DNA of 64,000 nt, taken from positions 1,127,582-1,191,581 of the forward strand of contig FO203512.1 of NCBI GenBank assembly GCA_000967895.1, read 5' to 3'. The notes under the pieces were generated by a model that saw nothing but the letters and a program-made list of their open reading frames with translations, was not told the DNA's origin and made no database searches. The stretch comes from Oleispira antarctica RB-8 (GTDB taxonomy: Bacteria; Pseudomonadota; Gammaproteobacteria; Pseudomonadales; Oceanobacteraceae). Of the stretch, positions 1-64,000 are shown piece after piece. Position numbers and translations under genes: made by a program. Each line of letters starts with the position of its first letter. Position 1 is the stretch's first letter.

Positions 1-1580
1 CCCGCATTCAGGTAGAGCATCGCGTAACGGAATTATGTTATGCGTTGAGATTTGTTAATCCTGAAGATGAGACCGATTTCTTTATCGTAGAGTCTTTAGT
101 TGAAGCAATGGTATTACTAGCCGCTCATGGCCCTCGCTTACCTAAACCAGAACGTATTAAACGTAATAATGCATCAGTAGAGGCGCGTTTAAACGCCACT
201 AACCAAGCATTAGCCCCTCATGCCGGTGGTATCATTGAACACTGGTCAGATGCGCGTGAAGGTGAAATTCGTGACGATCAAGGTATCAGCTTACATAATC
301 CTGATACTGATGTGTTCATGAAATATCACTTGGCAGGCGCATACGATAGTAATATCGCTTTGTTATTAACCGTGGGTAAAGATCGTTTAGGCAGCTATCA
401 AGGTTTAGCAGAAGTATTACGTAAAACGGAATTAACCGGTAAAGACCTGTCGACTAATCTAGAGTTTCATTATGGATTGGTTAATTGGTTCTTGGGTAAT
501 AATATTAATGCGCGCCCAACAACCCGCTTTATCGTGCCTTATTTGACGGCGGTTGGTTTATTAAAACAAAAAGCCAATAACCTTGATCTCAATTTTGCTT
601 ACGAACAAGTCTGCAATAAAGCAATGGCAGCAGTTAAAGATGAAGACGCAAAGTCAGCGTTGCTCGACGTTTTAACTCGTAAGCAGCTATTATTAGTTCG
701 TCCACTGGAAAACTTATTAGCAGAGCCCCACGTATTAGCAGGCTGGTTAAGCTTGAATCAAAAATACTTTGAGCTAAATGCCAAAGGTGAAATTATTTGG
801 GTGGAAAATCCGGTTAAAGTATTATCTGAGGCGTATCACTTTTTGAATATGAACTTCAACGCCGACAATCCTGCTGCGAGTATGATTTGGGATCACGACC
901 ATGAAGTTTTAAGTCAAGCTCTGAATTTTTATGCAGAATTAGAAAATATTTTAGAAATTTCAAACTATGCCGAGCTGTGTAAAGCATTGGTGAAAAAGAA
1001 ATCACCTGTTGATACTATCGAAAGCGCACAATGGTTGGCCATTCAATCGGCGCACTTGGGCTATCAAGCGGGTAATGAAATATTATCGCTATTACCTTTC
1101 ATCGGTATTCAGACTCAATTCTTCGACTTAAAAGTTAACGAAGACTTAAGTGTACACATTCCTGAATCGTTATTTGATAAAGAACTGCAAGTACAAATGG
1201 CTAAAGTACTGGTACCACCACCAACGGCCAAAAGTGATGAAATATTAGCTCCTACCGGTGGTATGTTTTATTCTTGCGAAGCGCCAGGTATGCCACCGCT
1301 AGTAAAAGAAGGTGCGCACTTTGAAGCGGGTCAGCCGTTGTATATTATTGAAGTCATGAAGATGTTTAATAAAGTGAAAGCCCCTTTTTCTGGAACGGTG
1401 GATAAAGTCTTGGTCGAGGACGATGGCGCTATCATCAGTAAAGGTCAGGTTTTGTTTAAAATTACTCCAGATGAAAAAGCGGTGGTTGAGTCACCTGATG
1501 TGATAAGCGCACGCATAGAAGCGCAGACCGCTGAATTTTTAGACTCTATTATTCTTTCAGCATCTCTTACGGCTAAATAG
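1..1580 (+). CDS. Biotin-dependent acyl-CoA carboxylase alpha subunit, 5' end outside window
   Basis: This is the C-terminal part of a biotin carboxylase/biotin carrier protein that probably carboxylates propionyl-CoA or a related acyl-CoA. The reading frame is open from base 3 and begins RIQVEHRVTE, the biotin carboxylase active-site strand (normally NPRxQVEHxVTE), so the TTG at 45 is not the true start. The C-terminal part of the biotin carboxylase domain follows, with YDSNIALLLTVGKDR. A roughly 220-residue section I do not recognise comes next, then a biotinyl domain with EVMKMF, whose biotinylated lysine codon is at 1359. The protein must be longer than a standard PccA alpha chain. It lies 12 bp before the epimerase gene, so it heads or continues the methylmalonyl-CoA operon. 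The carboxyltransferase subunit is not in view. The exact acyl-CoA substrate is inferred from context only. Confidence 0.9.
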   Translation, partial: RIQVEHRVTELCYALRFVNPEDETDFFIVESLVEAMVLLAAHGPRLPKPERIKRNNASVEARLNATNQALAPHAGGIIEHWSDAREGEIRDDQGISLHNPDTDVFMKYHLAGAYDSNIALLLTVGKDRLGSYQGLAEVLRKTELTGKDLSTNLEFHYGLVNWFLGNNINARPTTRFIVPYLTAVGLLKQKANNLDLNFAYEQVCNKAMAAVKDEDAKSALLDVLTRKQLLLVRPLENLLAEPHVLAGWLSLNQKYFELNAKGEIIWVENPVKVLSEAYHFLNMNFNADNPAASMIWDHDHEVLSQALNFYAELENILEISNYAELCKALVKKKSPVDTIESAQWLAIQSAHLGYQAGNEILSLLPFIGIQTQFFDLKVNEDLSVHIPESLFDKELQVQMAKVLVPPPTAKSDEILAPTGGMFYSCEAPGMPPLVKEGAHFEAGQPLYIIEVMKMFNKVKAPFSGTVDKVLVEDDGAIISKGQVLFKITPDEKAVVESPDVISARIEAQTAEFLDSIILSASLTAK

Positions 1581-1592
1581 CAAGGTGACATT

Positions 1593-2024
1593 ATGATAGT
1601 TGCATTAGATCACATCGCGATTGCGGTTCCCGATTTAGAGAAATCGATTAAACGTTTTATGGAAGATTTTGGTCTTTCTTTTCAGGGCCAAGAAGATGTA
1701 GCAGCGGCTAAAACCAGCACCGCTTTTTTTCCATTAGCCGAAACCAGCATTGAATTAGTACACCCATTAAACGGTGAAGGTCCAATACAAGGGTATCTGG
1801 ATAAAAAAGGCGGTGGCTTGCATCATTTATGTTTTCGTAGCGATGACATAGACGCAGATGTTGAGCGCTTAAAAGAAAAAGGCTATCAGTTTTTATCAGA
1901 AGCACCGACGTTAGGTGCGCATAACTGTAGAGTTATCTTTATTCATCCAAAATCCTGTGATGGTGTTCTGATCGAGCTTAATCAGCCTCAAGATGCAAAT
2001 AACATTGCAGAAGGACAACACTAA
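1593..2024 (+). CDS. mce: Methylmalonyl-CoA epimerase
   Basis: The enzyme interconverts (S)- and (R)-methylmalonyl-CoA, linking the carboxylase product to the mutase. It is 143 residues, the usual family size. It has the vicinal-oxygen-chelate pattern: an N-terminal [15 protein letters not shown] metal-binding strand, [11 protein letters not shown] in the middle and VLIELNQ at the C-terminus. These supply the metal-binding His, His and Glu. An AAGGTGA ribosome site lies just before the ATG. The stop codon shares a base with the mutase start (TAATG), indicating translational coupling. Both neighbours belong to the same pathway, so the assignment is firm. Confidence 0.93.
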
Positions 2025-4186
2025 TGTCAGAAGAACAGAAGTACACTCTGGCAGAGTGGGAAGCCTTGGCAATCAAGCAAATGAAAGGCTTAACGCCTGA
2101 AGAAATGGAATGGCATACCCCTGAAGGTGTGCCAATTAAAGTGCTGTACACTCAAGACGATGTGAAAGATCTTGAGTTCACTAATACCATGCCGGGTCTT
2201 GCACCTTATGTGCGAGGGCCGCAAGCGACTATGTATGCGGGCCGCCCTTGGACCATTCGTCAGTATGCTGGTTTTTCTACCGCAGAAGAATCGAATGCTT
2301 TTTATCGTAAGAACTTAGCGGCAGGTGCACAGGGTGTTTCAGTTGCATTTGATTTAGCGACGCACCGCGGTTACGACTCTGACCATCCTCGCGTCAGTGG
2401 TGATGTGGGTAAGGCCGGTGTTGCCATCGATTCTGTCGAAGATATGAAAATTTTATTCAATGAAATTCCGTTGGATAAAGTCTCTGTATCTATGACAATG
2501 AACGGCGCCGTATTGCCTATCTTAGCCAACTACATCGTTGCGGCAGAAGAGCAGGGGGTTAGCCAAGATAAATTATCGGGTACGATTCAAAATGATATTC
2601 TAAAAGAATTCATGGTGCGTAATACCTACATTTATCCACCGACACCCTCGATGCGAATCATCGGTGATATCATCGCCTACACCTCTGGCAATATGCCAAA
2701 GTACAACAGTATTTCCATCTCGGGTTATCACATCCAAGAAGCGGGCGCGGATGCGGCTCTTGAACTGGCTTATACCTTAAGTGATGGTCGAGAATACGTG
2801 CGCACAGCATTAGCTGCAGGATTAGATGTGGATGCCTTTGCGCCGCGCTTATCTTTCTTCTGGGGCATTAGCATGAACTTCTATATGGAGATCGCTAAGT
2901 TACGCGCCGGACGTTTATTGTGGAACCGCATCATGGCGGAATTTAAACCCAAAAATCCAAAGTCTTCTATGTTGCGAACGCACTCGCAAACATCTGGCTG
3001 GTCGTTGACCGAGCAAGACCCATACAATAACGTTGTGCGCACAACCATTGAAGCCATGGCCGCTGTATTTGGCGGAACGCAATCTCTGCATACCAATGCC
3101 CTAGATGAAGCCGTTGCATTGCCAACAGAATTCTCAGCACGTATCGCGCGTAATACGCAGATTATTATTCAAGAAGAAACGGGCATTACTCAAGTCGTCG
3201 ATCCTTGGGGTGGCTCTTATATGATGGAAAGCTTAACCCAGCAAATGGCGGATAAAGCTTGGGCATTGATTGAAGAAATTGAAGAAAAAGGCGGCATGGC
3301 AAAAGCCATTGAAGAAGGCTTGCCAAAACTTCGTATTGAAGAATCCGCTGCCCGCAAGCAAGCCCGTATCGATCGCGGCGAAGATGTTATTGTGGGGGTG
3401 AATAAACATCAGCTAAATGAAGAAGCTGATCTCGACATTCTTGAGGTCGATAATGTCGCGGTGCGTGAATCACAAATTAAACGTTTAACTGAAATTAAAT
3501 CCACTCGTGATAACGAAGCGGTTAACGCAGCGTTATCCGCCATTACGGCTGCCGCAAAAACAGGCGAGGGCAACCTGCTAGACTTAAGTGTGAAAGCTGC
3601 ACGTTTACGCGCAACCGTAGGTGAAATTTCAGACGCAATGGAAGAAGAATTCGGACGTTATAAAGCCGAGGCTCGTACTATCTCAGGTGTGTATGGCGCA
3701 TCATATGAAGATGATGCGGATTGGCAAACGATTAAAAGCGACATCGAAAGCTTTGAGACAGAGCAAGGCCGCCGCCCGCGAATGCTCGTCTGTAAAATGG
3801 GACAGGATGGTCATGACCGCGGTGCCAAAGTTATTGCTACGGCGTTTGCCGATGTCGGCTTTGATATCGATTTATCCCCTATGTTTTCCACGCCAGAAGA
3901 AGTGGCCAAACAAGCGGTCGAAAACGACGTTCACGTTGTTGGTGTATCGTCTCAAGCAGCAGGTCATAAAACCCTCATACCCTCGTTGATTGCCGCATTA
4001 AAAGCACAAGGTGCTGACGATATCATTGTTGTTGCTGGCGGTGTTATTCCGAAGCAAGATTATGATTATTTATGGGACGCTGGGGTGAAGGGGATTTTTG
4101 GTCCAGGCACTAAAATCCCAATCAGTGCGCGCGCGGTGCTTGAAGCGATTAAAGCTGCACAGGTTAATGATGCTCCAGCTAATTAG
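2024..4186 (+). CDS. scpA: Methylmalonyl-CoA mutase, single-chain
   Basis: This adenosylcobalamin enzyme converts (R)-methylmalonyl-CoA to succinyl-CoA, feeding propionate carbon into the TCA cycle. The 720-residue protein has the full catalytic barrel with [13 protein letters not shown] near the N-terminus and [20 protein letters not shown] in the middle. The C-terminal B12 domain carries DGHDRG, with His597 the expected lower axial cobalt ligand, followed by VVAGGVIP. The length matches the self-sufficient catalytic chain rather than a split mutase. It overlaps the epimerase stop by one base and is 8 bp before the MeaB-type chaperone gene. Nothing suggests loss of activity. Confidence 0.96.
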
Positions 4187-4194
4187 GCCAAACC

Positions 4195-5163
4195 ATGATT
4201 GATTTGGAAAAACTAAGAAGTGGTAATCGTCGGGCGTTAGCTAAGGCGATTACCCTGGTTGAAAGCAAGCTTGATAAGCACCGAATTGAAGCTCAAGAGT
4301 TGCTTAATCAGCTATTGCCGCACACAGGCAATAGCATCCGTATTGGTATTTCCGGTATTCCCGGTGTAGGAAAATCGACCTTTATTGAAGCGTTTGGCCA
4401 ATACCTTATTCAGCAAGGAAAAAAAGTCGCGGTGCTGGCGGTTGATCCAAGCTCTCCTTTGCGTGGAGGTAGTATTCTGGGGGATAAAACCCGTATGGAG
4501 ATGCTCTCGCGTGAAGATAATGCTTTCATTCGCCCCTCTCCAAGCGAAGGTGCTTTAGGTGGCGTTGCGCAAAAAACTCGCGAAACTATGCTGTTATGTG
4601 AAGCCGCGGGCTACGATGTTATCTTGGTAGAAACCGTGGGTGTCGGTCAGTCAGAATACGAAGTTGCAGGCATGGTTGATTTCTTCTTAGTGCTTATGCT
4701 GCCCAATGCGGGTGATGAGTTACAAGGTATCAAGCGAGGCATTATGGAATTGGCCGATGCGTTAGTCATCAATAAAGCCGATGGCGAAAGCTTAAGTCTT
4801 GCCAATCAAACTCAAGGGCATTACAAAAATGCATTCAAATTAATGAAGCAAAATAGCTTCTGGACGCCGACGGTCAAAACTTGCTCAGCACTGAATAATG
4901 AACGCATCGAAGATGTTTGGCAGATGATTAGTGATTATTACAAAGCGGCTAATGAAAATATTAATGCGGGTATTAGTTCGTTTGCAGAGAAGCGTGCTCG
5001 TCAAAATAGTGAATGGTTAAATAAACTCATCCATGAAATGCTAGAACTAAAACTAAAGCAAAATATTGATGTGAAAAATACATTGCCGCAGTTGCAGGAT
5101 GACGTTTTAAATAATAAAACCACTCCCTATAATGCCGCTCAACAAATAATTGATTTGCTATAA
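4195..5163 (+). CDS. meaB: Methylmalonyl-CoA mutase-associated GTPase (ArgK/MeaB family)
   Basis: This G3E-family P-loop GTPase protects and reactivates methylmalonyl-CoA mutase by gating delivery of intact cofactor. The 322 residues include Walker A GIPGVGKST (residues 54-62), AVDPSSPLRGGSILGDKTRM, ETVGVGQSE as the switch region and NKADG as the guanine-specificity motif. The family was once called ArgK, with a claimed arginine-transport kinase role, but position directly after the mutase gene supports the chaperone role. It is 8 bp downstream of the mutase and 12 bp upstream of the thioesterase gene. Confidence 0.94.
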   Translation: MIDLEKLRSGNRRALAKAITLVESKLDKHRIEAQELLNQLLPHTGNSIRIGISGIPGVGKSTFIEAFGQYLIQQGKKVAVLAVDPSSPLRGGSILGDKTRMEMLSREDNAFIRPSPSEGALGGVAQKTRETMLLCEAAGYDVILVETVGVGQSEYEVAGMVDFFLVLMLPNAGDELQGIKRGIMELADALVINKADGESLSLANQTQGHYKNAFKLMKQNSFWTPTVKTCSALNNERIEDVWQMISDYYKAANENINAGISSFAEKRARQNSEWLNKLIHEMLELKLKQNIDVKNTLPQLQDDVLNNKTTPYNAAQQIIDLL

Positions 5164-5175
5164 ATAGGCCTTATT

Positions 5176-5673
5176 ATGAATGCGTCATTGACCCCAGATC
5201 AGGTTAGTAAAAAACTCAAACAGTTTTTCAGCGACCATCTTCCTATCTCACAATTCATGGGTTTAGAAATTGAATCTTATGATGGTGACACCTTAATTCT
5301 CACAGCACCGTTAGAGCCCAATATTAACGATAAGCAAACCGCTTTTGGCGGCAGTTTATACAATGCGGCGGTGATGGCGTGTTGGGGAATGGTCTATCTT
5401 AAAACCCAAGAGGAGAATATTGCCTGCAATCAAGTTGTGACTGAAGGCAATATGAAATACATAGCCCCTGTCTATGGCCGTATTCGCGCCATCTGCCATG
5501 CCCCGGATGAAGAGGAGCTTGCCAATTTTTTTGATCATTTTGAACGCAAAGGTAAAGCCAGAATTAGCTTAGAAGCCGCGATTTATAATGATGCTTGCGT
5601 AATGAAAATTGAGCCAGAAACAAAACCTTCTGTTAAGTTCAATGGTCAATATGCCATTCTAAAAAATCAGTAA
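5176..5673 (+). CDS. Putative hotdog-fold thioesterase, YiiD C-terminal type
   Basis: The 165-residue protein resembles the thioesterase domain found at the C-terminus of YiiD. A hotdog helix motif (AFGGSLYNAAVMACWGMVYL) is followed by VTEGNMKYIAPVYG, a typical thioesterase strand pair. It has no signal peptide or membrane segment, so it should act in the cytoplasm. It is the last gene of the methylmalonyl-CoA operon, 12 bp after the GTPase gene. It may therefore hydrolyse an acyl-CoA that accumulates in this pathway, but the substrate is a guess. The fold call is reasonably sure, the role is not. Confidence 0.7.
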   Translation: MNASLTPDQVSKKLKQFFSDHLPISQFMGLEIESYDGDTLILTAPLEPNINDKQTAFGGSLYNAAVMACWGMVYLKTQEENIACNQVVTEGNMKYIAPVYGRIRAICHAPDEEELANFFDHFERKGKARISLEAAIYNDACVMKIEPETKPSVKFNGQYAILKNQ

Positions 5674-5683
5674 CGACACCGCG

Positions 5684-6442
5684 TTAGTTTAAAGTTTCTT
5701 CTATCTGAAACGCTTCATCCATCTGTTGAGTCGTTTCAGGTCGTAAAAAATCCAAGATTAATCGCCCAATAAAATTGGCATCCGTGCTATGGCGTAGTGA
5801 ATTAATAGCGTCGCTACACGCTGGCTCGCCTATATTCTTGGCACGGAGCCTAAATAACAAAGTGCTGTATTCACCACTAAATTCTGGATGTCCTTGCAGA
5901 GTCACAATGTGTTGGCCAATTGTAAAGCCCGCATAGGGACAAAAATTATCACTAATAAAATTGCGCGCGTTGTCAGGTAGCTTAACAACTTGATCTTTAT
6001 GGCTATAAATTAAATCTAAATGCTTAGGCAGTGATTGCGAAAATGGAGAGTCTGAAATCGTCGCTAATGAACGTACACCAACCCCCCAGCCCTTATTGCT
6101 TTCTTCTACTGAGCCACCCAGGGCCTGAGCAATTAATTGATGACCAAAACACACACCAAATACTTTTGCTCTTGCCTGATCTGCGCTAATAATCCAGTTT
6201 GATAGTGGTTTAATCCAAAGGTGCTCTTCATATGCCCCTGCCTTTGAGCCGGTAATGATGTAAGCATCACACTCGTCTAAAAGCAGTGGTAATTCGCCTT
6301 GCTGAACTTGATAATAAACAAACTCGAGCTTGGAATCGTCCAGTTGAGTTAAATACTTTTCAAACATCAAACCGTAAGAACCATAATCATTAATTAGATC
6401 ATCGTATAAAACATCGGTTTCTAACAATCCAATACGCATCAT
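5684..6442 (-). CDS. Class I glutamine amidotransferase, GMP-synthase-like
   Basis: This 252-residue stand-alone glutaminase-type domain has the nucleophile elbow FGVCFGHQLIAQALGG and the downstream LQGHPEF bearing the His and Glu of the triad. Proteins of this size and pattern (COG0518) often act as gamma-glutamyl hydrolases or amidotransferases of unknown acceptor. It lacks the ATP pyrophosphatase domain, so it is not GMP synthetase. Translation probably starts at one of the two adjacent ATG codons at 6437-6442, behind AAGGAG. It converges on the thioesterase gene with a 10-bp gap and no obvious terminator between them. Confidence 0.8.
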   Translation of the reverse strand: MMRIGLLETDVLYDDLINDYGSYGLMFEKYLTQLDDSKLEFVYYQVQQGELPLLLDECDAYIITGSKAGAYEEHLWIKPLSNWIISADQARAKVFGVCFGHQLIAQALGGSVEESNKGWGVGVRSLATISDSPFSQSLPKHLDLIYSHKDQVVKLPDNARNFISDNFCPYAGFTIGQHIVTLQGHPEFSGEYSTLLFRLRAKNIGEPACSDAINSLRHSTDANFIGRLILDFLRPETTQQMDEAFQIEETLN

Positions 6443-6552
6443 TAAAACTCCTTCTTGTTATTATGAATATTGTTGTGTTGTATTCATTTAACGCCCTCTA
6501 ATTTCGAGGGTTGTACCATTGTGTAGATTCTTCTTAGGAAAAAGAGCGCGAG

Positions 6553-6810
6553 TTAATGTCGTGTCTGCGAGTTATTAACAATAAATTGGCTGGCATCTCT
6601 TTTTTTCAAGGGCTCAATTATACTTTCTAAACCATTAATCTTAATTTCCAATGCCAGTCCTAGTAACATACCTAAACGGCCTTCTGGCATTCCCTTTTTC
6701 GCGAACCATAATAAATACTCTTCAGGAATATCTATTAATATACGACCTTGGTATTTACCAAAAGGCATGTGTTCATTTGCAAGCGCGAGCAAATCTTTCT
6801 TTTCGAACAT
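6553..6810 (-). CDS. DUF3820 family protein
   Basis: This small cytoplasmic protein of 85 residues has the family core LANEHMPFGKYQGR, IDIPEEYLLWFAKKGMPEGRLG and LALEIKINGLE. Pfam labels the family a putative quorum-sensing-regulated virulence factor. That name comes from Pseudomonas work and says little about function here. I chose the ATG at 6810 because family members usually begin a few residues before the DLLALAN segment. An in-frame GTG at 6852 would add 14 residues. Neither start has a strong ribosome-binding site. Confidence 0.75.
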   Translation of the reverse strand: MFEKKDLLALANEHMPFGKYQGRILIDIPEEYLLWFAKKGMPEGRLGMLLGLALEIKINGLESIIEPLKKRDASQFIVNNSQTRH

Positions 6811-6976
6811 GAATAAATCATCTTTGGTTAACTGACTTTCCCATAGTATCACTTGCGAAAAACTTGTGCTTTACCGATACTAGCGCATTTTTATGACCTC
6901 ATTATTAAAGTTGGCTAATAATTAACCACCATTGCTCACTTTAGTCATCAGATTCGCCCAAAATTAGGAGCCCAGA

Positions 6977-7459
6977 ATGGCCATTGCAAAAGATACTGTT
7001 GTTCAATTTCATTACACCCTTAAAGATGCCGACGGTACTGTTATCGAAAGCTCTTACGATGGCGAAGCCATGGCATACCTGCATGGCCACGGTAATATCA
7101 TCCCAGGTCTTGAAGATGCGATGCTAGGCAAAGAAGCGGGCGCAGAGTTTACGGCCACAGTAGCACCAGAAAAGGCCTATGGTCAGCGTGATGAAACAGC
7201 CATGCAACGAGTGCCTATTAAGCACCTGCAGGGCGCTAAAAAATGGAAAAAGGGCATGGTTGCTCATGTAGAGACTGAGCAAGGCCAGCGCCAAGTAACG
7301 GTAATTAAAGTAGGTAAGTTTATGGTTGATGTTGATGCCAATCATCCGTTTGCGGGCAAGGAATTAACCTTTGAAGTGAAGGTTGAAGAGATGCGTGCAG
7401 CAACTGCTGAAGAAATTCAACATGGGCATGCCCATGGCATTGGTGGTCACCAGCACTAA
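6977..7459 (+). CDS. slyD: FKBP-type peptidyl-prolyl isomerase, SlyD-like (copy 1)
   Basis: This cytoplasmic prolyl isomerase and chaperone has the SlyD layout. The FKBP half starts AIAKDTVVQFHYTLKDADG and continues with YLHGHGNIIPGLEDAMLGK. The insert-in-flap chaperone domain follows, and then a His-rich tail (HGHAHGIGGHQH) that in SlyD binds nickel. The tail is much shorter than in E. coli SlyD, and total length is 160 residues. AGGAG lies 9 bp before the ATG. It keeps the IPGLE active-site segment, unlike the second copy at 18075. Monocistronic as far as spacing shows. Confidence 0.9.
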   Translation: MAIAKDTVVQFHYTLKDADGTVIESSYDGEAMAYLHGHGNIIPGLEDAMLGKEAGAEFTATVAPEKAYGQRDETAMQRVPIKHLQGAKKWKKGMVAHVETEQGQRQVTVIKVGKFMVDVDANHPFAGKELTFEVKVEEMRAATAEEIQHGHAHGIGGHQH

Positions 7460-7534
7460 CTTATTTATCGAGAAAGATGGTAATTAGCAGAGCTTGTCTA
7501 TACTAAATCTAATGAAATAGTATTTAGGAACAGT

Positions 7535-8233
7535 ATGGATCAAGCTCTGCAGGCACAAATTCAGTTACCGATCCCCTCTTTAGAAGATTCCTTACGTTTA
7601 GGGCAAAGTCTTCACCTAGAGTTCGAAGGTTTACCGGCATTAAGTGGCGGTTATCATTTGTGGGGAATCTGCCCTAATCAATCGATTATGGTTTCGGCTC
7701 CCCAACTTGAACTTAGTGATCAATTATTAGCTATTCCTGTCAAAGCTCGACTATTCATTGAACAGCTAGATAGTGCCTGTGCATTTCGCACCACAGTGAC
7801 TGACTTATGCGCCAGGCCCTCACCTTATCTACACATCGAAATGCCAAGCAATATGGTAACGGGAGAAGTGCGAAGAAATAACAGAGCGAACATTCGTTTG
7901 CCTTGTGAATTACGCTATTTTGATTCTCGAACTTTAGACCCTACCCATATAACGCAAAACATCATGACGCAAAAAATTCTTCATGCTGAAATGATTGATG
8001 CCAGTATTTGTGGTTGTCGTATTCATACCACCGCAAATGATTTAAAAGTAGGTGATACCATTATTATGGCGTTTGAAATACGTATATTCGGTATTCTTCA
8101 AACAATTGATTTGTCTGCCATTATTCGTTCTCGTAAAGAAACAAAAGAAGGCTATTCTCTAGGCGCTCAATTTCTAGAGATGAAAGACTGCCATAGAATT
8201 GCATTAAGCAGCTATTTACTTAAGCATTGTTAA
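7535..8233 (+). CDS. PilZ domain protein with YcgR-like N-terminal domain
   Basis: This 232-residue cytoplasmic protein is a likely c-di-GMP effector. The first ~110 residues look like the YcgR-type flagellar-brake/N-PilZ fold. The C-terminal half carries the two c-di-GMP contacts of PilZ: an RxxxR-type motif in EVRRNNRANIRL and DASICGCR, matching D/NxSxxG, followed by YSLGAQF. It lies 36 bp upstream of a GGDEF-EAL protein, so maker/breaker and receptor of c-di-GMP are probably transcribed together. The output could be flagellar or surface control, but no flagellar genes are in the window. Confidence 0.85.
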   Translation: MDQALQAQIQLPIPSLEDSLRLGQSLHLEFEGLPALSGGYHLWGICPNQSIMVSAPQLELSDQLLAIPVKARLFIEQLDSACAFRTTVTDLCARPSPYLHIEMPSNMVTGEVRRNNRANIRLPCELRYFDSRTLDPTHITQNIMTQKILHAEMIDASICGCRIHTTANDLKVGDTIIMAFEIRIFGILQTIDLSAIIRSRKETKEGYSLGAQFLEMKDCHRIALSSYLLKHC

Positions 8234-8269
8234 TGTTTCATTCAAGCCTTTATTCGTAGTAGGGAAGGC

Positions 8270-11200
8270 ATGCAAAAAAAATCAGAAATCACAGATTCAC
8301 ATAAATATCGTTCTTTAGCTTATAAGATATTAATGAATATCTCTAATGCTTCAAATAAATTGATCGCTTCAGTCTTTCGTCGCTCGCTAAAAAAAGATGA
8401 TGATCAGCGCTATAATCTTCCAGTGGATGATCTTAAATCGGCTGACTGGGAGTGGGATTTAGAAACAGGCTTTCTACGATTCAATCGAGATTTTGTTGAG
8501 CGTGCTGGTGGCGTTGTGGATCAAAGTACCGTTACTATCGACTGGCTATTAGAACGAATACATTCGCAGGATAGAGACGGGGTCATAGCATCTGCCAAAG
8601 AATATCTTAAAAATCCTCAGCGTCCGTTAGAGTTAACTTTCCGTATTTATGACATTGACCATCAGTGCCTCTCTGTTCAATGTCGTGGGGTTTCTGTAGG
8701 TAAGAATGAAATGCAAATATTAGGAACATTTAATTTTTTAACCAGCAATGAGCAGATCGAACGAAAGTTAAATCGTTATTTGCAGCTAGAGCGCCTTATG
8801 GCGAAATTATCTCAGCAATTCCTAACAGTGCATCAGATCGGTATTGAGCAATCTTTAGTAGCAGCGCTCAATTTGTTAACAGAGAGTATTAGCGGTGTTC
8901 GCAGTTGTTTAATTCATTGTAATCCAGATCAGACGACTTCTTTTCCTGACGTTTATGAATGGGGCAGCCCAGAAGTCTCCTCTATGAAGCAATTTATAGC
9001 GAAGCTTAATAGTGAAGAGTTAGGGCATATCTGTAGTATTTTCTCTTCGAGCAATACCGTATTTTTACCGGATTCAGCTTTAGATATCGTTTTGCAGAAA
9101 CAGATACTTTTAGGTATGAACTCTTCTATGGTCATTTCTCTTCCTTTGCAAGGAGGGAGTTTGGGGACAGGCTGTTTGCTGTTGGGCTTTGATGGTTTTT
9201 CGGGCACTTGGCGTAAAGAAGATGTCAGCTTATTACGTAGTATTGCTGATTTGTTTTTTATTATTCTTGATCGTGAAGCGGTACAGAAAAAATTACACAT
9301 GAGGCAGGAGCAGTTGTTAGAAAATCAAGCAATTGCAAAGATTGGCAGCTGGACTTTAGATAATGACAGTGAAACTTTAAAATGCAGTCCCGAAGTTTAT
9401 AAGATCTTTGAAGTTGAAATTGAAAAAGATATTAATTTTGATCTTTTTATGCAGTTTGTTCACCCAGATGACCGAAAAAATGCAGAAGAAATTATAGGAA
9501 ATTCAATTGAAGAAAAAGCTGCTTATAACTTCGTCTATCGCATTATTTCATCTTCAGGTAAATTAAAATATGTTCAGGGTAGGGGTCAGGCTATTGTCGA
9601 TGATGCGGGTAAATTATTACGACGTATCGGTTCAGTCACAGATGTTACCGAGCATAAGCAGGCAGAAGAAAAAAATCGTTTGTCGGCGATTATGTTTGAA
9701 TCTACCCAAGAAGGCGCATTAATTACCGATAAGAACACCTACATTATTGCTGTTAATAAAGCCTTTACCGATATTACGGGCTATAGCGAAGAGGAAGCCT
9801 TGGGTAATCGACCTAACTTACTAAAGTCGGGAAAACAGAGTAAAAAATTCTATGCTCGTATGAGAGACTCTTTAGATAAAAATGGTAGTTGGGCAGGAGA
9901 AATTTGTAATAAACGAAAGAATGGAGATTTTTATCCAGAATGGTTATCGATTAAAAATGTATACGACGACAATGATAAAATAATTAATCGAATAGCCGTA
10001 TTTTCCGACATTAGTCATCTTAAAAAAACAGAAGAACAGATTGAGAAGTTGTCTTATCAGGATCAATTAACGGGCTTACCTAATCGACTATTATTTCAAT
10101 CTCGGTTATCGCATGCTTTAGATGTCGCGAAGCGAAACAAGTATCCATTAGCTGTAATGTATATCGATCTTGATCATTTTAAAAACATTAATGATAGCTT
10201 AGGCCATAGTGTAGGTGATGAAGTATTACTTATGATAGCGGAGCGCTTGAAAAATCGAGTCCGTGAATCAGATACCCTGGCGCGCATAGGGGGTGATGAA
10301 TTTATTTTATTATTAGAGCAAATTGATGATGTTGAGCAAGTTGCTTATGTTGCACAGTCTATTTTAGAACTCATGGCTGAACCCTTTGAGTTTAATGATG
10401 GGAAAAATATTTTCTTAGGGGTAAGCATTGGCATCAGTTTTTATCCAAACGATGGGTTATCGGCATCAGAGTTAATTAGTCATGCGGATGCTGCCGTATC
10501 ACAAGCTAAAGATAATGGTCGAAACTGTGTGCATTTTTATACGCTTGAGCTAACACAAGCTGCACAAGAAAGAATGCGCTTAGAAAGTGAATTGCGCCGA
10601 GCATTGGTGAATAAAAGTGAATTACAACTCTATTACCAACCTCAAGTGAATATAGAAAGTGGCGAGGTGGTTGGTGCTGAAGCATTATTGCGTTGGCATC
10701 ACCCTAGTGATGGGGTTATCTCACCGTTGGTATTTCTGCCAGTAGCGGAAAGAAGCGGCCTAATGGCAGCAATAGATTATTGGGTATTAGAAACCGGCTG
10801 CCAGCAGCAAGCAAGTTGGAAAGAAAACGGCTTACCTTTTTTTATATTAGCCATTAATATCACTAAATACAGCTTTATGGATGCCAGCTTTTTATCTCAA
10901 ATTAATAGTATTATTAAAGCAACAGGAGTTAATCCAGAAACCATTGAGTTAGAAATTACCGAAGGGGCTTTAATTGAACCGAGCCCACAGGTTATTCAAA
11001 CAATTGCCGAATTAAAAAGAATAGGGTTCACGCTTGCTATTGACGATTTTGGAACGGGTTATTCGTCGCTAGCGTATTTGCAGCGGTTTAATGTGGATAA
11101 ATTAAAAATTGACCGCAGTTTTGTTAAAGACGTATTAACCGATGCACAAGGCGAAGCGATTACCAGTGCTATTATTTCGATGGCAAAGAGTTTGAATTTG

Positions 11201-11350
11201 GAAATTTTAGCTGAAGGCGTTGAAGACAAAGAGCAGTTGGCATTCTTAAAAGAAAAAGGCTGTGAGATTTATCAAGGATTTTACTTTTCTAAACCGATAC
11301 CGGTGAAAGAATTTGAAGCATTGATTCGGAACTATGAAGCTCAAGTATAG
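8270..11350 (+). CDS. PAS-GAF-PAS-PAS-GGDEF-EAL c-di-GMP signalling protein
   Basis: The 1026-residue soluble protein makes and/or degrades c-di-GMP. Reading along it: PAS-like near 60-165, GAF near 185-340, PAS near 350-460, PAS near 470-585, GGDEF near 600-755 and EAL near 770-1015. The GGDEF active site is intact (residues 674-678) and is preceded by an RESD inhibitory site (665-668). The EAL domain has EALLRW (804-809) and DDFGTGYSSL (925 onward), so the phosphodiesterase residues are also present. No membrane segment is visible, so the sensed signal is probably cytoplasmic. It follows the PilZ gene by 36 bp and ends just before a terminator hairpin. Net direction of activity cannot be told from sequence. 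Confidence 0.92.
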   Translation: MQKKSEITDSHKYRSLAYKILMNISNASNKLIASVFRRSLKKDDDQRYNLPVDDLKSADWEWDLETGFLRFNRDFVERAGGVVDQSTVTIDWLLERIHSQDRDGVIASAKEYLKNPQRPLELTFRIYDIDHQCLSVQCRGVSVGKNEMQILGTFNFLTSNEQIERKLNRYLQLERLMAKLSQQFLTVHQIGIEQSLVAALNLLTESISGVRSCLIHCNPDQTTSFPDVYEWGSPEVSSMKQFIAKLNSEELGHICSIFSSSNTVFLPDSALDIVLQKQILLGMNSSMVISLPLQGGSLGTGCLLLGFDGFSGTWRKEDVSLLRSIADLFFIILDREAVQKKLHMRQEQLLENQAIAKIGSWTLDNDSETLKCSPEVYKIFEVEIEKDINFDLFMQFVHPDDRKNAEEIIGNSIEEKAAYNFVYRIISSSGKLKYVQGRGQAIVDDAGKLLRRIGSVTDVTEHKQAEEKNRLSAIMFESTQEGALITDKNTYIIAVNKAFTDITGYSEEEALGNRPNLLKSGKQSKKFYARMRDSLDKNGSWAGEICNKRKNGDFYPEWLSIKNVYDDNDKIINRIAVFSDISHLKKTEEQIEKLSYQDQLTGLPNRLLFQSRLSHALDVAKRNKYPLAVMYIDLDHFKNINDSLGHSVGDEVLLMIAERLKNRVRESDTLARIGGDEFILLLEQIDDVEQVAYVAQSILELMAEPFEFNDGKNIFLGVSIGISFYPNDGLSASELISHADAAVSQAKDNGRNCVHFYTLELTQAAQERMRLESELRRALVNKSELQLYYQPQVNIESGEVVGAEALLRWHHPSDGVISPLVFLPVAERSGLMAAIDYWVLETGCQQQASWKENGLPFFILAINITKYSFMDASFLSQINSIIKATGVNPETIELEITEGALIEPSPQVIQTIAELKRIGFTLAIDDFGTGYSSLAYLQRFNVDKLKIDRSFVKDVLTDAQGEAITSAIISMAKSLNLEILAEGVEDKEQLAFLKEKGCEIYQGFYFSKPIPVKEFEALIRNYEAQV

Positions 11351-11354
11351 AAAA

Positions 11355-11400
11355 TGAAAAAGCCCAGCGTTGAGTATGATATTTCAACGTTAGGCTTTTA
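11355..11400 (+). terminator. Intrinsic terminator after the GGDEF-EAL gene
   Basis: AAAAGCCCAGCGTTGA pairs with TCAACGTTAGGCTTTT across a short AT-rich loop, with one mismatch and one G-U pair, and a T-rich run follows. It sits a few bases after the stop at 11350 and also lies downstream of the converging ppnP gene, so it may serve both. Confidence 0.75.
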
Positions 11401-11426
11401 TTAGAACTTATTATTCACAAGCATCA

Positions 11427-11708
11427 TTATTCATAGGTGCAAAGATACGCCGTATCGGTTTTAACTTTAACGCCAAAGCTCACGTTCGCTTCTACATTAA
11501 AACTTTCACCTGCAGAAAAAGTCTTCCATTCATTACTACCCGGTAGTTTTATGATTAAAGCGCCTGCAATAACGGTCATTACTTCTTTCTGATTCGTGCC
11601 GAACTCATATTCGCCAGCGGCCATTACGCCGACCGTTGAAGGAAGTTGCTCGCCCTTGAATGCGATAGATTTTACGTTGCCGTCGAAGTATTCGTTAACA
11701 TCAAACAT
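11427..11708 (-). CDS. ppnP: Pyrimidine/purine nucleoside phosphorylase
   Basis: The 93-residue cupin-fold enzyme of the YaiE/DUF1255 family phosphorolyses several nucleosides to base and ribose-1-phosphate. The family signature is clear: [46 protein letters not shown] and [15 protein letters not shown]. Full length matches the family. The start is supported by AAGGAAT 5-10 bp upstream. It is monocistronic, converging on the c-di-GMP gene. Confidence 0.93.
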
Positions 11709-12161
11709 AGATATTCCTTATTAAGGGGTTCTGAATCACTCTTCTTAAAAGCGCTTTGTATAAAGGGACCTTTAAAAAGAAGGCTAAAATTTGGTTGCGA
11801 AGTATATCATAATCTAATTAGCGACATAATCTGACAAAACGCTACTAACCCTAAAACCCTAGGTTAAATGTCTACGTTGAAGGTATTTGGTCATGATATC
11901 GGTGTAGTGGGACACTAAATAGCATGAAAAGAGATAAAAACTGACTATTTGGTAACAAGTTGTAGAAAAAGGGCGATATTTTCTGAAAAATACGTATAAT
12001 CCGCCTCTCTCAAATCTGCTGGTTTTTTTGGGCTAGGCAAAATTCAACATCCCGTTGGCTATTTATTATAAAAAATAGTCGACTGATCGTGTAGTGTGAT
12101 CTGTTGTTAGCGTATTGCTCAGCCCTAATTCCTGCCCTATGTATTATTACAGGATGACGTG
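11709..12161 (+). promoter_or_regulatory. Long upstream region and probable 5' leader of the deaD-like gene
   Basis: About 450 bp separate ppnP and the helicase gene with no credible ORF on the helicase side. TATAAT at 11995-12000 is a good -10 hexamer, although no strong -35 lies at the right spacing. If used, it gives a leader of roughly 155 nt. Long structured leaders are known for cold-shock helicase genes such as E. coli deaD. Here the leader is an inference from spacing and one hexamer. Confidence 0.45.
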
Positions 12162-14054
12162 ATGTCTGACACTCCAGAAACAACAGAAGTAACTACCGAA
12201 GTTGAAACTACAATCCCTGCTGAAGCAACAGCTGTTGTTGAAGATCAAGGTCCACAATTTACTGACCTAGGTTTACCAACTACATTATTGCGCGTATTGG
12301 ATGAAATGGGTTACAAAAAACCTTCTCCAATTCAAGCACAAGCAATCCCACCTCTATTAGAAGGTAAGGATGTATTAGGTCTAGCGCAAACAGGTACTGG
12401 TAAAACAGCCGCTTTCGCTTTACCTATCTTAGCGCGTACAGATGCTGCTAGCCGCACACCACAAGTATTGGTTCTTGCCCCTACTCGTGAGCTTGCAATG
12501 CAGGTTGCTAAAGCCTGTGAAGACTACGCTAAATATACTCCAGGCCTAAAAGTTGCCGCAGTATATGGTGGTCAAGATTACGGCACACAGATTCGCGCAA
12601 TCCGTGGTGGTGCTCAATGGATCGTTGGTACGCCTGGTCGTATCATGGATCACTTGAAGAAAGGCTCTTTGTCTTTAACTGATATTAAAGCCGTTATTCT
12701 AGATGAAGCTGACGAAATGCTACGCATGGGCTTCATCGATGACGTAGATTGGATCTTGGGTCACGCACCTAAAGAACGTCAGGTTGCTTTGTTCTCTGCA
12801 ACAATGCCTAAGCAAATTAAGCACATTGCTTCTACGCACCTGAACAACCCGATCGAAATTAAAATCGAATCAAAAACAGCGACTGCTTCTACCATTGAAC
12901 AGCGTTACTGGTTTGTGGGTGGTGCACATAAAAATGATGCATTGCTACGTATTACTGAAGTTGAAGATTGCGATGCGACGATGGTTTTCGTACGTACTAA
13001 GCAAGCAACAGAAGAAGTTGCTGACTTCATGAAGTTGAACGGCGTGAAATGTGAAGCTCTAAACGGCGACATTCCACAAGCCCAGCGCGAGCGTGTTGTC
13101 GACAAGCTTAAGAAAGGCACACTAGACATGATCGTTGCAACAGACGTTGCTGCACGTGGTCTTGATGTTGAACGTATATCTCACGTAATCAACTACGACA
13201 TTCCTTTTGATGCTGAATCTTACGTTCACCGTATTGGTCGTACTGGCCGTGCTGGACGTTCTGGTAAAGCCATTATGTTCGTACGTGGTCGCGAACGTCG
13301 TATGCTTAGCACGATTGAGCGTACTACTCGTCAGCGTATCGAAGAAATGCCATTACCAACGGCTAAAGATGTGAACGCTAAGCGTCGCGAACGTTTCCAA
13401 GAGAAAGTTCAAGCGACAATTGGTAACCCACAAGCGGTTATGTTCAAAGAAATGATCAACGAATTGATCACTGATAAAGAGTTAGACGTTGTTGAAGTTG
13501 CTTCAGCACTAGCGCACCTTGCGCAAAACGGCATTCCTTTATTCTTGAACGAAAACGAACGTTCACGTCCACCTCAGCGTGAACGTGAAGAGCGTAGCGA
13601 TCGTAACGAACGCGGTGACCGTCCACAACGTGAACGTGCTCCTCGTAAGAGCCCTGGCGACGTAAGCACTAAAGCGATGCCGCTTAAAGATAGCCCAGAT
13701 GTTGATATGGTTCGCTTCCGTATGGAAGTGGGCTACCAAGATGGCGTTAAGCCTGGCAACATCGTTGGCGCAATTGCTAACGAAGCAGATCTTGAGAGCA
13801 AGTTCATTGGCCACATCGAAATCTTTGACGATTTCTCTATGGTTGATTTACCTGATGGCATGCCAGAAACGGTTATGTCTAAGCTAAAAGCGACTCGCAT
13901 TTGTGGTCAACCTCTGCACCTACAAGTTGCAGATGGCGCTAAGCCAGTAAATCGTAAAGCTCCATCAGGTCGTCCTGCTGGTGGCAACCGTCGTCCAAGT
14001 AATGGCGATCGTCGTCCACAAGGTGGTGACCGTCGCCCACGTCGTGATTCTTAG
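12162..14054 (+). CDS. deaD: DEAD-box ATP-dependent RNA helicase, DeaD/CsdA type
   Basis: This RNA helicase assists ribosome assembly and mRNA turnover, notably in the cold. The Q motif (PSPIQAQAIPPLL) is followed by AQTGTGKT, PTRELAMQV, LDEADEML, SATMP and HRIGRTGRAG. A DbpA-like RNA-binding domain lies near residues 505-580, ending in a basic GDRRPxGGDRRP-type tail. The 630-residue length and tail fit DeaD better than RhlE. I prefer ATG at 12162, which has AGGA 7 bp upstream, over the GTG one codon earlier. A second, shorter DEAD-box gene lies at 30276. Confidence 0.92.
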   Translation: MSDTPETTEVTTEVETTIPAEATAVVEDQGPQFTDLGLPTTLLRVLDEMGYKKPSPIQAQAIPPLLEGKDVLGLAQTGTGKTAAFALPILARTDAASRTPQVLVLAPTRELAMQVAKACEDYAKYTPGLKVAAVYGGQDYGTQIRAIRGGAQWIVGTPGRIMDHLKKGSLSLTDIKAVILDEADEMLRMGFIDDVDWILGHAPKERQVALFSATMPKQIKHIASTHLNNPIEIKIESKTATASTIEQRYWFVGGAHKNDALLRITEVEDCDATMVFVRTKQATEEVADFMKLNGVKCEALNGDIPQAQRERVVDKLKKGTLDMIVATDVAARGLDVERISHVINYDIPFDAESYVHRIGRTGRAGRSGKAIMFVRGRERRMLSTIERTTRQRIEEMPLPTAKDVNAKRRERFQEKVQATIGNPQAVMFKEMINELITDKELDVVEVASALAHLAQNGIPLFLNENERSRPPQREREERSDRNERGDRPQRERAPRKSPGDVSTKAMPLKDSPDVDMVRFRMEVGYQDGVKPGNIVGAIANEADLESKFIGHIEIFDDFSMVDLPDGMPETVMSKLKATRICGQPLHLQVADGAKPVNRKAPSGRPAGGNRRPSNGDRRPQGGDRRPRRDS

Positions 14055-14112
14055 TAATTTAAGATGAAGAATTATGGCTAGAGCTGATCTTTAAAGAGAT
14101 CAGCGTGCGATA

Positions 14113-14178
14113 AAAAAAGCCCGTATGACTACTTTCAGTTTTATTTAAAAACTAAGAGTAAGGCATACGGGCTTTTTT
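14113..14178 (+). terminator. Intrinsic terminator after deaD
   Basis: A15-like arm AAAAAAGCCCGTATG (14113-14127) is complemented exactly by CATACGGGCTTTTTT (14164-14178), with a 36-nt AT-rich loop. The T run suits the + strand and the A run would also allow termination from the other side. Confidence 0.8.
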
Positions 14179-14249
14179 GTGTCTGTGATAAGCTTAAACC
14201 TTTTATACTTTACGTATTTTGTAATTAGTAATAGGTAGACGCAGGCTTC

Positions 14250-16718
14250 ATGAATGCATTAACCCCAGAGCAACTATCCATCGTTCACCATCAGCAAGGT
14301 CATGCGCGTGTAATCGCGGTGGCAGGGGCTGGAAAAACGACCACTCTGGTACACTTTATTCAACAGCGCCTACTGGCCGGCAGCAATCCTAAGCGCATGT
14401 TGGTATTGATGTATAACAAAGCTGCGCAAACTGATTTTCAAATTAAATTACAAACCGTTATTCGCCAGCCCGATGCGATTAGTGGCTTTCAATATCATGG
14501 CCCGCTGCCTGACGTTAGAACCTTCCACGCCCTTGGCTTTAAAATTTATCATCGCTTAATCAGTGAAGGCCATTTACCCGGCATTCAGCAAGACCTGATT
14601 GGTGCGGGTGAAATGGACGGTGTGGTTTGGCGTCTATTGCAACAAGTCGCAAGCAGCCAAGGATTCGAGGAAACTCGCCAAGACATCTTATCGCAACGTA
14701 AAAAATGGGTAGAGCCTGCCGTCGCGTTTATCGACCTGGTTAAATCCGATCTGCTTAGCCCAGCGGATATGTTCGAAGAATCTGAACTGCCGCATCAATG
14801 CCAAATATTCATTGAAACGTTTGAACGTTTTGAGCAATGGCGCAAAGAACACAACCGCATTACTTTTTCCGATATGCTGTACGACCCTTGTGTATTGTTT
14901 AAGCAGCGCCCAGAAATTGCCGAGCAGTTTTCAGGTCATATGGAATGGATCTTGGTCGACGAATACCAAGACGTAAACGGCATTCAGCAATTTCTCTTGC
15001 AGATTTTATACGGTAATCGCGGCTATCGTGGGAATGGCCAAGTAATGGTCATTGGTGACGCTGACCAAACCATTTATGAATTTCGCGGCTCTAAGCCTGA
15101 ATACATTACCAAAGAGTTTGAGAAGGCTTTTAGCTCACCTTTCCAGCTGGACGGCACTGAAATAACACATACTAGTTATCAACTCCCTCATACATTTCGC
15201 TACGGCCATAAACTGTCCTTATTAGCGAATCAGGTCATCGGTGAAAACCAAGATCGAGAAGATGTACTGTGCTTATCCCATCCATCAACACCGAATACCC
15301 GAATACATCTAAAACATAATAGCGACTACAGCCAAGAAGTTTTAAACCTACTGAATGAATTAGCAGAAAAGCGACCATTAGAAGACGTCGCGATTCTGAA
15401 TCGACTATGGGGTATTAGTGCACCGATTGAACTCGCGCTATTACAAGCTGATATGCCGTATCAACTAGATCATTCGCAAACTGTACTAGACCGATTTGAA
15501 TTAGAAGTATTCTGGATCTTATTTGAGATCGCTAGTGATAATTTCAAACAACGCAATCGCCGTCAGCGCAAAGCGGCATGGCTAACCTTATTAACCCAGC
15601 CTTTCCCGAAAGTGAAGCGTGCATTGTTAGAAGACATGGCAGAAAATATCAGTCAGCATGATAGTGACCTGAGCCAAGCCTTATGGGATGCCATTCCAAA
15701 AGATATTTCTAAATGGCAACGTCAGCAATTAGAAGACAGAGGCCAAGTTATTGAAGCCGCGGAAATGGCCTCCATTGCCAAGGCTCCTAGCGAGAGCGAA
15801 CCAAAACTAAGTCATACCAAAGCACGCGAGTTAAAAGCTTGGCAACTGGCCCAGCAGTATATTAACGCCACAGATTTATATGAAGGCATTAAAGACTCTG
15901 CTTTCTCTGCGCAACAAATAGAAGATCGCAGCGAAACCATTAAAGCGTTTGTGAGTTTCTTACGAGTAACTAATAAGCCCGCTAATAAGATATACGCGTA
16001 TCTACAAGAGCTAAAACAACGCCACCAGAATAAGCAAAGCTCTGGGGTGCGGATAACTTCGATTCATAAGGCTAAAGGTTTGGAGTGGCCTGTGGTGATT
16101 ATTCCGGCATTGTCTGCACGTTATTATCCGTATGAAGCAGAAGGCACTTTTACCACGAAAAGCAGTGAAGAAAGTGAGCGTCGTTTATTTTATGTCGCCA
16201 TGACTCGAGCCAAAGAAGATCTCTATTTAATTGCGCCGCCTGCTTGGAATAAAAAACAAGAAAAACCTCAGAAAACCCAAGCTGAGACTCAACAAACTAA
16301 AGACTGGCCGAGTAAGTTTTTACGCGAAGCAGACTTCAATTTATGTCAGCAAGTTGGCGAGATGATTGAACAAGGTGAAGTACTCACTGAGTTGCAAGAG
16401 CTAGAAGCTATTCAAATTAAGAAGAGCCAAAGTTTGATTGAGCGTTATAGTGAAAAAATTCAGTTTGATTTACCCGTTAAACTAAAGTTAAAACGTGATA
16501 GTCAGCCTGTTGCTAATGGGATCAGTACTTCAAAAAAATACGAGCTAGAAGATGACGATGCTGAATATCAAAAAGGTCAGTGGTTAGTGCATGGCAAGTT
16601 GGGTAAAGGTCGAGTAGTGCGTGATGAAAAAAAATACGTGACGATTTATTTTAGCGCAGACAAAAAAGAACGTAAGCTGGATAAAACAATTGCCAGACCT
16701 TGGCTTTCAGAAATTTAA
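14250..16718 (+). CDS. UvrD/Rep-family DNA helicase
   Basis: This 822-residue superfamily 1A helicase has Walker A AGAGKTTT (residues 25-32), an ILVDEYQD Walker B near 233-240, GDADQTIYEFRG, HTFRYGHKL and the late motifs ITSIHKAKGLEW and RRLFYVAMTRAKE. It is related to UvrD/PcrA, but extra segments and sequence set it apart from the housekeeping copy. The last ~50 residues (WLVHGKLGKGRVV through ERKLDKTIARPW) resemble the Tudor-like tail by which PcrA/UvrD contacts RNA polymerase. That similarity is my inference. The next gene starts 22 bp later. Likely a DNA-repair or transcription-conflict helicase of unproven role. Confidence 0.85.
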   Translation: MNALTPEQLSIVHHQQGHARVIAVAGAGKTTTLVHFIQQRLLAGSNPKRMLVLMYNKAAQTDFQIKLQTVIRQPDAISGFQYHGPLPDVRTFHALGFKIYHRLISEGHLPGIQQDLIGAGEMDGVVWRLLQQVASSQGFEETRQDILSQRKKWVEPAVAFIDLVKSDLLSPADMFEESELPHQCQIFIETFERFEQWRKEHNRITFSDMLYDPCVLFKQRPEIAEQFSGHMEWILVDEYQDVNGIQQFLLQILYGNRGYRGNGQVMVIGDADQTIYEFRGSKPEYITKEFEKAFSSPFQLDGTEITHTSYQLPHTFRYGHKLSLLANQVIGENQDREDVLCLSHPSTPNTRIHLKHNSDYSQEVLNLLNELAEKRPLEDVAILNRLWGISAPIELALLQADMPYQLDHSQTVLDRFELEVFWILFEIASDNFKQRNRRQRKAAWLTLLTQPFPKVKRALLEDMAENISQHDSDLSQALWDAIPKDISKWQRQQLEDRGQVIEAAEMASIAKAPSESEPKLSHTKARELKAWQLAQQYINATDLYEGIKDSAFSAQQIEDRSETIKAFVSFLRVTNKPANKIYAYLQELKQRHQNKQSSGVRITSIHKAKGLEWPVVIIPALSARYYPYEAEGTFTTKSSEESERRLFYVAMTRAKEDLYLIAPPAWNKKQEKPQKTQAETQQTKDWPSKFLREADFNLCQQVGEMIEQGEVLTELQELEAIQIKKSQSLIERYSEKIQFDLPVKLKLKRDSQPVANGISTSKKYELEDDDAEYQKGQWLVHGKLGKGRVVRDEKKYVTIYFSADKKERKLDKTIARPWLSEI

Positions 16719-16740
16719 GAAAATTCGTGGATAATAAATA

Positions 16741-17991
16741 ATGATGAAAAGCCTCTCTCGAATACTTTCTATGCTATTCGCATTTTTTGTATTGATCGAA
16801 GTCATATGGTTTAGCTGTGAGTCTTTTCAGCGCCAGCAATTATTAGAAACCCTTGGTCGTGATGATCTGGCCCGTGAAATTCAGCTCGATCCTTATTTCC
16901 CTATTATGCCTCAGCTATGGAAAATGCGTTGGGATGATCATCAGCGCGCTTTGGAAGAAATTAAAGAAGAGAAGCAGAGCAATCAACGTTCAGACACTAT
17001 TCGTTCTGAACAATCGATAGATACTAATCGTCGTGAAGTGACCGTAGAAAAAGTAGGCGATGAAAGCTTTCAAGTGCTAAGCCAGCACTACGCGGCGAAA
17101 ATGCTCTGTCGCAAGCCCAAAACTCAAAATCTCGATAATGTGAATAAACAGAAAATCTATAAATGGGTAGATGAGAAGGGTCGGACGCATTTTGGTGAAA
17201 AGCCTAATGCGGCAGATGAGCACCGAACAGAGGATCTCACCAGGCAATATGAAGCCTTGCAACAAGCGGTAAAACTATCTATCGAATACCCCAACTGGGC
17301 TGGCGATAACTTGATTGAAAGTGAAATAAAAAAGCAGGGTAAGCTAGTGCACAAAGTATTAAGCCACTATGTGCCTAAAATTTATCAGCGCCAGATTAAT
17401 CTCAAAATTATCTTATTCAAAAATGTGGCTGAATTTGAATCTCATCGAGATAAGCAACAAGCCAATGCTCAATGGGGTGCTTATTATAGCTCGGCCAGTA
17501 ATAGCATCTATTTACCGCGTTACTCGAATATAGAGCAAACCATGGCGATTGCTCGCCATGAAATGACACATGCGATGCTTGCGGGCATGCTGGGTCCTGT
17601 GCCTGTGTGGCTAAATGAAGGCTTGGCGGAATACATGGAAAGCTTTAGCTGGCAAATGAATGCAGCGATTGCACAGCCCAGGGTTAGTCAGTATAAGCGT
17701 TTAAAAGGGGCTAACATGAAACAGCTAACTAATACGGAGCATAAAGATTTTTACGGGTCTGGCCAGCAAATGAATTATTTACAGGCAGCGGCGAGCATCT
17801 ATTTTCTACTCGATCATCAAGCTGGCCGTGAGTGGCTAAAGCGCAGCTTCGCTTTCTATGGACAGAGTCCATGCCGTAAGGCGACAGCAGAGCAACTATT
17901 CAGTGAAAACTACCCAGGGGGTATTGAAAGTGCGAGTCGTCATTTTAATACTTGGCTAGACAAGGGTAAGTTTAGTTCACATCGTTATTAA
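16741..17991 (+). CDS. Membrane-anchored zinc-metallopeptidase-like protein with DUF4124 segment
   Basis: The 416-residue protein starts with one hydrophobic segment (about residues 5-25), so it is probably anchored in the inner membrane facing the periplasm. A DUF4124-type strand KIYKWVDEKGRTHFGEKP lies near 140-160. The catalytic part holds HEMTH (residues 273-277) and WLNEGLAEYME (290-300), the HExxH plus downstream glutamate arrangement of zinc-dependent peptidases seen in DUF1570-like proteins. Substrate is unknown. It follows the helicase by 22 bp and may be co-transcribed, though a shared function is not evident. The region between the anchor and DUF4124 is charged and probably flexible. 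Confidence 0.75.
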   Translation: MMKSLSRILSMLFAFFVLIEVIWFSCESFQRQQLLETLGRDDLAREIQLDPYFPIMPQLWKMRWDDHQRALEEIKEEKQSNQRSDTIRSEQSIDTNRREVTVEKVGDESFQVLSQHYAAKMLCRKPKTQNLDNVNKQKIYKWVDEKGRTHFGEKPNAADEHRTEDLTRQYEALQQAVKLSIEYPNWAGDNLIESEIKKQGKLVHKVLSHYVPKIYQRQINLKIILFKNVAEFESHRDKQQANAQWGAYYSSASNSIYLPRYSNIEQTMAIARHEMTHAMLAGMLGPVPVWLNEGLAEYMESFSWQMNAAIAQPRVSQYKRLKGANMKQLTNTEHKDFYGSGQQMNYLQAAASIYFLLDHQAGREWLKRSFAFYGQSPCRKATAEQLFSENYPGGIESASRHFNTWLDKGKFSSHRY

Positions 17992-18074
17992 TTTTCGACT
18001 CGACTGTTAATTATTAGCCAATTCTCATACAATAACGGGCTAAATTATTCACACTTATTATTGGGATCCGTCAT

Positions 18075-18557
18075 ATGACTATCGCAGCAAACAAAGTAGC
18101 AAGCATTCAATACACTGTATTAGACGAAGAAGGCCAAATCATCGATAGTTCTGAAGGCGGCGAGCCATTAGTATTCTTGGTAGGCGCACAGAACGTTATC
18201 CAAGGCCTTGAAGAAGCGTTAATCGGCAAGAGTGTTGGCGACGAGATCAAAACAACGGTAGAGCCTGCTAAAGCTTACGGCGAGTACAACCCTGAAGGCG
18301 TTCAAGAAGTACCTATGGCAGCGTTTGAAGGCGTTGACGAAATCGAAACAGGCATGGCTTTCACTGCTGAAACTGAGCAAGGTCCAATGAACCTAATCGT
18401 TACGGCTATCGAAGGTGATATGGTTACTGTTGACGGCAACCATCCTCTAGCAGGCAAGGCTTTAACGTTCGATGTAACTGTTGAAGCTGTACGTGATGCA
18501 ACTGACGAAGAAATGGCTCACGGCCATGTACACGGTGAAGGCGGTCACCAGCACTAG
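18075..18557 (+). CDS. FKBP-type peptidyl-prolyl isomerase, SlyD-like (copy 2)
   Basis: This is a second 160-residue SlyD-like protein with FKBP core, insert-in-flap domain (VDEIETGMAFTAETEQG) and short His tail (HGHVHGEGGHQH) almost identical in layout to the copy at 6977. The prolyl isomerase pocket is altered: copy 1 has NIIPGLE, here NVIQGLE, although E. coli SlyD has ISGLE there, so activity may remain. The insert domain and GNHPLAGKAL segment are closer to E. coli SlyD than those of copy 1. It has its own terminator and appears monocistronic. Which copy is the true slyD orthologue is uncertain. Confidence 0.85.
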   Translation: MTIAANKVASIQYTVLDEEGQIIDSSEGGEPLVFLVGAQNVIQGLEEALIGKSVGDEIKTTVEPAKAYGEYNPEGVQEVPMAAFEGVDEIETGMAFTAETEQGPMNLIVTAIEGDMVTVDGNHPLAGKALTFDVTVEAVRDATDEEMAHGHVHGEGGHQH

Positions 18558-18603
18558 GCTGTTCTTGTTAAGAACGCCTTAAGCTAGATAGCTAAGCTAA
18601 AAG

Positions 18604-18650
18604 AAGCCGCTTCGAATGCCCTATTTATGGTCATGCAAGCGGCTTTTTTG
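18604..18650 (+). terminator. Intrinsic terminator after second slyD-like gene
   Basis: AAGCCGCTT (18604-18612) pairs with AAGCGGCTT (18637-18645) and the T run continues to 18649. The 24-nt loop contains a weaker inner pairing. Confidence 0.75.
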
Positions 18651-18779
18651 TGCCTGTTCGAAAGAGAAATTCTGATGGGCTTAATCTTCTATTGAAGAAT
18701 TAAACTCACTCGCAATGGGCTGTACTCGTGAAAATGGGGTAAAATGCCTGCTTACTCTCGATATACCAAGTGACCTGCT

Positions 18780-19772
18780 GTGAAAAACTCGCCTTCTAAA
18801 CTGCACCCAAGAAATCCTCATCAAGGTCGATACGACTTAAACGTCTTAACCGCAGTATGTCCTGAGTTGAAGTCTCATCTTAAACTCAATCCAAAAGGTG
18901 AGCAGACCGTCGACTTTAGTAATGAAGATGCCGTGCGTTTATTGAACCAGGCTTTGTTAGCTCAGCATTACCAAGTGCAGCATTGGAACATTCCAAGTGG
19001 TTATCTGTGCCCACCCATTCCTGGGCGTGCTGATTATATTCATTATGCAGCCGACTTGCTTACTGGCAAAAAGACGAATGCCAAAGTATTGGATATTGGG
19101 ACTGGGGCTAATTGTATTTATCCCATTATTGGCAGTCGCAGTTATGGTTGGAAGTTTGTCGCCAGTGATATTGATCCTGTTGCAGTGAGCGCTGCAACTT
19201 TAATCGTCGACTCGAATACGCTACTGAAGAATAAAATTAAAGTACTGCAACAAAAAAATCAGAAGTCCATATTCTCTGGAATTATTGGCCCTCATGACTT
19301 ATTTGATCTGACCTTATGTAACCCTCCGTTTCACGCATCTCTAGCAGAAGCGAATGCAGTGACCGAGCGCAAAACACATAATTTAAATCGCCATAAAGTT
19401 AAATATACTGGAAAGCAGGTCGTTGTTGAGCAGGCTGTCGATACCCGTGCAGACAAGAATTTAGATAAGAGCCAAGGTCGAAACTTTGGTGGTCAAAAAG
19501 CAGAGTTATGGTGCGAAGGTGGCGAGCTGGCTTTCCTAAAACGTATGATCAACGAAAGCCAAAACTTTTCTGAGCAAGTCATGTGGTTTACCAGCTTAAT
19601 ATCTAAAAGTGATAACGTAAAACCGCTGAAGAAATTATTGAATCAAATGGGGGCTAAGCACGTAAAAGTGGTTAGCATGAGTCAGGGGCAAAAAGTGAGT
19701 CGTTTAATCGCTTGGAGTTTTTTGAGCTCTGAACAACAGGCTGACTGGAATAAACAGCGCCTTCAATCCTAA
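18780..19772 (+). CDS. rlmF: 23S rRNA (adenine(1618)-N(6))-methyltransferase
   Basis: This SAM-dependent enzyme methylates A1618 of 23S rRNA. The N-terminus has the family signature HPRNPHQGRYDLNVL. The methyltransferase core shows VLDIGTGANCIYPIIG for SAM binding, FVASDIDPVAVSAA, and the catalytic NPPFH. The 330-residue length is normal. The start appears to be the GTG at 18780 with no good Shine-Dalgarno sequence, which suggests weak translation. I see no better in-frame start because the conserved N-terminus begins within a few residues. Confidence 0.92.
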   Translation: MKNSPSKLHPRNPHQGRYDLNVLTAVCPELKSHLKLNPKGEQTVDFSNEDAVRLLNQALLAQHYQVQHWNIPSGYLCPPIPGRADYIHYAADLLTGKKTNAKVLDIGTGANCIYPIIGSRSYGWKFVASDIDPVAVSAATLIVDSNTLLKNKIKVLQQKNQKSIFSGIIGPHDLFDLTLCNPPFHASLAEANAVTERKTHNLNRHKVKYTGKQVVVEQAVDTRADKNLDKSQGRNFGGQKAELWCEGGELAFLKRMINESQNFSEQVMWFTSLISKSDNVKPLKKLLNQMGAKHVKVVSMSQGQKVSRLIAWSFLSSEQQADWNKQRLQS

Positions 19773-19811
19773 TGGTCGCGCAATTTTATAATTATAAAAA
19801 AGGTGTAAGGC

Positions 19812-20540
19812 ATGAATCGAGTACTGTATCAGTTTCCAATTTCACATTATTGTGAAAAAGTTCGTTGGGCTATGGATTATAAAGGGCTTGATTATAAGCT
19901 TAAAAATTTGTTGCCAGGGTTGCACCTACGCACGACTAAAAAAATAGCCGCTAAGAGTTATGTACCCATTCTGATTGATGATGGAGAGCAAATTCAAAAT
20001 TCACATGTGATTCTGAATTATCTCGATGAAAAGTATCCCGACAAACCGCTATCTCCACAAGACCCTACTTTATTCGAAAAAGCATTAGAATGGGAAAAGT
20101 ACTGTGACATTGAAATTGGCGTTCACGTTCGTCGTTTTTGTTATCACTATCTTTTATCTGAACCTAAAACAGTGATTCCTTTTTTCACTCAAGGTGGCCC
20201 TTGGTGGAGTCCTTTATTTTTCAAACTTTTCTTTTTTAAACTTGAACCGATTATGCGTAAAGTCATGTCCATTGACGAAGCCGGTGCCAATAAATCAGAA
20301 ATAAAAATTCAGCAAGCAATCGATACATTGTATGCCGAGTATGAGCAGCGAGAGTTCTTAGTTGGCGACCAGTTTGGTCGTGCAGACTTAACGGCCTGCG
20401 CGTTACTTGCCCCTTTAATTATGCCTCAGGGTTATGGCTTAGATTGGCCAGAAGTCATGCCTGCAAAGTTGCAGGCATTCGTCGATAAAAATGATAAGAA
20501 GCTCGAACGGTTTAGACAACTGTATAGCGAGTTTCGCTAG
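19812..20540 (+). CDS. Glutathione S-transferase family protein
   Basis: The 242-residue protein has an N-terminal thioredoxin-like domain (VLYQFPISHYCEKVRWAMDYKGL), a YVPILIDDGEQIQNSHVILNYL segment for glutathione binding, and an all-helical C-terminal domain. AAGGTGTAAGG precedes the ATG. The Cys in the position of the usual Ser/Tyr (SHYCEKVRW) suggests a cysteine-type GST (omega or beta-like) acting as a thiol transferase, but the substrate is unknown. It converges with the monooxygenase gene, leaving a 4-bp gap. Confidence 0.82.
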   Translation: MNRVLYQFPISHYCEKVRWAMDYKGLDYKLKNLLPGLHLRTTKKIAAKSYVPILIDDGEQIQNSHVILNYLDEKYPDKPLSPQDPTLFEKALEWEKYCDIEIGVHVRRFCYHYLLSEPKTVIPFFTQGGPWWSPLFFKLFFFKLEPIMRKVMSIDEAGANKSEIKIQQAIDTLYAEYEQREFLVGDQFGRADLTACALLAPLIMPQGYGLDWPEVMPAKLQAFVDKNDKKLERFRQLYSEFR

Positions 20541-20544
20541 TTTT

Positions 20545-22029
20545 CTATTGAATGGGTGAGACTGGATTAGAGAAAAATAAGGTCTCATCATTTACCTTTC
20601 CAAAACGTAACGTTGCCAAATCCAACGCATAATTTTGATACAGCTTCCAAGGCAGTTTCGAGCCTTGTTGTGGGGCTTTTTCTAATGCTCGTTGGACGTA
20701 GCCGGACTCCATATTAACAAAAGGTCTATGCTCAACCGAACTATCAAAGTTGTGTGGCATCACAATTTTCTTTCCGGTGGCATCCATATGATTTAACAAG
20801 CGGCACATCCATTCGGTTATCAAATCCGCTTTTAATGTCCACGAGGCATTTGTATAACCAAATACCATCCCCGCATTAGGCAAATCTTCTAAGAGTACGC
20901 CGCGATAGACCATTTTTTCATGGGCATTAAAGTCTTTACCATCCACAATCAGTTTCATCTTGCCAAATAATTGAACATCTAATCCCGTTGCCGTAATAAT
21001 AATGTCAGCGTCTAAGGTTTCACCTGATTTCAGCTTGATACCATTTTCAGTAAAGTGGTCAATGTGGTCGGTTACGATCGAGGCTTTGCCTTCACGTAAA
21101 ACTTGAAACATATCACCATCGGGTACGGCGCATAAACGTTCATCCCAAGGATTGTATTTCGGGGTGAAGTGTTTCATATCAAAATCATCACCCACTTCTT
21201 TTTTCACTAACCGTTGAATTAAACGGCGTGAAGCATTGGGAAACGTTTGACAGAAGTTATACATCATAGACGCAAAGGCAATATTTCGAGTACGGGTAAT
21301 CCTATAAACCCAGGTTTCGGGTAAGAACTTTCGTAAGCCATTCACCATAGGATCATCTTGCGGCAAGGCCATGACATAGCTAGGAGAGCGCTGTAGCATG
21401 GTTACGTGTTGAGCCTTATCAGCCATTGCTGGTACAAGTGTAACGGCCGTTGCACCACTACCAATCACAACAACTTTTTTACCTGAGTAGTCATAATTTT
21501 CATCCCATTTTTGCGGATGAATAATATCGCCTTTAAAATTTTCACTGCCCGCAAACTCAGGCTGATAACCATGGTCATAATTGTAATACCCTGTGCAGGA
21601 TAAAAAGAAATTACATTCATAGCGTTTAACTTCACCGTTACTCGTAAGTTGTACTTCGAGTGTCCAGCGAGCCGCCTTACTACTCCAAGAAGCGCTAAGC
21701 ACCTTGTGACCAAAGCGAATGTTCTTTTCGATATTATGTTCTTTGGCCGCTTCGCAAATGTACTCACGAATATCTTTACCGTCGGCTATGCCTTTTGGGC
21801 TAGTCCAAGGTTTGAAATTATAGCCTAGGGTATACATGTCAGAATCAGATCGAACACCAGGATAACGGAATAAATCCCAAGTGCCACCAATGGCATCCCG
21901 ACCTTCTAAAATAGCATAGCTTTTAGAAGGGCTGTCTTTTTGTAGGTGAATAGCAGCACCAATACCAGAAAGGCCTGCACCAATGATTAATACGTCAAAG
22001 TATTCGCATGGCTGGGTATCATTCTTCAT
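20545..22029 (-). CDS. Flavin-containing monooxygenase, Baeyer-Villiger type
   Basis: The 494-residue FAD/NADPH enzyme probably inserts oxygen next to a ketone carbonyl. It has GAGLSGIGAA for FAD binding near the N-terminus, the Baeyer-Villiger fingerprint FKGDIIHPQKWD, and a second Rossmann motif VVIGSGATAVTL for NADPH. The size and N-terminal RYPGVRSDSDMYTLGY segment resemble EtaA/alkanone-type monooxygenases. It is separated by 144 bp from a TetR gene on the same strand. Substrate is unknown. Long-chain ketones would fit a lipid or alkane degrader, but that is inference. Confidence 0.87.
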   Translation of the reverse strand: MKNDTQPCEYFDVLIIGAGLSGIGAAIHLQKDSPSKSYAILEGRDAIGGTWDLFRYPGVRSDSDMYTLGYNFKPWTSPKGIADGKDIREYICEAAKEHNIEKNIRFGHKVLSASWSSKAARWTLEVQLTSNGEVKRYECNFFLSCTGYYNYDHGYQPEFAGSENFKGDIIHPQKWDENYDYSGKKVVVIGSGATAVTLVPAMADKAQHVTMLQRSPSYVMALPQDDPMVNGLRKFLPETWVYRITRTRNIAFASMMYNFCQTFPNASRRLIQRLVKKEVGDDFDMKHFTPKYNPWDERLCAVPDGDMFQVLREGKASIVTDHIDHFTENGIKLKSGETLDADIIITATGLDVQLFGKMKLIVDGKDFNAHEKMVYRGVLLEDLPNAGMVFGYTNASWTLKADLITEWMCRLLNHMDATGKKIVMPHNFDSSVEHRPFVNMESGYVQRALEKAPQQGSKLPWKLYQNYALDLATLRFGKVNDETLFFSNPVSPIQ

Positions 22030-22173
22030 CAGGGTTCCATTTATATTTTTATTATCACAATACCGAGAAGTGTGACGGATTAACCATAAGGTTTAAAGGT
22101 GATTAACCGACAAAGAATTGCGTATTTGGCGCGATGGCAGGCCTATCTTTACTCCACGACTTTGTTGGTTTTA

Positions 22174-22764
22174 TTAAATAGACTCACTATTAATCACGCT
22201 GAGTAAACCCGGACGACTGAGTTCTGAATAAAGTTTAGCGAGTTTTTCTAAGGGATAATTAAAATCACTGGTCACCCAGCGTTGCAAGATCATCCAAGAC
22301 GCCCCAGCGAGATAATCGACAATAAAACCCAAAGCTTCAGGATCATTTAAAGCAATGGAGTGATTACGGATGTAGAGCCCCATAACGCGAGTAATGTAAT
22401 TGCGAAAACTTTTAATGACCAGATTCTCAACGTCGGCAGCGATGATTAACTTGGCAAATTCAGCGTGTTGCTGCCATTGGTTAAATAAATTCCAAGCGAT
22501 GATTTCACCAGGGTCGGGAGAGGCAATAATATGAACTTCAATTTCCTGATAAAAATTATCAAATACGCTATCGATGTAATCGATCAGCACCGCATCTTTT
22601 GATTTGTAATGAAGATAGAACGTTTGACGCGCTAGTCCGGCATTTTGAGTAATGTCTTGGATTTTAATTTTTTTATAAGGTGTTGCTTCAGTCAGTTTTA
22701 CTAATGATTTTATAATCAGTGCTTTGGTGCGAATAATACGTGGATCTGTATTTTTTAACGACAT
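22174..22764 (-). CDS. TetR/AcrR family transcriptional regulator
   Basis: The 196-residue repressor-type protein has an N-terminal helix-turn-helix (IKIQDITQNAGLARQTFYLHYKSKDAVL) and a variable ligand-binding half. It lies upstream of, and on the same strand as, the Baeyer-Villiger monooxygenase gene, and is divergent from the MpaB-like gene. The 134-bp divergent gap contains TAAATCAACT twice (22833-22842 and 22847-22856), a possible binding site. It probably controls one or both neighbours and itself. Confidence 0.88.
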   Translation of the reverse strand: MSLKNTDPRIIRTKALIIKSLVKLTEATPYKKIKIQDITQNAGLARQTFYLHYKSKDAVLIDYIDSVFDNFYQEIEVHIIASPDPGEIIAWNLFNQWQQHAEFAKLIIAADVENLVIKSFRNYITRVMGLYIRNHSIALNDPEALGFIVDYLAGASWMILQRWVTSDFNYPLEKLAKLYSELSRPGLLSVINSESI

Positions 22765-22898
22765 AATTGAGTTTCTGTAAATTAGATGACGACTGTATAT
22801 TTTGTCACTTGAGGCTACTGATTTCGTGCGCTTAAATCAACTTAATTAAATCAACTCGAACCTGCTTTAGTGGGTGAATATTTTAAGGGTGAATCAAA

Positions 22899-23810
22899 AT
22901 GTGGCTAAGAAATACAAAGGAACTAGACAAGTTATCAGGCCAGAAAGTCGAATTAACTTATCACACCATAGTGAAATATTTAGCCAATCATGATGCGCCT
23001 CTTGATTACTTAATATCTGGCGAGCTCGCGCAAATTCAAACCTTCGGCATTCCCAGTATTAGCATGCTGTTGCAGCGCACAAAGCAATATCAAAATGATG
23101 GATTAAAGCGGTTGGATGATACACGCGCTATTTTAACCGAATGTATGACAGATTCGGTTCAGAGTGATCGCGGCCAGCACATGATAAAACACCTGAACTG
23201 GATTCATAGCCATTATGAAATCAGCAACGACGACTACCTCTATACTTTAGCGTTATTTATTATTGAGCCAGCACGCTGGATGGAGTCGTTTGGCTATCGA
23301 CCGTTAAGCGAACGGGAAAAATATGCAGGCTATCTTGCCTTTAAATCACTGGGTACCGCTATGAATATTAAACATATTCCAGAGAGTCGCGAGGCGTTTG
23401 TTATGTGGTATCAAGACTATCGTCGTCAGCACATGGTTTACCACCCAAATAATAAAAAAGTAACGGATGGATTGATTGTCGCCATGGAAGATATGTTTCC
23501 ATTTTTTATCAAACCTTTTATTCGCCCTGTTATATTGACGTTAGTAAACGATCCAGAGTTATTGATAGCAACAGGGCAAAAGCCCCCAGCACAACTTACC
23601 CAAATAGTGATTAAAGGTTTTATGGGAATAAGAAAAACTCTGCAAAAATACATAAACCCTTGGCAGCATCGAAGCTTTGACAATAGTCGATTAGGGCAGC
23701 ATTATAAAAGCTATCCTGATGGTTATCAAAACAGCGTATTAGGGCCTGAAAAAATAGTAAAAAACGCGCCAGCAGGTTGCCCGTTTCATATTTCAAACCC
23801 TCCCGTTTGA
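22899..23810 (+). CDS. MpaB/DUF2236-like oxygenase family protein
   Basis: The 303-residue protein resembles the DUF2236 family, which includes the fungal oxygenase MpaB and the rubber oxygenase Lcp. The similarity is in the helical core HLNWIHSHYEISNDDYLYTL, ARWMESFGYRPLS and LGTAMNIKHIP. His residues in these helices are candidate haem or metal ligands. Family members cleave isoprenoid or long-chain double bonds, or are uncharacterised. No signal peptide is obvious. AAGGGTG precedes the start. It is divergent from a TetR gene, and with the adjacent Baeyer-Villiger enzyme may form a lipid-oxidation locus, which is inference. Confidence 0.7.
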   Translation: MWLRNTKELDKLSGQKVELTYHTIVKYLANHDAPLDYLISGELAQIQTFGIPSISMLLQRTKQYQNDGLKRLDDTRAILTECMTDSVQSDRGQHMIKHLNWIHSHYEISNDDYLYTLALFIIEPARWMESFGYRPLSEREKYAGYLAFKSLGTAMNIKHIPESREAFVMWYQDYRRQHMVYHPNNKKVTDGLIVAMEDMFPFFIKPFIRPVILTLVNDPELLIATGQKPPAQLTQIVIKGFMGIRKTLQKYINPWQHRSFDNSRLGQHYKSYPDGYQNSVLGPEKIVKNAPAGCPFHISNPPV

Positions 23811-23854
23811 TATTGGCAATAAATATTGCATTAAAAATATAGCGAAGTGAATGT

Positions 23855-24334
23855 ATGACCCCAGCCATTGACCTGGTCAAAAAGAAAAAAATTAATCACA
23901 CCATTCATGAATATTGTCATGATGCGAGTGCGGTGAGTAGTGGTGAATCCTACGGCCAAGAAGCGGCTGGTAAAATGGGGGTTGCCGCAGAGCAAGTCTT
24001 TAAAACGCTAGTGGTCATGCTTGATAATAAAGAGCTGGTGGTTGCAATCATTCCCGTATCTTCAATGCTCAGCATGAAACACATAGCAAAAGCGGCGAAA
24101 ACGAAAAAAGCAGTTATGGCCAATAAACAGGATGTTGAGCGATCGACGGGCTATGTTTTAGGAGGAGTGAGTCCATTAGGACAAAAGAAACGCTTACGAA
24201 CATTTATTGATAGTACGGCGGAAAGTTTTACAACAATGTTTGTCAGTGCTGGCAAGCGAGGACTAGAAATTGAACTAGGCCCCGTTGATTTAGCAAAACT
24301 GCTCTCAGCTCATTTTTCTGAGCTGAGCGCATAA
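23855..24334 (+). CDS. ybaK: Cys-tRNA(Pro)/Cys-tRNA(Cys) deacylase YbaK
   Basis: This trans-editing enzyme hydrolyses mischarged Cys-tRNA(Pro). The 159-residue YbaK/EbsC fold is recognised by VFKTLVVMLDNKELVVAIIPVSSMLSMK, the conserved Lys in that strand, and GYVLGGVSPLGQKKRL. Length is normal for the family. It follows the MpaB-like gene by 44 bp and converges on the small TPR-like gene. Confidence 0.92.
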   Translation: MTPAIDLVKKKKINHTIHEYCHDASAVSSGESYGQEAAGKMGVAAEQVFKTLVVMLDNKELVVAIIPVSSMLSMKHIAKAAKTKKAVMANKQDVERSTGYVLGGVSPLGQKKRLRTFIDSTAESFTTMFVSAGKRGLEIELGPVDLAKLLSAHFSELSA

Positions 24335-24341
24335 TGATTTA

Positions 24342-24770
24342 TTAATCGACGCTTTTGAGCTCGGTTAATAAATCATGGATCTCTCTTTTTAATTCTTTAT
24401 CTTCAATTTCTAAACAGGCAAGTCTGGCTTTTTCTAGGCTCTCAATGGCTCCAGCTTTGTCATCAAGTTCTAATTTCATCGATGCGATTGAAAAACCAAT
24501 CGATGAACAAAATTCGGTAGAGCTGATCGCTTCCGCTTTTTCTAAAGCTTTTTCATAAATTGAAATAGACAGCGGAATGTCGCCCGTAAAGTCAGCTAGC
24601 GTTTCCCACTGAACAGGGTGGTCTTTTGATGACCCCTCATTCTCATCACAAATTTGCTTCAGTTCTGCATAGTCATCATCAAATTGAGCTTGATCTTCGC
24701 GCTCAACCGCATCCATTAAGCATCCTGCCAACGTATAAACTTGCTTGTATATTTTAGTATTCATGACCAT
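24342..24770 (-). CDS. TPR-like hypothetical protein
   Basis: This 142-residue acidic, helical protein has helix-turn-helix repeats typical of tetratricopeptide folds, for example GDIPLSISIYEKALEKAE and AGAIESLEKARLACLEI. Such small proteins usually act as protein-binding adaptors. I set the start at ATG 24770 because AAAGG lies 7 bp upstream. A start at 24797 would add nine residues but leaves that ribosome site inside the gene. No partner is indicated by neighbours. Confidence 0.65.
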   Translation of the reverse strand: MVMNTKIYKQVYTLAGCLMDAVEREDQAQFDDDYAELKQICDENEGSSKDHPVQWETLADFTGDIPLSISIYEKALEKAEAISSTEFCSSIGFSIASMKLELDDKAGAIESLEKARLACLEIEDKELKREIHDLLTELKSVD

Positions 24771-24924
24771 GAGATGACCTTTTACGTATGTAGGCATTAA
24801 ATTAATCGTAATTATAGCCTGTATGAGCAGTAGGTTAAATGGAGGTAGGGTGTGGTAATAAGATTAATGTGTTATGAATGATCATAAAGTTGTTATGAAA
24901 AGTTTGTCTTTTTTTTATACACTG

Positions 24925-24943
24925 ATGTTTCCACTGTAAACAT
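24925..24943. promoter_or_regulatory. Palindrome upstream of enoyl-CoA hydratase gene
   Basis: ATGTTT and AAACAT flank a 7-bp spacer, 18 bp before the start at 24961 and directly after a TATACA hexamer (24916-24921) that could be a -10 box. The placement suits a repressor site, perhaps for a fatty-acid-responsive regulator. The regulator is not identified. Confidence 0.35.
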
Positions 24944-24960
24944 AGCTGAGTAAGAGTCTG

Positions 24961-25695
24961 ATGGCACGTTTAATAGAGATTACAATTCAAGGTAGTACCG
25001 CTGTATTGTCAATGAATAGCGCTGAGAATCGCCATAATCCAGAATTTTTAGCTGAATTTAATCAACATCTCGATACGATCGAAGCAGACCAAAAGATTAA
25101 GTCGATTGTGCTAACGTCGGCCAGTGACAAGAACTGGTCGTTAGGCATTGATTTAGAATGGATGTCTCAGCCAACGAATACCCCTGAAATCATTGCTGAT
25201 TTTATGCATGGCGTTACCGGTTTATTAAAGCGCATAGTCACTTTCCCCATGCCTGTCATTGCCGCGTTAAATGGCCACGCTTATGGTAATGGTGCTGTAT
25301 TAGCTTGTGCGTGTGATTTCCGTTTTATGAAATCAGATAAAGGTTTTTTCTGTTTTCCTGAGGTTGATGTTTTAGTACCTTTTTTTCCATCGATGTTCCC
25401 ATTAATTAATAAAGCGGTGCCTCAAGCGTTATTTAATCGTTTGGCAATGTCAGGCCAGCGAGTCGATGCGCAGGTATTGCTCGCTCATAAAGTGATCGAA
25501 GATGTTTTTGCCAATAACGACGAGTTACAGGCTGGTGTATTAGAGTTTGCTCAAGCGTTTAATAAAAACCGTTGGATTTATGGCCAAAATAAAACGCAAA
25601 TGAATAAGCATATTTTATTGGCGATAAAAGATGAAGATTCAAACTTTATCGACAATATGAGCAAGATGTTGTGGAAAAACTTACAGAAGAAGTAG
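24961..25695 (+). CDS. Enoyl-CoA hydratase/isomerase family protein
   Basis: This 244-residue crotonase-fold protein probably acts on unsaturated fatty acyl-CoA. Oxyanion-hole regions are seen in NWSLGIDLEWM and GHAYGNGAVLACACDFRFM. The usual first catalytic Glu of a hydratase is not evident near the second, whereas a Glu sits in FCFPEVDVLVPF. That favours an isomerase-like enzyme over a classical hydratase. It has its own upstream palindrome and a downstream terminator, so it is probably monocistronic. Confidence 0.83.
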   Translation: MARLIEITIQGSTAVLSMNSAENRHNPEFLAEFNQHLDTIEADQKIKSIVLTSASDKNWSLGIDLEWMSQPTNTPEIIADFMHGVTGLLKRIVTFPMPVIAALNGHAYGNGAVLACACDFRFMKSDKGFFCFPEVDVLVPFFPSMFPLINKAVPQALFNRLAMSGQRVDAQVLLAHKVIEDVFANNDELQAGVLEFAQAFNKNRWIYGQNKTQMNKHILLAIKDEDSNFIDNMSKMLWKNLQKK

Positions 25696-25731
25696 GGTAT
25701 TAAAAATCATTCATTTTATCGTTCAGTGAAT

Positions 25732-25772
25732 AAAAAAAGCAGAAGCCATTGATATTATGACTTCTGCTTTTC
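25732..25772 (-). terminator. Bidirectional terminator between crotonase and old-yellow-enzyme genes
   Basis: AAAAGCAGAAG pairs with CTTCTGCTTTT around a 15-nt loop. Read on the minus strand, a run of seven T follows, so it best terminates the 25805-27034 gene, which ends about 30 bp away. It can also work for the + strand gene. Confidence 0.75.
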
Positions 25773-25804
25773 CGGCGTATCTTAATATGAGTTGATTTAA
25801 GATC

Positions 25805-27034
25805 TTATCTCGCTAAATAAGCTTGATAACGCTTCGTTAATTTCTTTAATCGAATGCGATCATTAATCAACGAGAATATCGGTGAAGCGTTTAATTTAGG
25901 TTGCTTCCCTTCTCCCATTCTCTGCAACTGTCGTTTAATGACGGCCATGGTAGCGATAGAGCTTAATGTTTTATCTTTCCATCGTACCACTGGGTCATGA
26001 GCACTTAGTTGATTGTTCTTTTTCCAATCGTTTGGCAAAGAAGGATTCATGGCCAAAGCCGTACCCATTCCAACCACATCGATGCCATTAGCTAATACGT
26101 CTTCCGCGACGGCTAAACGTCTTACACCGCCCGTTGTCATAATGGGCATGGTGGCTATTTGAGCGATCTCTTTAGCGAAATCTAAAAAGTACGCTTCACG
26201 CTGCAAGGTTCGACCATCGGCAGTTGTGCCTTGCATGGCTGGGCTTTCATAGCTTCCCCCAGACAGCTCGACTAAATCAACGTCGAGTTTATTCATCGCT
26301 AAAATAACAATTTTCGCATCGTCAGCATCAAAGCCACCGCGCTGGAAATCGGCTGAATTTAATTTTACGGCAACCGCAAAGGTCGGGGCGACTTGAGCGC
26401 GAACGGCTTCAATAATTGAAATCAATAAGCGCATACGGTTCTCAATTGAACCACCAAATTCATCTTTACGTTTATTTGTTAACGGCGACAAAAACTGAGA
26501 AATCAAATAACCGTGAGCACCGTGAATTTGAATACCATCAAAGCCTGCTTGCTCTGCCTTTAAAGCCGTATCCACAAAGCGTTGAATTAAGTGTTCAATA
26601 TCTTTGTGAGTCATCGCTCTGGGTTTGCCAAACAAATGAGAGTGCTTACCGAGGTCGAGTGGAACAGTAGAGGGAGATAGCACATCGCCTCCCATCGCAG
26701 CATATACCTGACGGCCAGGGTGATTAATTTGCATCCAAGCTTGAGTATTATTCTTTTTAGCGGACTTAGCCCATGCTTCAAAAGGGGCCAGCGCGCTGTT
26801 TTTTTCTAAGACAATACCACCAGGGCCTGTCATCGCACGGCCATCGACCATTACGTTACCCGTAATTAATAATCCGGTACCCCCTTCAGCCCAGCGTTGG
26901 TAGAGACGCAACATATTAGGGCCCGGAACTTGCCCTTCATCTGACATGTTTTCTTCCATCGCAGCTTTGGCTAAACGATTTGGCAGCTGGGCACCACAAG
27001 GCAATGTAAAAGGCGAGAAAACTGCTGATGTCAT
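25805..27034 (-). CDS. NADH:flavin oxidoreductase, old yellow enzyme family
   Basis: The 409-residue FMN barrel enzyme reduces activated double bonds. It has LPNRLAKAAMEENMS, MQINHPGRQ, GIQIHGAHGYLISQFLSPLTNKR with the substrate His pair, and ELSGGSYESPAM. It lacks the FAD/4Fe-4S domains of FadH-type dienoyl-CoA reductase, so it belongs to the single-domain group. The last ~60 residues are basic. It is divergent from the TetR gene at 27209, and two identical-arm palindromes between them are strong candidates for control by that regulator. Confidence 0.88.
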   Translation of the reverse strand: MTSAVFSPFTLPCGAQLPNRLAKAAMEENMSDEGQVPGPNMLRLYQRWAEGGTGLLITGNVMVDGRAMTGPGGIVLEKNSALAPFEAWAKSAKKNNTQAWMQINHPGRQVYAAMGGDVLSPSTVPLDLGKHSHLFGKPRAMTHKDIEHLIQRFVDTALKAEQAGFDGIQIHGAHGYLISQFLSPLTNKRKDEFGGSIENRMRLLISIIEAVRAQVAPTFAVAVKLNSADFQRGGFDADDAKIVILAMNKLDVDLVELSGGSYESPAMQGTTADGRTLQREAYFLDFAKEIAQIATMPIMTTGGVRRLAVAEDVLANGIDVVGMGTALAMNPSLPNDWKKNNQLSAHDPVVRWKDKTLSSIATMAVIKRQLQRMGEGKQPKLNASPIFSLINDRIRLKKLTKRYQAYLAR

Positions 27035-27086
27035 GATGGCAACCTGAATGTGTTGTTTTGTGAAGAACCCGTTTGCAGTGAGTTCA

Positions 27087-27125
27087 ACTATAGACTTATA
27101 GTTTAAATGACTATAGCCTTATAGT
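27087..27125. promoter_or_regulatory. Two tandem operator palindromes between OYE and tetR genes
   Basis: Two 16-bp palindromes lie at 27087-27102 and 27110-27125, each with arms ACTATA and TATAGT around GACT or GCCT, 23 bp apart. They lie 53 bp from the OYE start and about 84 bp from the TetR start. The layout is the usual one for a TetR repressor controlling itself and a divergent target. Confidence 0.65.
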
Positions 27126-27208
27126 CGAAATAATAGTTCTGATAATGTGACATCAGTCAATTACTCGAATATCGATTCAATAATTTACTAGGCAGGGATA
27201 GGTCAGCA

Positions 27209-27895
27209 TTGAACTCACTAACATTCAACACTTCGTCAGCGCCCGCGGAATCTAAGCGAGAGCTGGCGAAATCCAAAACGCGCCGAGCGTTATTGAAAAG
27301 TGCGTTGCAGCTTTATAGCCAAGAAGGTGCTCAAGGCATGAGCATGAATAAGGTCGCTAAAGGAGCTGGTATCGCACAACCCAGCTTTTATAATCATTTC
27401 GACAGTTTAGATGCGCTGCAAAGTGAATTGTGCGAACAGCTTAAAGAAAATTATTTATCCCCAATGCGTCTGGCTTGGGTAAACATGCTGAAAGATTATG
27501 ATGTGTTGAATAAAGAAGAATTTGATCAGCAATGTCAGCAGGGCCTAATCATGATCTTTGATTCCGCATTTCAGAATATTGCGTTATTTCAACACTTGAT
27601 TGAAGATCGTCCGCGTTTTAGCCCAAAAAAAGAAAATAAGGGTCTAGGAAACTTGATTACTGAAATACAGCAAGAGTGGACTGAAATATTTATTCAGGGC
27701 TTGCAGTTATCTGGACGGTTTTTTGAGCGCAGTGACGTAAATCTGTGTGTCGACATCGCGGCCTCTCAAGTGCATGAATTAATCTTAGGCTGTCACCAAC
27801 AGCGCTATTCACGACAGCAAGCTATTTCAATTTTAAGTCATAATTTTGATGCACTTTTTGTCAGTTTGTTTGCACGAAAGAATAATAAAAAATAA
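27209..27895 (+). CDS. TetR family transcriptional regulator
   Basis: The 228-residue protein has a helix-turn-helix near residues 25-70 (RALLKSALQLYSQEG through NKVAKGAGIAQPSFYNHF). The start appears to be TTG at 27209 with a GATAGG sequence 8 bp upstream. No ATG precedes the DNA-binding domain. It is divergent from the old-yellow-enzyme gene across the tandem palindromes, and 57 bp upstream of the molybdopterin oxidoreductase gene. It may therefore control both. Confidence 0.85.
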   Translation: MNSLTFNTSSAPAESKRELAKSKTRRALLKSALQLYSQEGAQGMSMNKVAKGAGIAQPSFYNHFDSLDALQSELCEQLKENYLSPMRLAWVNMLKDYDVLNKEEFDQQCQQGLIMIFDSAFQNIALFQHLIEDRPRFSPKKENKGLGNLITEIQQEWTEIFIQGLQLSGRFFERSDVNLCVDIAASQVHELILGCHQQRYSRQQAISILSHNFDALFVSLFARKNNKK

Positions 27896-27952
27896 ATGGC
27901 TGTAGAAAAAAGCTATTGCCAATAAAAAGAATAAGAAAGAGAGAGTAAAATT

Positions 27953-30112
27953 ATGGCTAATGAACAAACACACTTCCGAACCTGTACGTTATGCGAAGCA
28001 ATGTGCGGTATCGAAGTAAAGCACGATGGTGAAAATATTTTGTCGATTAAAGGGGATAAAAACGATCCTTTTTCGCAAGGTTATATTTGCCCAAAAGCGA
28101 CGGCTTTACAAGATTTACACGAAGACCCAGATCGCTTGCGTCAACCGATCGAAAGAACCGCTGACGGCTGGAAAGAAATTAGCTGGCCAGAAGCCCTCGA
28201 TAAAGTCGCGGCGGGTATTCAATCAGTACAGAAACTGTATGGTCAAAATGCCCTCGGTATTTATTTAGGTAATCCGAATGTGCATAACATGGGGAGCATG
28301 TTAACGGTAAAGCACCTATTAACCAGTCTAAAAACACGCAGTCGTTTCTCGGCCACCTCAATCGACCAGCTTCCGCATCATGTTGTTTGCATGCATTTAT
28401 TTGGTCACATGCTGCGCATTCCTGTGCCAGATGTTAACCGTACTCAGTACATGTTGATCATTGGTGGTAATCCGTTAGCCTCTAACGGCAGCATCATGAC
28501 CGCGCCGAATATGCGTCAGAAGCTAAAAGATTTAAAAGCACGTGATGGCAAGGTTGTGGTCATTGATCCAAGACGCACCGAAACCGCAGAAATTGCCAGC
28601 GAGCATCACTTCATTCGTCCAGCAACCGATGTTTTATTATTGCTTGCCATGCTGAATGAAATTTATGCACAAGGCTTTGCTAAGACCACAGCAGAAAATA
28701 AAGCCGCGGCTTTAGCCCCTGAAATTGAGCGCATCGCGACTTTCGCCAAAGATTACAGCGCCGAGTCAGTCGCGAGTATTACAGGTATTACAGCGGTTGA
28801 AATTAAACGTTTAGTAAAAGAATTTTGTGAAGCTGAAAGCGCCGTCTGTTATGGCCGCATGGGCGTATCGGTGCAAGAGTTTGGTTTATTAAGCCAGTAT
28901 CTCATTATGGTGATCAATATTGTCACTGGCCGTTTGGATGAAGTAGGCGGCTTAATGTTTCCAAATCCGGCGGTGGACCTTGTGAATAATTCGGGCCCAG
29001 GTTATTTGGGTAAACGCCATAGCCGAGTCAGTAAATTACCAGATTTTAATGGTGATTATCCGGTTGTTGCCATGGCCGATGAAATGCTGGTGGAAGGTGA
29101 AGGCCAGTTAAAAGGCTTTATCAACGTCGCGGGTAATCCTGTATTGAGCACGCCTAATGGTGAAAAGTTAGACAAAGCACTTTCACAATTGGATTTTATG
29201 GTATCCCTTGATTATTTCGTTACTGAAACCAGCCGTCATGCGAATATTATTTTGCCGCCGGTATCGCCGCTAGAGCGTGATCATTATGACGTTACCTTTA
29301 ATGGCTTTGCTGTGCATAACGTGGCTAAGTATTCTCCCGCTTTATTTGCCAAGAAAGCGAATGAAAAACACGATTGGGAAATTAACCTAGAACTTGCCAA
29401 GCGCTTAGATAAAAATGCGCCTTTTGCCACCAAAGTCGAGCGCTGGTTAACCAAAATTTTTGGACCTAAGTTTTTACTCGATCAAGGTTTAAAGCGTGGG
29501 CCTTATGAAGGCATCAATCTGAAGAAACTAAATAAAAATCCTCATGGTATTGATTTAGGGCCTTTGCAAAGTATGTTGCCAAAAGCCTTAAAACATAAAG
29601 ACAAGCAGATTCATTTGAATGTCGATTTCTATCAAGCGGATTTAGATCGCGTGAAAGACATGATGCAGCAATACGATGATAGCCAGATTCTATTAATTGG
29701 CCGTCGCCATGTACGCAGTAATAATTCGTGGCTGCACAATAGCCATCGCTTAGTGAAAGGGAAATCTCGCTGTACCTTAATGCTGCATCCTGAAACAGCA
29801 AAGCAGCAAGGCATTGAAGACGGTCAAAACGTGAAAGTCAGCTCTCGGGTTGGCAGCGTGATTATCGCAGCAGAAGTCACCGATGAACTGATGCCTGGGG
29901 TAGTGAGTATTCCTCACGGTTGGGGACATGGGCGCAAAGGCGTTAAGCAAAAAATTGCCCAAGCTCATGCGGGTGTCAGCGTTAACGATCTTACCGACGA
30001 TACCTTGATTGACCAATTGAGTGGCAATGCTGCGGTGAATGGCGTTCCTGTTAGTTTAGAAGCGGTACCATTAGAGGTGCATAAGCTGGAGACGGCTGAA
30101 TCACAGGCTTGA
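27953..30112 (+). CDS. Molybdopterin oxidoreductase (bis-MGD family), substrate unknown
   Basis: The 719-residue catalytic subunit has an N-terminal 4Fe-4S motif (CTLCEAMCGIEV and GYICPKA), then GKVVVIDPRRTETA, AGNPVLSTPN, and the C-terminal dinucleotide-binding domain with LIGRRHVRSNNSWLHN and VSIPHGWGHGR. No Tat signal is visible, so it is probably cytoplasmic. It resembles assimilatory nitrate reductase or formate-dehydrogenase-like proteins but has no adjacent electron-transfer subunit. It follows a TetR gene by 57 bp and ends at a strong terminator. The substrate cannot be named from sequence. Confidence 0.85.
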   Translation: MANEQTHFRTCTLCEAMCGIEVKHDGENILSIKGDKNDPFSQGYICPKATALQDLHEDPDRLRQPIERTADGWKEISWPEALDKVAAGIQSVQKLYGQNALGIYLGNPNVHNMGSMLTVKHLLTSLKTRSRFSATSIDQLPHHVVCMHLFGHMLRIPVPDVNRTQYMLIIGGNPLASNGSIMTAPNMRQKLKDLKARDGKVVVIDPRRTETAEIASEHHFIRPATDVLLLLAMLNEIYAQGFAKTTAENKAAALAPEIERIATFAKDYSAESVASITGITAVEIKRLVKEFCEAESAVCYGRMGVSVQEFGLLSQYLIMVINIVTGRLDEVGGLMFPNPAVDLVNNSGPGYLGKRHSRVSKLPDFNGDYPVVAMADEMLVEGEGQLKGFINVAGNPVLSTPNGEKLDKALSQLDFMVSLDYFVTETSRHANIILPPVSPLERDHYDVTFNGFAVHNVAKYSPALFAKKANEKHDWEINLELAKRLDKNAPFATKVERWLTKIFGPKFLLDQGLKRGPYEGINLKKLNKNPHGIDLGPLQSMLPKALKHKDKQIHLNVDFYQADLDRVKDMMQQYDDSQILLIGRRHVRSNNSWLHNSHRLVKGKSRCTLMLHPETAKQQGIEDGQNVKVSSRVGSVIIAAEVTDELMPGVVSIPHGWGHGRKGVKQKIAQAHAGVSVNDLTDDTLIDQLSGNAAVNGVPVSLEAVPLEVHKLETAESQA

Positions 30113-30152
30113 ACCGTTAAATTGTCGGCTAATGGCTAATCCAAGTAACAAG

Positions 30153-30182
30153 GGCGTTTACAGAAAGTAAACGCCTTTTTTT
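30153..30182 (+). terminator. Intrinsic terminator after molybdopterin oxidoreductase gene
   Basis: A perfect 9-bp stem GGCGTTTAC/GTAAACGCC with loop AGAAA is followed by seven T. This is a textbook terminator 40 bp after the stop codon. Confidence 0.92.
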
Positions 30183-30212
30183 ATGCCGACTATCTGCTTC
30201 CCATCCGCTTGC

Positions 30213-30221
30213 TGTTATACT
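30213..30221 (+). promoter_or_regulatory. Candidate extended -10 promoter of rhlE-like gene
   Basis: TGTTATACT fits an extended -10 element (TGn plus TATACT) 54 bp before the ATG of the helicase gene and just after the preceding terminator. No strong -35 is seen, which extended -10 promoters do not need. Confidence 0.4.
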
Positions 30222-30275
30222 GAAGCCATTAGACTCCTATTCCCCCCTTATTTAGACCCAAATTGAGACTTTACT

Positions 30276-31670
30276 ATGTCATTTTCCAAACTTGGATTAA
30301 GCACCCCTATTGTTAAGGCGGTCGCTGACTTGGGTTATACCAAGCCGACGCCTATTCAGAAGGAATCAATTCCGGCTGTATTGTCAGGCAAAAACATCCT
30401 GGGTACGTCTCAAACGGGTACCGGTAAAACTGCCAGCTTCGTATTGCCGATGTTAGAGAAGCTTTCAAAGAACAAAACCCAACGTGGCAAGCGCATTCGT
30501 GCCCTTATCCTTACGCCAACGCGCGAGCTAGCGGTTCAGATTGAAGAGAGTGTTGCTCAATACAGCAAGTATCTTGATCTTAGCTCTATGGCCCTTTATG
30601 GTGGTGTTGATGTTGAACCACAAAAAGAACGCCTAATCGAAGGCGTTGAAATTTTAGTAGCAACCCCTGGTCGTTTATTAGATTTGGTACACCAGCGCGC
30701 TGTCTACTTTGATGAAGTGGAGATGTTGGTATTAGATGAAGCCGACCGTATGTTGGATATGGGCTTTATTGACGACATTACTAAAATTATTGAACGCCTA
30801 CCGTTCGATCGTCAAAACCTATTATTTTCAGCCACGATTAACGAAGACGTACGTAAGTTAGCCGACAGCTTTTCAGGTGATGGTTTTTCCGGTGTAGGCT
30901 TTGAAAACAAAGAATTCTATGACGATTTAGAAGACATTGTTATTTCTCCTTCATCGACTACCGCCGAAACGATTAGTCAGTGGTTAGTGGCTATCGATAA
31001 GGACACCAAGTCAGCGCTGCTTAGCCATTTGATTCTTGAAGAAAAATGGGATCAAGCACTGATCTTCATCGAGAAAAAACACGGCGCTGCGAAACTGGTT
31101 AGCCAGCTAGAAAAGCGTGGCATTAAAGCCGATTGTATCCATGGTGATAGAAGCCAAGCGATGCGTGAAAAAACCTTGGCGGCGTTTAAATCCGGCGAGC
31201 TGAAATATTTAGTCGCTACGGGTATTGCTGCACGTGGTATTGATATCGGTTCATTAACCCGCGTAGTGAATTATGATCTACCGTTTAAGCCAGAAGAATA
31301 CATTCACCGTGTAGGTCGTACAGGCCGTGCAGGCGCTGCAGGTGAAGCGATTTCGTTTGTTGCCGCGGGAGACTTTAAGAACCTGTGCGCGATCGAAAGC
31401 CGTTTAGGTCATCTTATTGGCCGTAAAGAAATTGAAGGCTTTGTTGTTCGCAAAGAAGTGCCAGTCTCTATTTTAAACTACATACCTAAGCATTTGAGAG
31501 CTGGACATGTTGGGCATGATAATAGTAATCCTTATTATGGTAAGGGCACGACGACTAAAAAAACAGAAGGCGCAGGCAAAGCTGCAAAAGGTAGAAAAGC
31601 AGACGCTAAAAAAGAAGAAAGCCGTCAGGCAGGTAAAAGTAAAAAGACCAATGCTTGGGATCGTAAGTAG
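30276..31670 (+). CDS. rhlE: DEAD-box RNA helicase, RhlE-like
   Basis: The 464-residue helicase has a Q motif (PTPIQKESIPAVL), SQTGTGKTAS, PTRELAVQ, LDEADRMLDMGF, SATIN and HRVGRTGRAG, with a lysine-rich tail (about residues 420-464) for RNA binding. It lacks the DbpA-type domain of the deaD copy at 12162. The tail and motif forms resemble RhlE, though an insertion near 200-225 (DGFSGVGFENKEFYDD) is unusual. Role: RNA remodelling in ribosome assembly or decay. Confidence 0.83.
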   Translation: MSFSKLGLSTPIVKAVADLGYTKPTPIQKESIPAVLSGKNILGTSQTGTGKTASFVLPMLEKLSKNKTQRGKRIRALILTPTRELAVQIEESVAQYSKYLDLSSMALYGGVDVEPQKERLIEGVEILVATPGRLLDLVHQRAVYFDEVEMLVLDEADRMLDMGFIDDITKIIERLPFDRQNLLFSATINEDVRKLADSFSGDGFSGVGFENKEFYDDLEDIVISPSSTTAETISQWLVAIDKDTKSALLSHLILEEKWDQALIFIEKKHGAAKLVSQLEKRGIKADCIHGDRSQAMREKTLAAFKSGELKYLVATGIAARGIDIGSLTRVVNYDLPFKPEEYIHRVGRTGRAGAAGEAISFVAAGDFKNLCAIESRLGHLIGRKEIEGFVVRKEVPVSILNYIPKHLRAGHVGHDNSNPYYGKGTTTKKTEGAGKAAKGRKADAKKEESRQAGKSKKTNAWDRK

Positions 31671-31711
31671 GGTTTACTTTTTTTGTTAAAAAAATCTGAT
31701 AAAGAAAGACT

Positions 31712-32053
31712 ATGAAAAAAACAGATAAAACGTTAGAGAATACGATAGTCACTTTGTTAACCAGAGTATGTGAGCAGTCGCTGAAAAGTTTTGATGGTTT
31801 TCAGTGGCTCACGCACTTGGTTAACTACAAAGACTTTCCACGTTCTCTTACGATTATCTGTGTTTTTGATCGCCAGGATCAGGTATCAAAATTATTAAGT
31901 TCACCAAACCATGATTATTTGGTGAGCTTAATTGTTGAACAGTTAAAATCCGCGGGTATTCAATTGCCCAATGCTCAACAGCAAATTCAATTTGATAGCG
32001 AAGAGGCATGCAACTTAGAGCATGCTGGTAAATGGAATCGCCGCTTAAAATAA
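31712..32053 (+). CDS. Conserved hypothetical protein
   Basis: This 113-residue soluble protein has the recognisable core FQWLTHLVNYKDFPRSLTIICVFD. Similar proteins in Pseudomonas and relatives are sometimes labelled Fis-family regulators, but no helix-turn-helix is evident here. It follows the helicase gene by 41 bp and may share its transcript. Function unknown. Confidence 0.7.
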   Translation: MKKTDKTLENTIVTLLTRVCEQSLKSFDGFQWLTHLVNYKDFPRSLTIICVFDRQDQVSKLLSSPNHDYLVSLIVEQLKSAGIQLPNAQQQIQFDSEEACNLEHAGKWNRRLK

Positions 32054-32122
32054 CCCTGCTGTGTGCTCTGTACAAAATACCTTACCTTTATGACCTCTGT
32101 TAAAAATTCCTTGCTTAATTAT

Positions 32123-32164
32123 ATAGTACACATGTAAACTATATTTAGTTTGTATGTGTACTAT
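32123..32164. promoter_or_regulatory. Long operator palindrome upstream of marR gene
   Basis: The left arm 32123-32141 (ATAGTACACATGTAAACTA) and right arm 32146-32164 are complementary at 17 of 19 positions around a TATT centre. It ends 12 bp before the preferred MarR start, so a bound regulator would block transcription or early elongation. This fits autoregulation by the MarR protein. Confidence 0.65.
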
Positions 32165-32176
32165 TTTATTAGGATT

Positions 32177-32599
32177 ATGAAAGCCTTGGATAAACGTCTC
32201 TTTTTTCTACTCAATATGGCCCAACGCAAACTCTTCAATCATGTTGATAAAGTCTGTGAGGATGCTCTTGATACCTCGGTCACTCAGTTGGCAGCCCTGC
32301 TGTACATCGTTAAACATGCAGGTTGCTTGCAAAAAGAGGTGGCGAAAGCGTTATCACTGAATAAATCGGCAGTCACTGGCCTGATTGTGCGCATGGAAAA
32401 AAAGGCGCTGTTAGAGCGCTTTGTGAGTGACGAAGATGCTAGGGCTATTAAGCTATACCCAACACCGACTGGAGTTCAAAAGACATTAGAGCTTATGCCG
32501 TTCATAGATGAGCTTAATAGTACATTTGACGAAGAATTCAGTGACGAAGAAATGCAAACCGTATTGAAGTTTTTAAATTTTATTATCAAGAAATTTTAA
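32177..32599 (+). CDS. MarR family transcriptional regulator
   Basis: This 140-residue winged-helix regulator contains LQKEVAKALSLNKSAVTGLIVRMEKKALLER as recognition helix and wing, followed by DEDARAIKLYPT. The ATG at 32177 is chosen because the upstream TTG at 32150 would place coding sequence inside a 42-bp palindrome and add a hydrophobic tail foreign to the family. AGGA precedes the ATG closely. The next gene, an alpha/beta hydrolase 95 bp downstream, is the likely target. The ligand is unknown. Confidence 0.87.
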   Translation: MKALDKRLFFLLNMAQRKLFNHVDKVCEDALDTSVTQLAALLYIVKHAGCLQKEVAKALSLNKSAVTGLIVRMEKKALLERFVSDEDARAIKLYPTPTGVQKTLELMPFIDELNSTFDEEFSDEEMQTVLKFLNFIIKKF

Positions 32600-32694
32600 T
32601 TCCTAAATTCATCTGTTTTTAACCGCCCTTATAAAGCTTGGGCGATGAGTGATGAATTAAACCTTAGTGCAGATAGAGAAAATAGAGAGTCATA

Positions 32695-33552
32695 ATGAGC
32701 ACAAAAATGAAAACAGAAATATTACAAACAACCGCAGGGCATAGCATTACGGCTCAAGTTTTTCCGGCTCAAGGAAATAGTAAAGGTGTTTGTATTATTG
32801 CAACGGCAACAGGCGTTGCGCAGCGCTTATACGAAGACTTTGCTAACTGGTTAACCGAACATCATTATACGGCTGTCACATTTGATTATGATGGCATCGG
32901 CTTATCAATTGATCGCCACGTTAAATTCAGCAAAAGTGATAAGTTAAGCTGGGCAAAGAATGATTGTCCTGCGGTACTGGACTATGTGAAAATAGAATTT
33001 CCTGATCAAAAAATAACCTGGATCGGCCACAGTGTTGGTGCACACATGTTGGGCTTTATGGAAAATACCGATGATATTTCTAAAGCAATAACCGTCGGAG
33101 CAGGTACCGGGACTTGGTGGTATAACGCGCCACCAACAAAACGTATCGCTTGGTTTTTATGGTATTTCCTAGTGCCTGCTACTGTGCCTCTATTAGGCTA
33201 CTTCCCTGGGGATAAGTTAGGCATTATGTGTAACTTACCCAAAGGTGTCATCATGCAGTGGCGCCGTTGGTGCTTGAAAAAAGATTACGCGATTGGTTAC
33301 GAAGGCGATTGGTTAAGAGAAAACTTTGCCAATACTAAAATGCCAATGACTTCTATTGCTTTCACCGACGACGATATGATGTCGATGAAAAATGTTGAAA
33401 TGCTGCATGCTTTTTTCACCGGCGCTGATAAAACGATGGTGAAAATTAAACCTTCAGATATTGACCAAAAACGCATTGGTCATATAGGCTGGCATAAAGC
33501 GCGCTATCGTAAGCTTTGGGATAACTATTTTCTGCCTGCACTAGAGTCGTAG
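32695..33552 (+). CDS. Alpha/beta hydrolase, serine-hydrolase type
   Basis: The 285-residue protein shows the alpha/beta-hydrolase nucleophile elbow GHSVGAHML, an early HG-less oxyanion strand (GVCIIATATGVAQRLY) and a C-terminal RIGHIGWH segment providing the His. The DD(D)MM stretch near 225 could carry the acid. No signal peptide is seen. It lies directly downstream of a MarR gene and is probably the regulated enzyme. Esterase activity is likely, the substrate unknown. Confidence 0.75.
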   Translation: MSTKMKTEILQTTAGHSITAQVFPAQGNSKGVCIIATATGVAQRLYEDFANWLTEHHYTAVTFDYDGIGLSIDRHVKFSKSDKLSWAKNDCPAVLDYVKIEFPDQKITWIGHSVGAHMLGFMENTDDISKAITVGAGTGTWWYNAPPTKRIAWFLWYFLVPATVPLLGYFPGDKLGIMCNLPKGVIMQWRRWCLKKDYAIGYEGDWLRENFANTKMPMTSIAFTDDDMMSMKNVEMLHAFFTGADKTMVKIKPSDIDQKRIGHIGWHKARYRKLWDNYFLPALES

Positions 33553-33676
33553 CATTGAAAGAACTATTTAATGTTATTTTAATATGTTTTTGTTATATGA
33601 GTGGTCAATGCATGCAGGGATATCTGAATGACTGCCTATACTCTTTTAAGAGTGTTTAACTTTTGGATATTACCTA

Positions 33677-34636
33677 ATGCAACCCCCTGAAATTCCCGAT
33701 ACAGAAGATGAACGAATTGCAGAGCTGCGCTCACTATTATTGCTCGACAGCTCTCCGGAAGAACGTTTCGATCGCATTACTCGAGTCGCTAAGCAGCTAT
33801 TCAATGTGCCTATTGCGCTTGTCAGTTTAATTGATACTGAACGTCAGTGGTTTAAGTCGAATGTTGGCTTAGATGCAACCGAAACAGGTCGTGATATCTC
33901 TTTTTGTGGACACGCTATTTTGGGTGAAGACGTTTTTATCATTGAAAATGCCGCAGAAGACGAGCGTTTTAGTGATAACCCATTAGTGGCAGAAGGCCCT
34001 GAAATTCGTTTTTATGCTGGTGCTCCACTTGCCATGCCCAGTGGTAATAACTTGGGTACCTTGTGTATTATCAGCCCCGAACCCCGTAAGTTTGGCCCAG
34101 AGCAAAGTATCCTTCTACACGATTTATCTAAAATTGTAATCAGTGAATTAGTCTCTCAGCAAGCGGCCACACAAGATGCCTTAACAGGTATACATAACCG
34201 TCGTGGCTTTGAAATACTCGCACAAAAGAGCATGGCAAACAGTGCTCGTTACGGTTGGAAAAGTGCGTTAGTATTTTTAGACTTGAATAAATTCAAAGAA
34301 ATTAATGATACCTATGGCCATCAAGTGGGTGACCAAGCATTAGTCGACTTCTCGCGCTTACTAACCCAGATGGTGCGCGAATCGGACATCATTGCTCGCT
34401 TAGGAGGGGATGAGTTCGTCGTGATGCTGATGAATTCAGAAGAGGCTGAGGCGCGCGAAAAAGTTAAAGTTTTTATGCAGGAATTAAAACAATATAATCA
34501 GCAGCATAATCAGCCTTATGAACTATGCGCTTCTTATGGCATCGTAGAATACGTGCCTGAAGATCATGCAAGTCTTGAAGAATTGATCTCCGCGGCAGAT
34601 GAATTGATGTACCACAATAAACAGAAGAAAGACTGA
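33677..34636 (+). CDS. GAF domain diguanylate cyclase
   Basis: The 319-residue cytoplasmic enzyme makes c-di-GMP. A GAF domain fills residues 25-165 (FNVPIALVSLIDTERQWF, DISFCGHAIL, FYAGAPLA). The GGDEF domain is complete, with the active site at residues 243-247 and an RESD inhibitory site at 234-237. The GAF type with GRDISFCGHAI is common in free-standing cyclases and probably senses a small ligand or redox state. No partner is encoded next to it. Confidence 0.92.
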   Translation: MQPPEIPDTEDERIAELRSLLLLDSSPEERFDRITRVAKQLFNVPIALVSLIDTERQWFKSNVGLDATETGRDISFCGHAILGEDVFIIENAAEDERFSDNPLVAEGPEIRFYAGAPLAMPSGNNLGTLCIISPEPRKFGPEQSILLHDLSKIVISELVSQQAATQDALTGIHNRRGFEILAQKSMANSARYGWKSALVFLDLNKFKEINDTYGHQVGDQALVDFSRLLTQMVRESDIIARLGGDEFVVMLMNSEEAEAREKVKVFMQELKQYNQQHNQPYELCASYGIVEYVPEDHASLEELISAADELMYHNKQKKD

Positions 34637-34657
34637 GCAAGCAGTACATTTTATGAA

Positions 34658-35092
34658 TTACACTTTGCCGCTCTGCGGTGCATCTGCTCTAGTATAGCGA
34701 GCGCGAGTGATGTCATAAATCCAATTAAAGGCGATGGCATAGAATAAGAAGAAAATCATTGCCCCCATATCCAGTAATAATACCGTCAGAAAATCCAGCT
34801 GTAATACCCACATTATCACTGGAAATGAAAATAGCAGCATACCTAGTTCAAACCCAAAACCATGTTGTATTCTTATCCACAGCGTTCTGCTGGCGCGGTC
34901 TTCACTATAGATTTTATCGAATAGGATATTGAAAAGAAAATTCCAAACCATCGCAATCATAGACAGCACAATCGCTAATCCCGACATTTTAGCGACATCG
35001 TTCCCTGTAATTATCACGGCCAATAGCGTTAACAATACCAGGGCTATTGCTTCAAATAATAGAGCGTGAAAAATTCTTTCTTTAAATGACAT
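34658..35092 (-). CDS. PACE family efflux transporter
   Basis: This is a proteobacterial antimicrobial compound efflux (AceI-like) drug/H+ antiporter of 144 residues with four transmembrane segments in two repeated pairs. The conserved membrane Glu is in FHALLFEAIAL. SEDRASRTLWIRIQHGFGFELG and FNWIYDITRARY match the family. ATG 35092 is preferred over the ORF start at 35140 because GGAG lies 6 bp upstream and the length then fits the family. It is divergent from a LysR gene, the normal PACE arrangement, in which AceR activates aceI. Confidence 0.87.
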   Translation of the reverse strand: MSFKERIFHALLFEAIALVLLTLLAVIITGNDVAKMSGLAIVLSMIAMVWNFLFNILFDKIYSEDRASRTLWIRIQHGFGFELGMLLFSFPVIMWVLQLDFLTVLLLDMGAMIFFLFYAIAFNWIYDITRARYTRADAPQSGKV

Positions 35093-35133
35093 GCTTCTCT
35101 CCAATTGCCCGTCGTGTATTCGTTTGCAGAACA

Positions 35134-35155
35134 ATATCATCTATACTGATGATAT
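35134..35155. promoter_or_regulatory. Inverted repeat in the PACE/lysR divergent gap
   Basis: ATATCATC and GATGATAT form perfect 8-bp arms around a 6-bp spacer, 42 bp from the PACE start and 29 bp from the lysR start. This is a likely LysR-type binding site controlling both genes. Confidence 0.6.
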
Positions 35156-35183
35156 CCAGTTAGTAACTTTCAGATTTAGTGAT

Positions 35184-36065
35184 ATGTATAACTTAGAACA
35201 ATTGCGAATGTTTGTAGAGACGGCACATCTTGGCTCATTTTCGGCCTGTGCGCGTAAGTTGGGAAAAGTGCAATCGGCGGTTAGCCAGGGTATTGCTAAT
35301 CTAGAAATCGATTTAGACAGTCGATTATTTGATCGCCGTACGCGCAAGCCTAGTTTAACGCCAGCAGGAGAGCGCTTACTCAGTTACGCACAAGCAATTT
35401 TGTTGCAAATGGACGAGCTAGACAGCGCAGTAAAAGCCATGGGGCGGCAAGAAGAGACACTGATTCGCTTAGCGGTTGATAATGCCCTGTTATTGCCGAA
35501 TCTTTATATTGTGCTCTCAAGATTCGAAAGCCAATTTCCAGCGACAGACATTGAAGTGGTAAGTACTACAAGTTTTGATGTGCTTGAAGCGCTGGAAAAC
35601 GATCAGGCAGATATCGGTCTAACGTTTGTAGAATTCGATTTTAATCGCGAAGTCGAACTGGGCTATATCGGCAGTTTGATTTTTTACCCTGTGTGTCATC
35701 CAGATCACCCCCTTGCTCAATTTAGCGAAATCACGGCGGGCGACTTATTACCCCATCGGCAAATCATGTCACGCAGTTTAAAAGGCAGTATGCCAACGCA
35801 GTTGCCGAAAATGTCTTCTAAGGCTTGGTACTGTAATAGCTATACCGCAATGCAGCTGCTAGCGGAACAGGGAGTAGGATGGTGTTATTTACCCGATTAT
35901 CTAGTAGAGCAGGCTATCCAGGCTGAGAATTTGAAAAAGATGAAGTTTTCGTTTGATCACAAGCCTTGGAAACTTTCGATAGAGCTGGTTAGGCAAAAAA
36001 ACAAAGCATTAGGACCAGCACTCACCTGGCTGCATGATGAGTTGAAAGAGTTGTTGGATGAGTAA
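35184..36065 (+). CDS. LysR family regulator, AceR-like
   Basis: The 293-residue LysR protein has an N-terminal helix-turn-helix (MYNLEQLRMFVETAHLGSFS, then LGKVQSAVSQGIANLE) and a periplasmic-binding-like effector domain. The start at 35184 is certain in type: the longer ORF would run through the divergent PACE start. By context it controls the adjacent transporter. The effector is probably a PACE substrate. Confidence 0.88.
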   Translation: MYNLEQLRMFVETAHLGSFSACARKLGKVQSAVSQGIANLEIDLDSRLFDRRTRKPSLTPAGERLLSYAQAILLQMDELDSAVKAMGRQEETLIRLAVDNALLLPNLYIVLSRFESQFPATDIEVVSTTSFDVLEALENDQADIGLTFVEFDFNREVELGYIGSLIFYPVCHPDHPLAQFSEITAGDLLPHRQIMSRSLKGSMPTQLPKMSSKAWYCNSYTAMQLLAEQGVGWCYLPDYLVEQAIQAENLKKMKFSFDHKPWKLSIELVRQKNKALGPALTWLHDELKELLDE

Positions 36066-36240
36066 GTGCAGATAAAAGTGCAGATAATATTACGATCTGT
36101 AGATAGTCTAAAATGCTTCTCATAAAAATAAACGACTAGTCATATAGTATTGTTTTTATTATTTTCTCTACAGATATAAATGTAAATAAGTGCATAATAA
36201 AGAAACTTGTACTTATTTAATATATTAAAAGGATTTTTTA

Positions 36241-36654
36241 ATGAGAGCGTTATTCTTCTTGGTTTTATTTTCTTCTCAACTGATTGCTTGTGGTGGGAGT
36301 AGTAGTTCAGATGATGTTAAAAAAATATCATGCACAGGTTTCACCTCTCCAAATATTTCAGTATCAGTGCTAGATTCACAAAGCGATGAAAGCCTTAATA
36401 CCGCACGAGTCGATATAATCTATGCCGACAGTACTGCGGCTTCAATTGAAGCTACTTATGAAAGCCAAATGAAAGCGTATGTTGGTCTGTTGCCGAGTGA
36501 AGAGTATAAATCGTTGGCGGTTGTGGTTTCAGCGGATAATTACCATACAAGCGTAAGTAAGCATCAAGCACTGGTTGAAGATACAAGCTGCGGTGCGAAA
36601 AATACCTTAGCGGTTACTGTTCACTTATGCGCGACGGGGACGGCTTGTATTTAG
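36241..36654 (+). CDS. Putative lipoprotein of unknown function
   Basis: The 137-residue protein has a lipoprotein signal (hydrophobic residues 4-15, lipobox LIAC with Cys17) followed by GGSSSSDD, so the lipid anchor carries a flexible linker. Four further Cys residues could form disulphides (SCTG, TSCGAK and two in HLCATGTACI). It has an Ig/carboxypeptidase-like-repeat flavour (ISVSVLDSQSDESLNTARVDI) but I do not recognise the family. AGGATT lies 7 bp before the start. A decayed relative follows directly downstream. Confidence 0.7.
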   Translation: MRALFFLVLFSSQLIACGGSSSSDDVKKISCTGFTSPNISVSVLDSQSDESLNTARVDIIYADSTAASIEATYESQMKAYVGLLPSEEYKSLAVVVSADNYHTSVSKHQALVEDTSCGAKNTLAVTVHLCATGTACI

Positions 36655-36698
36655 TAAGGTCTAACATTCGGGAGGATTTAATATTCTTCCGAACCTAA

Positions 36699-36902
36699 AA
36701 CTTTCTTATTGAAGATACTAGGACTGATGGTACTTATCTAGGGGAATCTGAACCTTTATTAGAAATCTTTTTTGAAACTGAAATCTTAACGCGTATTGGT
36801 TTTCCTTCTAATGTCAATTATGAGTAATTTACGGTTGTAGTGTCTGTTGGTCACGGTAAAAGTTTGGTTACTGATACGAGCTGTAGCACTCAAAATGAAT
36901 GA
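36699..36902 (+). pseudogene. Decayed, 5'-truncated copy of the preceding lipoprotein gene
   Basis: Translated in the frame with codons starting at positions divisible by three, this stretch gives FETEILTRIGFPSNVNYE, a stop at 36825, then FTVVVSVGHGKSLVTDTSC. It aligns with YESQMKAYVGLLPSEEYKSLAVVVS and LVEDTSC of the lipoprotein at 36241. It lacks a signal peptide and start and has a premature TAA. It is probably the remnant of a tandem duplication. Confidence 0.6.
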
Positions 36903-36984
36903 TAATTAAGCGTTTTCTATGTCCATTGGGATCGAGTGCATTTAATATATTACGCAAATTAAATGTGAAAACATTTTTTATTAA

Positions 36985-37554
36985 CTAAATTATTTCAATA
37001 TGAAGTAAGAACTCTAAGAAATTATTTGCTGCTGGAAACACATCAGATTCTGCAGTATCTGCATAAACAACTTTAGGGTCTGTTGCACTCTCACTAAAAT
37101 CTAAGCACATCGCTGATCCATTTATAGAATATATTGGTAAGAGCTTTAATTTACTCGCGGTTAGATCGTGATCTGAATCGTCTTCATAATTATAGTAATA
37201 CGCGAATTCGGCAACGAATGCAGTGGAGTGATCTTGAATATCTTCAATGCCTTCCATTATTGGATGCTGTTCAAAGCGACCACCCATAACAGTAGTAGAG
37301 CTAAAGCATACGGTCTCTCCTGGGTGATCAACTACCTCAGGCTCATCCCCACCAGTTAGTTGAATAAATTGGAGATAAAAATCTGGTATTGTTATTCCAG
37401 ATATTTCTTCCATGTTTTTTAGTTCTTTCTTATTAAGTGGAGTCTCGCGTTCGGTCCAGCGAATGAAAGATAAAAGAGACTGTTCGGTATCGATCTCTTC
37501 TCCATCTTTTTTAATAATAAGCTTACCGTTTTCTAAGCTAAATTGAAGTTCCAT
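36985..37554 (-). CDS. SMI1/KNR4-like (SUKH) protein
   Basis: The 189-residue cytoplasmic protein shows the SUKH pattern: ELKNMEEISGITIPDFYLQFIQLTGG near the N-terminus, then LLPIYSINGSAMCLDFSE and a C-terminal FLEFLLHIEII helix. Bacterial SUKH proteins are often immunity proteins to contact-dependent or polymorphic toxins, or regulatory adaptors. No toxin is encoded next to it. A purine-rich AAGGAAGAG precedes the start. It lies 56 bp after the 428-residue unknown gene on the same strand, so the two may be co-transcribed. Family call is moderate. Confidence 0.6.
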   Translation of the reverse strand: MELQFSLENGKLIIKKDGEEIDTEQSLLSFIRWTERETPLNKKELKNMEEISGITIPDFYLQFIQLTGGDEPEVVDHPGETVCFSSTTVMGGRFEQHPIMEGIEDIQDHSTAFVAEFAYYYNYEDDSDHDLTASKLKLLPIYSINGSAMCLDFSESATDPKVVYADTAESDVFPAANNFLEFLLHIEII

Positions 37555-37610
37555 CTTTAGTTCTCTTCCTTTATGTTATGTTCGATTTATAGATGATTTT
37601 TATAGAAAAT

Positions 37611-38897
37611 TTATGTACGGTCGAATATTGATTCATCAATATCGTGACGTTTAGCAAGATCAATGATTTGTTTTTCTACTGGGTCAAAGTCTAGAATTTT
37701 GTATTGGTTTATTAGGCTTATGTAATATTCTAGATCGTCTTTATTTATACGTGCGAGCCAATAAGTAAGATATAGCCCAAAAGGGAGTTCCAAATGAATA
37801 ACATTAAACGAGTGCTCCTTATTCACTTCGATAAGGATAGAAACTAATTTTCTAGTGATTTTATGTAGCTCAGAATTTTTTGAGACGATTAAACCTAATT
37901 GATCTTCAGATACATAAGATTGTTCTATGAGAAAAATTGTTTTTTCAATAGAAGTGTAACCTACTGCTTCTGGATTTATACCTATCGTGTTTTTAACATA
38001 TTCTAAGCTATTAATTATGGCTTCAAATATATCAGGAATTGATTTTAAGCTAAGTAGTTCAAATCGCCACTCGACCGACGGAAACAAATCTCCGTACTCT
38101 GAAGGTCGTGAGTACGTACTCCATGTAATATTGTGATTTTGTGTTTTTTTGAGCTCAGAAATAGTGAATTGCTGACCTTTTCGAATTAAACGATTAACCA
38201 ATTGTTCATTCGTGAAAAAATAAGATAAGCAATTTTTTAGGTTTTCAGGATCTAGATCATTAGGTTCTAATGCAGCTTTATCTTCTAGCTCTGCTGTGCA
38301 CAAACTCTGCTTACAGAGGGCTTTAAAAAATTCTCCATGTTCAAAAAATACAGGTTGTGATTCAATGATTTTTTTTGAGAAGGCGTTAACTAGACTAGTA
38401 GTGTGACTTCCATTTTTAGCAATTGATATGCCGAGTAATCGTTGAATATCTTTAGTCATTTCATATTTTTTAATGATCTCTAAAATATGTTTCTCATCTA
38501 ACACATCATGGTTCTCAATGAGGTTATTATATGATTCTATATTTTTGATATCTTTTAAAGCTAACTTAAAGGCAATTTCTTCGCCAAAAGTAGGATTACT
38601 GCCTGAATAAAGAATCACATTTTGTTTGTTCTGAAATTTAGCAATTGATTGAATCAATTCAATTGCAGGTTGCTCTAGATTATTTTCTGCATCGAATACT
38701 ATTCTTGCTAATGCCGCTTCTGGCAATGGAGCGCCCATTAAGACGATAGCAATTTCATTAAAAAGCAGTGCCTTTCCATTGTCATCGAGTTTTGGGATTT
38801 CAGCTATGTTATTAAATTTTTCGGCAAGTTGCTCAAATAGAGTTTTGAAGTCTTCTTCCTGATCAGCCATCAGGTAACAAATAGTGCGGAGTTCCAT
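37611..38897 (-). CDS. Hypothetical protein of 428 residues
   Basis: I do not recognise this protein. It is acidic, mostly helical in appearance (long runs of amphipathic sequence, such as DLDPENLKNCLSYFFTNEQLVNRLI), with no signal peptide, membrane segment or catalytic motif. A helical-repeat scaffold would fit. AAAGGA lies 5 bp before ATG 38897, supporting the start; an in-frame ATG at 38870 is possible. It is AT-rich compared with the core genes and lies between a SUKH-like gene and the tRNA-Met insertion, suggesting accessory DNA. Confidence 0.6.
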   Translation of the reverse strand: MELRTICYLMADQEEDFKTLFEQLAEKFNNIAEIPKLDDNGKALLFNEIAIVLMGAPLPEAALARIVFDAENNLEQPAIELIQSIAKFQNKQNVILYSGSNPTFGEEIAFKLALKDIKNIESYNNLIENHDVLDEKHILEIIKKYEMTKDIQRLLGISIAKNGSHTTSLVNAFSKKIIESQPVFFEHGEFFKALCKQSLCTAELEDKAALEPNDLDPENLKNCLSYFFTNEQLVNRLIRKGQQFTISELKKTQNHNITWSTYSRPSEYGDLFPSVEWRFELLSLKSIPDIFEAIINSLEYVKNTIGINPEAVGYTSIEKTIFLIEQSYVSEDQLGLIVSKNSELHKITRKLVSILIEVNKEHSFNVIHLELPFGLYLTYWLARINKDDLEYYISLINQYKILDFDPVEKQIIDLAKRHDIDESIFDRT

Positions 38898-38982
38898 TAC
38901 AATCCTTTGTTTTAATATCCTTTATTGCATTTTATCTTTTGCTTAGTAATGAGGTCAACTGAGTAAGTTAAATCGTAGACAT

Positions 38983-39019
38983 AAAAAAACCCGCTAATGA
39001 TCACTCATTATCGGGTTTT
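38983..39019 (-). terminator. Terminator probably ancestral to the tRNA-Met gene
   Basis: AACCCGCTAATGA and TCATTATCGGGTT form a 13-bp stem with one mismatch and a TCAC loop. On the minus strand a run of seven T follows. It begins about 3 bp outside the distal att copy (39022). Before the element inserted it would have lain 7 nt after the tRNA CCA. Confidence 0.7.
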
Positions 39020-39021
39020 AG

Positions 39022-39040
39022 AATTTGGTAGCTATGGGCA
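39022..39040. repeat. Distal att copy of the element
   Basis: AATTTGGTAGCTATGGGCA is identical to 43628-43646. The next ten bases differ at only two positions from the tRNA gene, then similarity stops. It contains the tRNA acceptor end and CCA but no complete tRNA. Confidence 0.85.
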
Positions 39041-39102
39041 AACCTGAAATGAGTACCTAAGTCTTTGATTTTAAAGAATTTAATTATATGGTATTTCTTC
39101 GA

Positions 39103-39123
39103 TGTTACATCTAGTGTTACATA
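39103..39123 (+). repeat. Arm-type repeats at the left end of the element
   Basis: TGTTACAT occurs twice, at 39103-39110 and 39115-39122, joined by CTAG. TGTTACATCTAGTGT here is repeated exactly at 43489-43503 near the other end. Paired repeats of this kind near both att sites are typical of recombinase arm-binding or excisionase sites. Confidence 0.55.
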
Positions 39124-39329
39124 AAATGTTTGGTGCTTTCTTTAATAAATCCAAAAACATATAAAAAAATGTCAGGTTTTGCTAGGTTTTAAAGATTAAA
39201 GCTAAATCGTTATTACCTCAACCTTCGGATAACTTAGGATTCAATGTTGAGTATTGTTAAGGTTAGACCAAAGTTATTTAGCATTTTATTACGGTAAGGC
39301 AGCGGTGATATTAGGGCTATGGTTTAAAG

Positions 39330-39614
39330 GATGATTTTTCTGGGGTCTAGAGCGGTTATATTCAGGCGTGGTCTTGCCGTTTAATTGCCGTCTTTTGGTT
39401 TGATTGAAATCTTAGGGTAAACATAGGGTTGTTGTAATCTTGTTGCGACCCTTGTGGTTATCTTGGGGTCAGGTATTCAAACCCTCGCCCTTATCTCGCC
39501 CACCCCCTAATCGCCCCTCTCTTTTTTATAGCGTACGGAAACCGCGAATCATTGACTAAACCTTGAGCCAAAGCCTTACCGATATCTTACCGTATTGACC
39601 CCAGAAAAATCATC
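39330..39614. repeat. 18-bp inverted repeat spanning a 249-bp non-coding segment
   Basis: GATGATTTTTCTGGGGTC (39330-39347) is repeated exactly inverted at 39597-39614. Nearby are opposed TTACGGTAAGGC (39289-39300) and GCCTTACC/CTTACCGTA (39574-39595). No coding potential is seen inside. It could be a replication origin for the adjacent Rep-like gene or a small non-autonomous insertion. I see no target-site duplication to decide. Confidence 0.55.
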
Positions 39615-39758
39615 TTGCTGGTGGGTTACTAACTTTATATTTTTTGGACGCGTTAAGACAATGGCTTATCTTACATCGCAATACCTCGCACGTTGATACT
39701 TGTCGCAAAACAATCGCCCTAATATAGCCCTAATTCATCAAGCATGGCTAGCTTGTAG

Positions 39759-40349
39759 CTATGTGATAGCTAGCGTTACTTTCTCCTGCCTATTCCTAAT
39801 TCTACTGCGGCCAAAGTTTTTGGCTTGAGCGGGCTTGTAACCCTTGCCACGGCCTTTAGCTAAGTAAGATATGTGATAGATGGCATTTTGTAAGGCTGTG
39901 TGATCATCTCGGGTTAGGCGGTGGTAGTTTACCCAATGAAGTGATCCAGAGTAATAAACCTCCCAGTATTTCTTTGCCGCATCCATAACGTGGTGCGAGT
40001 GTTGAACCTTATTGCCGTCTAGCAATATAAAGCAGTGGTAGTGCTGCTTTTTGGCCTTTTCTAGCTCTCTTGCCCAAGCATAACCAAAACGATTAAGTTT
40101 GTACTTCTGCTTAATGTGCTTCGACAAGCGGCTAATGAATTTAGAAACATGTTCGCTATTATCTTTAGGTGTAGGTTGGCGTAGGTCAAAGCGTATCAAT
40201 AAAACCTTGTTGTGATGGCTTAGCATAGCTTCTACTTGATCTAATATACCTTTCATCGTGTGAGTATATGTACCTGTCACTTTAGAATTAATAAACCAAG
40301 TTTGCCCGTTGTGAGTTATCGCCTTGCTTCGTGTTATGTGTGCGCTCAT
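39759..40349 (-). CDS. Inovirus Gp2/YagK-YfjJ-like protein, putative rolling-circle replication initiator
   Basis: The 196-residue basic protein resembles the YagK/YfjJ C-terminal or inovirus Gp2 family of phage satellites. It shows KKQHYHCFILLDG, an HxH motif on a hydrophobic strand as in HUH nucleases, and downstream YHISY, a YxxxY arrangement like the paired tyrosines of some Rep proteins. It ends with a basic tail. It overlaps the preceding small membrane gene by 4 bp and lies next to a non-coding region with inverted repeats, a plausible origin. Nuclease function is inference from motifs. Confidence 0.7.
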   Translation of the reverse strand: MSAHITRSKAITHNGQTWFINSKVTGTYTHTMKGILDQVEAMLSHHNKVLLIRFDLRQPTPKDNSEHVSKFISRLSKHIKQKYKLNRFGYAWARELEKAKKQHYHCFILLDGNKVQHSHHVMDAAKKYWEVYYSGSLHWVNYHRLTRDDHTALQNAIYHISYLAKGRGKGYKPAQAKNFGRSRIRNRQEKVTLAIT

Positions 40350-40603
40350 TGTGAAGTAATAAGCCCTATTGAATAGATAAAGACTAGAGATAAAAAGCCT
40401 ATAGATATTATTAAAGACCTAGCGAGGAAAAGAGGGTGATCTATTAGAAATCCATTATATTTCAATGGCTTATGCGGCTCGTTGTAGTTATTTTCAGGGT
40501 AGAAAACCCGCAAATGTCGTCCTTTAACGTTTACGCTATATAGGCCGTGGGCTATAAGGTAAGTGACCGCTAACGGAAAAGTGATGGATTGGGCTGGATT
40601 CAT
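40346..40603 (-). CDS. Small membrane protein of the integrative element
   Basis: The 85-residue protein has a soluble N-terminal part (YLIAHGLYSVNVKGRHLRVFYP) and one strong C-terminal membrane helix (about residues 60-82). It overlaps the Rep-like gene start (ATGA), so the two are translationally coupled. I do not recognise the family. No good ribosome site precedes it. Confidence 0.55.
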   Translation of the reverse strand: MNPAQSITFPLAVTYLIAHGLYSVNVKGRHLRVFYPENNYNEPHKPLKYNGFLIDHPLFLARSLIISIGFLSLVFIYSIGLITSQ

Positions 40604-40623
40604 TGTTATATACTCGGGGTGTT

Positions 40624-40698
40624 GCTGGTGGTGGTATCCGCCAAAGATTTGCCACCAGCCGTGTTAGGTAAGCCCGCTTAGAAAAGCTCTAGGCGGGT
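40624..40698. other. Two consecutive hairpins inside the element operon
   Basis: GCTGGTGG/CCACCAGC (arms at 40624-40631 and 40652-40659) is followed by AAGCCCGCTTAGA paired with TCTAGGCGGGTT (about 40670-40698). Neither has a T run on the operon strand, so they are not clear terminators. They may set mRNA processing, attenuation or a single-strand origin. Confidence 0.45.
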
Positions 40699-41123
40699 TA
40701 ATTTTTCTTTTTAAGTGGAAGCTTCAGCTGAGGACTAAAAAGAGATTCAGCTTCTTGCAATGCTTCTATTGATTCGAATAGTCTATTTGCTCCTCCTTGA
40801 TTGCCGTCCTTTTGTTCTTTGAGCAAAGTTAAAAATCTTTCCGTTCTAGCTTGTTTATCAAGTTCTGGGTTACTGCTTAAGTGCCTTGGATCTATCTTAT
40901 AGAAAGCTTCATTACTTCCTTCGATACCAACATTAATAATATTCCAATAGTTGTGAGTATCATTCATCAAACTTTGTAACCCTGACCGTGGGTTTTTACC
41001 GCCTAAACCTATGGCTAGCTCGGAAGTTTTTTTATTGCCTTCTAGTAGCATTAAAAGGACTGAATGAGCTTGAGTTTCAAGTCTTGGGATTGCAGAGCAA
41101 GGGAAGCCAATTAATGAATTCAT
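40698..41123 (-). CDS. Hypothetical protein of the integrative element
   Basis: The 141-residue soluble protein has GKNPRSGLQSLMNDTHNYWNIINVG and AFYKIDPRHLS, and a basic tail ending in KKKN. Its N-terminal half resembles a winged-helix fold (TQAHSVLLMLLEGNKKTSELA), and similar proteins occur beside AlpA genes in Pseudomonas elements. Its stop is separated by two hairpins from the next gene. It starts on the last base of the AlpA gene. Function unknown. Confidence 0.6.
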   Translation of the reverse strand: MNSLIGFPCSAIPRLETQAHSVLLMLLEGNKKTSELAIGLGGKNPRSGLQSLMNDTHNYWNIINVGIEGSNEAFYKIDPRHLSSNPELDKQARTERFLTLLKEQKDGNQGGANRLFESIEALQEAESLFSPQLKLPLKKKN

Positions 41124-41377
41124 TACGCCACCGCCTTGAACTGCTTACGGGCTTCAACAAGGGTTTTAACTAGATGCTTTATTTCTTCTTGGCTTTGTCC
41201 TTGAATCATCGCTGCTAGTACGGCTTCGTTTTCAGTCGATAACCAAAAAACCGCACGTACTCCTAATTGAATAGGCTTAGGGAATAAACCGTTTTCAATT
41301 TTAGAGTACAGATTGCTCCTGCTAATTTGAAGAAGTTCTAGGACGGCAGGTCGACGCACGATCTTGGGATGGTTCAT
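41123..41377 (-). CDS. AlpA family phage-type regulator
   Basis: The 84-residue helix-turn-helix protein has VRRPAVLELLQISRSNLYSKIENGLFPKPIQLG, the AlpA/excisionase signature that inserts a wing residue pattern into the DNA. In P4-like elements AlpA activates the integrase and controls excision. It has no strong ribosome site apart from AGAGAAC. Two matching palindromes lie 66 bp upstream. Its stop overlaps the next start by one base. Confidence 0.85.
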   Translation of the reverse strand: MNHPKIVRRPAVLELLQISRSNLYSKIENGLFPKPIQLGVRAVFWLSTENEAVLAAMIQGQSQEEIKHLVKTLVEARKQFKAVA

Positions 41378-41442
41378 AGTGAAGTTCTCTTTCGTTCGTT
41401 AGTGATTGAAGAGGCACTTTAGCAATGAGGTAAAGAATAGGG

Positions 41443-41492
41443 TGGCCAGCCAAAAAGCAGTTTGGCTATAAGGGAATTAGTGTGGCTAGCCA
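41443..41492. promoter_or_regulatory. Paired palindromic sites upstream of alpA
   Basis: TGGCCAGCCA (41443-41452) and the perfect palindrome TGGCTAGCCA (41483-41492) lie 40 bp apart, each inside GTGGCyAGCCAA. Spacing of about four helical turns suggests cooperative binding by one regulator, perhaps AlpA itself. Confidence 0.5.
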
Positions 41493-41507
41493 ATAAATAC
41501 CTTTGAT

Positions 41508-42224
41508 TTACTTGGTTTTTTTCTCTTTTTGAAGCCATGCGGTCTCAATATCTTTTGGGATGTTTCTTTCTAAATTTGATAAACCATCACGCCCTATACC
41601 AAGTTCATCAGCCATGTCTTGAACTGCTTTTGCTATTTGGCTCTTATTAATAAAACCATTGCGATTAAACGCTTGTGACTTTTTAGCTAGCATATAGGCC
41701 ATAATTCCAGTGGCCTTTAAAAGCTCCTCCACTTTCATTCCTTGTAACTTGGCTGGGGCTGGGGCTGGGTTTTCGGTTGACTCGGAATCATCTTCAATAA
41801 AAGGATTTAAAAGCTTGGCTTTCTCTGTTTGACCTAAAGCTAAAAACCATTGAATGGCACTTTCTCGACTGACGGTAGACAAATTAGGGTTTATGCGACC
41901 CTCTTCATCAGGAACCCTAGTCGCTACTATTAGATGAGTGTGGGCAAAAACTCGCTCATCAACATCATTACGATGACAGGGATCTACTAGCGCAATCTCA
42001 TCTATCAACGCCTCACAAATTTGCTTGGCTTCCATTACATAGGCAGCTTCATAAACCCCTGCTATATCTAATATTAGCTGGTTTATAGTCTTCCTCCTAT
42101 CAAGCCCCGTAACAGTAAGTGCTATTTCTTCAGCGGTAAGGCTTCTTTTCCATTTCATAATTCTTCCCCAGTTTGGCATCCTATCTATTAGTGCTAGCTT
42201 GTCTTTTAGTCTTTGCTCATTCAT
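41508..42224 (-). CDS. Hypothetical protein of the integrative element, integrase-linked
   Basis: The 238-residue protein starts inside the integrase stop (ATGA overlap at 42221-42224), so it is co-translated with it. Sequence is helical and charged with a proline-rich linker (PAPAPAK near 160) and a C-terminal SQIAKAVQDMADELGIGRDGLSNLERNIP that resembles a DNA-binding end. Not recognised. Coupling to integrase suggests a role in recombination or its control. Confidence 0.6.
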   Translation of the reverse strand: MNEQRLKDKLALIDRMPNWGRIMKWKRSLTAEEIALTVTGLDRRKTINQLILDIAGVYEAAYVMEAKQICEALIDEIALVDPCHRNDVDERVFAHTHLIVATRVPDEEGRINPNLSTVSRESAIQWFLALGQTEKAKLLNPFIEDDSESTENPAPAPAKLQGMKVEELLKATGIMAYMLAKKSQAFNRNGFINKSQIAKAVQDMADELGIGRDGLSNLERNIPKDIETAWLQKEKKTK

Positions 42225-43456
42225 GCCTGATCCCTCATAAGCTTAACCACGTTGTCATCATTTTTGTTCTTGCCTTCTATCTCATCAGACCACCAGCACA
42301 TCATTACCCTACGTTTCTCAAGATACTGGGCGCGGTTATAAGCGGCTCTTATTTCGTTTTTGTCTGTGTGGGCTAATGCTGCTTCGATAACATCAGGATT
42401 AAATTCGTGTTCGTTTAATGTGGTGCTGGCAAGTGCGCGTAAACCATGGGCTACCAATCGGCCACCATAGCCCATGCGCTTCAATGCCATGTTTGCGGTT
42501 TGTGTATTGCGGTGCTGGCCTTTCTTCATGTCAGAAGGGAATAGGTATTCGCTATCAATACTATGAGGTCTGATTATTTCTAATAGCTCTAAAGTCTGCG
42601 GGCTTAGCGGGATAGTGTGAGGGCGCTTCATCTTCATTCTTTCAGCGGGAATATTCCAAAGCTTTGCTTCTAGGTCTATCTCTTCCCAGCGCGCTCCAGC
42701 GGTTTCACTAGGGCGGCTCATTGTGTGAAGCTGCCATTCAATCATTACGCGGGTTAGTAGCTGTATGTTGGCGTATGACAGGGCTTTCATTAGTGCGGGT
42801 AGTTCTTTTGGCTCTAGTGTGAGCTGGTGGCGCTTCTTTGGTGATTCAAAAGCCTTTGTGATGTTGGCCAGTGGGTTATGGTGAATAATCCCCGTATTGA
42901 CCGCAAACGTCATAATCTGATTAATGGCTTGGGTAACACGTTTAATCATATCCAACTTGCCAGCTTCGGCCAGTGGCTTGAGCACTTCAATGGTTTGGCT
43001 AGCTTTAATCTTGTGAATAGGGAACTTACCCAATTTTGGCAGTATGTGAAGTTCCAAGGCTCTGAATATCTTTTGGCTGTAACTTGCGCTTACGCTGGTT
43101 TTCTTCACCTCGTGCCATTGTTTGGCTACATGCTCAAGGGTGTTTAAGTGGGCAAGCTCATTCTTTTGGCGTTGTTCGGCTTTGTGTTCTTGTGGGTCGA
43201 TGTTGTCGGCCAGCAATATAAGGGCTTCGGTTCGCAGTTTTCGCGCACTGGCTAGGCTTACTTCTGGATAACTACCAAACCCTAAGTTGGTTCTTTTTTT
43301 TGTGTATGGGCGCTGGTAGGTAAAGATCCAAGCCTTTGAACCACTGGGCTTAATTCTAAGGGATAGCTTTTGACCATCGGCAAGGTTGTATTCCTTGTCT
43401 TTGGGCTTAGCATTCTTAATTTGAGAGCTGTTTAGCGGTGTTGGTATCTTAGCCAT
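42221..43456 (-). CDS. int: Tyrosine recombinase (phage-type integrase) with DUF4102 domain
   Basis: The 411-residue site-specific recombinase has the N-terminal DUF4102 region (AKIPTPLNSSQIKNAKPKDKEYNLADGQKLSL), a SAM-like core domain and the catalytic set: Arg in MSRPSETAGARW, HGLRALASTTL, and the nucleophile region AAYNRAQYLEKRR. It is of the P4/CP4-57 group that uses tRNA 3' ends. The 175 bp between it and the tRNA carries arm-like repeats. It is full length, so it is probably active. Confidence 0.93.
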   Translation of the reverse strand: MAKIPTPLNSSQIKNAKPKDKEYNLADGQKLSLRIKPSGSKAWIFTYQRPYTKKRTNLGFGSYPEVSLASARKLRTEALILLADNIDPQEHKAEQRQKNELAHLNTLEHVAKQWHEVKKTSVSASYSQKIFRALELHILPKLGKFPIHKIKASQTIEVLKPLAEAGKLDMIKRVTQAINQIMTFAVNTGIIHHNPLANITKAFESPKKRHQLTLEPKELPALMKALSYANIQLLTRVMIEWQLHTMSRPSETAGARWEEIDLEAKLWNIPAERMKMKRPHTIPLSPQTLELLEIIRPHSIDSEYLFPSDMKKGQHRNTQTANMALKRMGYGGRLVAHGLRALASTTLNEHEFNPDVIEAALAHTDKNEIRAAYNRAQYLEKRRVMMCWWSDEIEGKNKNDDNVVKLMRDQA

Positions 43457-43503
43457 GATGTAACATCCATTTACTGGTTTGAACTCGGTGTTACATCTAG
43501 TGT
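43457..43503. repeat. Arm-type repeats at the right end of the element
   Basis: ATGTAACATCC (43457-43467, the reverse of TGTTACAT) abuts the integrase start, and TGTTACATCTAGTGT at 43489-43503 repeats 39103-39117 exactly. Their position inside the integrase promoter region suggests that binding would also control int. Confidence 0.5.
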
Positions 43504-43594
43504 CGCATTAAAAGCAGGAATGTAAAAGAACGCTTAGAACGCTATAGGCCCATGAATAGGGCTGTAGGCCGCATGGTACGGTTCTTACAGGCAT

Positions 43595-43620
43595 AAAAAA
43601 GGACGCTATAAAGCGTCCTG
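43595..43620 (-). terminator. Element-supplied terminator for tRNA-Met
   Basis: AGGACGCT and AGCGTCCT form an 8-bp stem with an ATAA loop. Read on the minus strand it ends in six T. It starts 12 nt past the tRNA CCA but lies inside the element, replacing the displaced terminator at 38983. Confidence 0.8.
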
Positions 43621-43627
43621 ATTTAGT

Positions 43628-43646
43628 AATTTGGTAGCTATGGGCA
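43628..43646. repeat. tRNA-side att copy of the element
   Basis: AATTTGGTAGCTATGGGCA covers the last 15 bases of the tRNA gene (acceptor strand and CCA) plus four bases outside. It is identical to 39022-39040. Confidence 0.85.
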
Positions 43647-43708
43647 GACTTGAACTGCCGACCCCAGCATTATGAATGCTGTGCTCTAACCAACTGAGCT
43701 ACATAGCT
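43632..43708 (-). tRNA. tRNA-Met (CAT), elongator type
   Basis: The 77-nt gene folds into a standard cloverleaf. Acceptor AGCTATG pairs with CATAGCT, discriminator A and encoded CCA follow, the D arm is TAGCTCAGTTGGTTAGAGC, the anticodon stem CAGCA/TGCTG surrounds loop TTCATAA (anticodon CAT), and the T arm is present. The anticodon arm and context resemble elongator tRNA-Met of E. coli more than initiator (which has three G-C pairs). A minor tRNA-Ile(CAT) cannot be fully excluded. The 3' end is the element attachment site. Confidence 0.92.
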
Positions 43709-43747
43709 ATACTTGATATTGAGACTAGTGCCTCTCAAGTGGCGCGT

Positions 43748-43775
43748 ATTATGTCACTATTTTAATTTTCGTCAA
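43748..43775 (-). promoter_or_regulatory. Promoter of tRNA-Met
   Basis: On the minus strand TTGACG (-35, at 43770-43775) and CATAAT (-10, at 43748-43753) are 16 bp apart, followed by GC-rich CGCGCC. That discriminator is typical of stable RNA promoters under stringent control. It predicts a leader of roughly 33 nt. Confidence 0.75.
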
Positions 43776-43924
43776 GCAATTTTCTTAGATTATTTCAATT
43801 ATTTGGCTATCTTTTCAAGGGCTTAGGTTTTCCATTACTTTCCCCCGTGAGTGCTTAGTCTCAAGTAGGGTCGCGAGTCAGAATAGTCACTTATTTGATG
43901 GCTGCTATTAAAATCTACAGGCAT

Positions 43925-43973
43925 AAAAAAAGCGCTCTATTTACCTATTATTAGGTCGATAGAGCGCTTTTTT
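43925..43973 (-). terminator. Terminator after cysN
   Basis: AAAAAAGCGCTCTAT and ATAGAGCGCTTTTTT are exactly complementary with an 18-nt loop. It lies 35 bp after the cysN stop and functions for minus-strand transcripts. The rest of the 300-bp gap between it and the tRNA holds the tRNA promoter and little else that I can see. Confidence 0.85.
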
Positions 43974-44007
43974 AGCATTTACTTGTACAAGGGTGAGGCT
44001 CGTTTAA

Positions 44008-45618
44008 TTAAACGATGCCTTTCTCTTGTAGTGTAGCAATCATGCTGTCTAGGCTATCTTCGTCAGCGGCTAGGCTGATGGTTGCATCATCTGCACCACC
44101 GGCGACTAGAGCGATCAAACCAGCATCTTTCAGTACGTTGGCTTGTGCATTGCTAACGATGGCCGCTACTTTACCCATTTCGAATAAACGACGGTCAAGT
44201 GCTTGTGCCGTTACGTCTGGGTTGCTGCCATTGATCGCGATGATCGCTGGTTGCTGGCCAAAACGCTTAGCTTTATCGTCAGCGGTTACTGCTGTGGTAT
44301 CGCCATCGCTATCTTGTGCTTCGCCTACAACCATGCCGGCACCAACAGTAACGTTGGTTAAACGGTCGACGATGATGAAAGCGCCCGTTGCACGGTTCTG
44401 CTGGTATGGGTCAAACGATACTGGCTTAGTAAGCGTTAACTCACATAGGCCAATCTCATTCAACTTAACCGTAGAAGCAGGGTGCTGTTCCATGGTGTTT
44501 ACGTCAACACGGTGGTGAATCTTGCTCACGGCACCTTGAGTCAATGAAGACGAGAACTTAATGTCGAACTGCTTACCGGCAACCAATTCAGAGTCGGCCA
44601 TCCATACGATGTCAGCGTTTACTTTGCTAGCAACGGTTGGAAGGTCGTCGATGTGAACCAACATATCGCCACGAGAAACATCAATTTCGTCTTTCAGTGT
44701 GATCGTAACGGCTTGACCGTTGAAGGCTTCATCTAGGTCGCCATCAAAGGTAACAATCTTATCGACGGTGCTGGTCTTGCGCGATGGTAATGCCATAACG
44801 CTGTCGCCTGGACGAACTTTGCCCGATGCAACCGTTCCGCAGAAACCACGGAAATCGAGGTTAGGGCGGTTAACGTACTGAACAGGGAAGCGGAAGTTCT
44901 CAAGATTTTTATCTTCAGTCACTTCTACTGTGTTCAAAATTTCCATCAAGGTTTTGTCGGTATACCAAGGTGAGCGCTCTGAGCGGTTCACGATGTTATC
45001 GCCGTCTAATGCCGATAGAGGTACGCATTGAATATCAGGAATATTTAGGTTCTTAGAAAACGCTAAATAATCTTCTTTGATTTCGTTGTAGCGTTCTTCG
45101 CTAAAGTCCATCAAATCCATTTTGTTAATCGCAACTACAACGTGCTTGATACCTAGCAGTGATGCTATGTAAGAGTGACGCTTAGTTTGAGTTTGCACGC
45201 CATAACGCGCATCGATCAAGATAATCGCTAGGTCACAGGTAGATGCACCGGTTGCCATGTTGCGCGTATATTGTTCGTGTCCTGGAGTATCTGCAATGAT
45301 GAACTTACGTTTCTCGGTAGAGAAATAACGGTAAGCAACATCAATGGTGATGCCCTGTTCACGTTCAGCGGCTAGACCATCTACCAATAGCGCAAGGTCG
45401 ATTTTGTCGCCTTGAGTACCGGATTTAATTGAGTCGCTTTCGATGGCGGCTAGCTGATCTTCAAAGATCATTTTTGAATCATAAAGAAGACGGCCGATCA
45501 AAGTCGATTTACCGTCATCTACGTTGCCGCAAGTAAGAAAGCGCAACATTTGTTTGTTTTCGTGCTGCTTCAGATAGCCAAGGATATCGTCTGCAATCAA
45601 GTTAGACTGGTGTGACAT
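44008..45618 (-). CDS. cysN: Sulfate adenylyltransferase subunit 1
   Basis: This GTPase subunit of ATP sulfurylase drives APS formation for sulfate assimilation. The EF-Tu-like G domain has [27 protein letters not shown] and NKMD. The length of 536 residues shows it is not fused to an APS kinase (CysC). It overlaps the cysD stop by a single base, so the two are co-translated. Neither cysC nor cysG appears nearby. Confidence 0.94.
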
Positions 45619-46526
45619 TAGAAGTAACCCTCTTGCTTTTTCTTTTCCATAGACGCGGAAGAGTCGTGGTCAATTGCACGGCCCTGACGTTCAGACGTAG
45701 TGGTTAGCAGCATTTCCTGAATAATTTCAGGCAATGTATTTGCTTCAGATTCCACCGCGCCGGTTAATGGATAGCAGCCAAGCGTACGGAAGCGAACCAT
45801 CTTCATTTCTGGAGTTTCGCCTTCTTTCATAGGCATACGCTCATCATCAACCATGATTAGCATGCCATCACGGTCCACAACTGGGCGTTCTTTCGCTAGG
45901 TACAAACCTGGAATTTCGATGCCTTCCAAGTAGATGTACTGCCAGATGTCGAGCTCGGTCCAGTTAGACAATGGGAAAACACGGATGCTTTCGCCCTTGT
46001 TCACTTTACCGTTATAAATGTTCCACAATTCAGGACGCTGATTCTTTGGGTCCCAACGGTGGTTTTCGTCACGGAAAGAATAAACACGTTCTTTCGCACG
46101 AGATTTTTCTTCATCACGACGTGCGCCACCAAATGCCGCATCAAAGCCGTATTTGTCGAGCGCTTGCTTCAGTGCTTGAGTCTTCATGATGTCGGTATGC
46201 TTTGAAGAACCGTGTGTAAAAGGTCCTACTCCGTCAGCTTTACCTTCAGGGTTGGTATGAACGATTAAGTCCATGCCCACTTTCTTCGCCATCATGTCAC
46301 GGAACTCGATCATTTCCTTGAATTTCCACAAGGTATCGACGTGCATTAATGGGAATGGAGGCTTGCCAGGAAAAAACGCTTTTTGCGCTAAATGCAGCAT
46401 TACCGCAGAATCTTTACCAACGGAGTACATCATTACCGGATTGTCGAATTCGGCAGCTACTTCGCGGATGATATGGAGGCTTTCAGCTTCCAATTGTTTT
46501 AGGTGAGTCAGGTTATACTCAGTCAT
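45618..46526 (-). CDS. cysD: Sulfate adenylyltransferase subunit 2
   Basis: This is the catalytic ATP sulfurylase subunit, transferring AMP to sulfate. The PP-loop [40 protein letters not shown] and the conserved [11 protein letters not shown] are all present. The 302-residue length matches. It is the first gene of cysDN. A perfect palindrome ATTTGATCAAAT lies 168 bp upstream but its role is unclear. Confidence 0.95.
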
Positions 46527-46742
46527 AATCGCTTTCGTAGTAGGTGAACAAAAAAGTGATAACGGGGCGCAGCTTAAATTCGCTTTTTAAGGCCTTCATT
46601 AAGGTACATCCCCCAGATAGCGACACTATACCAAGAGCTGAGGTATATAAAAAGATGATTCTAATAACGTTTAGATATAAGACTATGTGGAAAATTTGAT
46701 CAAATGGCTCTACCATTTTCCTCTAATTAAAAGGTTGAATAA

Positions 46743-47417
46743 ATGTCAGTTAAGACTTGGTCAGAAAAAGCGGTAAGCCTTGCAGGACCTGCGGGTAAGT
46801 TAGACGTCAGACTGGGGCAGCATACTGTTTCTAGTGACGCTTCAGCTGCACTTACTGAAGAAAGAATCGGCTTTATTATGTGCCATCCACATCCGTTATA
46901 TTCTGGCACTATGGACAATAAAGTCGTCACAACACTGGTGCGTGCCGCATCGCAACAAAGCCTCGATACGATTCGCTTTAATTTTAGAAGTGTTGGTCAA
47001 AGCGAAGGCGAGCACGATCATGGAAAAGGCGAACAAGATGACTTGGATACTGTCGTCGATTACGCATTAAATGAATTGGGCTGGAGTCAGGTTTTTCTGG
47101 CGGGCTTTTCATTTGGTGCAGGAGTGGCGTGCTTGTATGCAGGTAAGCACGCTGAAAAAGTTCATGGGCTCTTTTTAGTCGCTCCTGCTGTTCATCACTT
47201 TGATGCACCTTCTACTTTACCGTTCGAATTTGAAAGTCATGTGTATATGGGAGATGCCGACGAAGTCGTGCCTTTTGATGAGGTAGAGCATTGGGTCGAT
47301 TTATTAACGCCTCAGCCACACTGGCATATATTTGAAGGGGCAGGCCATTTTTTTCATGGCCGTTTGATTGATTTGAAAAAATCATTTTTAGAAGATTTAC
47401 TTCGTATTATTAATTGA
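46743..47417 (+). CDS. Alpha/beta hydrolase, COG2945-like
   Basis: This 224-residue cytoplasmic hydrolase has the GFSFGAGVA nucleophile elbow, CHPHPLYSGTMDNKVV on an early strand, GDADEVVPFDEV bearing the Asp and GAGHFFHGRL bearing the His. The HPHP segment is typical of this family of short serine hydrolases with unknown substrates. Divergent from cysD across 216 bp. Confidence 0.85.
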   Translation: MSVKTWSEKAVSLAGPAGKLDVRLGQHTVSSDASAALTEERIGFIMCHPHPLYSGTMDNKVVTTLVRAASQQSLDTIRFNFRSVGQSEGEHDHGKGEQDDLDTVVDYALNELGWSQVFLAGFSFGAGVACLYAGKHAEKVHGLFLVAPAVHHFDAPSTLPFEFESHVYMGDADEVVPFDEVEHWVDLLTPQPHWHIFEGAGHFFHGRLIDLKKSFLEDLLRIIN

Positions 47418-47437
47418 ATTAGTGATCTAGCACATAG

Positions 47438-47456
47438 GCATTCATCGTATGAATGC
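47438..47456. other. Hairpin between hydrolase and zapE genes
   Basis: GCATTCAT and ATGAATGC form an 8-bp stem with loop CGT, 20 bp after the hydrolase stop. No T run follows, so it is more likely an mRNA 3'-end stabiliser or weak terminator. Confidence 0.4.
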
Positions 47457-47563
47457 TAAGAATACTATTAAAATTAGTGATTTTAAGCTAAATTGCGCGC
47501 CTTATATTAAGTAGTACAGTTAAAGCAGCGCATTACTTCAGAGAATCATAACGAGGAATTTCC

Positions 47564-48670
47564 GTGTCTACGCCCATAGAGCTCTATAAGAAAGATTTAC
47601 TACGCGATGATTTTTCTTACGATGCAGATCAAGAAAAAGCCGTAAAGCACCTTCAGCGTTTGTATGATGATTTGGTGGCGGGCTACGAAAAATCCAAGAA
47701 AAGTAGTTCATTTCGTAAAGCGTTCTCAAAAAAACAGAAAGTACCTGTTCAAGGGTTGTACTTTTGGGGTGGCGTTGGTCGTGGCAAAACTTACCTTGTT
47801 GATACTTTTTATGATGCGCTGCCGTTTGAGCGTAAAATGCGCACGCACTTCCACCGCTTTATGCAACGCGTTCATAATGACTTAAATGCATTGGAGGGGG
47901 TTAAAAACCCATTAACATCCATTGCGGAACAAATTTCTAAAGAAGCGGTTGTTATCTGTTTCGATGAATTTTTTGTATCAGACATTGGTGACGCGATGAT
48001 TTTAGGCGGGTTAATGGAGGAGTTGTTCGCCCGTGGCGTAACGCTCGTATCCACGTCGAATATCGTACCTGATGGCTTGTATAAAGATGGTTTACAGCGC
48101 GATCGTTTTTTACCTGCGATTAAGTTGTTAAATAAATATACCGATGTTGTAAACGTTGATAGCGGCGTTGATTACCGCTTGCGTACTTTAGAGCAGGCTG
48201 AGTTATACCACTGTCCATTAGACGGCAGCGCCGAAGCTAGCTTGCAAAAAAGTTTTGATCGTTTAATTCCTGATGCAGAGCATATTGAATTAAATACCAG
48301 TGTTGAAATTTTAGGTCGTAAGATTCCGGCTAAAGCTATTTGTGATGATGTGGCTTGGTTTGATTTTGTCGGGTTATGCGATGGACCTCGTTCGCAAAAT
48401 GATTACATTGAAATGGGCAAGTTGTATCACGCAATCTTAATTTCCAATGTACCTGTTATGGGTGTCAAAAATGATGATTTAGCGCGCCGTTATATTAATT
48501 TAATCGATGAGTTTTATGATCGTGGCGTGAAGGTGATTATGTCTGCCGATGCGCCGATTCATGAAATATATTCGGGTGGCAGTTTAGAGTTTGCTTTCCA
48601 GCGTACTACGTCGCGTATGTTAGAAATGCAGTCTCATGAATATCTAGCGCGTGAACATAAAGCCGATTAA
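47564..48670 (+). CDS. zapE: Cell division protein ZapE (AFG1-like ATPase)
   Basis: This 368-residue AAA-type ATPase associates with the Z-ring in constriction. Walker A is GGVGRGKTYLVD, Walker B is CFDEFFVSDIGDA, followed by STSNIVPDGLYKDGLQRDRFLPAI, a family hallmark. The start is GTG at 47564 with GAGG just upstream. It is monocistronic. Confidence 0.93.
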   Translation: MSTPIELYKKDLLRDDFSYDADQEKAVKHLQRLYDDLVAGYEKSKKSSSFRKAFSKKQKVPVQGLYFWGGVGRGKTYLVDTFYDALPFERKMRTHFHRFMQRVHNDLNALEGVKNPLTSIAEQISKEAVVICFDEFFVSDIGDAMILGGLMEELFARGVTLVSTSNIVPDGLYKDGLQRDRFLPAIKLLNKYTDVVNVDSGVDYRLRTLEQAELYHCPLDGSAEASLQKSFDRLIPDAEHIELNTSVEILGRKIPAKAICDDVAWFDFVGLCDGPRSQNDYIEMGKLYHAILISNVPVMGVKNDDLARRYINLIDEFYDRGVKVIMSADAPIHEIYSGGSLEFAFQRTTSRMLEMQSHEYLAREHKAD

Positions 48671-48696
48671 ATTCAAAAACGATTAACGTTGAATAA

Positions 48697-48727
48697 TTGA
48701 GCCATAAACGAAGTATTTGTGGCTCAA
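48697..48727 (+). terminator. Weak terminator-like hairpin after zapE
   Basis: TTGAGCCA and TGGCTCAA form an 8-bp stem with a 15-nt loop 26 bp after the stop. The following CTTTCT is only partly T-rich. Confidence 0.4.
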
Positions 48728-48924
48728 CTTTCTGCGGTAACAATCGTTCTTCGGTAAGACCGTTCTTCGGTAACATCAACAAACGTATAATTACCATAAT
48801 TAATACGCTCATTTATTTCAACGTCCCAATTATCTCTTACATGATTTACCCATAAGATTAATTTAATCCCTTTGTTGGTCGGCCTATATTTAAAATTTAA
48901 TTCGTTTTTGTGGTTGGTCTTCAC
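48724..48924 (-). CDS. Possible small hypothetical protein
   Basis: A 66-residue frame with GTG start could encode a small soluble protein (FKYRPTNKGIKLILWVNH, GNYTFVDVTEERSYRR). It has no good ribosome site and contains a 16-bp tandem repeat near its end. I doubt it but the composition is protein-like. Otherwise the 350 bp between zapE and the thioredoxin gene hold no clear feature. Confidence 0.25.
   Translation of the reverse strand: MKTNHKNELNFKYRPTNKGIKLILWVNHVRDNWDVEINERINYGNYTFVDVTEERSYRRTIVTAES
48745..48773. repeat. Short tandem repeat
   Basis: The unit CGTTCTTCGGTAAGAC is followed at once by a second copy of its first 13 bases. It may be a simple duplication with no function. Confidence 0.6.
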
Positions 48925-49027
48925 GGCTATTATTTAGGCTGAAAGAGATTAAAGCGTTCTTAATATTCCCTTAAGGTTCAGATGCTAACGTATGACTTTA
49001 TGTTGGCTCTATCTTAAAGGCAAAGCG

Positions 49028-49495
49028 ATGAAATCACTCTTTCAAAGGTTATTAATTCTATTCTTGATTCCAATGGGCTCATCGTCAGTATGGGCTGATG
49101 AGCCGTTGGATCTATCTCAATATAAGGGCAAGCAAGCCGTTTACATCGACTTTTGGGCTTCGTGGTGTGGGCCTTGTCGCCAGTCCTTTCCCTGGTTAAA
49201 TCAAATGAATTCGCGGTATGCCGAGCAAGGGCTCAAAGTGATCGCGGTGAACGTTGATTCCGATCGTGATGACGCGATTGAATTCCTAGCAGAGCACCCT
49301 AGCAATTTTCAAGTGATCTATGACCCTAAGGGCGTATTAGCCGAGCGTTTTGGCATTCAAGGAATGCCAAGTGCGGTTTTGATCTCACGTGAAGGCGAGG
49401 TTGTTAGTCAACATATCGGCTTTAAACAGGATCGGGCTGAGCATTATGAGCAATCAATCAAACAGCTATTGGCTGAAGGAGAGCAAGGTGAATAA
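49028..49495 (+). CDS. TlpA/ResA-like secreted thioredoxin
   Basis: This 155-residue exported thioredoxin-fold reductase starts with a signal peptide (SLFQRLLILFLIPMGSSSVWA), then FWASWCGPCRQSFP with the active-site CGPC, and the cis-Pro segment GIQGMPSAVLI. ATG 49028 is preferred over 48992 because AAAGG precedes it and the signal peptide then begins properly. The gene overlaps the DUF4266 gene by 8 bp, so they are co-translated. It could keep Cys residues of the DUF4266 protein or an apoprotein reduced. Confidence 0.85.
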   Translation: MKSLFQRLLILFLIPMGSSSVWADEPLDLSQYKGKQAVYIDFWASWCGPCRQSFPWLNQMNSRYAEQGLKVIAVNVDSDRDDAIEFLAEHPSNFQVIYDPKGVLAERFGIQGMPSAVLISREGEVVSQHIGFKQDRAEHYEQSIKQLLAEGEQGE

Positions 49496-49736
49496 AACAT
49501 CATCACGTAAGATGCTAGCGAACATAAAAATCGGCTTATTGTTGTTCGTAGTTTTTTCTCTCACAGCGTGTAGTGATCTTGGGGTTAAACCTTGGGAACG
49601 CGACATTTTATCGAAATCGGAAATGACGTTTAGCGACAGTCCAATGGATGCTGCTTTTGACGATCATATTTATTTTAGTAAAGAAGCCTCAAGTGGCGGT
49701 CGTAGTTTTTCTGGTGGAGGTTGCGGATGCAATTAG
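49488..49736 (+). CDS. DUF4266 lipoprotein
   Basis: The 82-residue mature-short lipoprotein has signal and lipobox LTAC, then KPWERDIL, MDAAFDDHIYFSKEA and a C-terminal GGGCGCN, the features of DUF4266. The GTG start has AAGGAG 6 bp upstream. Its stop falls inside the DUF3570 start region. The Cys pair could bind metal or form a thiol switch served by the upstream thioredoxin, which is inference. Confidence 0.85.
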   Translation: MNKTSSRKMLANIKIGLLLFVVFSLTACSDLGVKPWERDILSKSEMTFSDSPMDAAFDDHIYFSKEASSGGRSFSGGGCGCN

Positions 49737-50980
49737 ATAAAAAGAGTAACGTTTATAACCTTATCGCATTGGCCAGCTGTTCTTTGTTGGGTGTTGCTAA
49801 TCCTGCATTAGCTGCGGACGACATTACCGAAGACTGGAAGGTTGATACCGCGGTTCTTTATTATAACGAAACTGATCGAGTGAGTGCTGTAGAGTCGGCG
49901 GTAAGTATTAGCAAGGAATTCTCTGGTGACAAAATTCTTTCAGGAAAACTAACCATTGATTCATTAAGCGGCTCATCTCATAACGGGGCGTCAATCAATG
50001 AGAATGCTCAAACCTTTACCAGCCCCTCTGGAGAAGAGCAGTATGTCGTAGAAGCAGGAGATGTGCCGTTAGATCCTAATTTTGAAGATGATAGAACGTC
50101 TTTTAATGTACAGATGTCTCAGCCATTGAGTCGCTTAGTAAATGTTGAATATGGTGCTGCCTACTCTACAGAGCTGGATTATACCTCTATGAGTTTAAAT
50201 GCCAGTTTGACGCGTGACTTTAATCAAAGAAATACAACATTATCGGCGGGTATTGCGGTAGCACAAGACGAAATAAATCCTCATGACGGTTTGCCAGAGC
50301 TTTATTCGTTAATGTCTGATAATACTAAAACCAGTGCGGATACTAAAAATACGGTTGATCTTTTATTAGGGCTAACTCAGGTCATTAATAGAAATACAAT
50401 CATGCAATTTAATTACGGCATTGGCAGTTCGACGGGGTATCAGAATGACCCCTATAAGATTGTTTCTATTATTTCTGATGCGACGGGAGCACCGTTAGAT
50501 TATTTATTTGAAAGTCGACCTGATTCTCGTATTAAGCACAGTCTTTATTGGCAGACTAAGCATCATTTAGAGCGAGATATGGTGGATGTATCAGTGCGTT
50601 TGATGTCGGATGATTGGGGGATAAATTCACAAACATTGGATTTACGCTATCGCTGGAATTTATCTGAAACCCAGTATTTAGAGCCTCATGTTCGTTACTA
50701 CAACCAAAGTGCTGCTGACTTTTATCAGTATGAAGTTAGTAATGAAGGCTTATCGGCCGTGCAACTTGCAGCACAATATCAACGAGATGGAACTGATGTG
50801 TCGGCTGATTATCGCTTAGGAGAACTCAATGCGACGACGGTAGGCCTTAAATGGGGAGCATCACTATTTAAGAATCACCAGCTGACGACTAGACTTGAGT
50901 TGTATCAACAAAGTGGTAATAGTGATGTTGCTGATTTAGATGCTATGATTTTCCAGGTAGGGTATGGATTAAAGTTTTAA
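49727..50980 (+). CDS. DUF3570 protein, putative outer-membrane beta-barrel
   Basis: The 417-residue protein has a signal peptide ending ...NPALA, followed by alternating strands through the C-terminus that ends in LKF, typical of an outer-membrane barrel. The family usually sits next to DUF4266. ATG 49727 has GGAGG 6 bp upstream, so the TTG at 49721 is not needed. Function unknown. It probably transports or anchors a redox or metal component in the outer membrane. Confidence 0.82.
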   Translation: MQLDKKSNVYNLIALASCSLLGVANPALAADDITEDWKVDTAVLYYNETDRVSAVESAVSISKEFSGDKILSGKLTIDSLSGSSHNGASINENAQTFTSPSGEEQYVVEAGDVPLDPNFEDDRTSFNVQMSQPLSRLVNVEYGAAYSTELDYTSMSLNASLTRDFNQRNTTLSAGIAVAQDEINPHDGLPELYSLMSDNTKTSADTKNTVDLLLGLTQVINRNTIMQFNYGIGSSTGYQNDPYKIVSIISDATGAPLDYLFESRPDSRIKHSLYWQTKHHLERDMVDVSVRLMSDDWGINSQTLDLRYRWNLSETQYLEPHVRYYNQSAADFYQYEVSNEGLSAVQLAAQYQRDGTDVSADYRLGELNATTVGLKWGASLFKNHQLTTRLELYQQSGNSDVADLDAMIFQVGYGLKF

Positions 50981-51007
50981 TACCTAGCTGAAATAAAGGC
51001 AACGATA

Positions 51008-51913
51008 GTGACTATTTCGAAAGAGAGCGAGAACAGCTTTGAACTTATACCTTACGACCTCGGTTGGAAGTGTTGTTTTCGTGCGATGGCTAGCCCTTGT
51101 GAAATACTCATAGCGGCTTGCTCTCTCGCGGATGCACAAATGTTAGCGACGATTGCGTTTGATGAGGTCAAGCGCATCGAGAAAAAATTCAGCCGCTATC
51201 GTGATGATAATATCGTTTTTAAAATAAATAATAGTCATGGAACCTGCGTTGAAATCGATGAAGAAGTTCATCGGTTATTAACGTTTTCTGACCAGTGCTA
51301 TCATGCGAGCGGCGGTTTGTTTGATATTACTTCAGGCGTACTTCGCCAAGTATGGATATTTGATGGCAGTGATAGGTTACCTACCACGGCCGAGATTGAA
51401 AAATATTTACCTTTAGTGGGTTGGGATAAGGTTAAATGGAATGGACAATCGATTCGTTTAAAAGACGGAATGGAATTGGACTTTGGCGGTATTGGTAAAG
51501 AATATGCTGCCGATAGAGTTTTGTTATTATTAAGTGAAAAAAAATCGTTACCTTATTTAGTAAATTTAGGGGGCGATATTGCCACCAACGGAGCTCTTTT
51601 TTCTGACCATGAGTGGGTCATCGGTATTGAAGCTATTGCAGGTAGCCAGATGAGTAAAGTTTTGCATTTGAAAGACGGTGCGATTGCGACCAGTGGGGAT
51701 TCTCGTCGCTATCTTTTATGTGAAGGTATTCGATATTCTCATATTTTAAATCCAAAAACGGGCTGGCCGATTGAACACACTCCTCATTCCATTACTGTTA
51801 TGGCTCCGTCGTGTGTACAGGCGGGGATGCTTTCAAGTCTTGCTTTATTACAGGGAGCAAAGTCTGAGGAGTTTTTAGATGCAATGGATGTTACATTCTG
51901 GAGCCAGCGTTAA
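51008..51913 (+). CDS. apbE: FAD:protein FMN transferase
   Basis: The enzyme attaches FMN covalently to Ser/Thr of exported proteins. The motifs MASPCEI, KKFSRYRDDN, DFGGIGKEYAAD, NLGGDIATNG, IATSGDSRRY and HILNPKTGWP are present. It begins with GTG at 51008 after AAAGG. No signal peptide is obvious, and the N-terminal ~25 residues are unusual, so location is uncertain. No flavin-binding DxxSGAT target is seen in the adjacent proteins. Confidence 0.9.
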   Translation: MTISKESENSFELIPYDLGWKCCFRAMASPCEILIAACSLADAQMLATIAFDEVKRIEKKFSRYRDDNIVFKINNSHGTCVEIDEEVHRLLTFSDQCYHASGGLFDITSGVLRQVWIFDGSDRLPTTAEIEKYLPLVGWDKVKWNGQSIRLKDGMELDFGGIGKEYAADRVLLLLSEKKSLPYLVNLGGDIATNGALFSDHEWVIGIEAIAGSQMSKVLHLKDGAIATSGDSRRYLLCEGIRYSHILNPKTGWPIEHTPHSITVMAPSCVQAGMLSSLALLQGAKSEEFLDAMDVTFWSQR

Positions 51914-51915
51914 CG

Positions 51916-52575
51916 ATGCAAATACTACTAGTCGAAGATGATTCTGCCATCGCGGTAGGCTTGAAGAAGCTACTAATGAAAGAAGACTTTGTCGTTAATT
52001 GTGTGGCAACAGGTCAACAGGCCATTAATCAGGTACTGATTAGTCTTCCTGATATTATTATTCTAGATGTTGGTTTGCCAGATATGACGGGTATTGAAGT
52101 CCTGAAAAAAATTAGAGCGCTGCATGCTGAATTGCCTATTTTGTTATTAACAGCCAGAGATGAAATAAAAGATAAAGTTGAAGGATTAAACGCGGGAGCG
52201 GATGACTATTTAACAAAGCCGTTTGATATCGATGAGCTAATTGCACGTCTTAGAGTGATCGAAAGGCGCTTAGGCACAGTAAAAAATAGCTGCATTCAAA
52301 TTGGCGCTATTATTTTAGATATTGAAAAGCATGAAGTTAGTATAGCAGGTGCTCTGGTAGAGTTATCTCGTCGTGAATATATGTTGTTAAAAGCCTTAAT
52401 GGAGCGTGCGGGCCATGTATTATCAAAAGAGCAACTAGAGCAGACCTTGTATGGCTGGGGCGAAGAAATAAGCAGTAATTCAATTGAAGTGCATATTCAT
52501 AATCTACGTAAAAAAATCGATAAAAGTTTTATCTCTACCATTCGTGGTATTGGTTACAGCGTTAAAAAATCATGA
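51916..52575 (+). CDS. OmpR-type response regulator
   Basis: The 219-residue regulator has a receiver domain with Asp51 phospho-acceptor in ILDVGLPDMTG, Lys in LTKPFDIDEL, and a winged-helix DNA-binding domain (EYMLLKALMERAGHVLSKEQL, VEVHIHNLRKKI). It follows apbE by 2 bp and overlaps the kinase gene by 4 bp. It probably activates this cluster in response to the kinase signal. The likely signal is metal or redox, from the neighbours. Confidence 0.93.
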   Translation: MQILLVEDDSAIAVGLKKLLMKEDFVVNCVATGQQAINQVLISLPDIIILDVGLPDMTGIEVLKKIRALHAELPILLLTARDEIKDKVEGLNAGADDYLTKPFDIDELIARLRVIERRLGTVKNSCIQIGAIILDIEKHEVSIAGALVELSRREYMLLKALMERAGHVLSKEQLEQTLYGWGEEISSNSIEVHIHNLRKKIDKSFISTIRGIGYSVKKS

Positions 52576-53906
52576 CGTCTATTCGTCGCTTTATGGTCAT
52601 TGTATTATTAGCCAGTATCACGCTGCTCAATTTCTTAGCGGCACTGCACGGCTATCGTTCTAGTATGGAAAAATCACATCAGCTATTTGATAAACAGCTG
52701 GCAAGTATTTCACAGTTATTGATGAATTCGGGTGTGGTTCAGTACATTCCTAGCCATAATTTAGACGTAGTTGTCGCAGAATCTGATGGCATTGCTTATC
52801 AAATTTGGAATGATAATCAGACTCTTATACAGCGTTCTGAAACGTTACCCGCTCATAAGATCGTCAGCTTAGAAGCGGGTTATTCTTATGCAAATTATAA
52901 TGGTTACCGTTGGCGGACCTTTGCATCACAAAATCCTATCTCTAAAATATGGATCGTGGTCGCGGAAAGAACGGATGTGCGTTATACCTTAGCGGAGGAA
53001 GTGGTACTTAACTCTGTCATTCCCATTGTTGCTGAATTGCCGCTTATTGGCCTTTTGATTTGGTTGGTTATTGGGTGGGGACTAAAACCTATTAATCGCT
53101 TAGCGGCTGAATTGAGAAACCGAGATCCTCAAGATTTACAGCCACTATCTGAAGAAAATGTTGTTGATGAACTCTCGGTTTTAGTTGAATCGTCTAATGA
53201 ATTACTTAATAGACTACGACAATCTTTTGAGCGTGAAAGACGCTTCTCTAGTGATACCGCTCATGAATTACGGACCCCTATCAGCGCATTAAAGATACAT
53301 TTGTATAATCTAAAAATCGTTGTTCCTGAAGATAACGAAAGTTATCAGTTGCTAAATCTTAGTATTCAAAGAATGTCGCACATGATTGAGCAGATGTTGA
53401 TTTTATATCGCACGGTTCCTGAACAGTATGTGGATAACTTTGAACGAGTCGATGTATATGCACTCGTTCAAAATCAAATTATTGAACAGTATCAGTGCTT
53501 TTCTGATAAAGAGCAGCTTATCGAGTTGGATGGAGAATCCTTTGAAATAACAGCCGATGTATTTTCTATTAATATACTGTTAAAAAATCTATTAGATAAT
53601 GCCAGTAAATACACGCCTGTCGGAGGAAACATACTCGTATCGGTTAAACAGAATGAAAATCACGCGATATTAGCCATAGAGGATTCTGGGTGTGGCATTG
53701 CTGAAGAACTCTACGGAAAAGTCTTTGAGCGGTATTATCGTATCAGTGATCAGAAAACATTCGATACTCTGGGCAGTGGGCTCGGATTTTCAATAATACA
53801 CCACATTCTAGACCTTCATAATGGAGAAATAGTGCTTGATAAATCCTGCTTTGAAACCGGGCTTAAAGTGACCATTATTCTGCCGTTAGATAGGAAGAAA
53901 CAATGA
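52572..53906 (+). CDS. Sensor histidine kinase
   Basis: The 444-residue membrane kinase has a first membrane helix near 7-25, a periplasmic sensor of about 125 residues with no recognised domain, a second helix near 150-172, a HAMP-like linker, His231 in DTAHELRTP, and an ATPase domain with NLLDNASKYTP and GLGFSII. Partner of the upstream regulator. The periplasmic domain suggests that it detects an envelope signal, such as iron or copper. Confidence 0.93.
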   Translation: MTSIRRFMVIVLLASITLLNFLAALHGYRSSMEKSHQLFDKQLASISQLLMNSGVVQYIPSHNLDVVVAESDGIAYQIWNDNQTLIQRSETLPAHKIVSLEAGYSYANYNGYRWRTFASQNPISKIWIVVAERTDVRYTLAEEVVLNSVIPIVAELPLIGLLIWLVIGWGLKPINRLAAELRNRDPQDLQPLSEENVVDELSVLVESSNELLNRLRQSFERERRFSSDTAHELRTPISALKIHLYNLKIVVPEDNESYQLLNLSIQRMSHMIEQMLILYRTVPEQYVDNFERVDVYALVQNQIIEQYQCFSDKEQLIELDGESFEITADVFSINILLKNLLDNASKYTPVGGNILVSVKQNENHAILAIEDSGCGIAEELYGKVFERYYRISDQKTFDTLGSGLGFSIIHHILDLHNGEIVLDKSCFETGLKVTIILPLDRKKQ

Positions 53907-54265
53907 ACATTAATATTAATATGAATATTGTCTATCAGTTTGTGAAAAATGTTTTAAAGATAGTGACTCTTTCTATAGTTTCACACACGGTTATTGCTAA
54001 AACACCTCTGGTGGAAGTTCGTATTAAAGACCATCTTTTTTTTCCATCTGAGGTAATTGTTCCTGCTGATACTAAAGTGAAACTTTTGGTTATTAATGAA
54101 GATACAACTGCAGAAGAGTTTGAGAGTTATGAGTTAAATCGAGAAAAGATAATCATGGGTAACCGTAAGTCGATTATTTTTATTGGGCCACTAAAAGCAG
54201 GGAAGTATCCTTTTTTTGGTGAGTTTTATCCAAAGACCGCTCAGGGAGTTATTATTGCGCAATAA
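53903..54265 (+). CDS. Periplasmic cupredoxin-like protein
   Basis: The 120-residue exported protein has a hydrophobic signal (LKIVTLSIVSHTVIA) and a beta-sandwich with IKDHLFFPSEVIVPADTKVKLLVINED and IGPLKAGKYPFFGEFYP, the pattern of EfeO/FtrB-like cupredoxin domains. The FxEFYP stretch has Tyr where I expect a His copper ligand and no Cys is present, so a canonical type-1 copper site is unlikely. It sits before the FTR1 permease, as in ferrous-iron Ftr systems. AGGAAG precedes the ATG. Confidence 0.72.
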   Translation: MNININMNIVYQFVKNVLKIVTLSIVSHTVIAKTPLVEVRIKDHLFFPSEVIVPADTKVKLLVINEDTTAEEFESYELNREKIIMGNRKSIIFIGPLKAGKYPFFGEFYPKTAQGVIIAQ

Positions 54266-54283
54266 CATGTGCTTTAAAAAATT

Positions 54284-55078
54284 ATGCTATTAACGGCCAT
54301 TATTATTGTTCTAAGAGAAGTTCTAGAAGCGGCTTTGCTCATTAGTTTATTAGCCTCTGTTAGAAGATACTTAGATATTAAATTTATTCACTTCTTTACG
54401 GCATTATCATTAGGCTGTATCGGTGCCTATGTTTATGCTGAGAATCTATCGTCAATATCCGAATTGTTTGATTACACTGGGCAAGAATGGGTCAATAGCA
54501 CGATGCACTTAGGTATCTATTTATTTTTAGGGTTATTTACGGTTTTTTTGCGTCTGAATAAAGAGAATATGCAACGCTTAAAAGTATGGATGCGGTTATT
54601 GATGCTGGCTCCTGTGGCATTAATAGTGATACGAGAAGGCTCAGAAGTTTATATTTATATAAACAGCTTCTTTCAAACTGACCGCCCAGTATTCCCTGTT
54701 GTGGTTGGCAGTATTATTGGATCTAGTATCGGTTTAAGTATCGGTGTATTGATTTACTACACATTGCTTTCTTGCTCGCTAAAAATACGATTTTTAACGG
54801 TGAAAATAGCATTGTCGGTTATTGCTTGCAGTGTTCTCAGTCAGGCGGTTGCGTTACTTTTACAGGCCGATGTTCTTTATTCGTATCCTAGTTTATGGGA
54901 TACGTCTGAATACTTATCAGAAGAATCTGTTATTGGCCAATTGCTGTATGCCATGATCGGATATGAGGCAACACCAGCACCACAGCAAGTCATTGCTTAT
55001 GCTGGTGGACTTGTGTTGATTGCTTTCGGTGTATTACTTAATAAATATTATGGTTATAAAAACAATGTTGATTGTTAA
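54284..55078 (+). CDS. FTR1-family iron permease
   Basis: The 264-residue inner-membrane iron permease has seven hydrophobic segments, with the iron-binding motifs LREVLEAALL (Arg11-Glu15) and IREGSEVYI (Arg117-Glu121). It is 18 bp after the cupredoxin-like gene, as FtrC follows FtrB in Bordetella. No P19-like protein or polyferredoxin is nearby, so it is not a complete Ftr set. Uptake of ferrous iron is the likely role. Confidence 0.9.
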   Translation: MLLTAIIIVLREVLEAALLISLLASVRRYLDIKFIHFFTALSLGCIGAYVYAENLSSISELFDYTGQEWVNSTMHLGIYLFLGLFTVFLRLNKENMQRLKVWMRLLMLAPVALIVIREGSEVYIYINSFFQTDRPVFPVVVGSIIGSSIGLSIGVLIYYTLLSCSLKIRFLTVKIALSVIACSVLSQAVALLLQADVLYSYPSLWDTSEYLSEESVIGQLLYAMIGYEATPAPQQVIAYAGGLVLIAFGVLLNKYYGYKNNVDC

Positions 55079-55784
55079 AGTGTTACGTTACTTTTTTACT
55101 TTGTTTGTTTTAGGCTCGTCGGTCGCGACAGTATGCTATGCGGATGGATCACCTATTGATAAAGTCTATTTGCCTTACGTTCAGCCACTAGAACAAGAAA
55201 TTGAATACAGAATGCTTGCACGAGAGGTTGATGGAGAAAACGTCTCTCAGCACAAATTAGGCTATGGTTCTTGGTTATTGGAAAATTGGTTTGCTGAGTT
55301 TTATGTGATGGGTGAAAAAACTGAAGAAGAGTTTGTTATCAGTGATTATGAAGCCGAAGTAAAGCTGCAGTTGACCGAACAAGGTGAGTTCGATATTGAT
55401 TTAGGATTGATGTTTGAGGTTGAAAAAAGTGCGGATGCCGATGATGCTTGGGAAGCGGCTGCTGGGCTGCTAGCGGTGAAAAACTTTAACAAAATTTCTG
55501 TGGCAGCCAATGCTTTTTTAGTCCGTGAATGGGGCAAAGATAGGATGGCCGAATTTGAACAGTATGGTGCTGTTCAAGTACGCTATCGCTTAGCACCACA
55601 ATTTGAACCAGGCATTGAATTGTATATCGGTGAAGAGGTCAGTGCGATTGGCCCTGTGATGATGGGGCGTTTAAGAGTGGCCTCTCAACAAAAGCTATTT
55701 TGGCAGCTTGGTATGTTGTTTGACGACAGCAACCAAGGCAGTAATAGGATATTACAGTTGCAGTTGGAATATGAGTTTTTATAA
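55065..55784 (+). CDS. Exported protein of unknown function, possibly beta-barrel
   Basis: The protein begins inside the permease gene. I prefer ATG 55065, giving 239 residues with signal peptide LIVKVLRYFFTLFVLGSSV and cleavage near ATVCYA; ATG 55050 would give a longer tail. The mature part is rich in alternating strands and ends LQLQLEYEFL, like outer-membrane barrels. It is not a family I recognise. Coupling to FTR1 suggests an outer-membrane iron-handling role. Confidence 0.65.
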   Translation: MLIVKVLRYFFTLFVLGSSVATVCYADGSPIDKVYLPYVQPLEQEIEYRMLAREVDGENVSQHKLGYGSWLLENWFAEFYVMGEKTEEEFVISDYEAEVKLQLTEQGEFDIDLGLMFEVEKSADADDAWEAAAGLLAVKNFNKISVAANAFLVREWGKDRMAEFEQYGAVQVRYRLAPQFEPGIELYIGEEVSAIGPVMMGRLRVASQQKLFWQLGMLFDDSNQGSNRILQLQLEYEFL

Positions 55785-55866
55785 CTCAGCGGTATATTAT
55801 GCTTCGCGTTTAAATCACTAGGGCAATGATCATCATGGTCAATGCCCTGTTATCTAACAATTTATA

Positions 55867-56481
55867 TTAAACCAAATACTGCTGGTATAACTGAGTAATG
55901 ACCGGAAATACCGACGCTACTAATACCAGTGCCATAGCAATATTAAACATCCTTTGCTGTTTGGCACTCTGTAAAATTTGCTTTATACCTTTACCAAAGA
56001 CCAACCAAGTGCCGGCCGTAATAAGTGCGGCGAAAAAGAAAGCCCCTGCAATGATTAATACCTGCCGATAAATGGCATCGTTCAGCGTGGTATAAGCAGA
56101 AATAGAACTGGTAGCAACGACCCAAGCTTTAGGATTTACCCATTGAAACAGTGCCGCTTGTAAAAAGGTAAAGGGCTTTGATTTTTTACTTTCTAGTCTG
56201 TCAGGGCTTGCACTGGCAATAAGCCAAGATAAATACAATAAATAAGCCAAGCCTATAATTTTAATCACTTCATGGAGAATAGGGTATTGCTCAAATACGA
56301 TGCTAAACCCTAAACCAATTAAAATGACCATGATGGGAAAGCCAATACAGACGCCTGAAATGTGAGGAATGCTGTTTTTGATTCCGAAGTTCATGCCGGA
56401 TGTCATCAGCATGATGTTATTTGGTCCGGGAGTGATTCCGGCAGAGAGACCAAAGAAAAGGACAACGAAGAAGAGTTCCAA
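55867..56481 (-). CDS. LysE family amino-acid exporter
   Basis: The 204-residue integral membrane protein has six hydrophobic segments and the family motif GITPGPNNIMLMTSGMNFGI, with FQWVNPKAWV further on. Family members export basic or neutral amino acids such as lysine, threonine or homoserine. No regulator lies adjacent, so the substrate is unknown. The preceding gap holds a weak hairpin. Confidence 0.85.
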   Translation of the reverse strand: MELFFVVLFFGLSAGITPGPNNIMLMTSGMNFGIKNSIPHISGVCIGFPIMVILIGLGFSIVFEQYPILHEVIKIIGLAYLLYLSWLIASASPDRLESKKSKPFTFLQAALFQWVNPKAWVVATSSISAYTTLNDAIYRQVLIIAGAFFFAALITAGTWLVFGKGIKQILQSAKQQRMFNIAMALVLVASVFPVITQLYQQYLV

Positions 56482-56657
56482 TGAATAACCTTAAAATAAC
56501 TAAATTGTAAATAAGGCTGGGATACTAACAGAAGTGGGTGATTAAATGCATCGGTAAGGCGGTCATTATATGGAACACAGAGTTCACAGATAAACGCGTT
56601 TTTTGTGCGCACTCTGCTCCCTCTGTGGTAAATCTTCTTCAAGATTTTTTTTAAATC

Positions 56658-57197
56658 TTATTTGCCATCACAGCAAGGCGCATCGGCCGACAAGTGAGGT
56701 ACAAAGTTACAAGGAGAGTGACGAGAATCAAGCTGCTCTAGCAAGATACCTTTCCAAGCTAAGTCACAAGCGCCTGTAGAGCCTGGCATACAAACGACTA
56801 GGGTATTATTGGCTAAGCCAGCCAATGCGCGTGATTGCACCGTAGAGGTGCCGATATCAGCATAAGAAAGGTGTCGGAATAATTCGCCAAAGCCTTCAAT
56901 CGTTTTGTCTAGAAGTGGAATAATCGCTTCTGGAGTTGAGTCACGACTGGTGAAACCTGTACCGCCGGTTAATAGGATTACGTCAACGTCATCGCTGGCG
57001 ATCCAAGCAGAAGCAATGGCTCTGATCTGATAAATATCGTCTTTTACAATAATCTTATCTTCATAGCGATGACCTGCGTCTTGTAGGGCTTCTACTAGAT
57101 ATTTACCGGAGGTATCGGTTTGATCGTTACGAGTATCGGATATGGTTAAAACGGCAATACGTAATGGGGTAAATTCTTTGCTGGCATGATTGCCCAT
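56658..57197 (-). CDS. moaB: Molybdenum cofactor biosynthesis protein B
   Basis: The 179-residue protein has the MoaB/MogA fold: [38 protein letters not shown] and [19 protein letters not shown]. It binds molybdopterin in the adenylation step. It lies just downstream of the nap operon on the same strand, which needs molybdenum cofactor, but a stem-loop lies between, so co-transcription is only possible. Confidence 0.9.
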
Positions 57198-57262
57198 GGT
57201 ATTTCTCCGACAATAAATAAAGAGGTGTAATGTTAATAAAAGGCATTAAATAGTAGGAAGAG

Positions 57263-57286
57263 GTGAGATGCAAGAATGCATCTCAC
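57263..57286 (-). terminator. Perfect hairpin between napC and moaB
   Basis: GTGAGATGCA and TGCATCTCAC give a perfect 10-bp stem with loop AGAA. It lacks a long T run on the minus strand, so it may trim or stabilise nap mRNA or act as a weak terminator. Confidence 0.55.
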
Positions 57287-57323
57287 TGGTCGATTGTTAG
57301 AGAAGGCTTTCTAATTAACCTCT

Positions 57324-57932
57324 CTAATGAGGAGAGGTACCCTCACGAACACCTTCCATATTAGGCAGCTTGTGAGCAATCCCTTTATGGCAATCAATAC
57401 AGGTTTTTTCACCACTGGCCAATGCACTGGAGTGTTGAGCTGCCGCGCGTTTACTCTGACGAGTGAAATCCATTGAATCGAACTGGTGACAGTTACGGCA
57501 CTCTAAAGAATCGTTTGCTTTTAAACGCGTCCACTCATTTTGTGCAAGCTGTAAGCGGTGAGCTTCAAACTTCTCACGAGTATCAATAGTGCCGAAAATT
57601 TTGCCCCAAACTTCTTTAGAAGCCTGCATTTTACGCGCAATTTTATCGGTCCAATTGTGTGGTACGTGACAGTCAGAACAAATAGCACGAACACCCGAGC
57701 GGTTGCTGTAGTGAATCGTGGTTTGTAATTCCATATACACGTTATCGCGCATCTCGTGACAGCTGGTGCAAAATTCTTCCGTATTGGTTAATTCCATCGC
57801 GGTATTGAAACCACCCCAGAAAATAACCCCAGCGATAAAACCACTGATGGTTAAAAACCCTAGTGATAAGTGAACGGCTGGCTTGGATAAAATAGTCCAC
57901 CCCAGTTTTAATAGATGCATAATTTTTTTCAT
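57324..57932 (-). CDS. napC: Tetrahaem cytochrome c NapC
   Basis: This membrane-anchored quinol dehydrogenase passes electrons from quinol to NapB. The 202-residue protein has an N-terminal membrane helix ([20 protein letters not shown]) and four CxxCH haem motifs (CTSCH, CSDCH, CRNCH, CIDCH). It is the last gene of the nap operon, 8 bp after napB. Confidence 0.94.
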
Positions 57933-57940
57933 GATATCTC

Positions 57941-58468
57941 CTACTTAGCCATCTTGTGAGATTGTCTAATAATTTTTTCCATATCGACAAACTCATTTTC
58001 AACCAAAGGCTCAGTCTCTAACTGGTGTACGTGACACTGAGTACAGAAGTAGCGACGGGGTGATACTTCACCCAAAAATTCACCATCGCGGTTCATGTAG
58101 TGAGTCACACTGACAGCCGGTGCTTGTGCTTCGTCGGCAAACTTACGGGCATGACAATCCATGCACTTGTTGAAGTTTTTATCCAACTGATACTTACTAA
58201 TATCATGTGGAATAGTGGGAGGTTGCTGAGGGTAGTCACGCTGACGTTTTAGGTCATTGTTTTCTACCATATCAATAATCGGCGGTGTTGCTTCTGCATT
58301 TAAGGGTGTAGTACCACGCAGAGTTGATACTTGCGGTGCATTATCAATGACTTTTTCTGCGGATGCTGTCGATGCAAAGGCAATCGAAGAAGCGGCTAGT
58401 ACAACAGTCATGGCAAACGTCATTGCGTTTTTTACGGCTTTATTTACAAGAGTATCTTTCATAGTCAT
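57941..58468 (-). CDS. napB: Periplasmic dihaem cytochrome NapB
   Basis: This electron-transfer subunit of periplasmic nitrate reductase has an Ala-rich signal peptide ([20 protein letters not shown]) and haem motifs CMDCH and CTQCH. The start is one of two ATGs six bp apart, each 7 nt behind its own AAGGAG in a duplicated Shine-Dalgarno sequence inside the napA end. I list the upstream one (58468). Confidence 0.9.
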
Positions 58469-58479
58469 TCTCCTTCTCC

Positions 58480-60972
58480 TTATACCTTCTCGATTTTTAC
58501 AGCACATTTTTTGTAATCAGTCTGTTTAGATAGTGGATCAGTTGCATCCAGCGTTACCTTATTAATTAACTGACTAGCATCAAACCATGGCACAAATACA
58601 AGACCGACTGGAGGCTTATTACGGCCGCGTGTTTCAACGCGAGTTTTCATTTCACCACGACGCGAGATAACTTTAACTTCATCCCCACGGCGCAAACCAC
58701 GCTTTTTAGCATCTTCAGGGTGCATGAAACACACCGCATTAGGAAACGCTTTGAAAAGCTCTGGAACACGTTGAGTCATAGAACCTGAATGCCAGTGTTC
58801 AAGTACTCGGCCAGTACTTAGCCACATATCAAATTCTTCATTTGGGCTTTCTGCTGGTGGCTCGTACGGTAGTGCAAAGATAATTGCTTTATCATCTTTA
58901 TGACCGTAGAACTGGAAGTCAGCACCGGCTTTAACATAAGGGTCGCTGCCTTCTTTAAAGCGCCACTTAGTTTCTACACCATTGACGACAGGCCAGCGCA
59001 ATCCGCGCTCTTTATGATAGCGATCGTAATCGGCTAGATCATGACCATGGCCACGACCAAAGGTTGCGTATTCTTCGAATAGGCCTTTTTGTAAGTAAAA
59101 CCCAAAATCATTTGATTCTTGGTTTTCATAATCAGGGCTAATATCAGCCAGTGGGAATGCATCAACATTGCCATTTTTATAAAGCACTTCGTATAAAGTT
59201 TTACCTTTATATTCAGGATTTTCAGCTAGAATTTTCGCAGGCCAAACTTCATCAGTGGTGAAGCGTTTAGAAAATTCTACTAGCTGCCATAAATCAGAAC
59301 GCGCATCGCCCGGTGCACTTACTAACTGATACCAAACTTGAGTGCGACGTTCAGCGTTACCGAATGCACCTTCTTTTTCTACCCACATGGCAGAAGGAAG
59401 AATCAAATCTGACGCTTCAGCCGTGACTGTTGGGTAAGCATCGGAAGTAATAATGAAGTTATCTGGGTTACGGTAACCCGGTAATATTTCTTCATTAATA
59501 TTCGCGCCGGCTTGAACGTTGTTATTCACTTGGTTCCAGCAAATATTGATCTTGCCATCTTTTAGATCACGAATTTGTTGAACTGCATGCGAACCTGGTA
59601 CACCGTTGATAATGCCTTTTGGTAATTTCCAGATCTTTTCAGCCGTTGCTCTGTGCGCAGGATTTTTCACCATCATGTCAGCGGGTAAACGGTGAGAGAA
59701 GGTGCCTACTTCACGTGCAGTACCACACGCTGAAGGCTGGCCGGTTAATGAGAATGGGCTATTGCCAGGCTCAGAAATCTTGCCTGTTAATAAGTGGATG
59801 TTATACAACAAGTTGTTAGTCCAAACACCCCGAGTATGCTGGTTTACACCCATAGTCCAAAGTGACATAACTTTGATTTTTGGATCGGCGTAAAGCTTGG
59901 CAATTTTCTCAATAGTTCTAGCCGGAACACCTGACATTTCTTCCGCGTATTCGAAGGTATAAGGCTTAACGAATTTAGTGAACGCCTTTAAATCAATCGG
60001 TGATGATGCACCCGAGTTAGGGTTTTTCGCTTTCTTTTGCAATTCGTGAGTCGGACGTAAGCCATAACCAATGTCGGTGACACCTTCACGGAAGTTCACG
60101 TGCTTATTAATAAAGTCATGATTCACGCTGCCACTTTCAATAATGTAGTTAGCAATCGCGTTCAATAACACCATGTCAGTTTGCGGAGTGAAAACAGCAG
60201 GAATATCCGCAAGGTCGAAAGAGCGATGTTCAAACGTCGAAAGCACCGCCACTTTAACGTGTGGATTACTTAAACGACGGTCGGCGATGCGCGTCCATAA
60301 AATAGGATGCATCTCGGCCATGTTAGAGCCCCAAAGAACGAAGGCATCGGCTGCTTCCATATCGTCGTAGCAACCCATTGGCTCATCGATACCAAAGGTA
60401 CGCATGAAACCACCTACCGCAGATGCCATACAGTGACGCGCGTTAGGATCGATATTGTTTGAAAGGAAACCGCCTTTCATTAATTTAACCGCGGCATAAC
60501 CTTCGTGTACCGTCCACTGACCAGAGCCGAACATGCTGATACCGTCTGGGCCTTTTTCTTTTAAAACTTTCTTAAACTTCTCTTCCATAATATCGAAAGC
60601 TTCAGTCCACGATACTGGAGTGAATTCACCTTCTTTATGGTATACACCATCTTTCTTACGCAACATAGGCGTAGTTAAGCGATCTTTGCCATACATGATT
60701 TTAGAAAGGAAATACCCTTTCACGCACGATAGACCTTTGTTTACAGGGGCTTTTTCATCACCATGGGTGGCAACGACTTTCCCGTTTTTAGTCGCAACGC
60801 TGATACCGCAACCGGTACCGCAAAAACGACAAGGTGCTTTCGACCAAGTCAGTTTGTTGGCTGTGCTGGAAGTAATGATATTACTGGCGCTAGCAGGTAA
60901 GCTAATACCGGCTACAGTTGCAGCGGTGGCTGCAGCTTGGGCCTTGATGACATCACGGCGAGTTAGTTTCAT
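58480..60972 (-). CDS. napA: Periplasmic nitrate reductase catalytic subunit NapA
   Basis: This 830-residue molybdenum enzyme reduces nitrate to nitrite in the periplasm. It has a Tat signal ([19 protein letters not shown]), 4Fe-4S cluster binding ([18 protein letters not shown]) and the conserved Mo-coordinating Cys in [13 protein letters not shown]. It ends 11 bp before the napB start, so napB's ribosome site lies within the gap. The preceding napD gene encodes its chaperone. Confidence 0.96.
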
Positions 60973-61065
60973 GTGCTTTCTCCGACTCTAATGCTAATCT
61001 TTTAATTTTTTTAACAGTGTCTTTTTATAACACTGACTTAAGTTAATCGTTTTTACGTACGGTCT

Positions 61066-61458
61066 TTACTGCACCGTGTGTGATGCTGCGTCTTTATCAG
61101 AAGGCGCTTCACACATTTGTGGTTCATAAATTTTTTCGATAGGTTGATCGATATCCGCTTCATCAATTTCATCGTCTAGCTCATCAAGGGCAGCAACTTG
61201 GTGATACACCATTGACGTATTCACAACACCATCAATCGCTGAGATAAGATCGATACGATCTAAAATGATGCCTTGGTGCTTCGCTTCGGTGACGATCACA
61301 AACTTGCCTTTCTCATCACTGCCATGAATTTCCAGATCGGCTTGTGCTTGTAATGCTTTTTCAACGGCTTGGTGCTTTTCTGCTTTGCAAAAAACAATAA
61401 AGCTACTGATGTGGCTTTCTGCAGTGACGTCGTCTAAAGCAATTTTATTGGTTCTCAT
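61066..61458 (-). CDS. napD: NapD chaperone
   Basis: This 130-residue cytoplasmic protein binds the NapA Tat signal and directs its maturation. The NapD core HISSFIVFCKAEKHQAVEKAL is followed by a ferredoxin-like sheet (GKFVIVTEAKHQGIILDRIDLISAIDGVVNTSMVYHQ). It has an acidic C-terminal extension of about 45 residues beyond the usual ~87. It overlaps napF by 4 bp. Confidence 0.87.
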   Translation of the reverse strand: MRTNKIALDDVTAESHISSFIVFCKAEKHQAVEKALQAQADLEIHGSDEKGKFVIVTEAKHQGIILDRIDLISAIDGVVNTSMVYHQVAALDELDDEIDEADIDQPIEKIYEPQMCEAPSDKDAASHTVQ

Positions 61459-62102
61459 GTTTGAGCTCCGGTTTTGTTGTCACCGCCTGCGCGAGTTGTG
61501 GCAGTTGGTAAAGAATTAGGTGAGGTAATAGGGTTAATGCTAATGGACTGCGAAGGGCAAGTTGAAATACATGCGCCGCAACTGGTGCAGTCTGCAATAT
61601 TAATCTCAGGAGCTTGAATCGCACCTGAAGTAACTTTCTTTGGCCATGGCATAGTAATCGCGCGAGGGTCGCAGACGTCTTTACAGCTTTGGCAATGAAT
61701 TTTTTGTTTCGCTAAACAGGAGTCATCAATCTTAATATCAAAATAAAATGCTTGCTGCTCAGTTTCCGTAACCGGCTGATCTTGCTTAACCTGTCGATCT
61801 TGCTTAAAGAGTGCAGAAGGTTTGCACGTATCTACGCAAGCTTCACAAAACGTGCACTCGCCACGATTAAAATCAATTTCAGGAAAGCCACCATCACCAA
61901 TAAAAATAATGTTTTCTTCACATGCAACAATGCACTCGTGACAACGGGTGCATTGGTCTACAAAGGTCGCTTCCTGTAAGGCCCAAGGAGGGCGTTGAGG
62001 CAGCCAGCTATTGGCTGAGCTGTCCTCTTCTTTAACAGGTTTTGCTATTAGAGCAGAGGGGCGACGAAAGAAGGCGCGGCGTGAATGATCAATATTAGCC
62101 AT
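61455..62102 (-). CDS. napF: Ferredoxin-type protein NapF
   Basis: The 215-residue cytoplasmic iron-sulfur protein has three or four Cys clusters (CTRCHECIVACEENI, CTFCEACVDTCKP, CQSCKDVC, CTSCGACISTCPS). NapF assists loading of iron-sulfur clusters into NapA. The N-terminal RRAFFRR is common in NapF. The gene overlaps napD by the ATGA at 61455-61458. Confidence 0.92.
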   Translation of the reverse strand: MANIDHSRRAFFRRPSALIAKPVKEEDSSANSWLPQRPPWALQEATFVDQCTRCHECIVACEENIIFIGDGGFPEIDFNRGECTFCEACVDTCKPSALFKQDRQVKQDQPVTETEQQAFYFDIKIDDSCLAKQKIHCQSCKDVCDPRAITMPWPKKVTSGAIQAPEINIADCTSCGACISTCPSQSISINPITSPNSLPTATTRAGGDNKTGAQT

Positions 62103-62127
62103 AATACTTTCCTAAAAAATCCTCACT

Positions 62128-62295
62128 TTAACTACCCGGTGGTCCATTAAGAATTTGCATAAACCAAACCATGAAGCCGTAAGCAGCAATGCCGCCAATG
62201 GTTAATGCTGGAATCACTACAAAAGTCAGAAACAGCGAAGTGGTTAACTCAGCTTTTTTAGTGCGGGATTCCATTGAAACTAGTTCTTCAGACAT
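62128..62295 (-). CDS. napE: NapE, small membrane protein of the nitrate reductase operon
   Basis: This 55-residue reading frame is easily missed. It starts SEELVSMES, has one membrane helix (TTSLFLTFVVIPALTIGGIAA) and ends YGFMVWFMQILNGPPGS, the diagnostic NapE C-terminus. GGAG lies about 9 bp before the start. It is the first gene of napEFDABC and is 25 bp before napF. Its biochemical role is not well known. Confidence 0.9.
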   Translation of the reverse strand: MSEELVSMESRTKKAELTTSLFLTFVVIPALTIGGIAAYGFMVWFMQILNGPPGS

Positions 62296-62636
62296 GGCCG
62301 AATCACTCCATTGCTAATTAAATACATAATTTATTATCTTAGAAGTAATACTAGAGGTTACCCAAAATAGTGCTATGGAATTGAAATGACAAAAACTGAC
62401 ACAGATCATTAAATATCAAGGTTGTGGCCGATATGCACTTTGGGACTTATGTTGTTGATTATTAAATAAATTACAAATGAGAATGGGTATTATTAAGTGT
62501 AAATAGTAGGGTTATTATAATGATTCAGAATAGAGAGAATAGAATCATTTAATCATTACTGCAGAATGACTAATGAGTATTTTTTAGGAGCAGGGAGGGA
62601 TTAAAAAGTGATGCCGACGATGTCATAATATCCATA

Positions 62637-62664
62637 AAAGGAGTCAACATTTCGTTGAACTCCT
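62637..62664 (-). terminator. Terminator after trhO
   Basis: GGAGTCAAC and GTTGAACTCC form a stem with one bulge and a 5-nt loop. On the minus strand TTTTAT follows. The rest of the 400 bp to napE contains the probable nap promoter but no motif I could support. Confidence 0.55.
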
Positions 62665-62692
62665 CTTCGTATAAGCGCGCTTTACGTCGACA

Positions 62693-63685
62693 TTAATTCT
62701 TAGAGCGCTGCTCTTCACGGAAGCGAATTTTATCTTGGCGGTGCTTTTCTACTGTTTCTTGAACATCGCTCCCTAAATGAACTTCACCGCGCTTTTTCGC
62801 TAACTGCATCTGCAATTCACGTTGTTGAAAACGTTCACGCTGATCTTCGCTGTACTTATCAATGCAGTGCGGGCAGCTTACGCCTTGCAAGTAATCGGCA
62901 CTCAGTTTTTCTTCTTCTGTTATTGGGTAGCGACACGCATGGCACTGGTCGTATTGGCCTTTCTCTAAATCGTGGTTCACTGCAACGCGGTTATCAAAAA
63001 CGAAACATTCGCCTTCCCACATTGTCTCTTCTTTTGGCACTTCTTCTAGATATTTAAGAATGCCACCTTCTAAATGATAGACCTCATCGAAGCCTTGCTC
63101 TTTCATATAGGCCGTCGACTTTTCACAACGAATACCGCCTGTGCAGAACATGGCAACTTTCTTTTGCTTAGTGGGGTCCATGTTGTCTTTTACGTATTTT
63201 GGAAATTCGCGAAAGGTCTCAGTATTGGGATTTACTGCGCCCTGGAAGGTACCGATTTGGACTTCGTAATCATTACGCGTATCGACCAGAACCACATCAG
63301 GATCAGAGATCAAAGCATTCCAGTCTTGTGGCTTAACGTAAGTACCCACTACTTGCTTAGGGTCGATGCCTTCAATGCCCATGGTGACGATTTCTTTTTT
63401 CAACTTCACCTTAGTGCGGTAGAAGGGCATGGTTTCGTCGTAAGATTCTTTATGTACGATATTGGCGAGGCGTTCGTCGGTGGCTAACCATGCAAGCAAT
63501 GCGTCGATGCCTTCGCGAGAACCCGCAACGGTGCCATTAATGCCTTCTTGGGCGATCAGTAGAGTGCCACGAACTTCATTAGCTTCCATCGCTTCTAATA
63601 ACGGCTGACGGAGATCTTCGAAATTTTCTAGGGTGACGAATTTATACATCGCGCATACGACGACAGGAGCAGTTTGCTCAGACAT
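62693..63685 (-). CDS. trhO: tRNA uridine(34) hydroxylase (rhodanese-like)
   Basis: This enzyme hydroxylates U34 in tRNAs with oxygen as donor (YceA/TrhO). The 330-residue protein has an N-terminal acylphosphatase-like domain, the rhodanese loop [13 protein letters not shown] with the catalytic Cys, and a C-terminal CHACRYP...CPHC zinc-ribbon pair. Terminator on the downstream side and no co-oriented partner. Confidence 0.93.
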
Positions 63686-63902
63686 GGGGCTTTCCTTTTA
63701 TTGCGGTCTGGAACGTAAAACCAGAGCATTATTCAAATGTGCTTTAAATAGCAGGCTTCTCTTCTTATAGTTAACAATACTATTATGAGAGGCGGCCTAT
63801 TGTGAGCGCGCGGATTATATACAAATCCGTGCTGTTTTTCCAAACTCCTATGAAACTTAATGGATAAGTGACCGGTAAATCATACTAATTCTAAGTTAAA
63901 CG

Positions 63903-64000
63903 TTAAGCGGGTGCTTTAATGGCCGTTAACCCTATATAGCGATTATGTAAGTCGCGATTGACGAGAAAAGAGGGCAGTAGCGTGAGGATGAAGAAATGAA
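63903..64000 (-). CDS. Possible C-terminal fragment of a gene cut by the window edge
   Basis: A reading frame enters from the right edge and ends at a stop at 63903-63905, giving about 31 residues (LTLLPSFLVNRDLHNRYIGL and TAIKAPA). The composition is protein-like but no family can be named. The 220 bp between it and trhO hold no other clear feature. Confidence 0.25.
   Translation of the reverse strand, partial: HFFILTLLPSFLVNRDLHNRYIGLTAIKAPA

What the first reader, a model, noticed from the sequence alone, without database searches (positions are those of the whole stretch)
38983..43708. Element insertion displaced the tRNA-Met terminator and supplied a new one
The sequence shows a 19-bp direct repeat at 39022-39040 and 43628-43646. 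A terminator directly outside the distal copy (38983-39019) fits the tRNA strand. A different terminator lies inside the element next to the tRNA. Removing 39022-43627 would put the first hairpin about 7 nt after the tRNA CCA. Insertion therefore appears to have preserved both tRNA end and transcription stop.
Basis: partly seen in the sequence, partly recalled or inferred. Interest (0 to 1): 0.75.

Follow-up and report, generated by a model that had tools for sequence, protein, structure and literature searches.

The report
Inserted element brings replacement tRNA terminator
A small mobile DNA element inserted at the end of a bacterial tRNA gene pushed that gene's transcription stop signal 4.6 kb away but carries its own stop signal to take its place, and many related elements appear to do the same.

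Summary
A 19-bp repeat (39022-39040/43628-43646) brackets a 4.6-kb integrase/AlpA/Rep-like element in tRNA-Met; a terminator on the tRNA strand lies beyond the distal copy and another just inside the element. Displacement plus replacement is real.

It recurs. Of 92 tRNA/tmRNA-adjacent integrases, 48 have an intrinsic terminator within 70 nt (shuffles 4-9); in a second, named set 50 of 59 (shuffles 0-4). This element's hairpin belongs to a family with 11-12-nt spacing, mostly on tmRNA elements. Three of five viral loci looked at carry the tmRNA end plus terminator without a tmRNA gene, as in attP.

Exceptions exist: a tRNA-Phe element in the same genome supplies none although relatives' tRNA-Phe has one. 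Terminator displacement by ICEKp1 is published; there int is read from the tRNA promoter. I did not find terminator replacement in print. Function is inferred; no RNA data.

The parts
43632..43708 (-). tRNA-Met (CAT), integration target, 3' end rebuilt by the element copy
43748..43775 (-). promoter-like site TTGACG-16-CATAAT with TG, upstream of the tRNA (consensus match only; the scan found no excess over shuffles)
43628..43646 (.). attL core, 19-bp direct repeat
43595..43619 (-). element-borne intrinsic terminator: 8-bp stem AGGACGCT/AGCGTCCT, 4-nt loop, then a T run; stem starts 12 nt after the tRNA CCA
   Evidence: related hairpins
43489..43503 (+). putative integrase arm-type site TGTTACATCTAGTGT, int side
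   Evidence: (D2); role inferred
42221..43456 (-). tyrosine integrase, 411 aa, PRK09692 type (arm-binding, core-binding and catalytic domains)
41508..42224 (-). 238-aa protein of unknown family overlapping int by 4 nt (ATGA)
   Evidence: no family above cut-off
41123..41377 (-). AlpA-family regulator/excisionase
40698..41123 (-). 141-aa ORF, no family match
40346..40603 (-). 85-aa ORF, no family match
39759..40349 (-). YagK/YfjJ C-terminal domain protein with REP_ORF2-G2P match, probable replication initiator
   Evidence: function inferred from family name
39290..39725 (.). non-coding region with nested long inverted repeats (39330-39347/39597-39614 perfect), possible origin
   Evidence: I1, I2, I5; role inferred
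39103..39117 (+). second copy of the putative arm-type site, distal side
39022..39040 (.). attR core, distal copy of the direct repeat
38983..39019 (-). displaced ancestral tRNA-Met terminator (hairpin 39019-38986 with T run to 38983); one stem mismatch relative to relatives

Best explanation
The window holds a 4.6-kb integrative element (tyrosine integrase, 4-nt-overlapping partner gene, AlpA, small ORFs, G2P/YagK-like Rep) inserted by site-specific recombination in the last 15 nt of tRNA-Met. Its attP carries a module of two parts: a copy of the tRNA 3' end, and just after it an intrinsic terminator. Integration therefore rebuilds the tRNA end and puts a new terminator 12 nt behind it, while the native terminator is pushed to the far side of the element, where it may end transcription running out of the element's last genes, which read the same way. 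Shown from sequence: displacement of the native hairpin, the element origin of the new one, its recurrence at nearly fixed spacing in related elements, and its presence in unintegrated viral genomes. Inferred: that it terminates, that it keeps the tRNA transcript normal, and that it insulates int from the tRNA promoter (the opposite of what ICEKp1 does).
For: Empty sites in two same-genus genomes carry the homologue of the 38983 hairpin next to the tRNA. G003 has a related element (int 85-86% identical) with the same two-terminator arrangement. An unrelated RT/KAP-encoding element in the same tRNA-Met in G004 also has a terminator next to the tRNA. Survey 1: 48 of 92 integrases next to a tRNA/tmRNA have a terminator ending within 70 nt, against 4-9 of 92 in ten shuffles; on the tRNA strand the count is 22 of 92 in the next 70 nt and 1-6 of 92 per 70-nt step from 140 to 630 nt. 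Survey 2: 50 of 59 against 0-4 in five shuffles. Hairpin family: every member of three supported integrase clades (5, 4 and 2 rows) keeps the hairpin at 11-12 nt although stem letters differ within each clade; on 15 aligned hairpins the covariation score is 0.496 against a shuffled mean of 0.251 (0 of 500 as high) and 0.04-0.12 for slid pairings. The tRNA-Met element shares this hairpin type with tmRNA-targeting elements, which speaks for an element origin. Klebsiella phages Kp4865-2 and Kp4866-6 and IMG/VR contig L332 carry a tmRNA 3' fragment plus terminator without a tmRNA gene upstream. ICEKp1 (PMC13023037, sections read): putting the tRNA terminator back between tRNA and int abolished the detected co-transcript, which shows what such a terminator can do.
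Against: No RNA evidence. Terminators are called by a simple energy/T-run rule. Not universal: 44 of 92 and 9 of 59 have none within 70 nt; the tRNA-Phe element in the same genome has none although four relatives' tRNA-Phe do. CP4-57 has an element terminator but none after attR. In the pair count two of five measures do not exceed shuffles (pairs with changes on both sides 5 against 3.9, reached by 105 of 500; further pair types 10 against 11.7, reached by 498 of 500), and the 15 hairpins had been picked by the caller, so their good pairing is partly built in. Many hairpins also score on the opposite strand (30 both strands, 18 tRNA strand only, 8 opposite only), and opposite-strand calls inside the int region reach 12-33 of 92 per 70-nt step from 140 nt on, so the caller is not clean in homologous coding DNA.
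Confidence: 0.72

Rival explanations
1. The terminator serves the element alone: it shields int from the tRNA promoter and, in the circle, from the element's own operon that runs through attP; keeping the tRNA transcript normal is a by-product.
For: int is downstream and on the same strand in all 93 tRNA-adjacent cases. In the window the Rep-end genes read toward attP. In ICEKp1 a terminator knock-in stopped the int co-transcript and no transconjugants were obtained.
Against: Presence follows whether the host gene has a terminator in the loci where a distal copy was found (19 both, 8 neither, 1 element only, 0 host only), which int insulation alone would not predict; but this is confounded by integrase lineage, five or more of the distal copies may be tandem elements, and the tRNA-Phe element is a host-only case outside that table.
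Confidence: 0.3
2. The hairpin is a relic of host DNA taken up with the tRNA end when attP first formed, with no present role.
For: Host terminators sit at similar distances from tRNA ends. The covariation test is not clean.
Against: The stem sequence turns over between relatives while a pairing stem is kept at the same place by every member of three integrase clades; 46 distinct hairpins among 48.
Confidence: 0.1
3. The hairpin is a DNA element of attP (integrase or host-factor site, or cruciform), not an RNA terminator.
For: Nearly fixed 11-12-nt spacing and a shared TGCCT-like tail after the T run in most of the family; spacers of the longer-offset class hold further inverted repeats by eye; many hairpins score on both strands.
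Against: The stem sequence is not conserved but pairing is, and a T run follows on the tRNA strand; other elements place the hairpin at other distances, from 4 to about 46 nt from the gene end.
Confidence: 0.12
4. Chance hairpins in A+T-rich DNA.
For: The consensus scan of the region found 7 terminator-like sites against 6.4 expected, so a single call is weak evidence.
Against: Family-wide enrichment and homology at empty sites.
Confidence: 0.01

Closest known systems
ICEKp1 terminator displacement and int promoter switching (Liu et al. 2026, PMC13023037; outline, passages and sections 20 and 25 read)
   Same: Integration at the 3' end of a tRNA displaces the tRNA's Rho-independent terminator to the far end; int lies 161 bp downstream on the same strand (175 bp here); stem-loops between tRNA and int are described as a potential terminator that attenuates the co-transcript.
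   Different: There int is expressed from the tRNA promoter as an asn-int transcript; here a compact hairpin with a T run sits 12 nt behind the tRNA, which should block that route (not tested).
PICMI satellites of Vibrionaceae (PMC10803314; passages read)
   Same: Small element, int with a 4-nt (ATGA) overlapping partner gene, alpA, short direct repeats.
   Different: No DUF3987/DUF5906 primase found in the six element ORFs; a YagK/YfjJ-G2P-like Rep instead; tRNA-Met site, not fis; no helper known.
E. coli K-12 CP4-57 at ssrA
   Same: tmRNA 3' end as target, element terminator 45 nt downstream, nearly the same hairpin as in two Klebsiella phage genomes.
   Different: No terminator after attR; target is tmRNA.
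tRNA/tmRNA genomic islands in general (3' end regenerated by attP; recalled)
   Same: Repeat identity restores the tRNA 3' end.
   Different: The terminator is replaced too, by non-homologous sequence outside the repeat.

Membership tests
tRNA-integrated element with PRK09692-type tyrosine integrase | integrase of that family with arm, core-binding and catalytic domains | tested here: met
   (NF007246 483 bits, cutoff 434)
tRNA-integrated element with PRK09692-type tyrosine integrase | direct repeat made of the tRNA 3' end, and an empty site in relatives | tested here: met
tRNA-integrated element with PRK09692-type tyrosine integrase | excision/circularisation observed | not testable with these tools
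   no reads or culture
PICMI | integrase and AlpA co-localised | tested here: met
PICMI | primase (DUF3987 / DUF5906) | tested here: not met
   no such domain in any of the six element ORFs at E up to 0.1
PICMI | integration next to fis | tested here: not met
   tRNA-Met site
PICMI | mobilised by a virulent helper phage | not testable with these tools
   needs culture and phage
ICEKp1-type int promoter switching | native tRNA terminator displaced by integration | tested here: met
ICEKp1-type int promoter switching | int co-transcribed with the tRNA from its promoter | not testable with these tools
   needs RNA; the hairpin with T run at 43619-43595 speaks against it

The most novel reading that the evidence does not exclude
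A large share of tRNA- and tmRNA-integrating elements carry a two-part repair module in attP, the gene's 3' end plus a replacement terminator kept by selection on its structure, present mainly where the target gene natively has an intrinsic terminator and mainly absent where it does not; integration is thus made neutral for the target's whole transcription unit, and int is insulated from the tRNA promoter, a strategy opposite to the read-through design of ICEKp1.
Probability: 0.48. Interest if true: 0.72.

Novelty: new variant of a known kind. Interest (0 to 1): 0.6.

Why it matters
[quoted passage not shown] What happens to the tRNA's transcription stop came up in only one paper that my searches led me to open (ICEKp1), where it is displaced and the tRNA promoter then drives int. 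If many tmRNA- and tRNA-targeting elements bring a replacement, attP must be read as a larger, selected module, integrase expression in these elements must come from elsewhere, and prophage or island annotations that stop at the tRNA repeat miss a part. Both designs seem to coexist in one genome here (tRNA-Met and tmRNA against tRNA-Phe), so the question is directly testable.

Tried and rejected
Rejected: chance repeat; the two hairpins as a duplicated host terminator (stems differ; the repeat ends 4 nt after the CCA in the window, 0 nt in G003). A strict rule 'element has a terminator exactly when the host gene has one' was considered and not kept. The pooled table is 19 both, 1 element only, 0 host only, 8 neither (Fisher p 3e-6). 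Without seven pairs whose two hairpins sit at nearly the same offset and so may be tandem elements (L065, L101, L112, L133, L134, L146, L269) it is 12/1/0/8 (p 4e-5), and with the tRNA-Phe case added as host only 12/1/1/8 (p 2e-4). The two sides were not scored alike (70 nt at the tRNA side, 100 nt at the distal side). The tRNA-Phe element of the same genome breaks the rule (4 of 5 other genus members show a terminator, the fifth ends at a contig edge), CP4-57 is element only, and terminator absence clusters on the integrase tree (19 of 86 rows, 11 changes against 17.3 in shuffles; quick tree, careful search unfinished), so integrase lineage and target are confounded. Support for the trend from other genomes at two sites whose elements lack a terminator: tRNA-Met in genus g30, no terminator in 15 of 17 read relatives, none with an integrase nearby, but matched mostly over the tRNA alone; tRNA-Leu in g50, none in 12 of 13 read loci, of which one is occupied and one is a paralogue. 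In K-12, argU, argW and thrW have none at either end; leuX has one, whose origin I did not settle.

Led nowhere: MAFFT alignment of the longer-offset hairpins slipped, so their pairs were counted by script without a slid control and are not used. The T-run comparison is biased because T runs were required for detection; one search is the fairer count. The Rep-like protein has no relatives in IMG/VR by this scan and no meaningful PDB match. The L147 search found only its own genome. Literature: in an open-licence library; six returned no paper, four papers (one opened), three (none opened). Terminator replacement was not in these listings, but subscription papers are missing.

Counts: survey 1 used the window, 27 loci and 80 of about 115 places listed (partial or lower-ranked places left out); of 106 integrase N-termini 93 had a tRNA/tmRNA within 1.2 kb, and one duplicate (L069) was dropped. 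L074 counts as without a terminator at 70 nt but has one within 100 nt. Survey 2 used 80 loci: 14 without a tRNA/tmRNA found, 7 duplicates of survey 1 dropped, 59 counted; no further identical att regions between the two sets. Of the viral hits I looked at five loci: three of 462 phage records and two IMG/VR loci, one of which (L333) has no upstream sequence.
Full report
Observation. The tRNA-Met gene runs on the minus strand and ends at 43632; the repeat covers its last 15 nt and 4 nt beyond. The element between the copies has six candidate genes, all on the minus strand: a PRK09692-type tyrosine integrase, a 238-aa gene overlapping it by ATGA, AlpA, two ORFs without family, and a YagK/YfjJ-type protein that also matches the G2P replication-protein family. 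A 15-bp sequence occurs once near each end in the same orientation (39103 and 43489), as expected for arm-type sites.

Empty site. The genus holds six genomes in the collection. In G005 and G001 the tRNA is followed after 6-9 nt by a hairpin CCCGCTAATGA...TCATTAGCGGG and a T run; no second copy of the tRNA end and no integrase-like hit is seen in the 10-11 kb read. The window's distal hairpin is the homologue with one stem mismatch. In G003 a related element of 4694 bp has the intact ancestral hairpin behind its distal copy and AGGACGCTTTTTAGCGTCCT behind the tRNA, against AGGACGCTTTATAGCGTCCT in the window. In G004 another element (6440 bp; reverse transcriptase closest to PADLOC RT_UG14, ATPase closest to PDC-S20, two adjacent ORFs matching the N-terminal and catalytic integrase domains) occupies the same tRNA with a terminator behind both copies; its distal hairpin is not the ancestral one, so that site has a longer history. 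G003's contig has the length of, and an 85% integrase as in, the 84,406-bp contig of Oleispira sp. NORP219, which I take as naming the genus; that the window is Oleispira antarctica RB-8 is my recollection of its genome size only.

How general. Among 106 integrase N-termini located in the window and the loci have a tRNA or tmRNA within 1.2 kb upstream, always on the same strand. After dropping one duplicate, 48 of 92 have a hairpin of -7 kcal/mol or better with a T run ending within 70 nt of the gene end; ten shuffles gave 4-9. On the tRNA strand the count is 22 of 92 in the next 70 nt and 1-6 of 92 in each step from 140 to 630 nt; on the opposite strand it is 38, 4 and then 12-33 of 92, the latter in homologous int sequence. 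By target: tmRNA 14/19, Ser 7/8, Leu 12/22, Phe 4/8, Met 3/7, Pro 4/9, Arg 1/14, Thr 1/2, Ala 2/2, Gly 0/1. A second set from named genomes gave 50 of 59: tmRNA 46/49, Ser 3/3, Leu 1/4, Arg 0/2, Met 0/1; five shuffles gave 0-4. Rows within each set are related, so these are not independent events.

The hairpin as an element module. In survey 2 a spacer of 11-12 nt, a stem of 8-9 bp and mostly a 4-nt loop recur in Pseudoalteromonas, Shewanella, Colwellia, Thalassotalea and others at tmRNA, and in the window and G003 at tRNA-Met. In three supported integrase clades (5, 4 and 2 rows) every member keeps it although the stem letters change. On 15 of the 18 listed (L305 with a longer stem, L252 as a copy of L047, and L321 identical to L318 left out; L254 is shifted by one base) the stem forms 91.9% of pairs; the covariation score, the cells paired and the cells changed on both sides exceed all 500 shuffles and every slid pairing, while the number of pairs changed on both sides (5; shuffled 3.9, 105 of 500 as high) and of further pair types (10; shuffled 11.7) does not exceed shuffles. 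The hairpins were picked by the caller and relatedness is not corrected for, so this is support, not proof. In three of five viral loci looked at, a tmRNA 3' fragment (identified by eye against the K-12 ssrA end) is followed directly by the terminator although no tmRNA gene is found upstream, as in attP or a tandem junction; the Klebsiella phage hairpin is nearly that of CP4-57 in K-12.

Exceptions and the host side. The G000 tRNA-Phe element has no terminator, while tRNA-Phe in G001, G002, G003 and G005 has one and no integrase-like hit nearby (G004 ends at the contig edge): there the stop was apparently displaced and not replaced. The G000 tmRNA element has one, integrase-free G005 has a different one, and G003 and G004 show a third kind of hairpin at 44 nt. 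The G003 tRNA-Arg element lacks one, and so does the same tRNA in G000 and G005, which show no integrase-like hit within 1.5 kb. Where a distal copy could be found, the two sides agree in 27 of 28 loci, with tandem elements, unequal scoring lengths and integrase lineage as confounders.

Mechanism. Recombination within the repeat exchanges everything after the tRNA end. The attP side brings tRNA end plus terminator; the attB side hands its own terminator to the far junction. In the integrated state the new terminator should end the tRNA transcript and keep it out of int. The displaced one should end transcripts leaving the element's last gene, and in the circle the element's terminator would do that job. 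These functional steps are inference. ICEKp1 gives the contrast: int driven by the tRNA promoter, attenuated by stem-loops called a potential terminator, and a knocked-in tRNA terminator abolishing the detected co-transcript, with no transconjugants obtained.

Verdict. By gene content the element is an ordinary small integrative element, PICMI-like in layout but not a PICMI by that family's primase and fis criteria. The interest lies in terminator replacement as a recurrent part of attP, which I did not find described in the searches made.

Noticed in passing
L048 9422-15229 (G004, same tRNA-Met): A 6.4-kb element with a UG14-type reverse transcriptase directly behind its tRNA-side terminator, a PDC-S20-like ATPase and two adjacent ORFs matching the two halves of an integrase; unrelated to the window element but in the same site.
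   Followed up: partly
L068 15026-16486 (G000 C1:383025-384485): A tRNA-Phe element in the same genome that apparently displaced a terminator without supplying one: a natural control beside the tRNA-Met and tmRNA elements.
   Followed up: partly
39290-39725: Nested inverted repeats (18 nt perfect, 249 nt apart, plus two more pairs) downstream of the Rep-like gene, a candidate replication origin.
   Followed up: no
43586-43600 and 43916-43930: TACAGGCATAAAAAA occurs only 4 times in the genome (0 for the reversed pattern): at the tRNA-Met element terminator, at the tmRNA element terminator, at a hairpin between cysN and the tRNA, and once elsewhere.
   Followed up: partly
38983-39019: The displaced terminator has one stem mismatch and scores -15.6 kcal/mol against -22.3 in G003; possibly relaxed selection, one case only.
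   Followed up: no
L334 1-143 (Vibrio phage H20): The record's 143-bp annotated repeat holds a tRNA-like 3' end followed after 5 nt by a strong hairpin and T run, so here the terminator may lie inside the repeat itself.
   Followed up: no
L133, L134, L112, L101, L269: The distal copy is followed by a hairpin at nearly the same offset as the tRNA-side one, as if another element of the same kind were inserted in tandem.
   Followed up: no
36985-38897 and loci L047-L050: The genes beyond the tRNA/element differ between the genomes compared by eye (a 428-aa gene and an SMI1/KNR4-type gene in the window), so the region looks like a variable spot.
   Followed up: no
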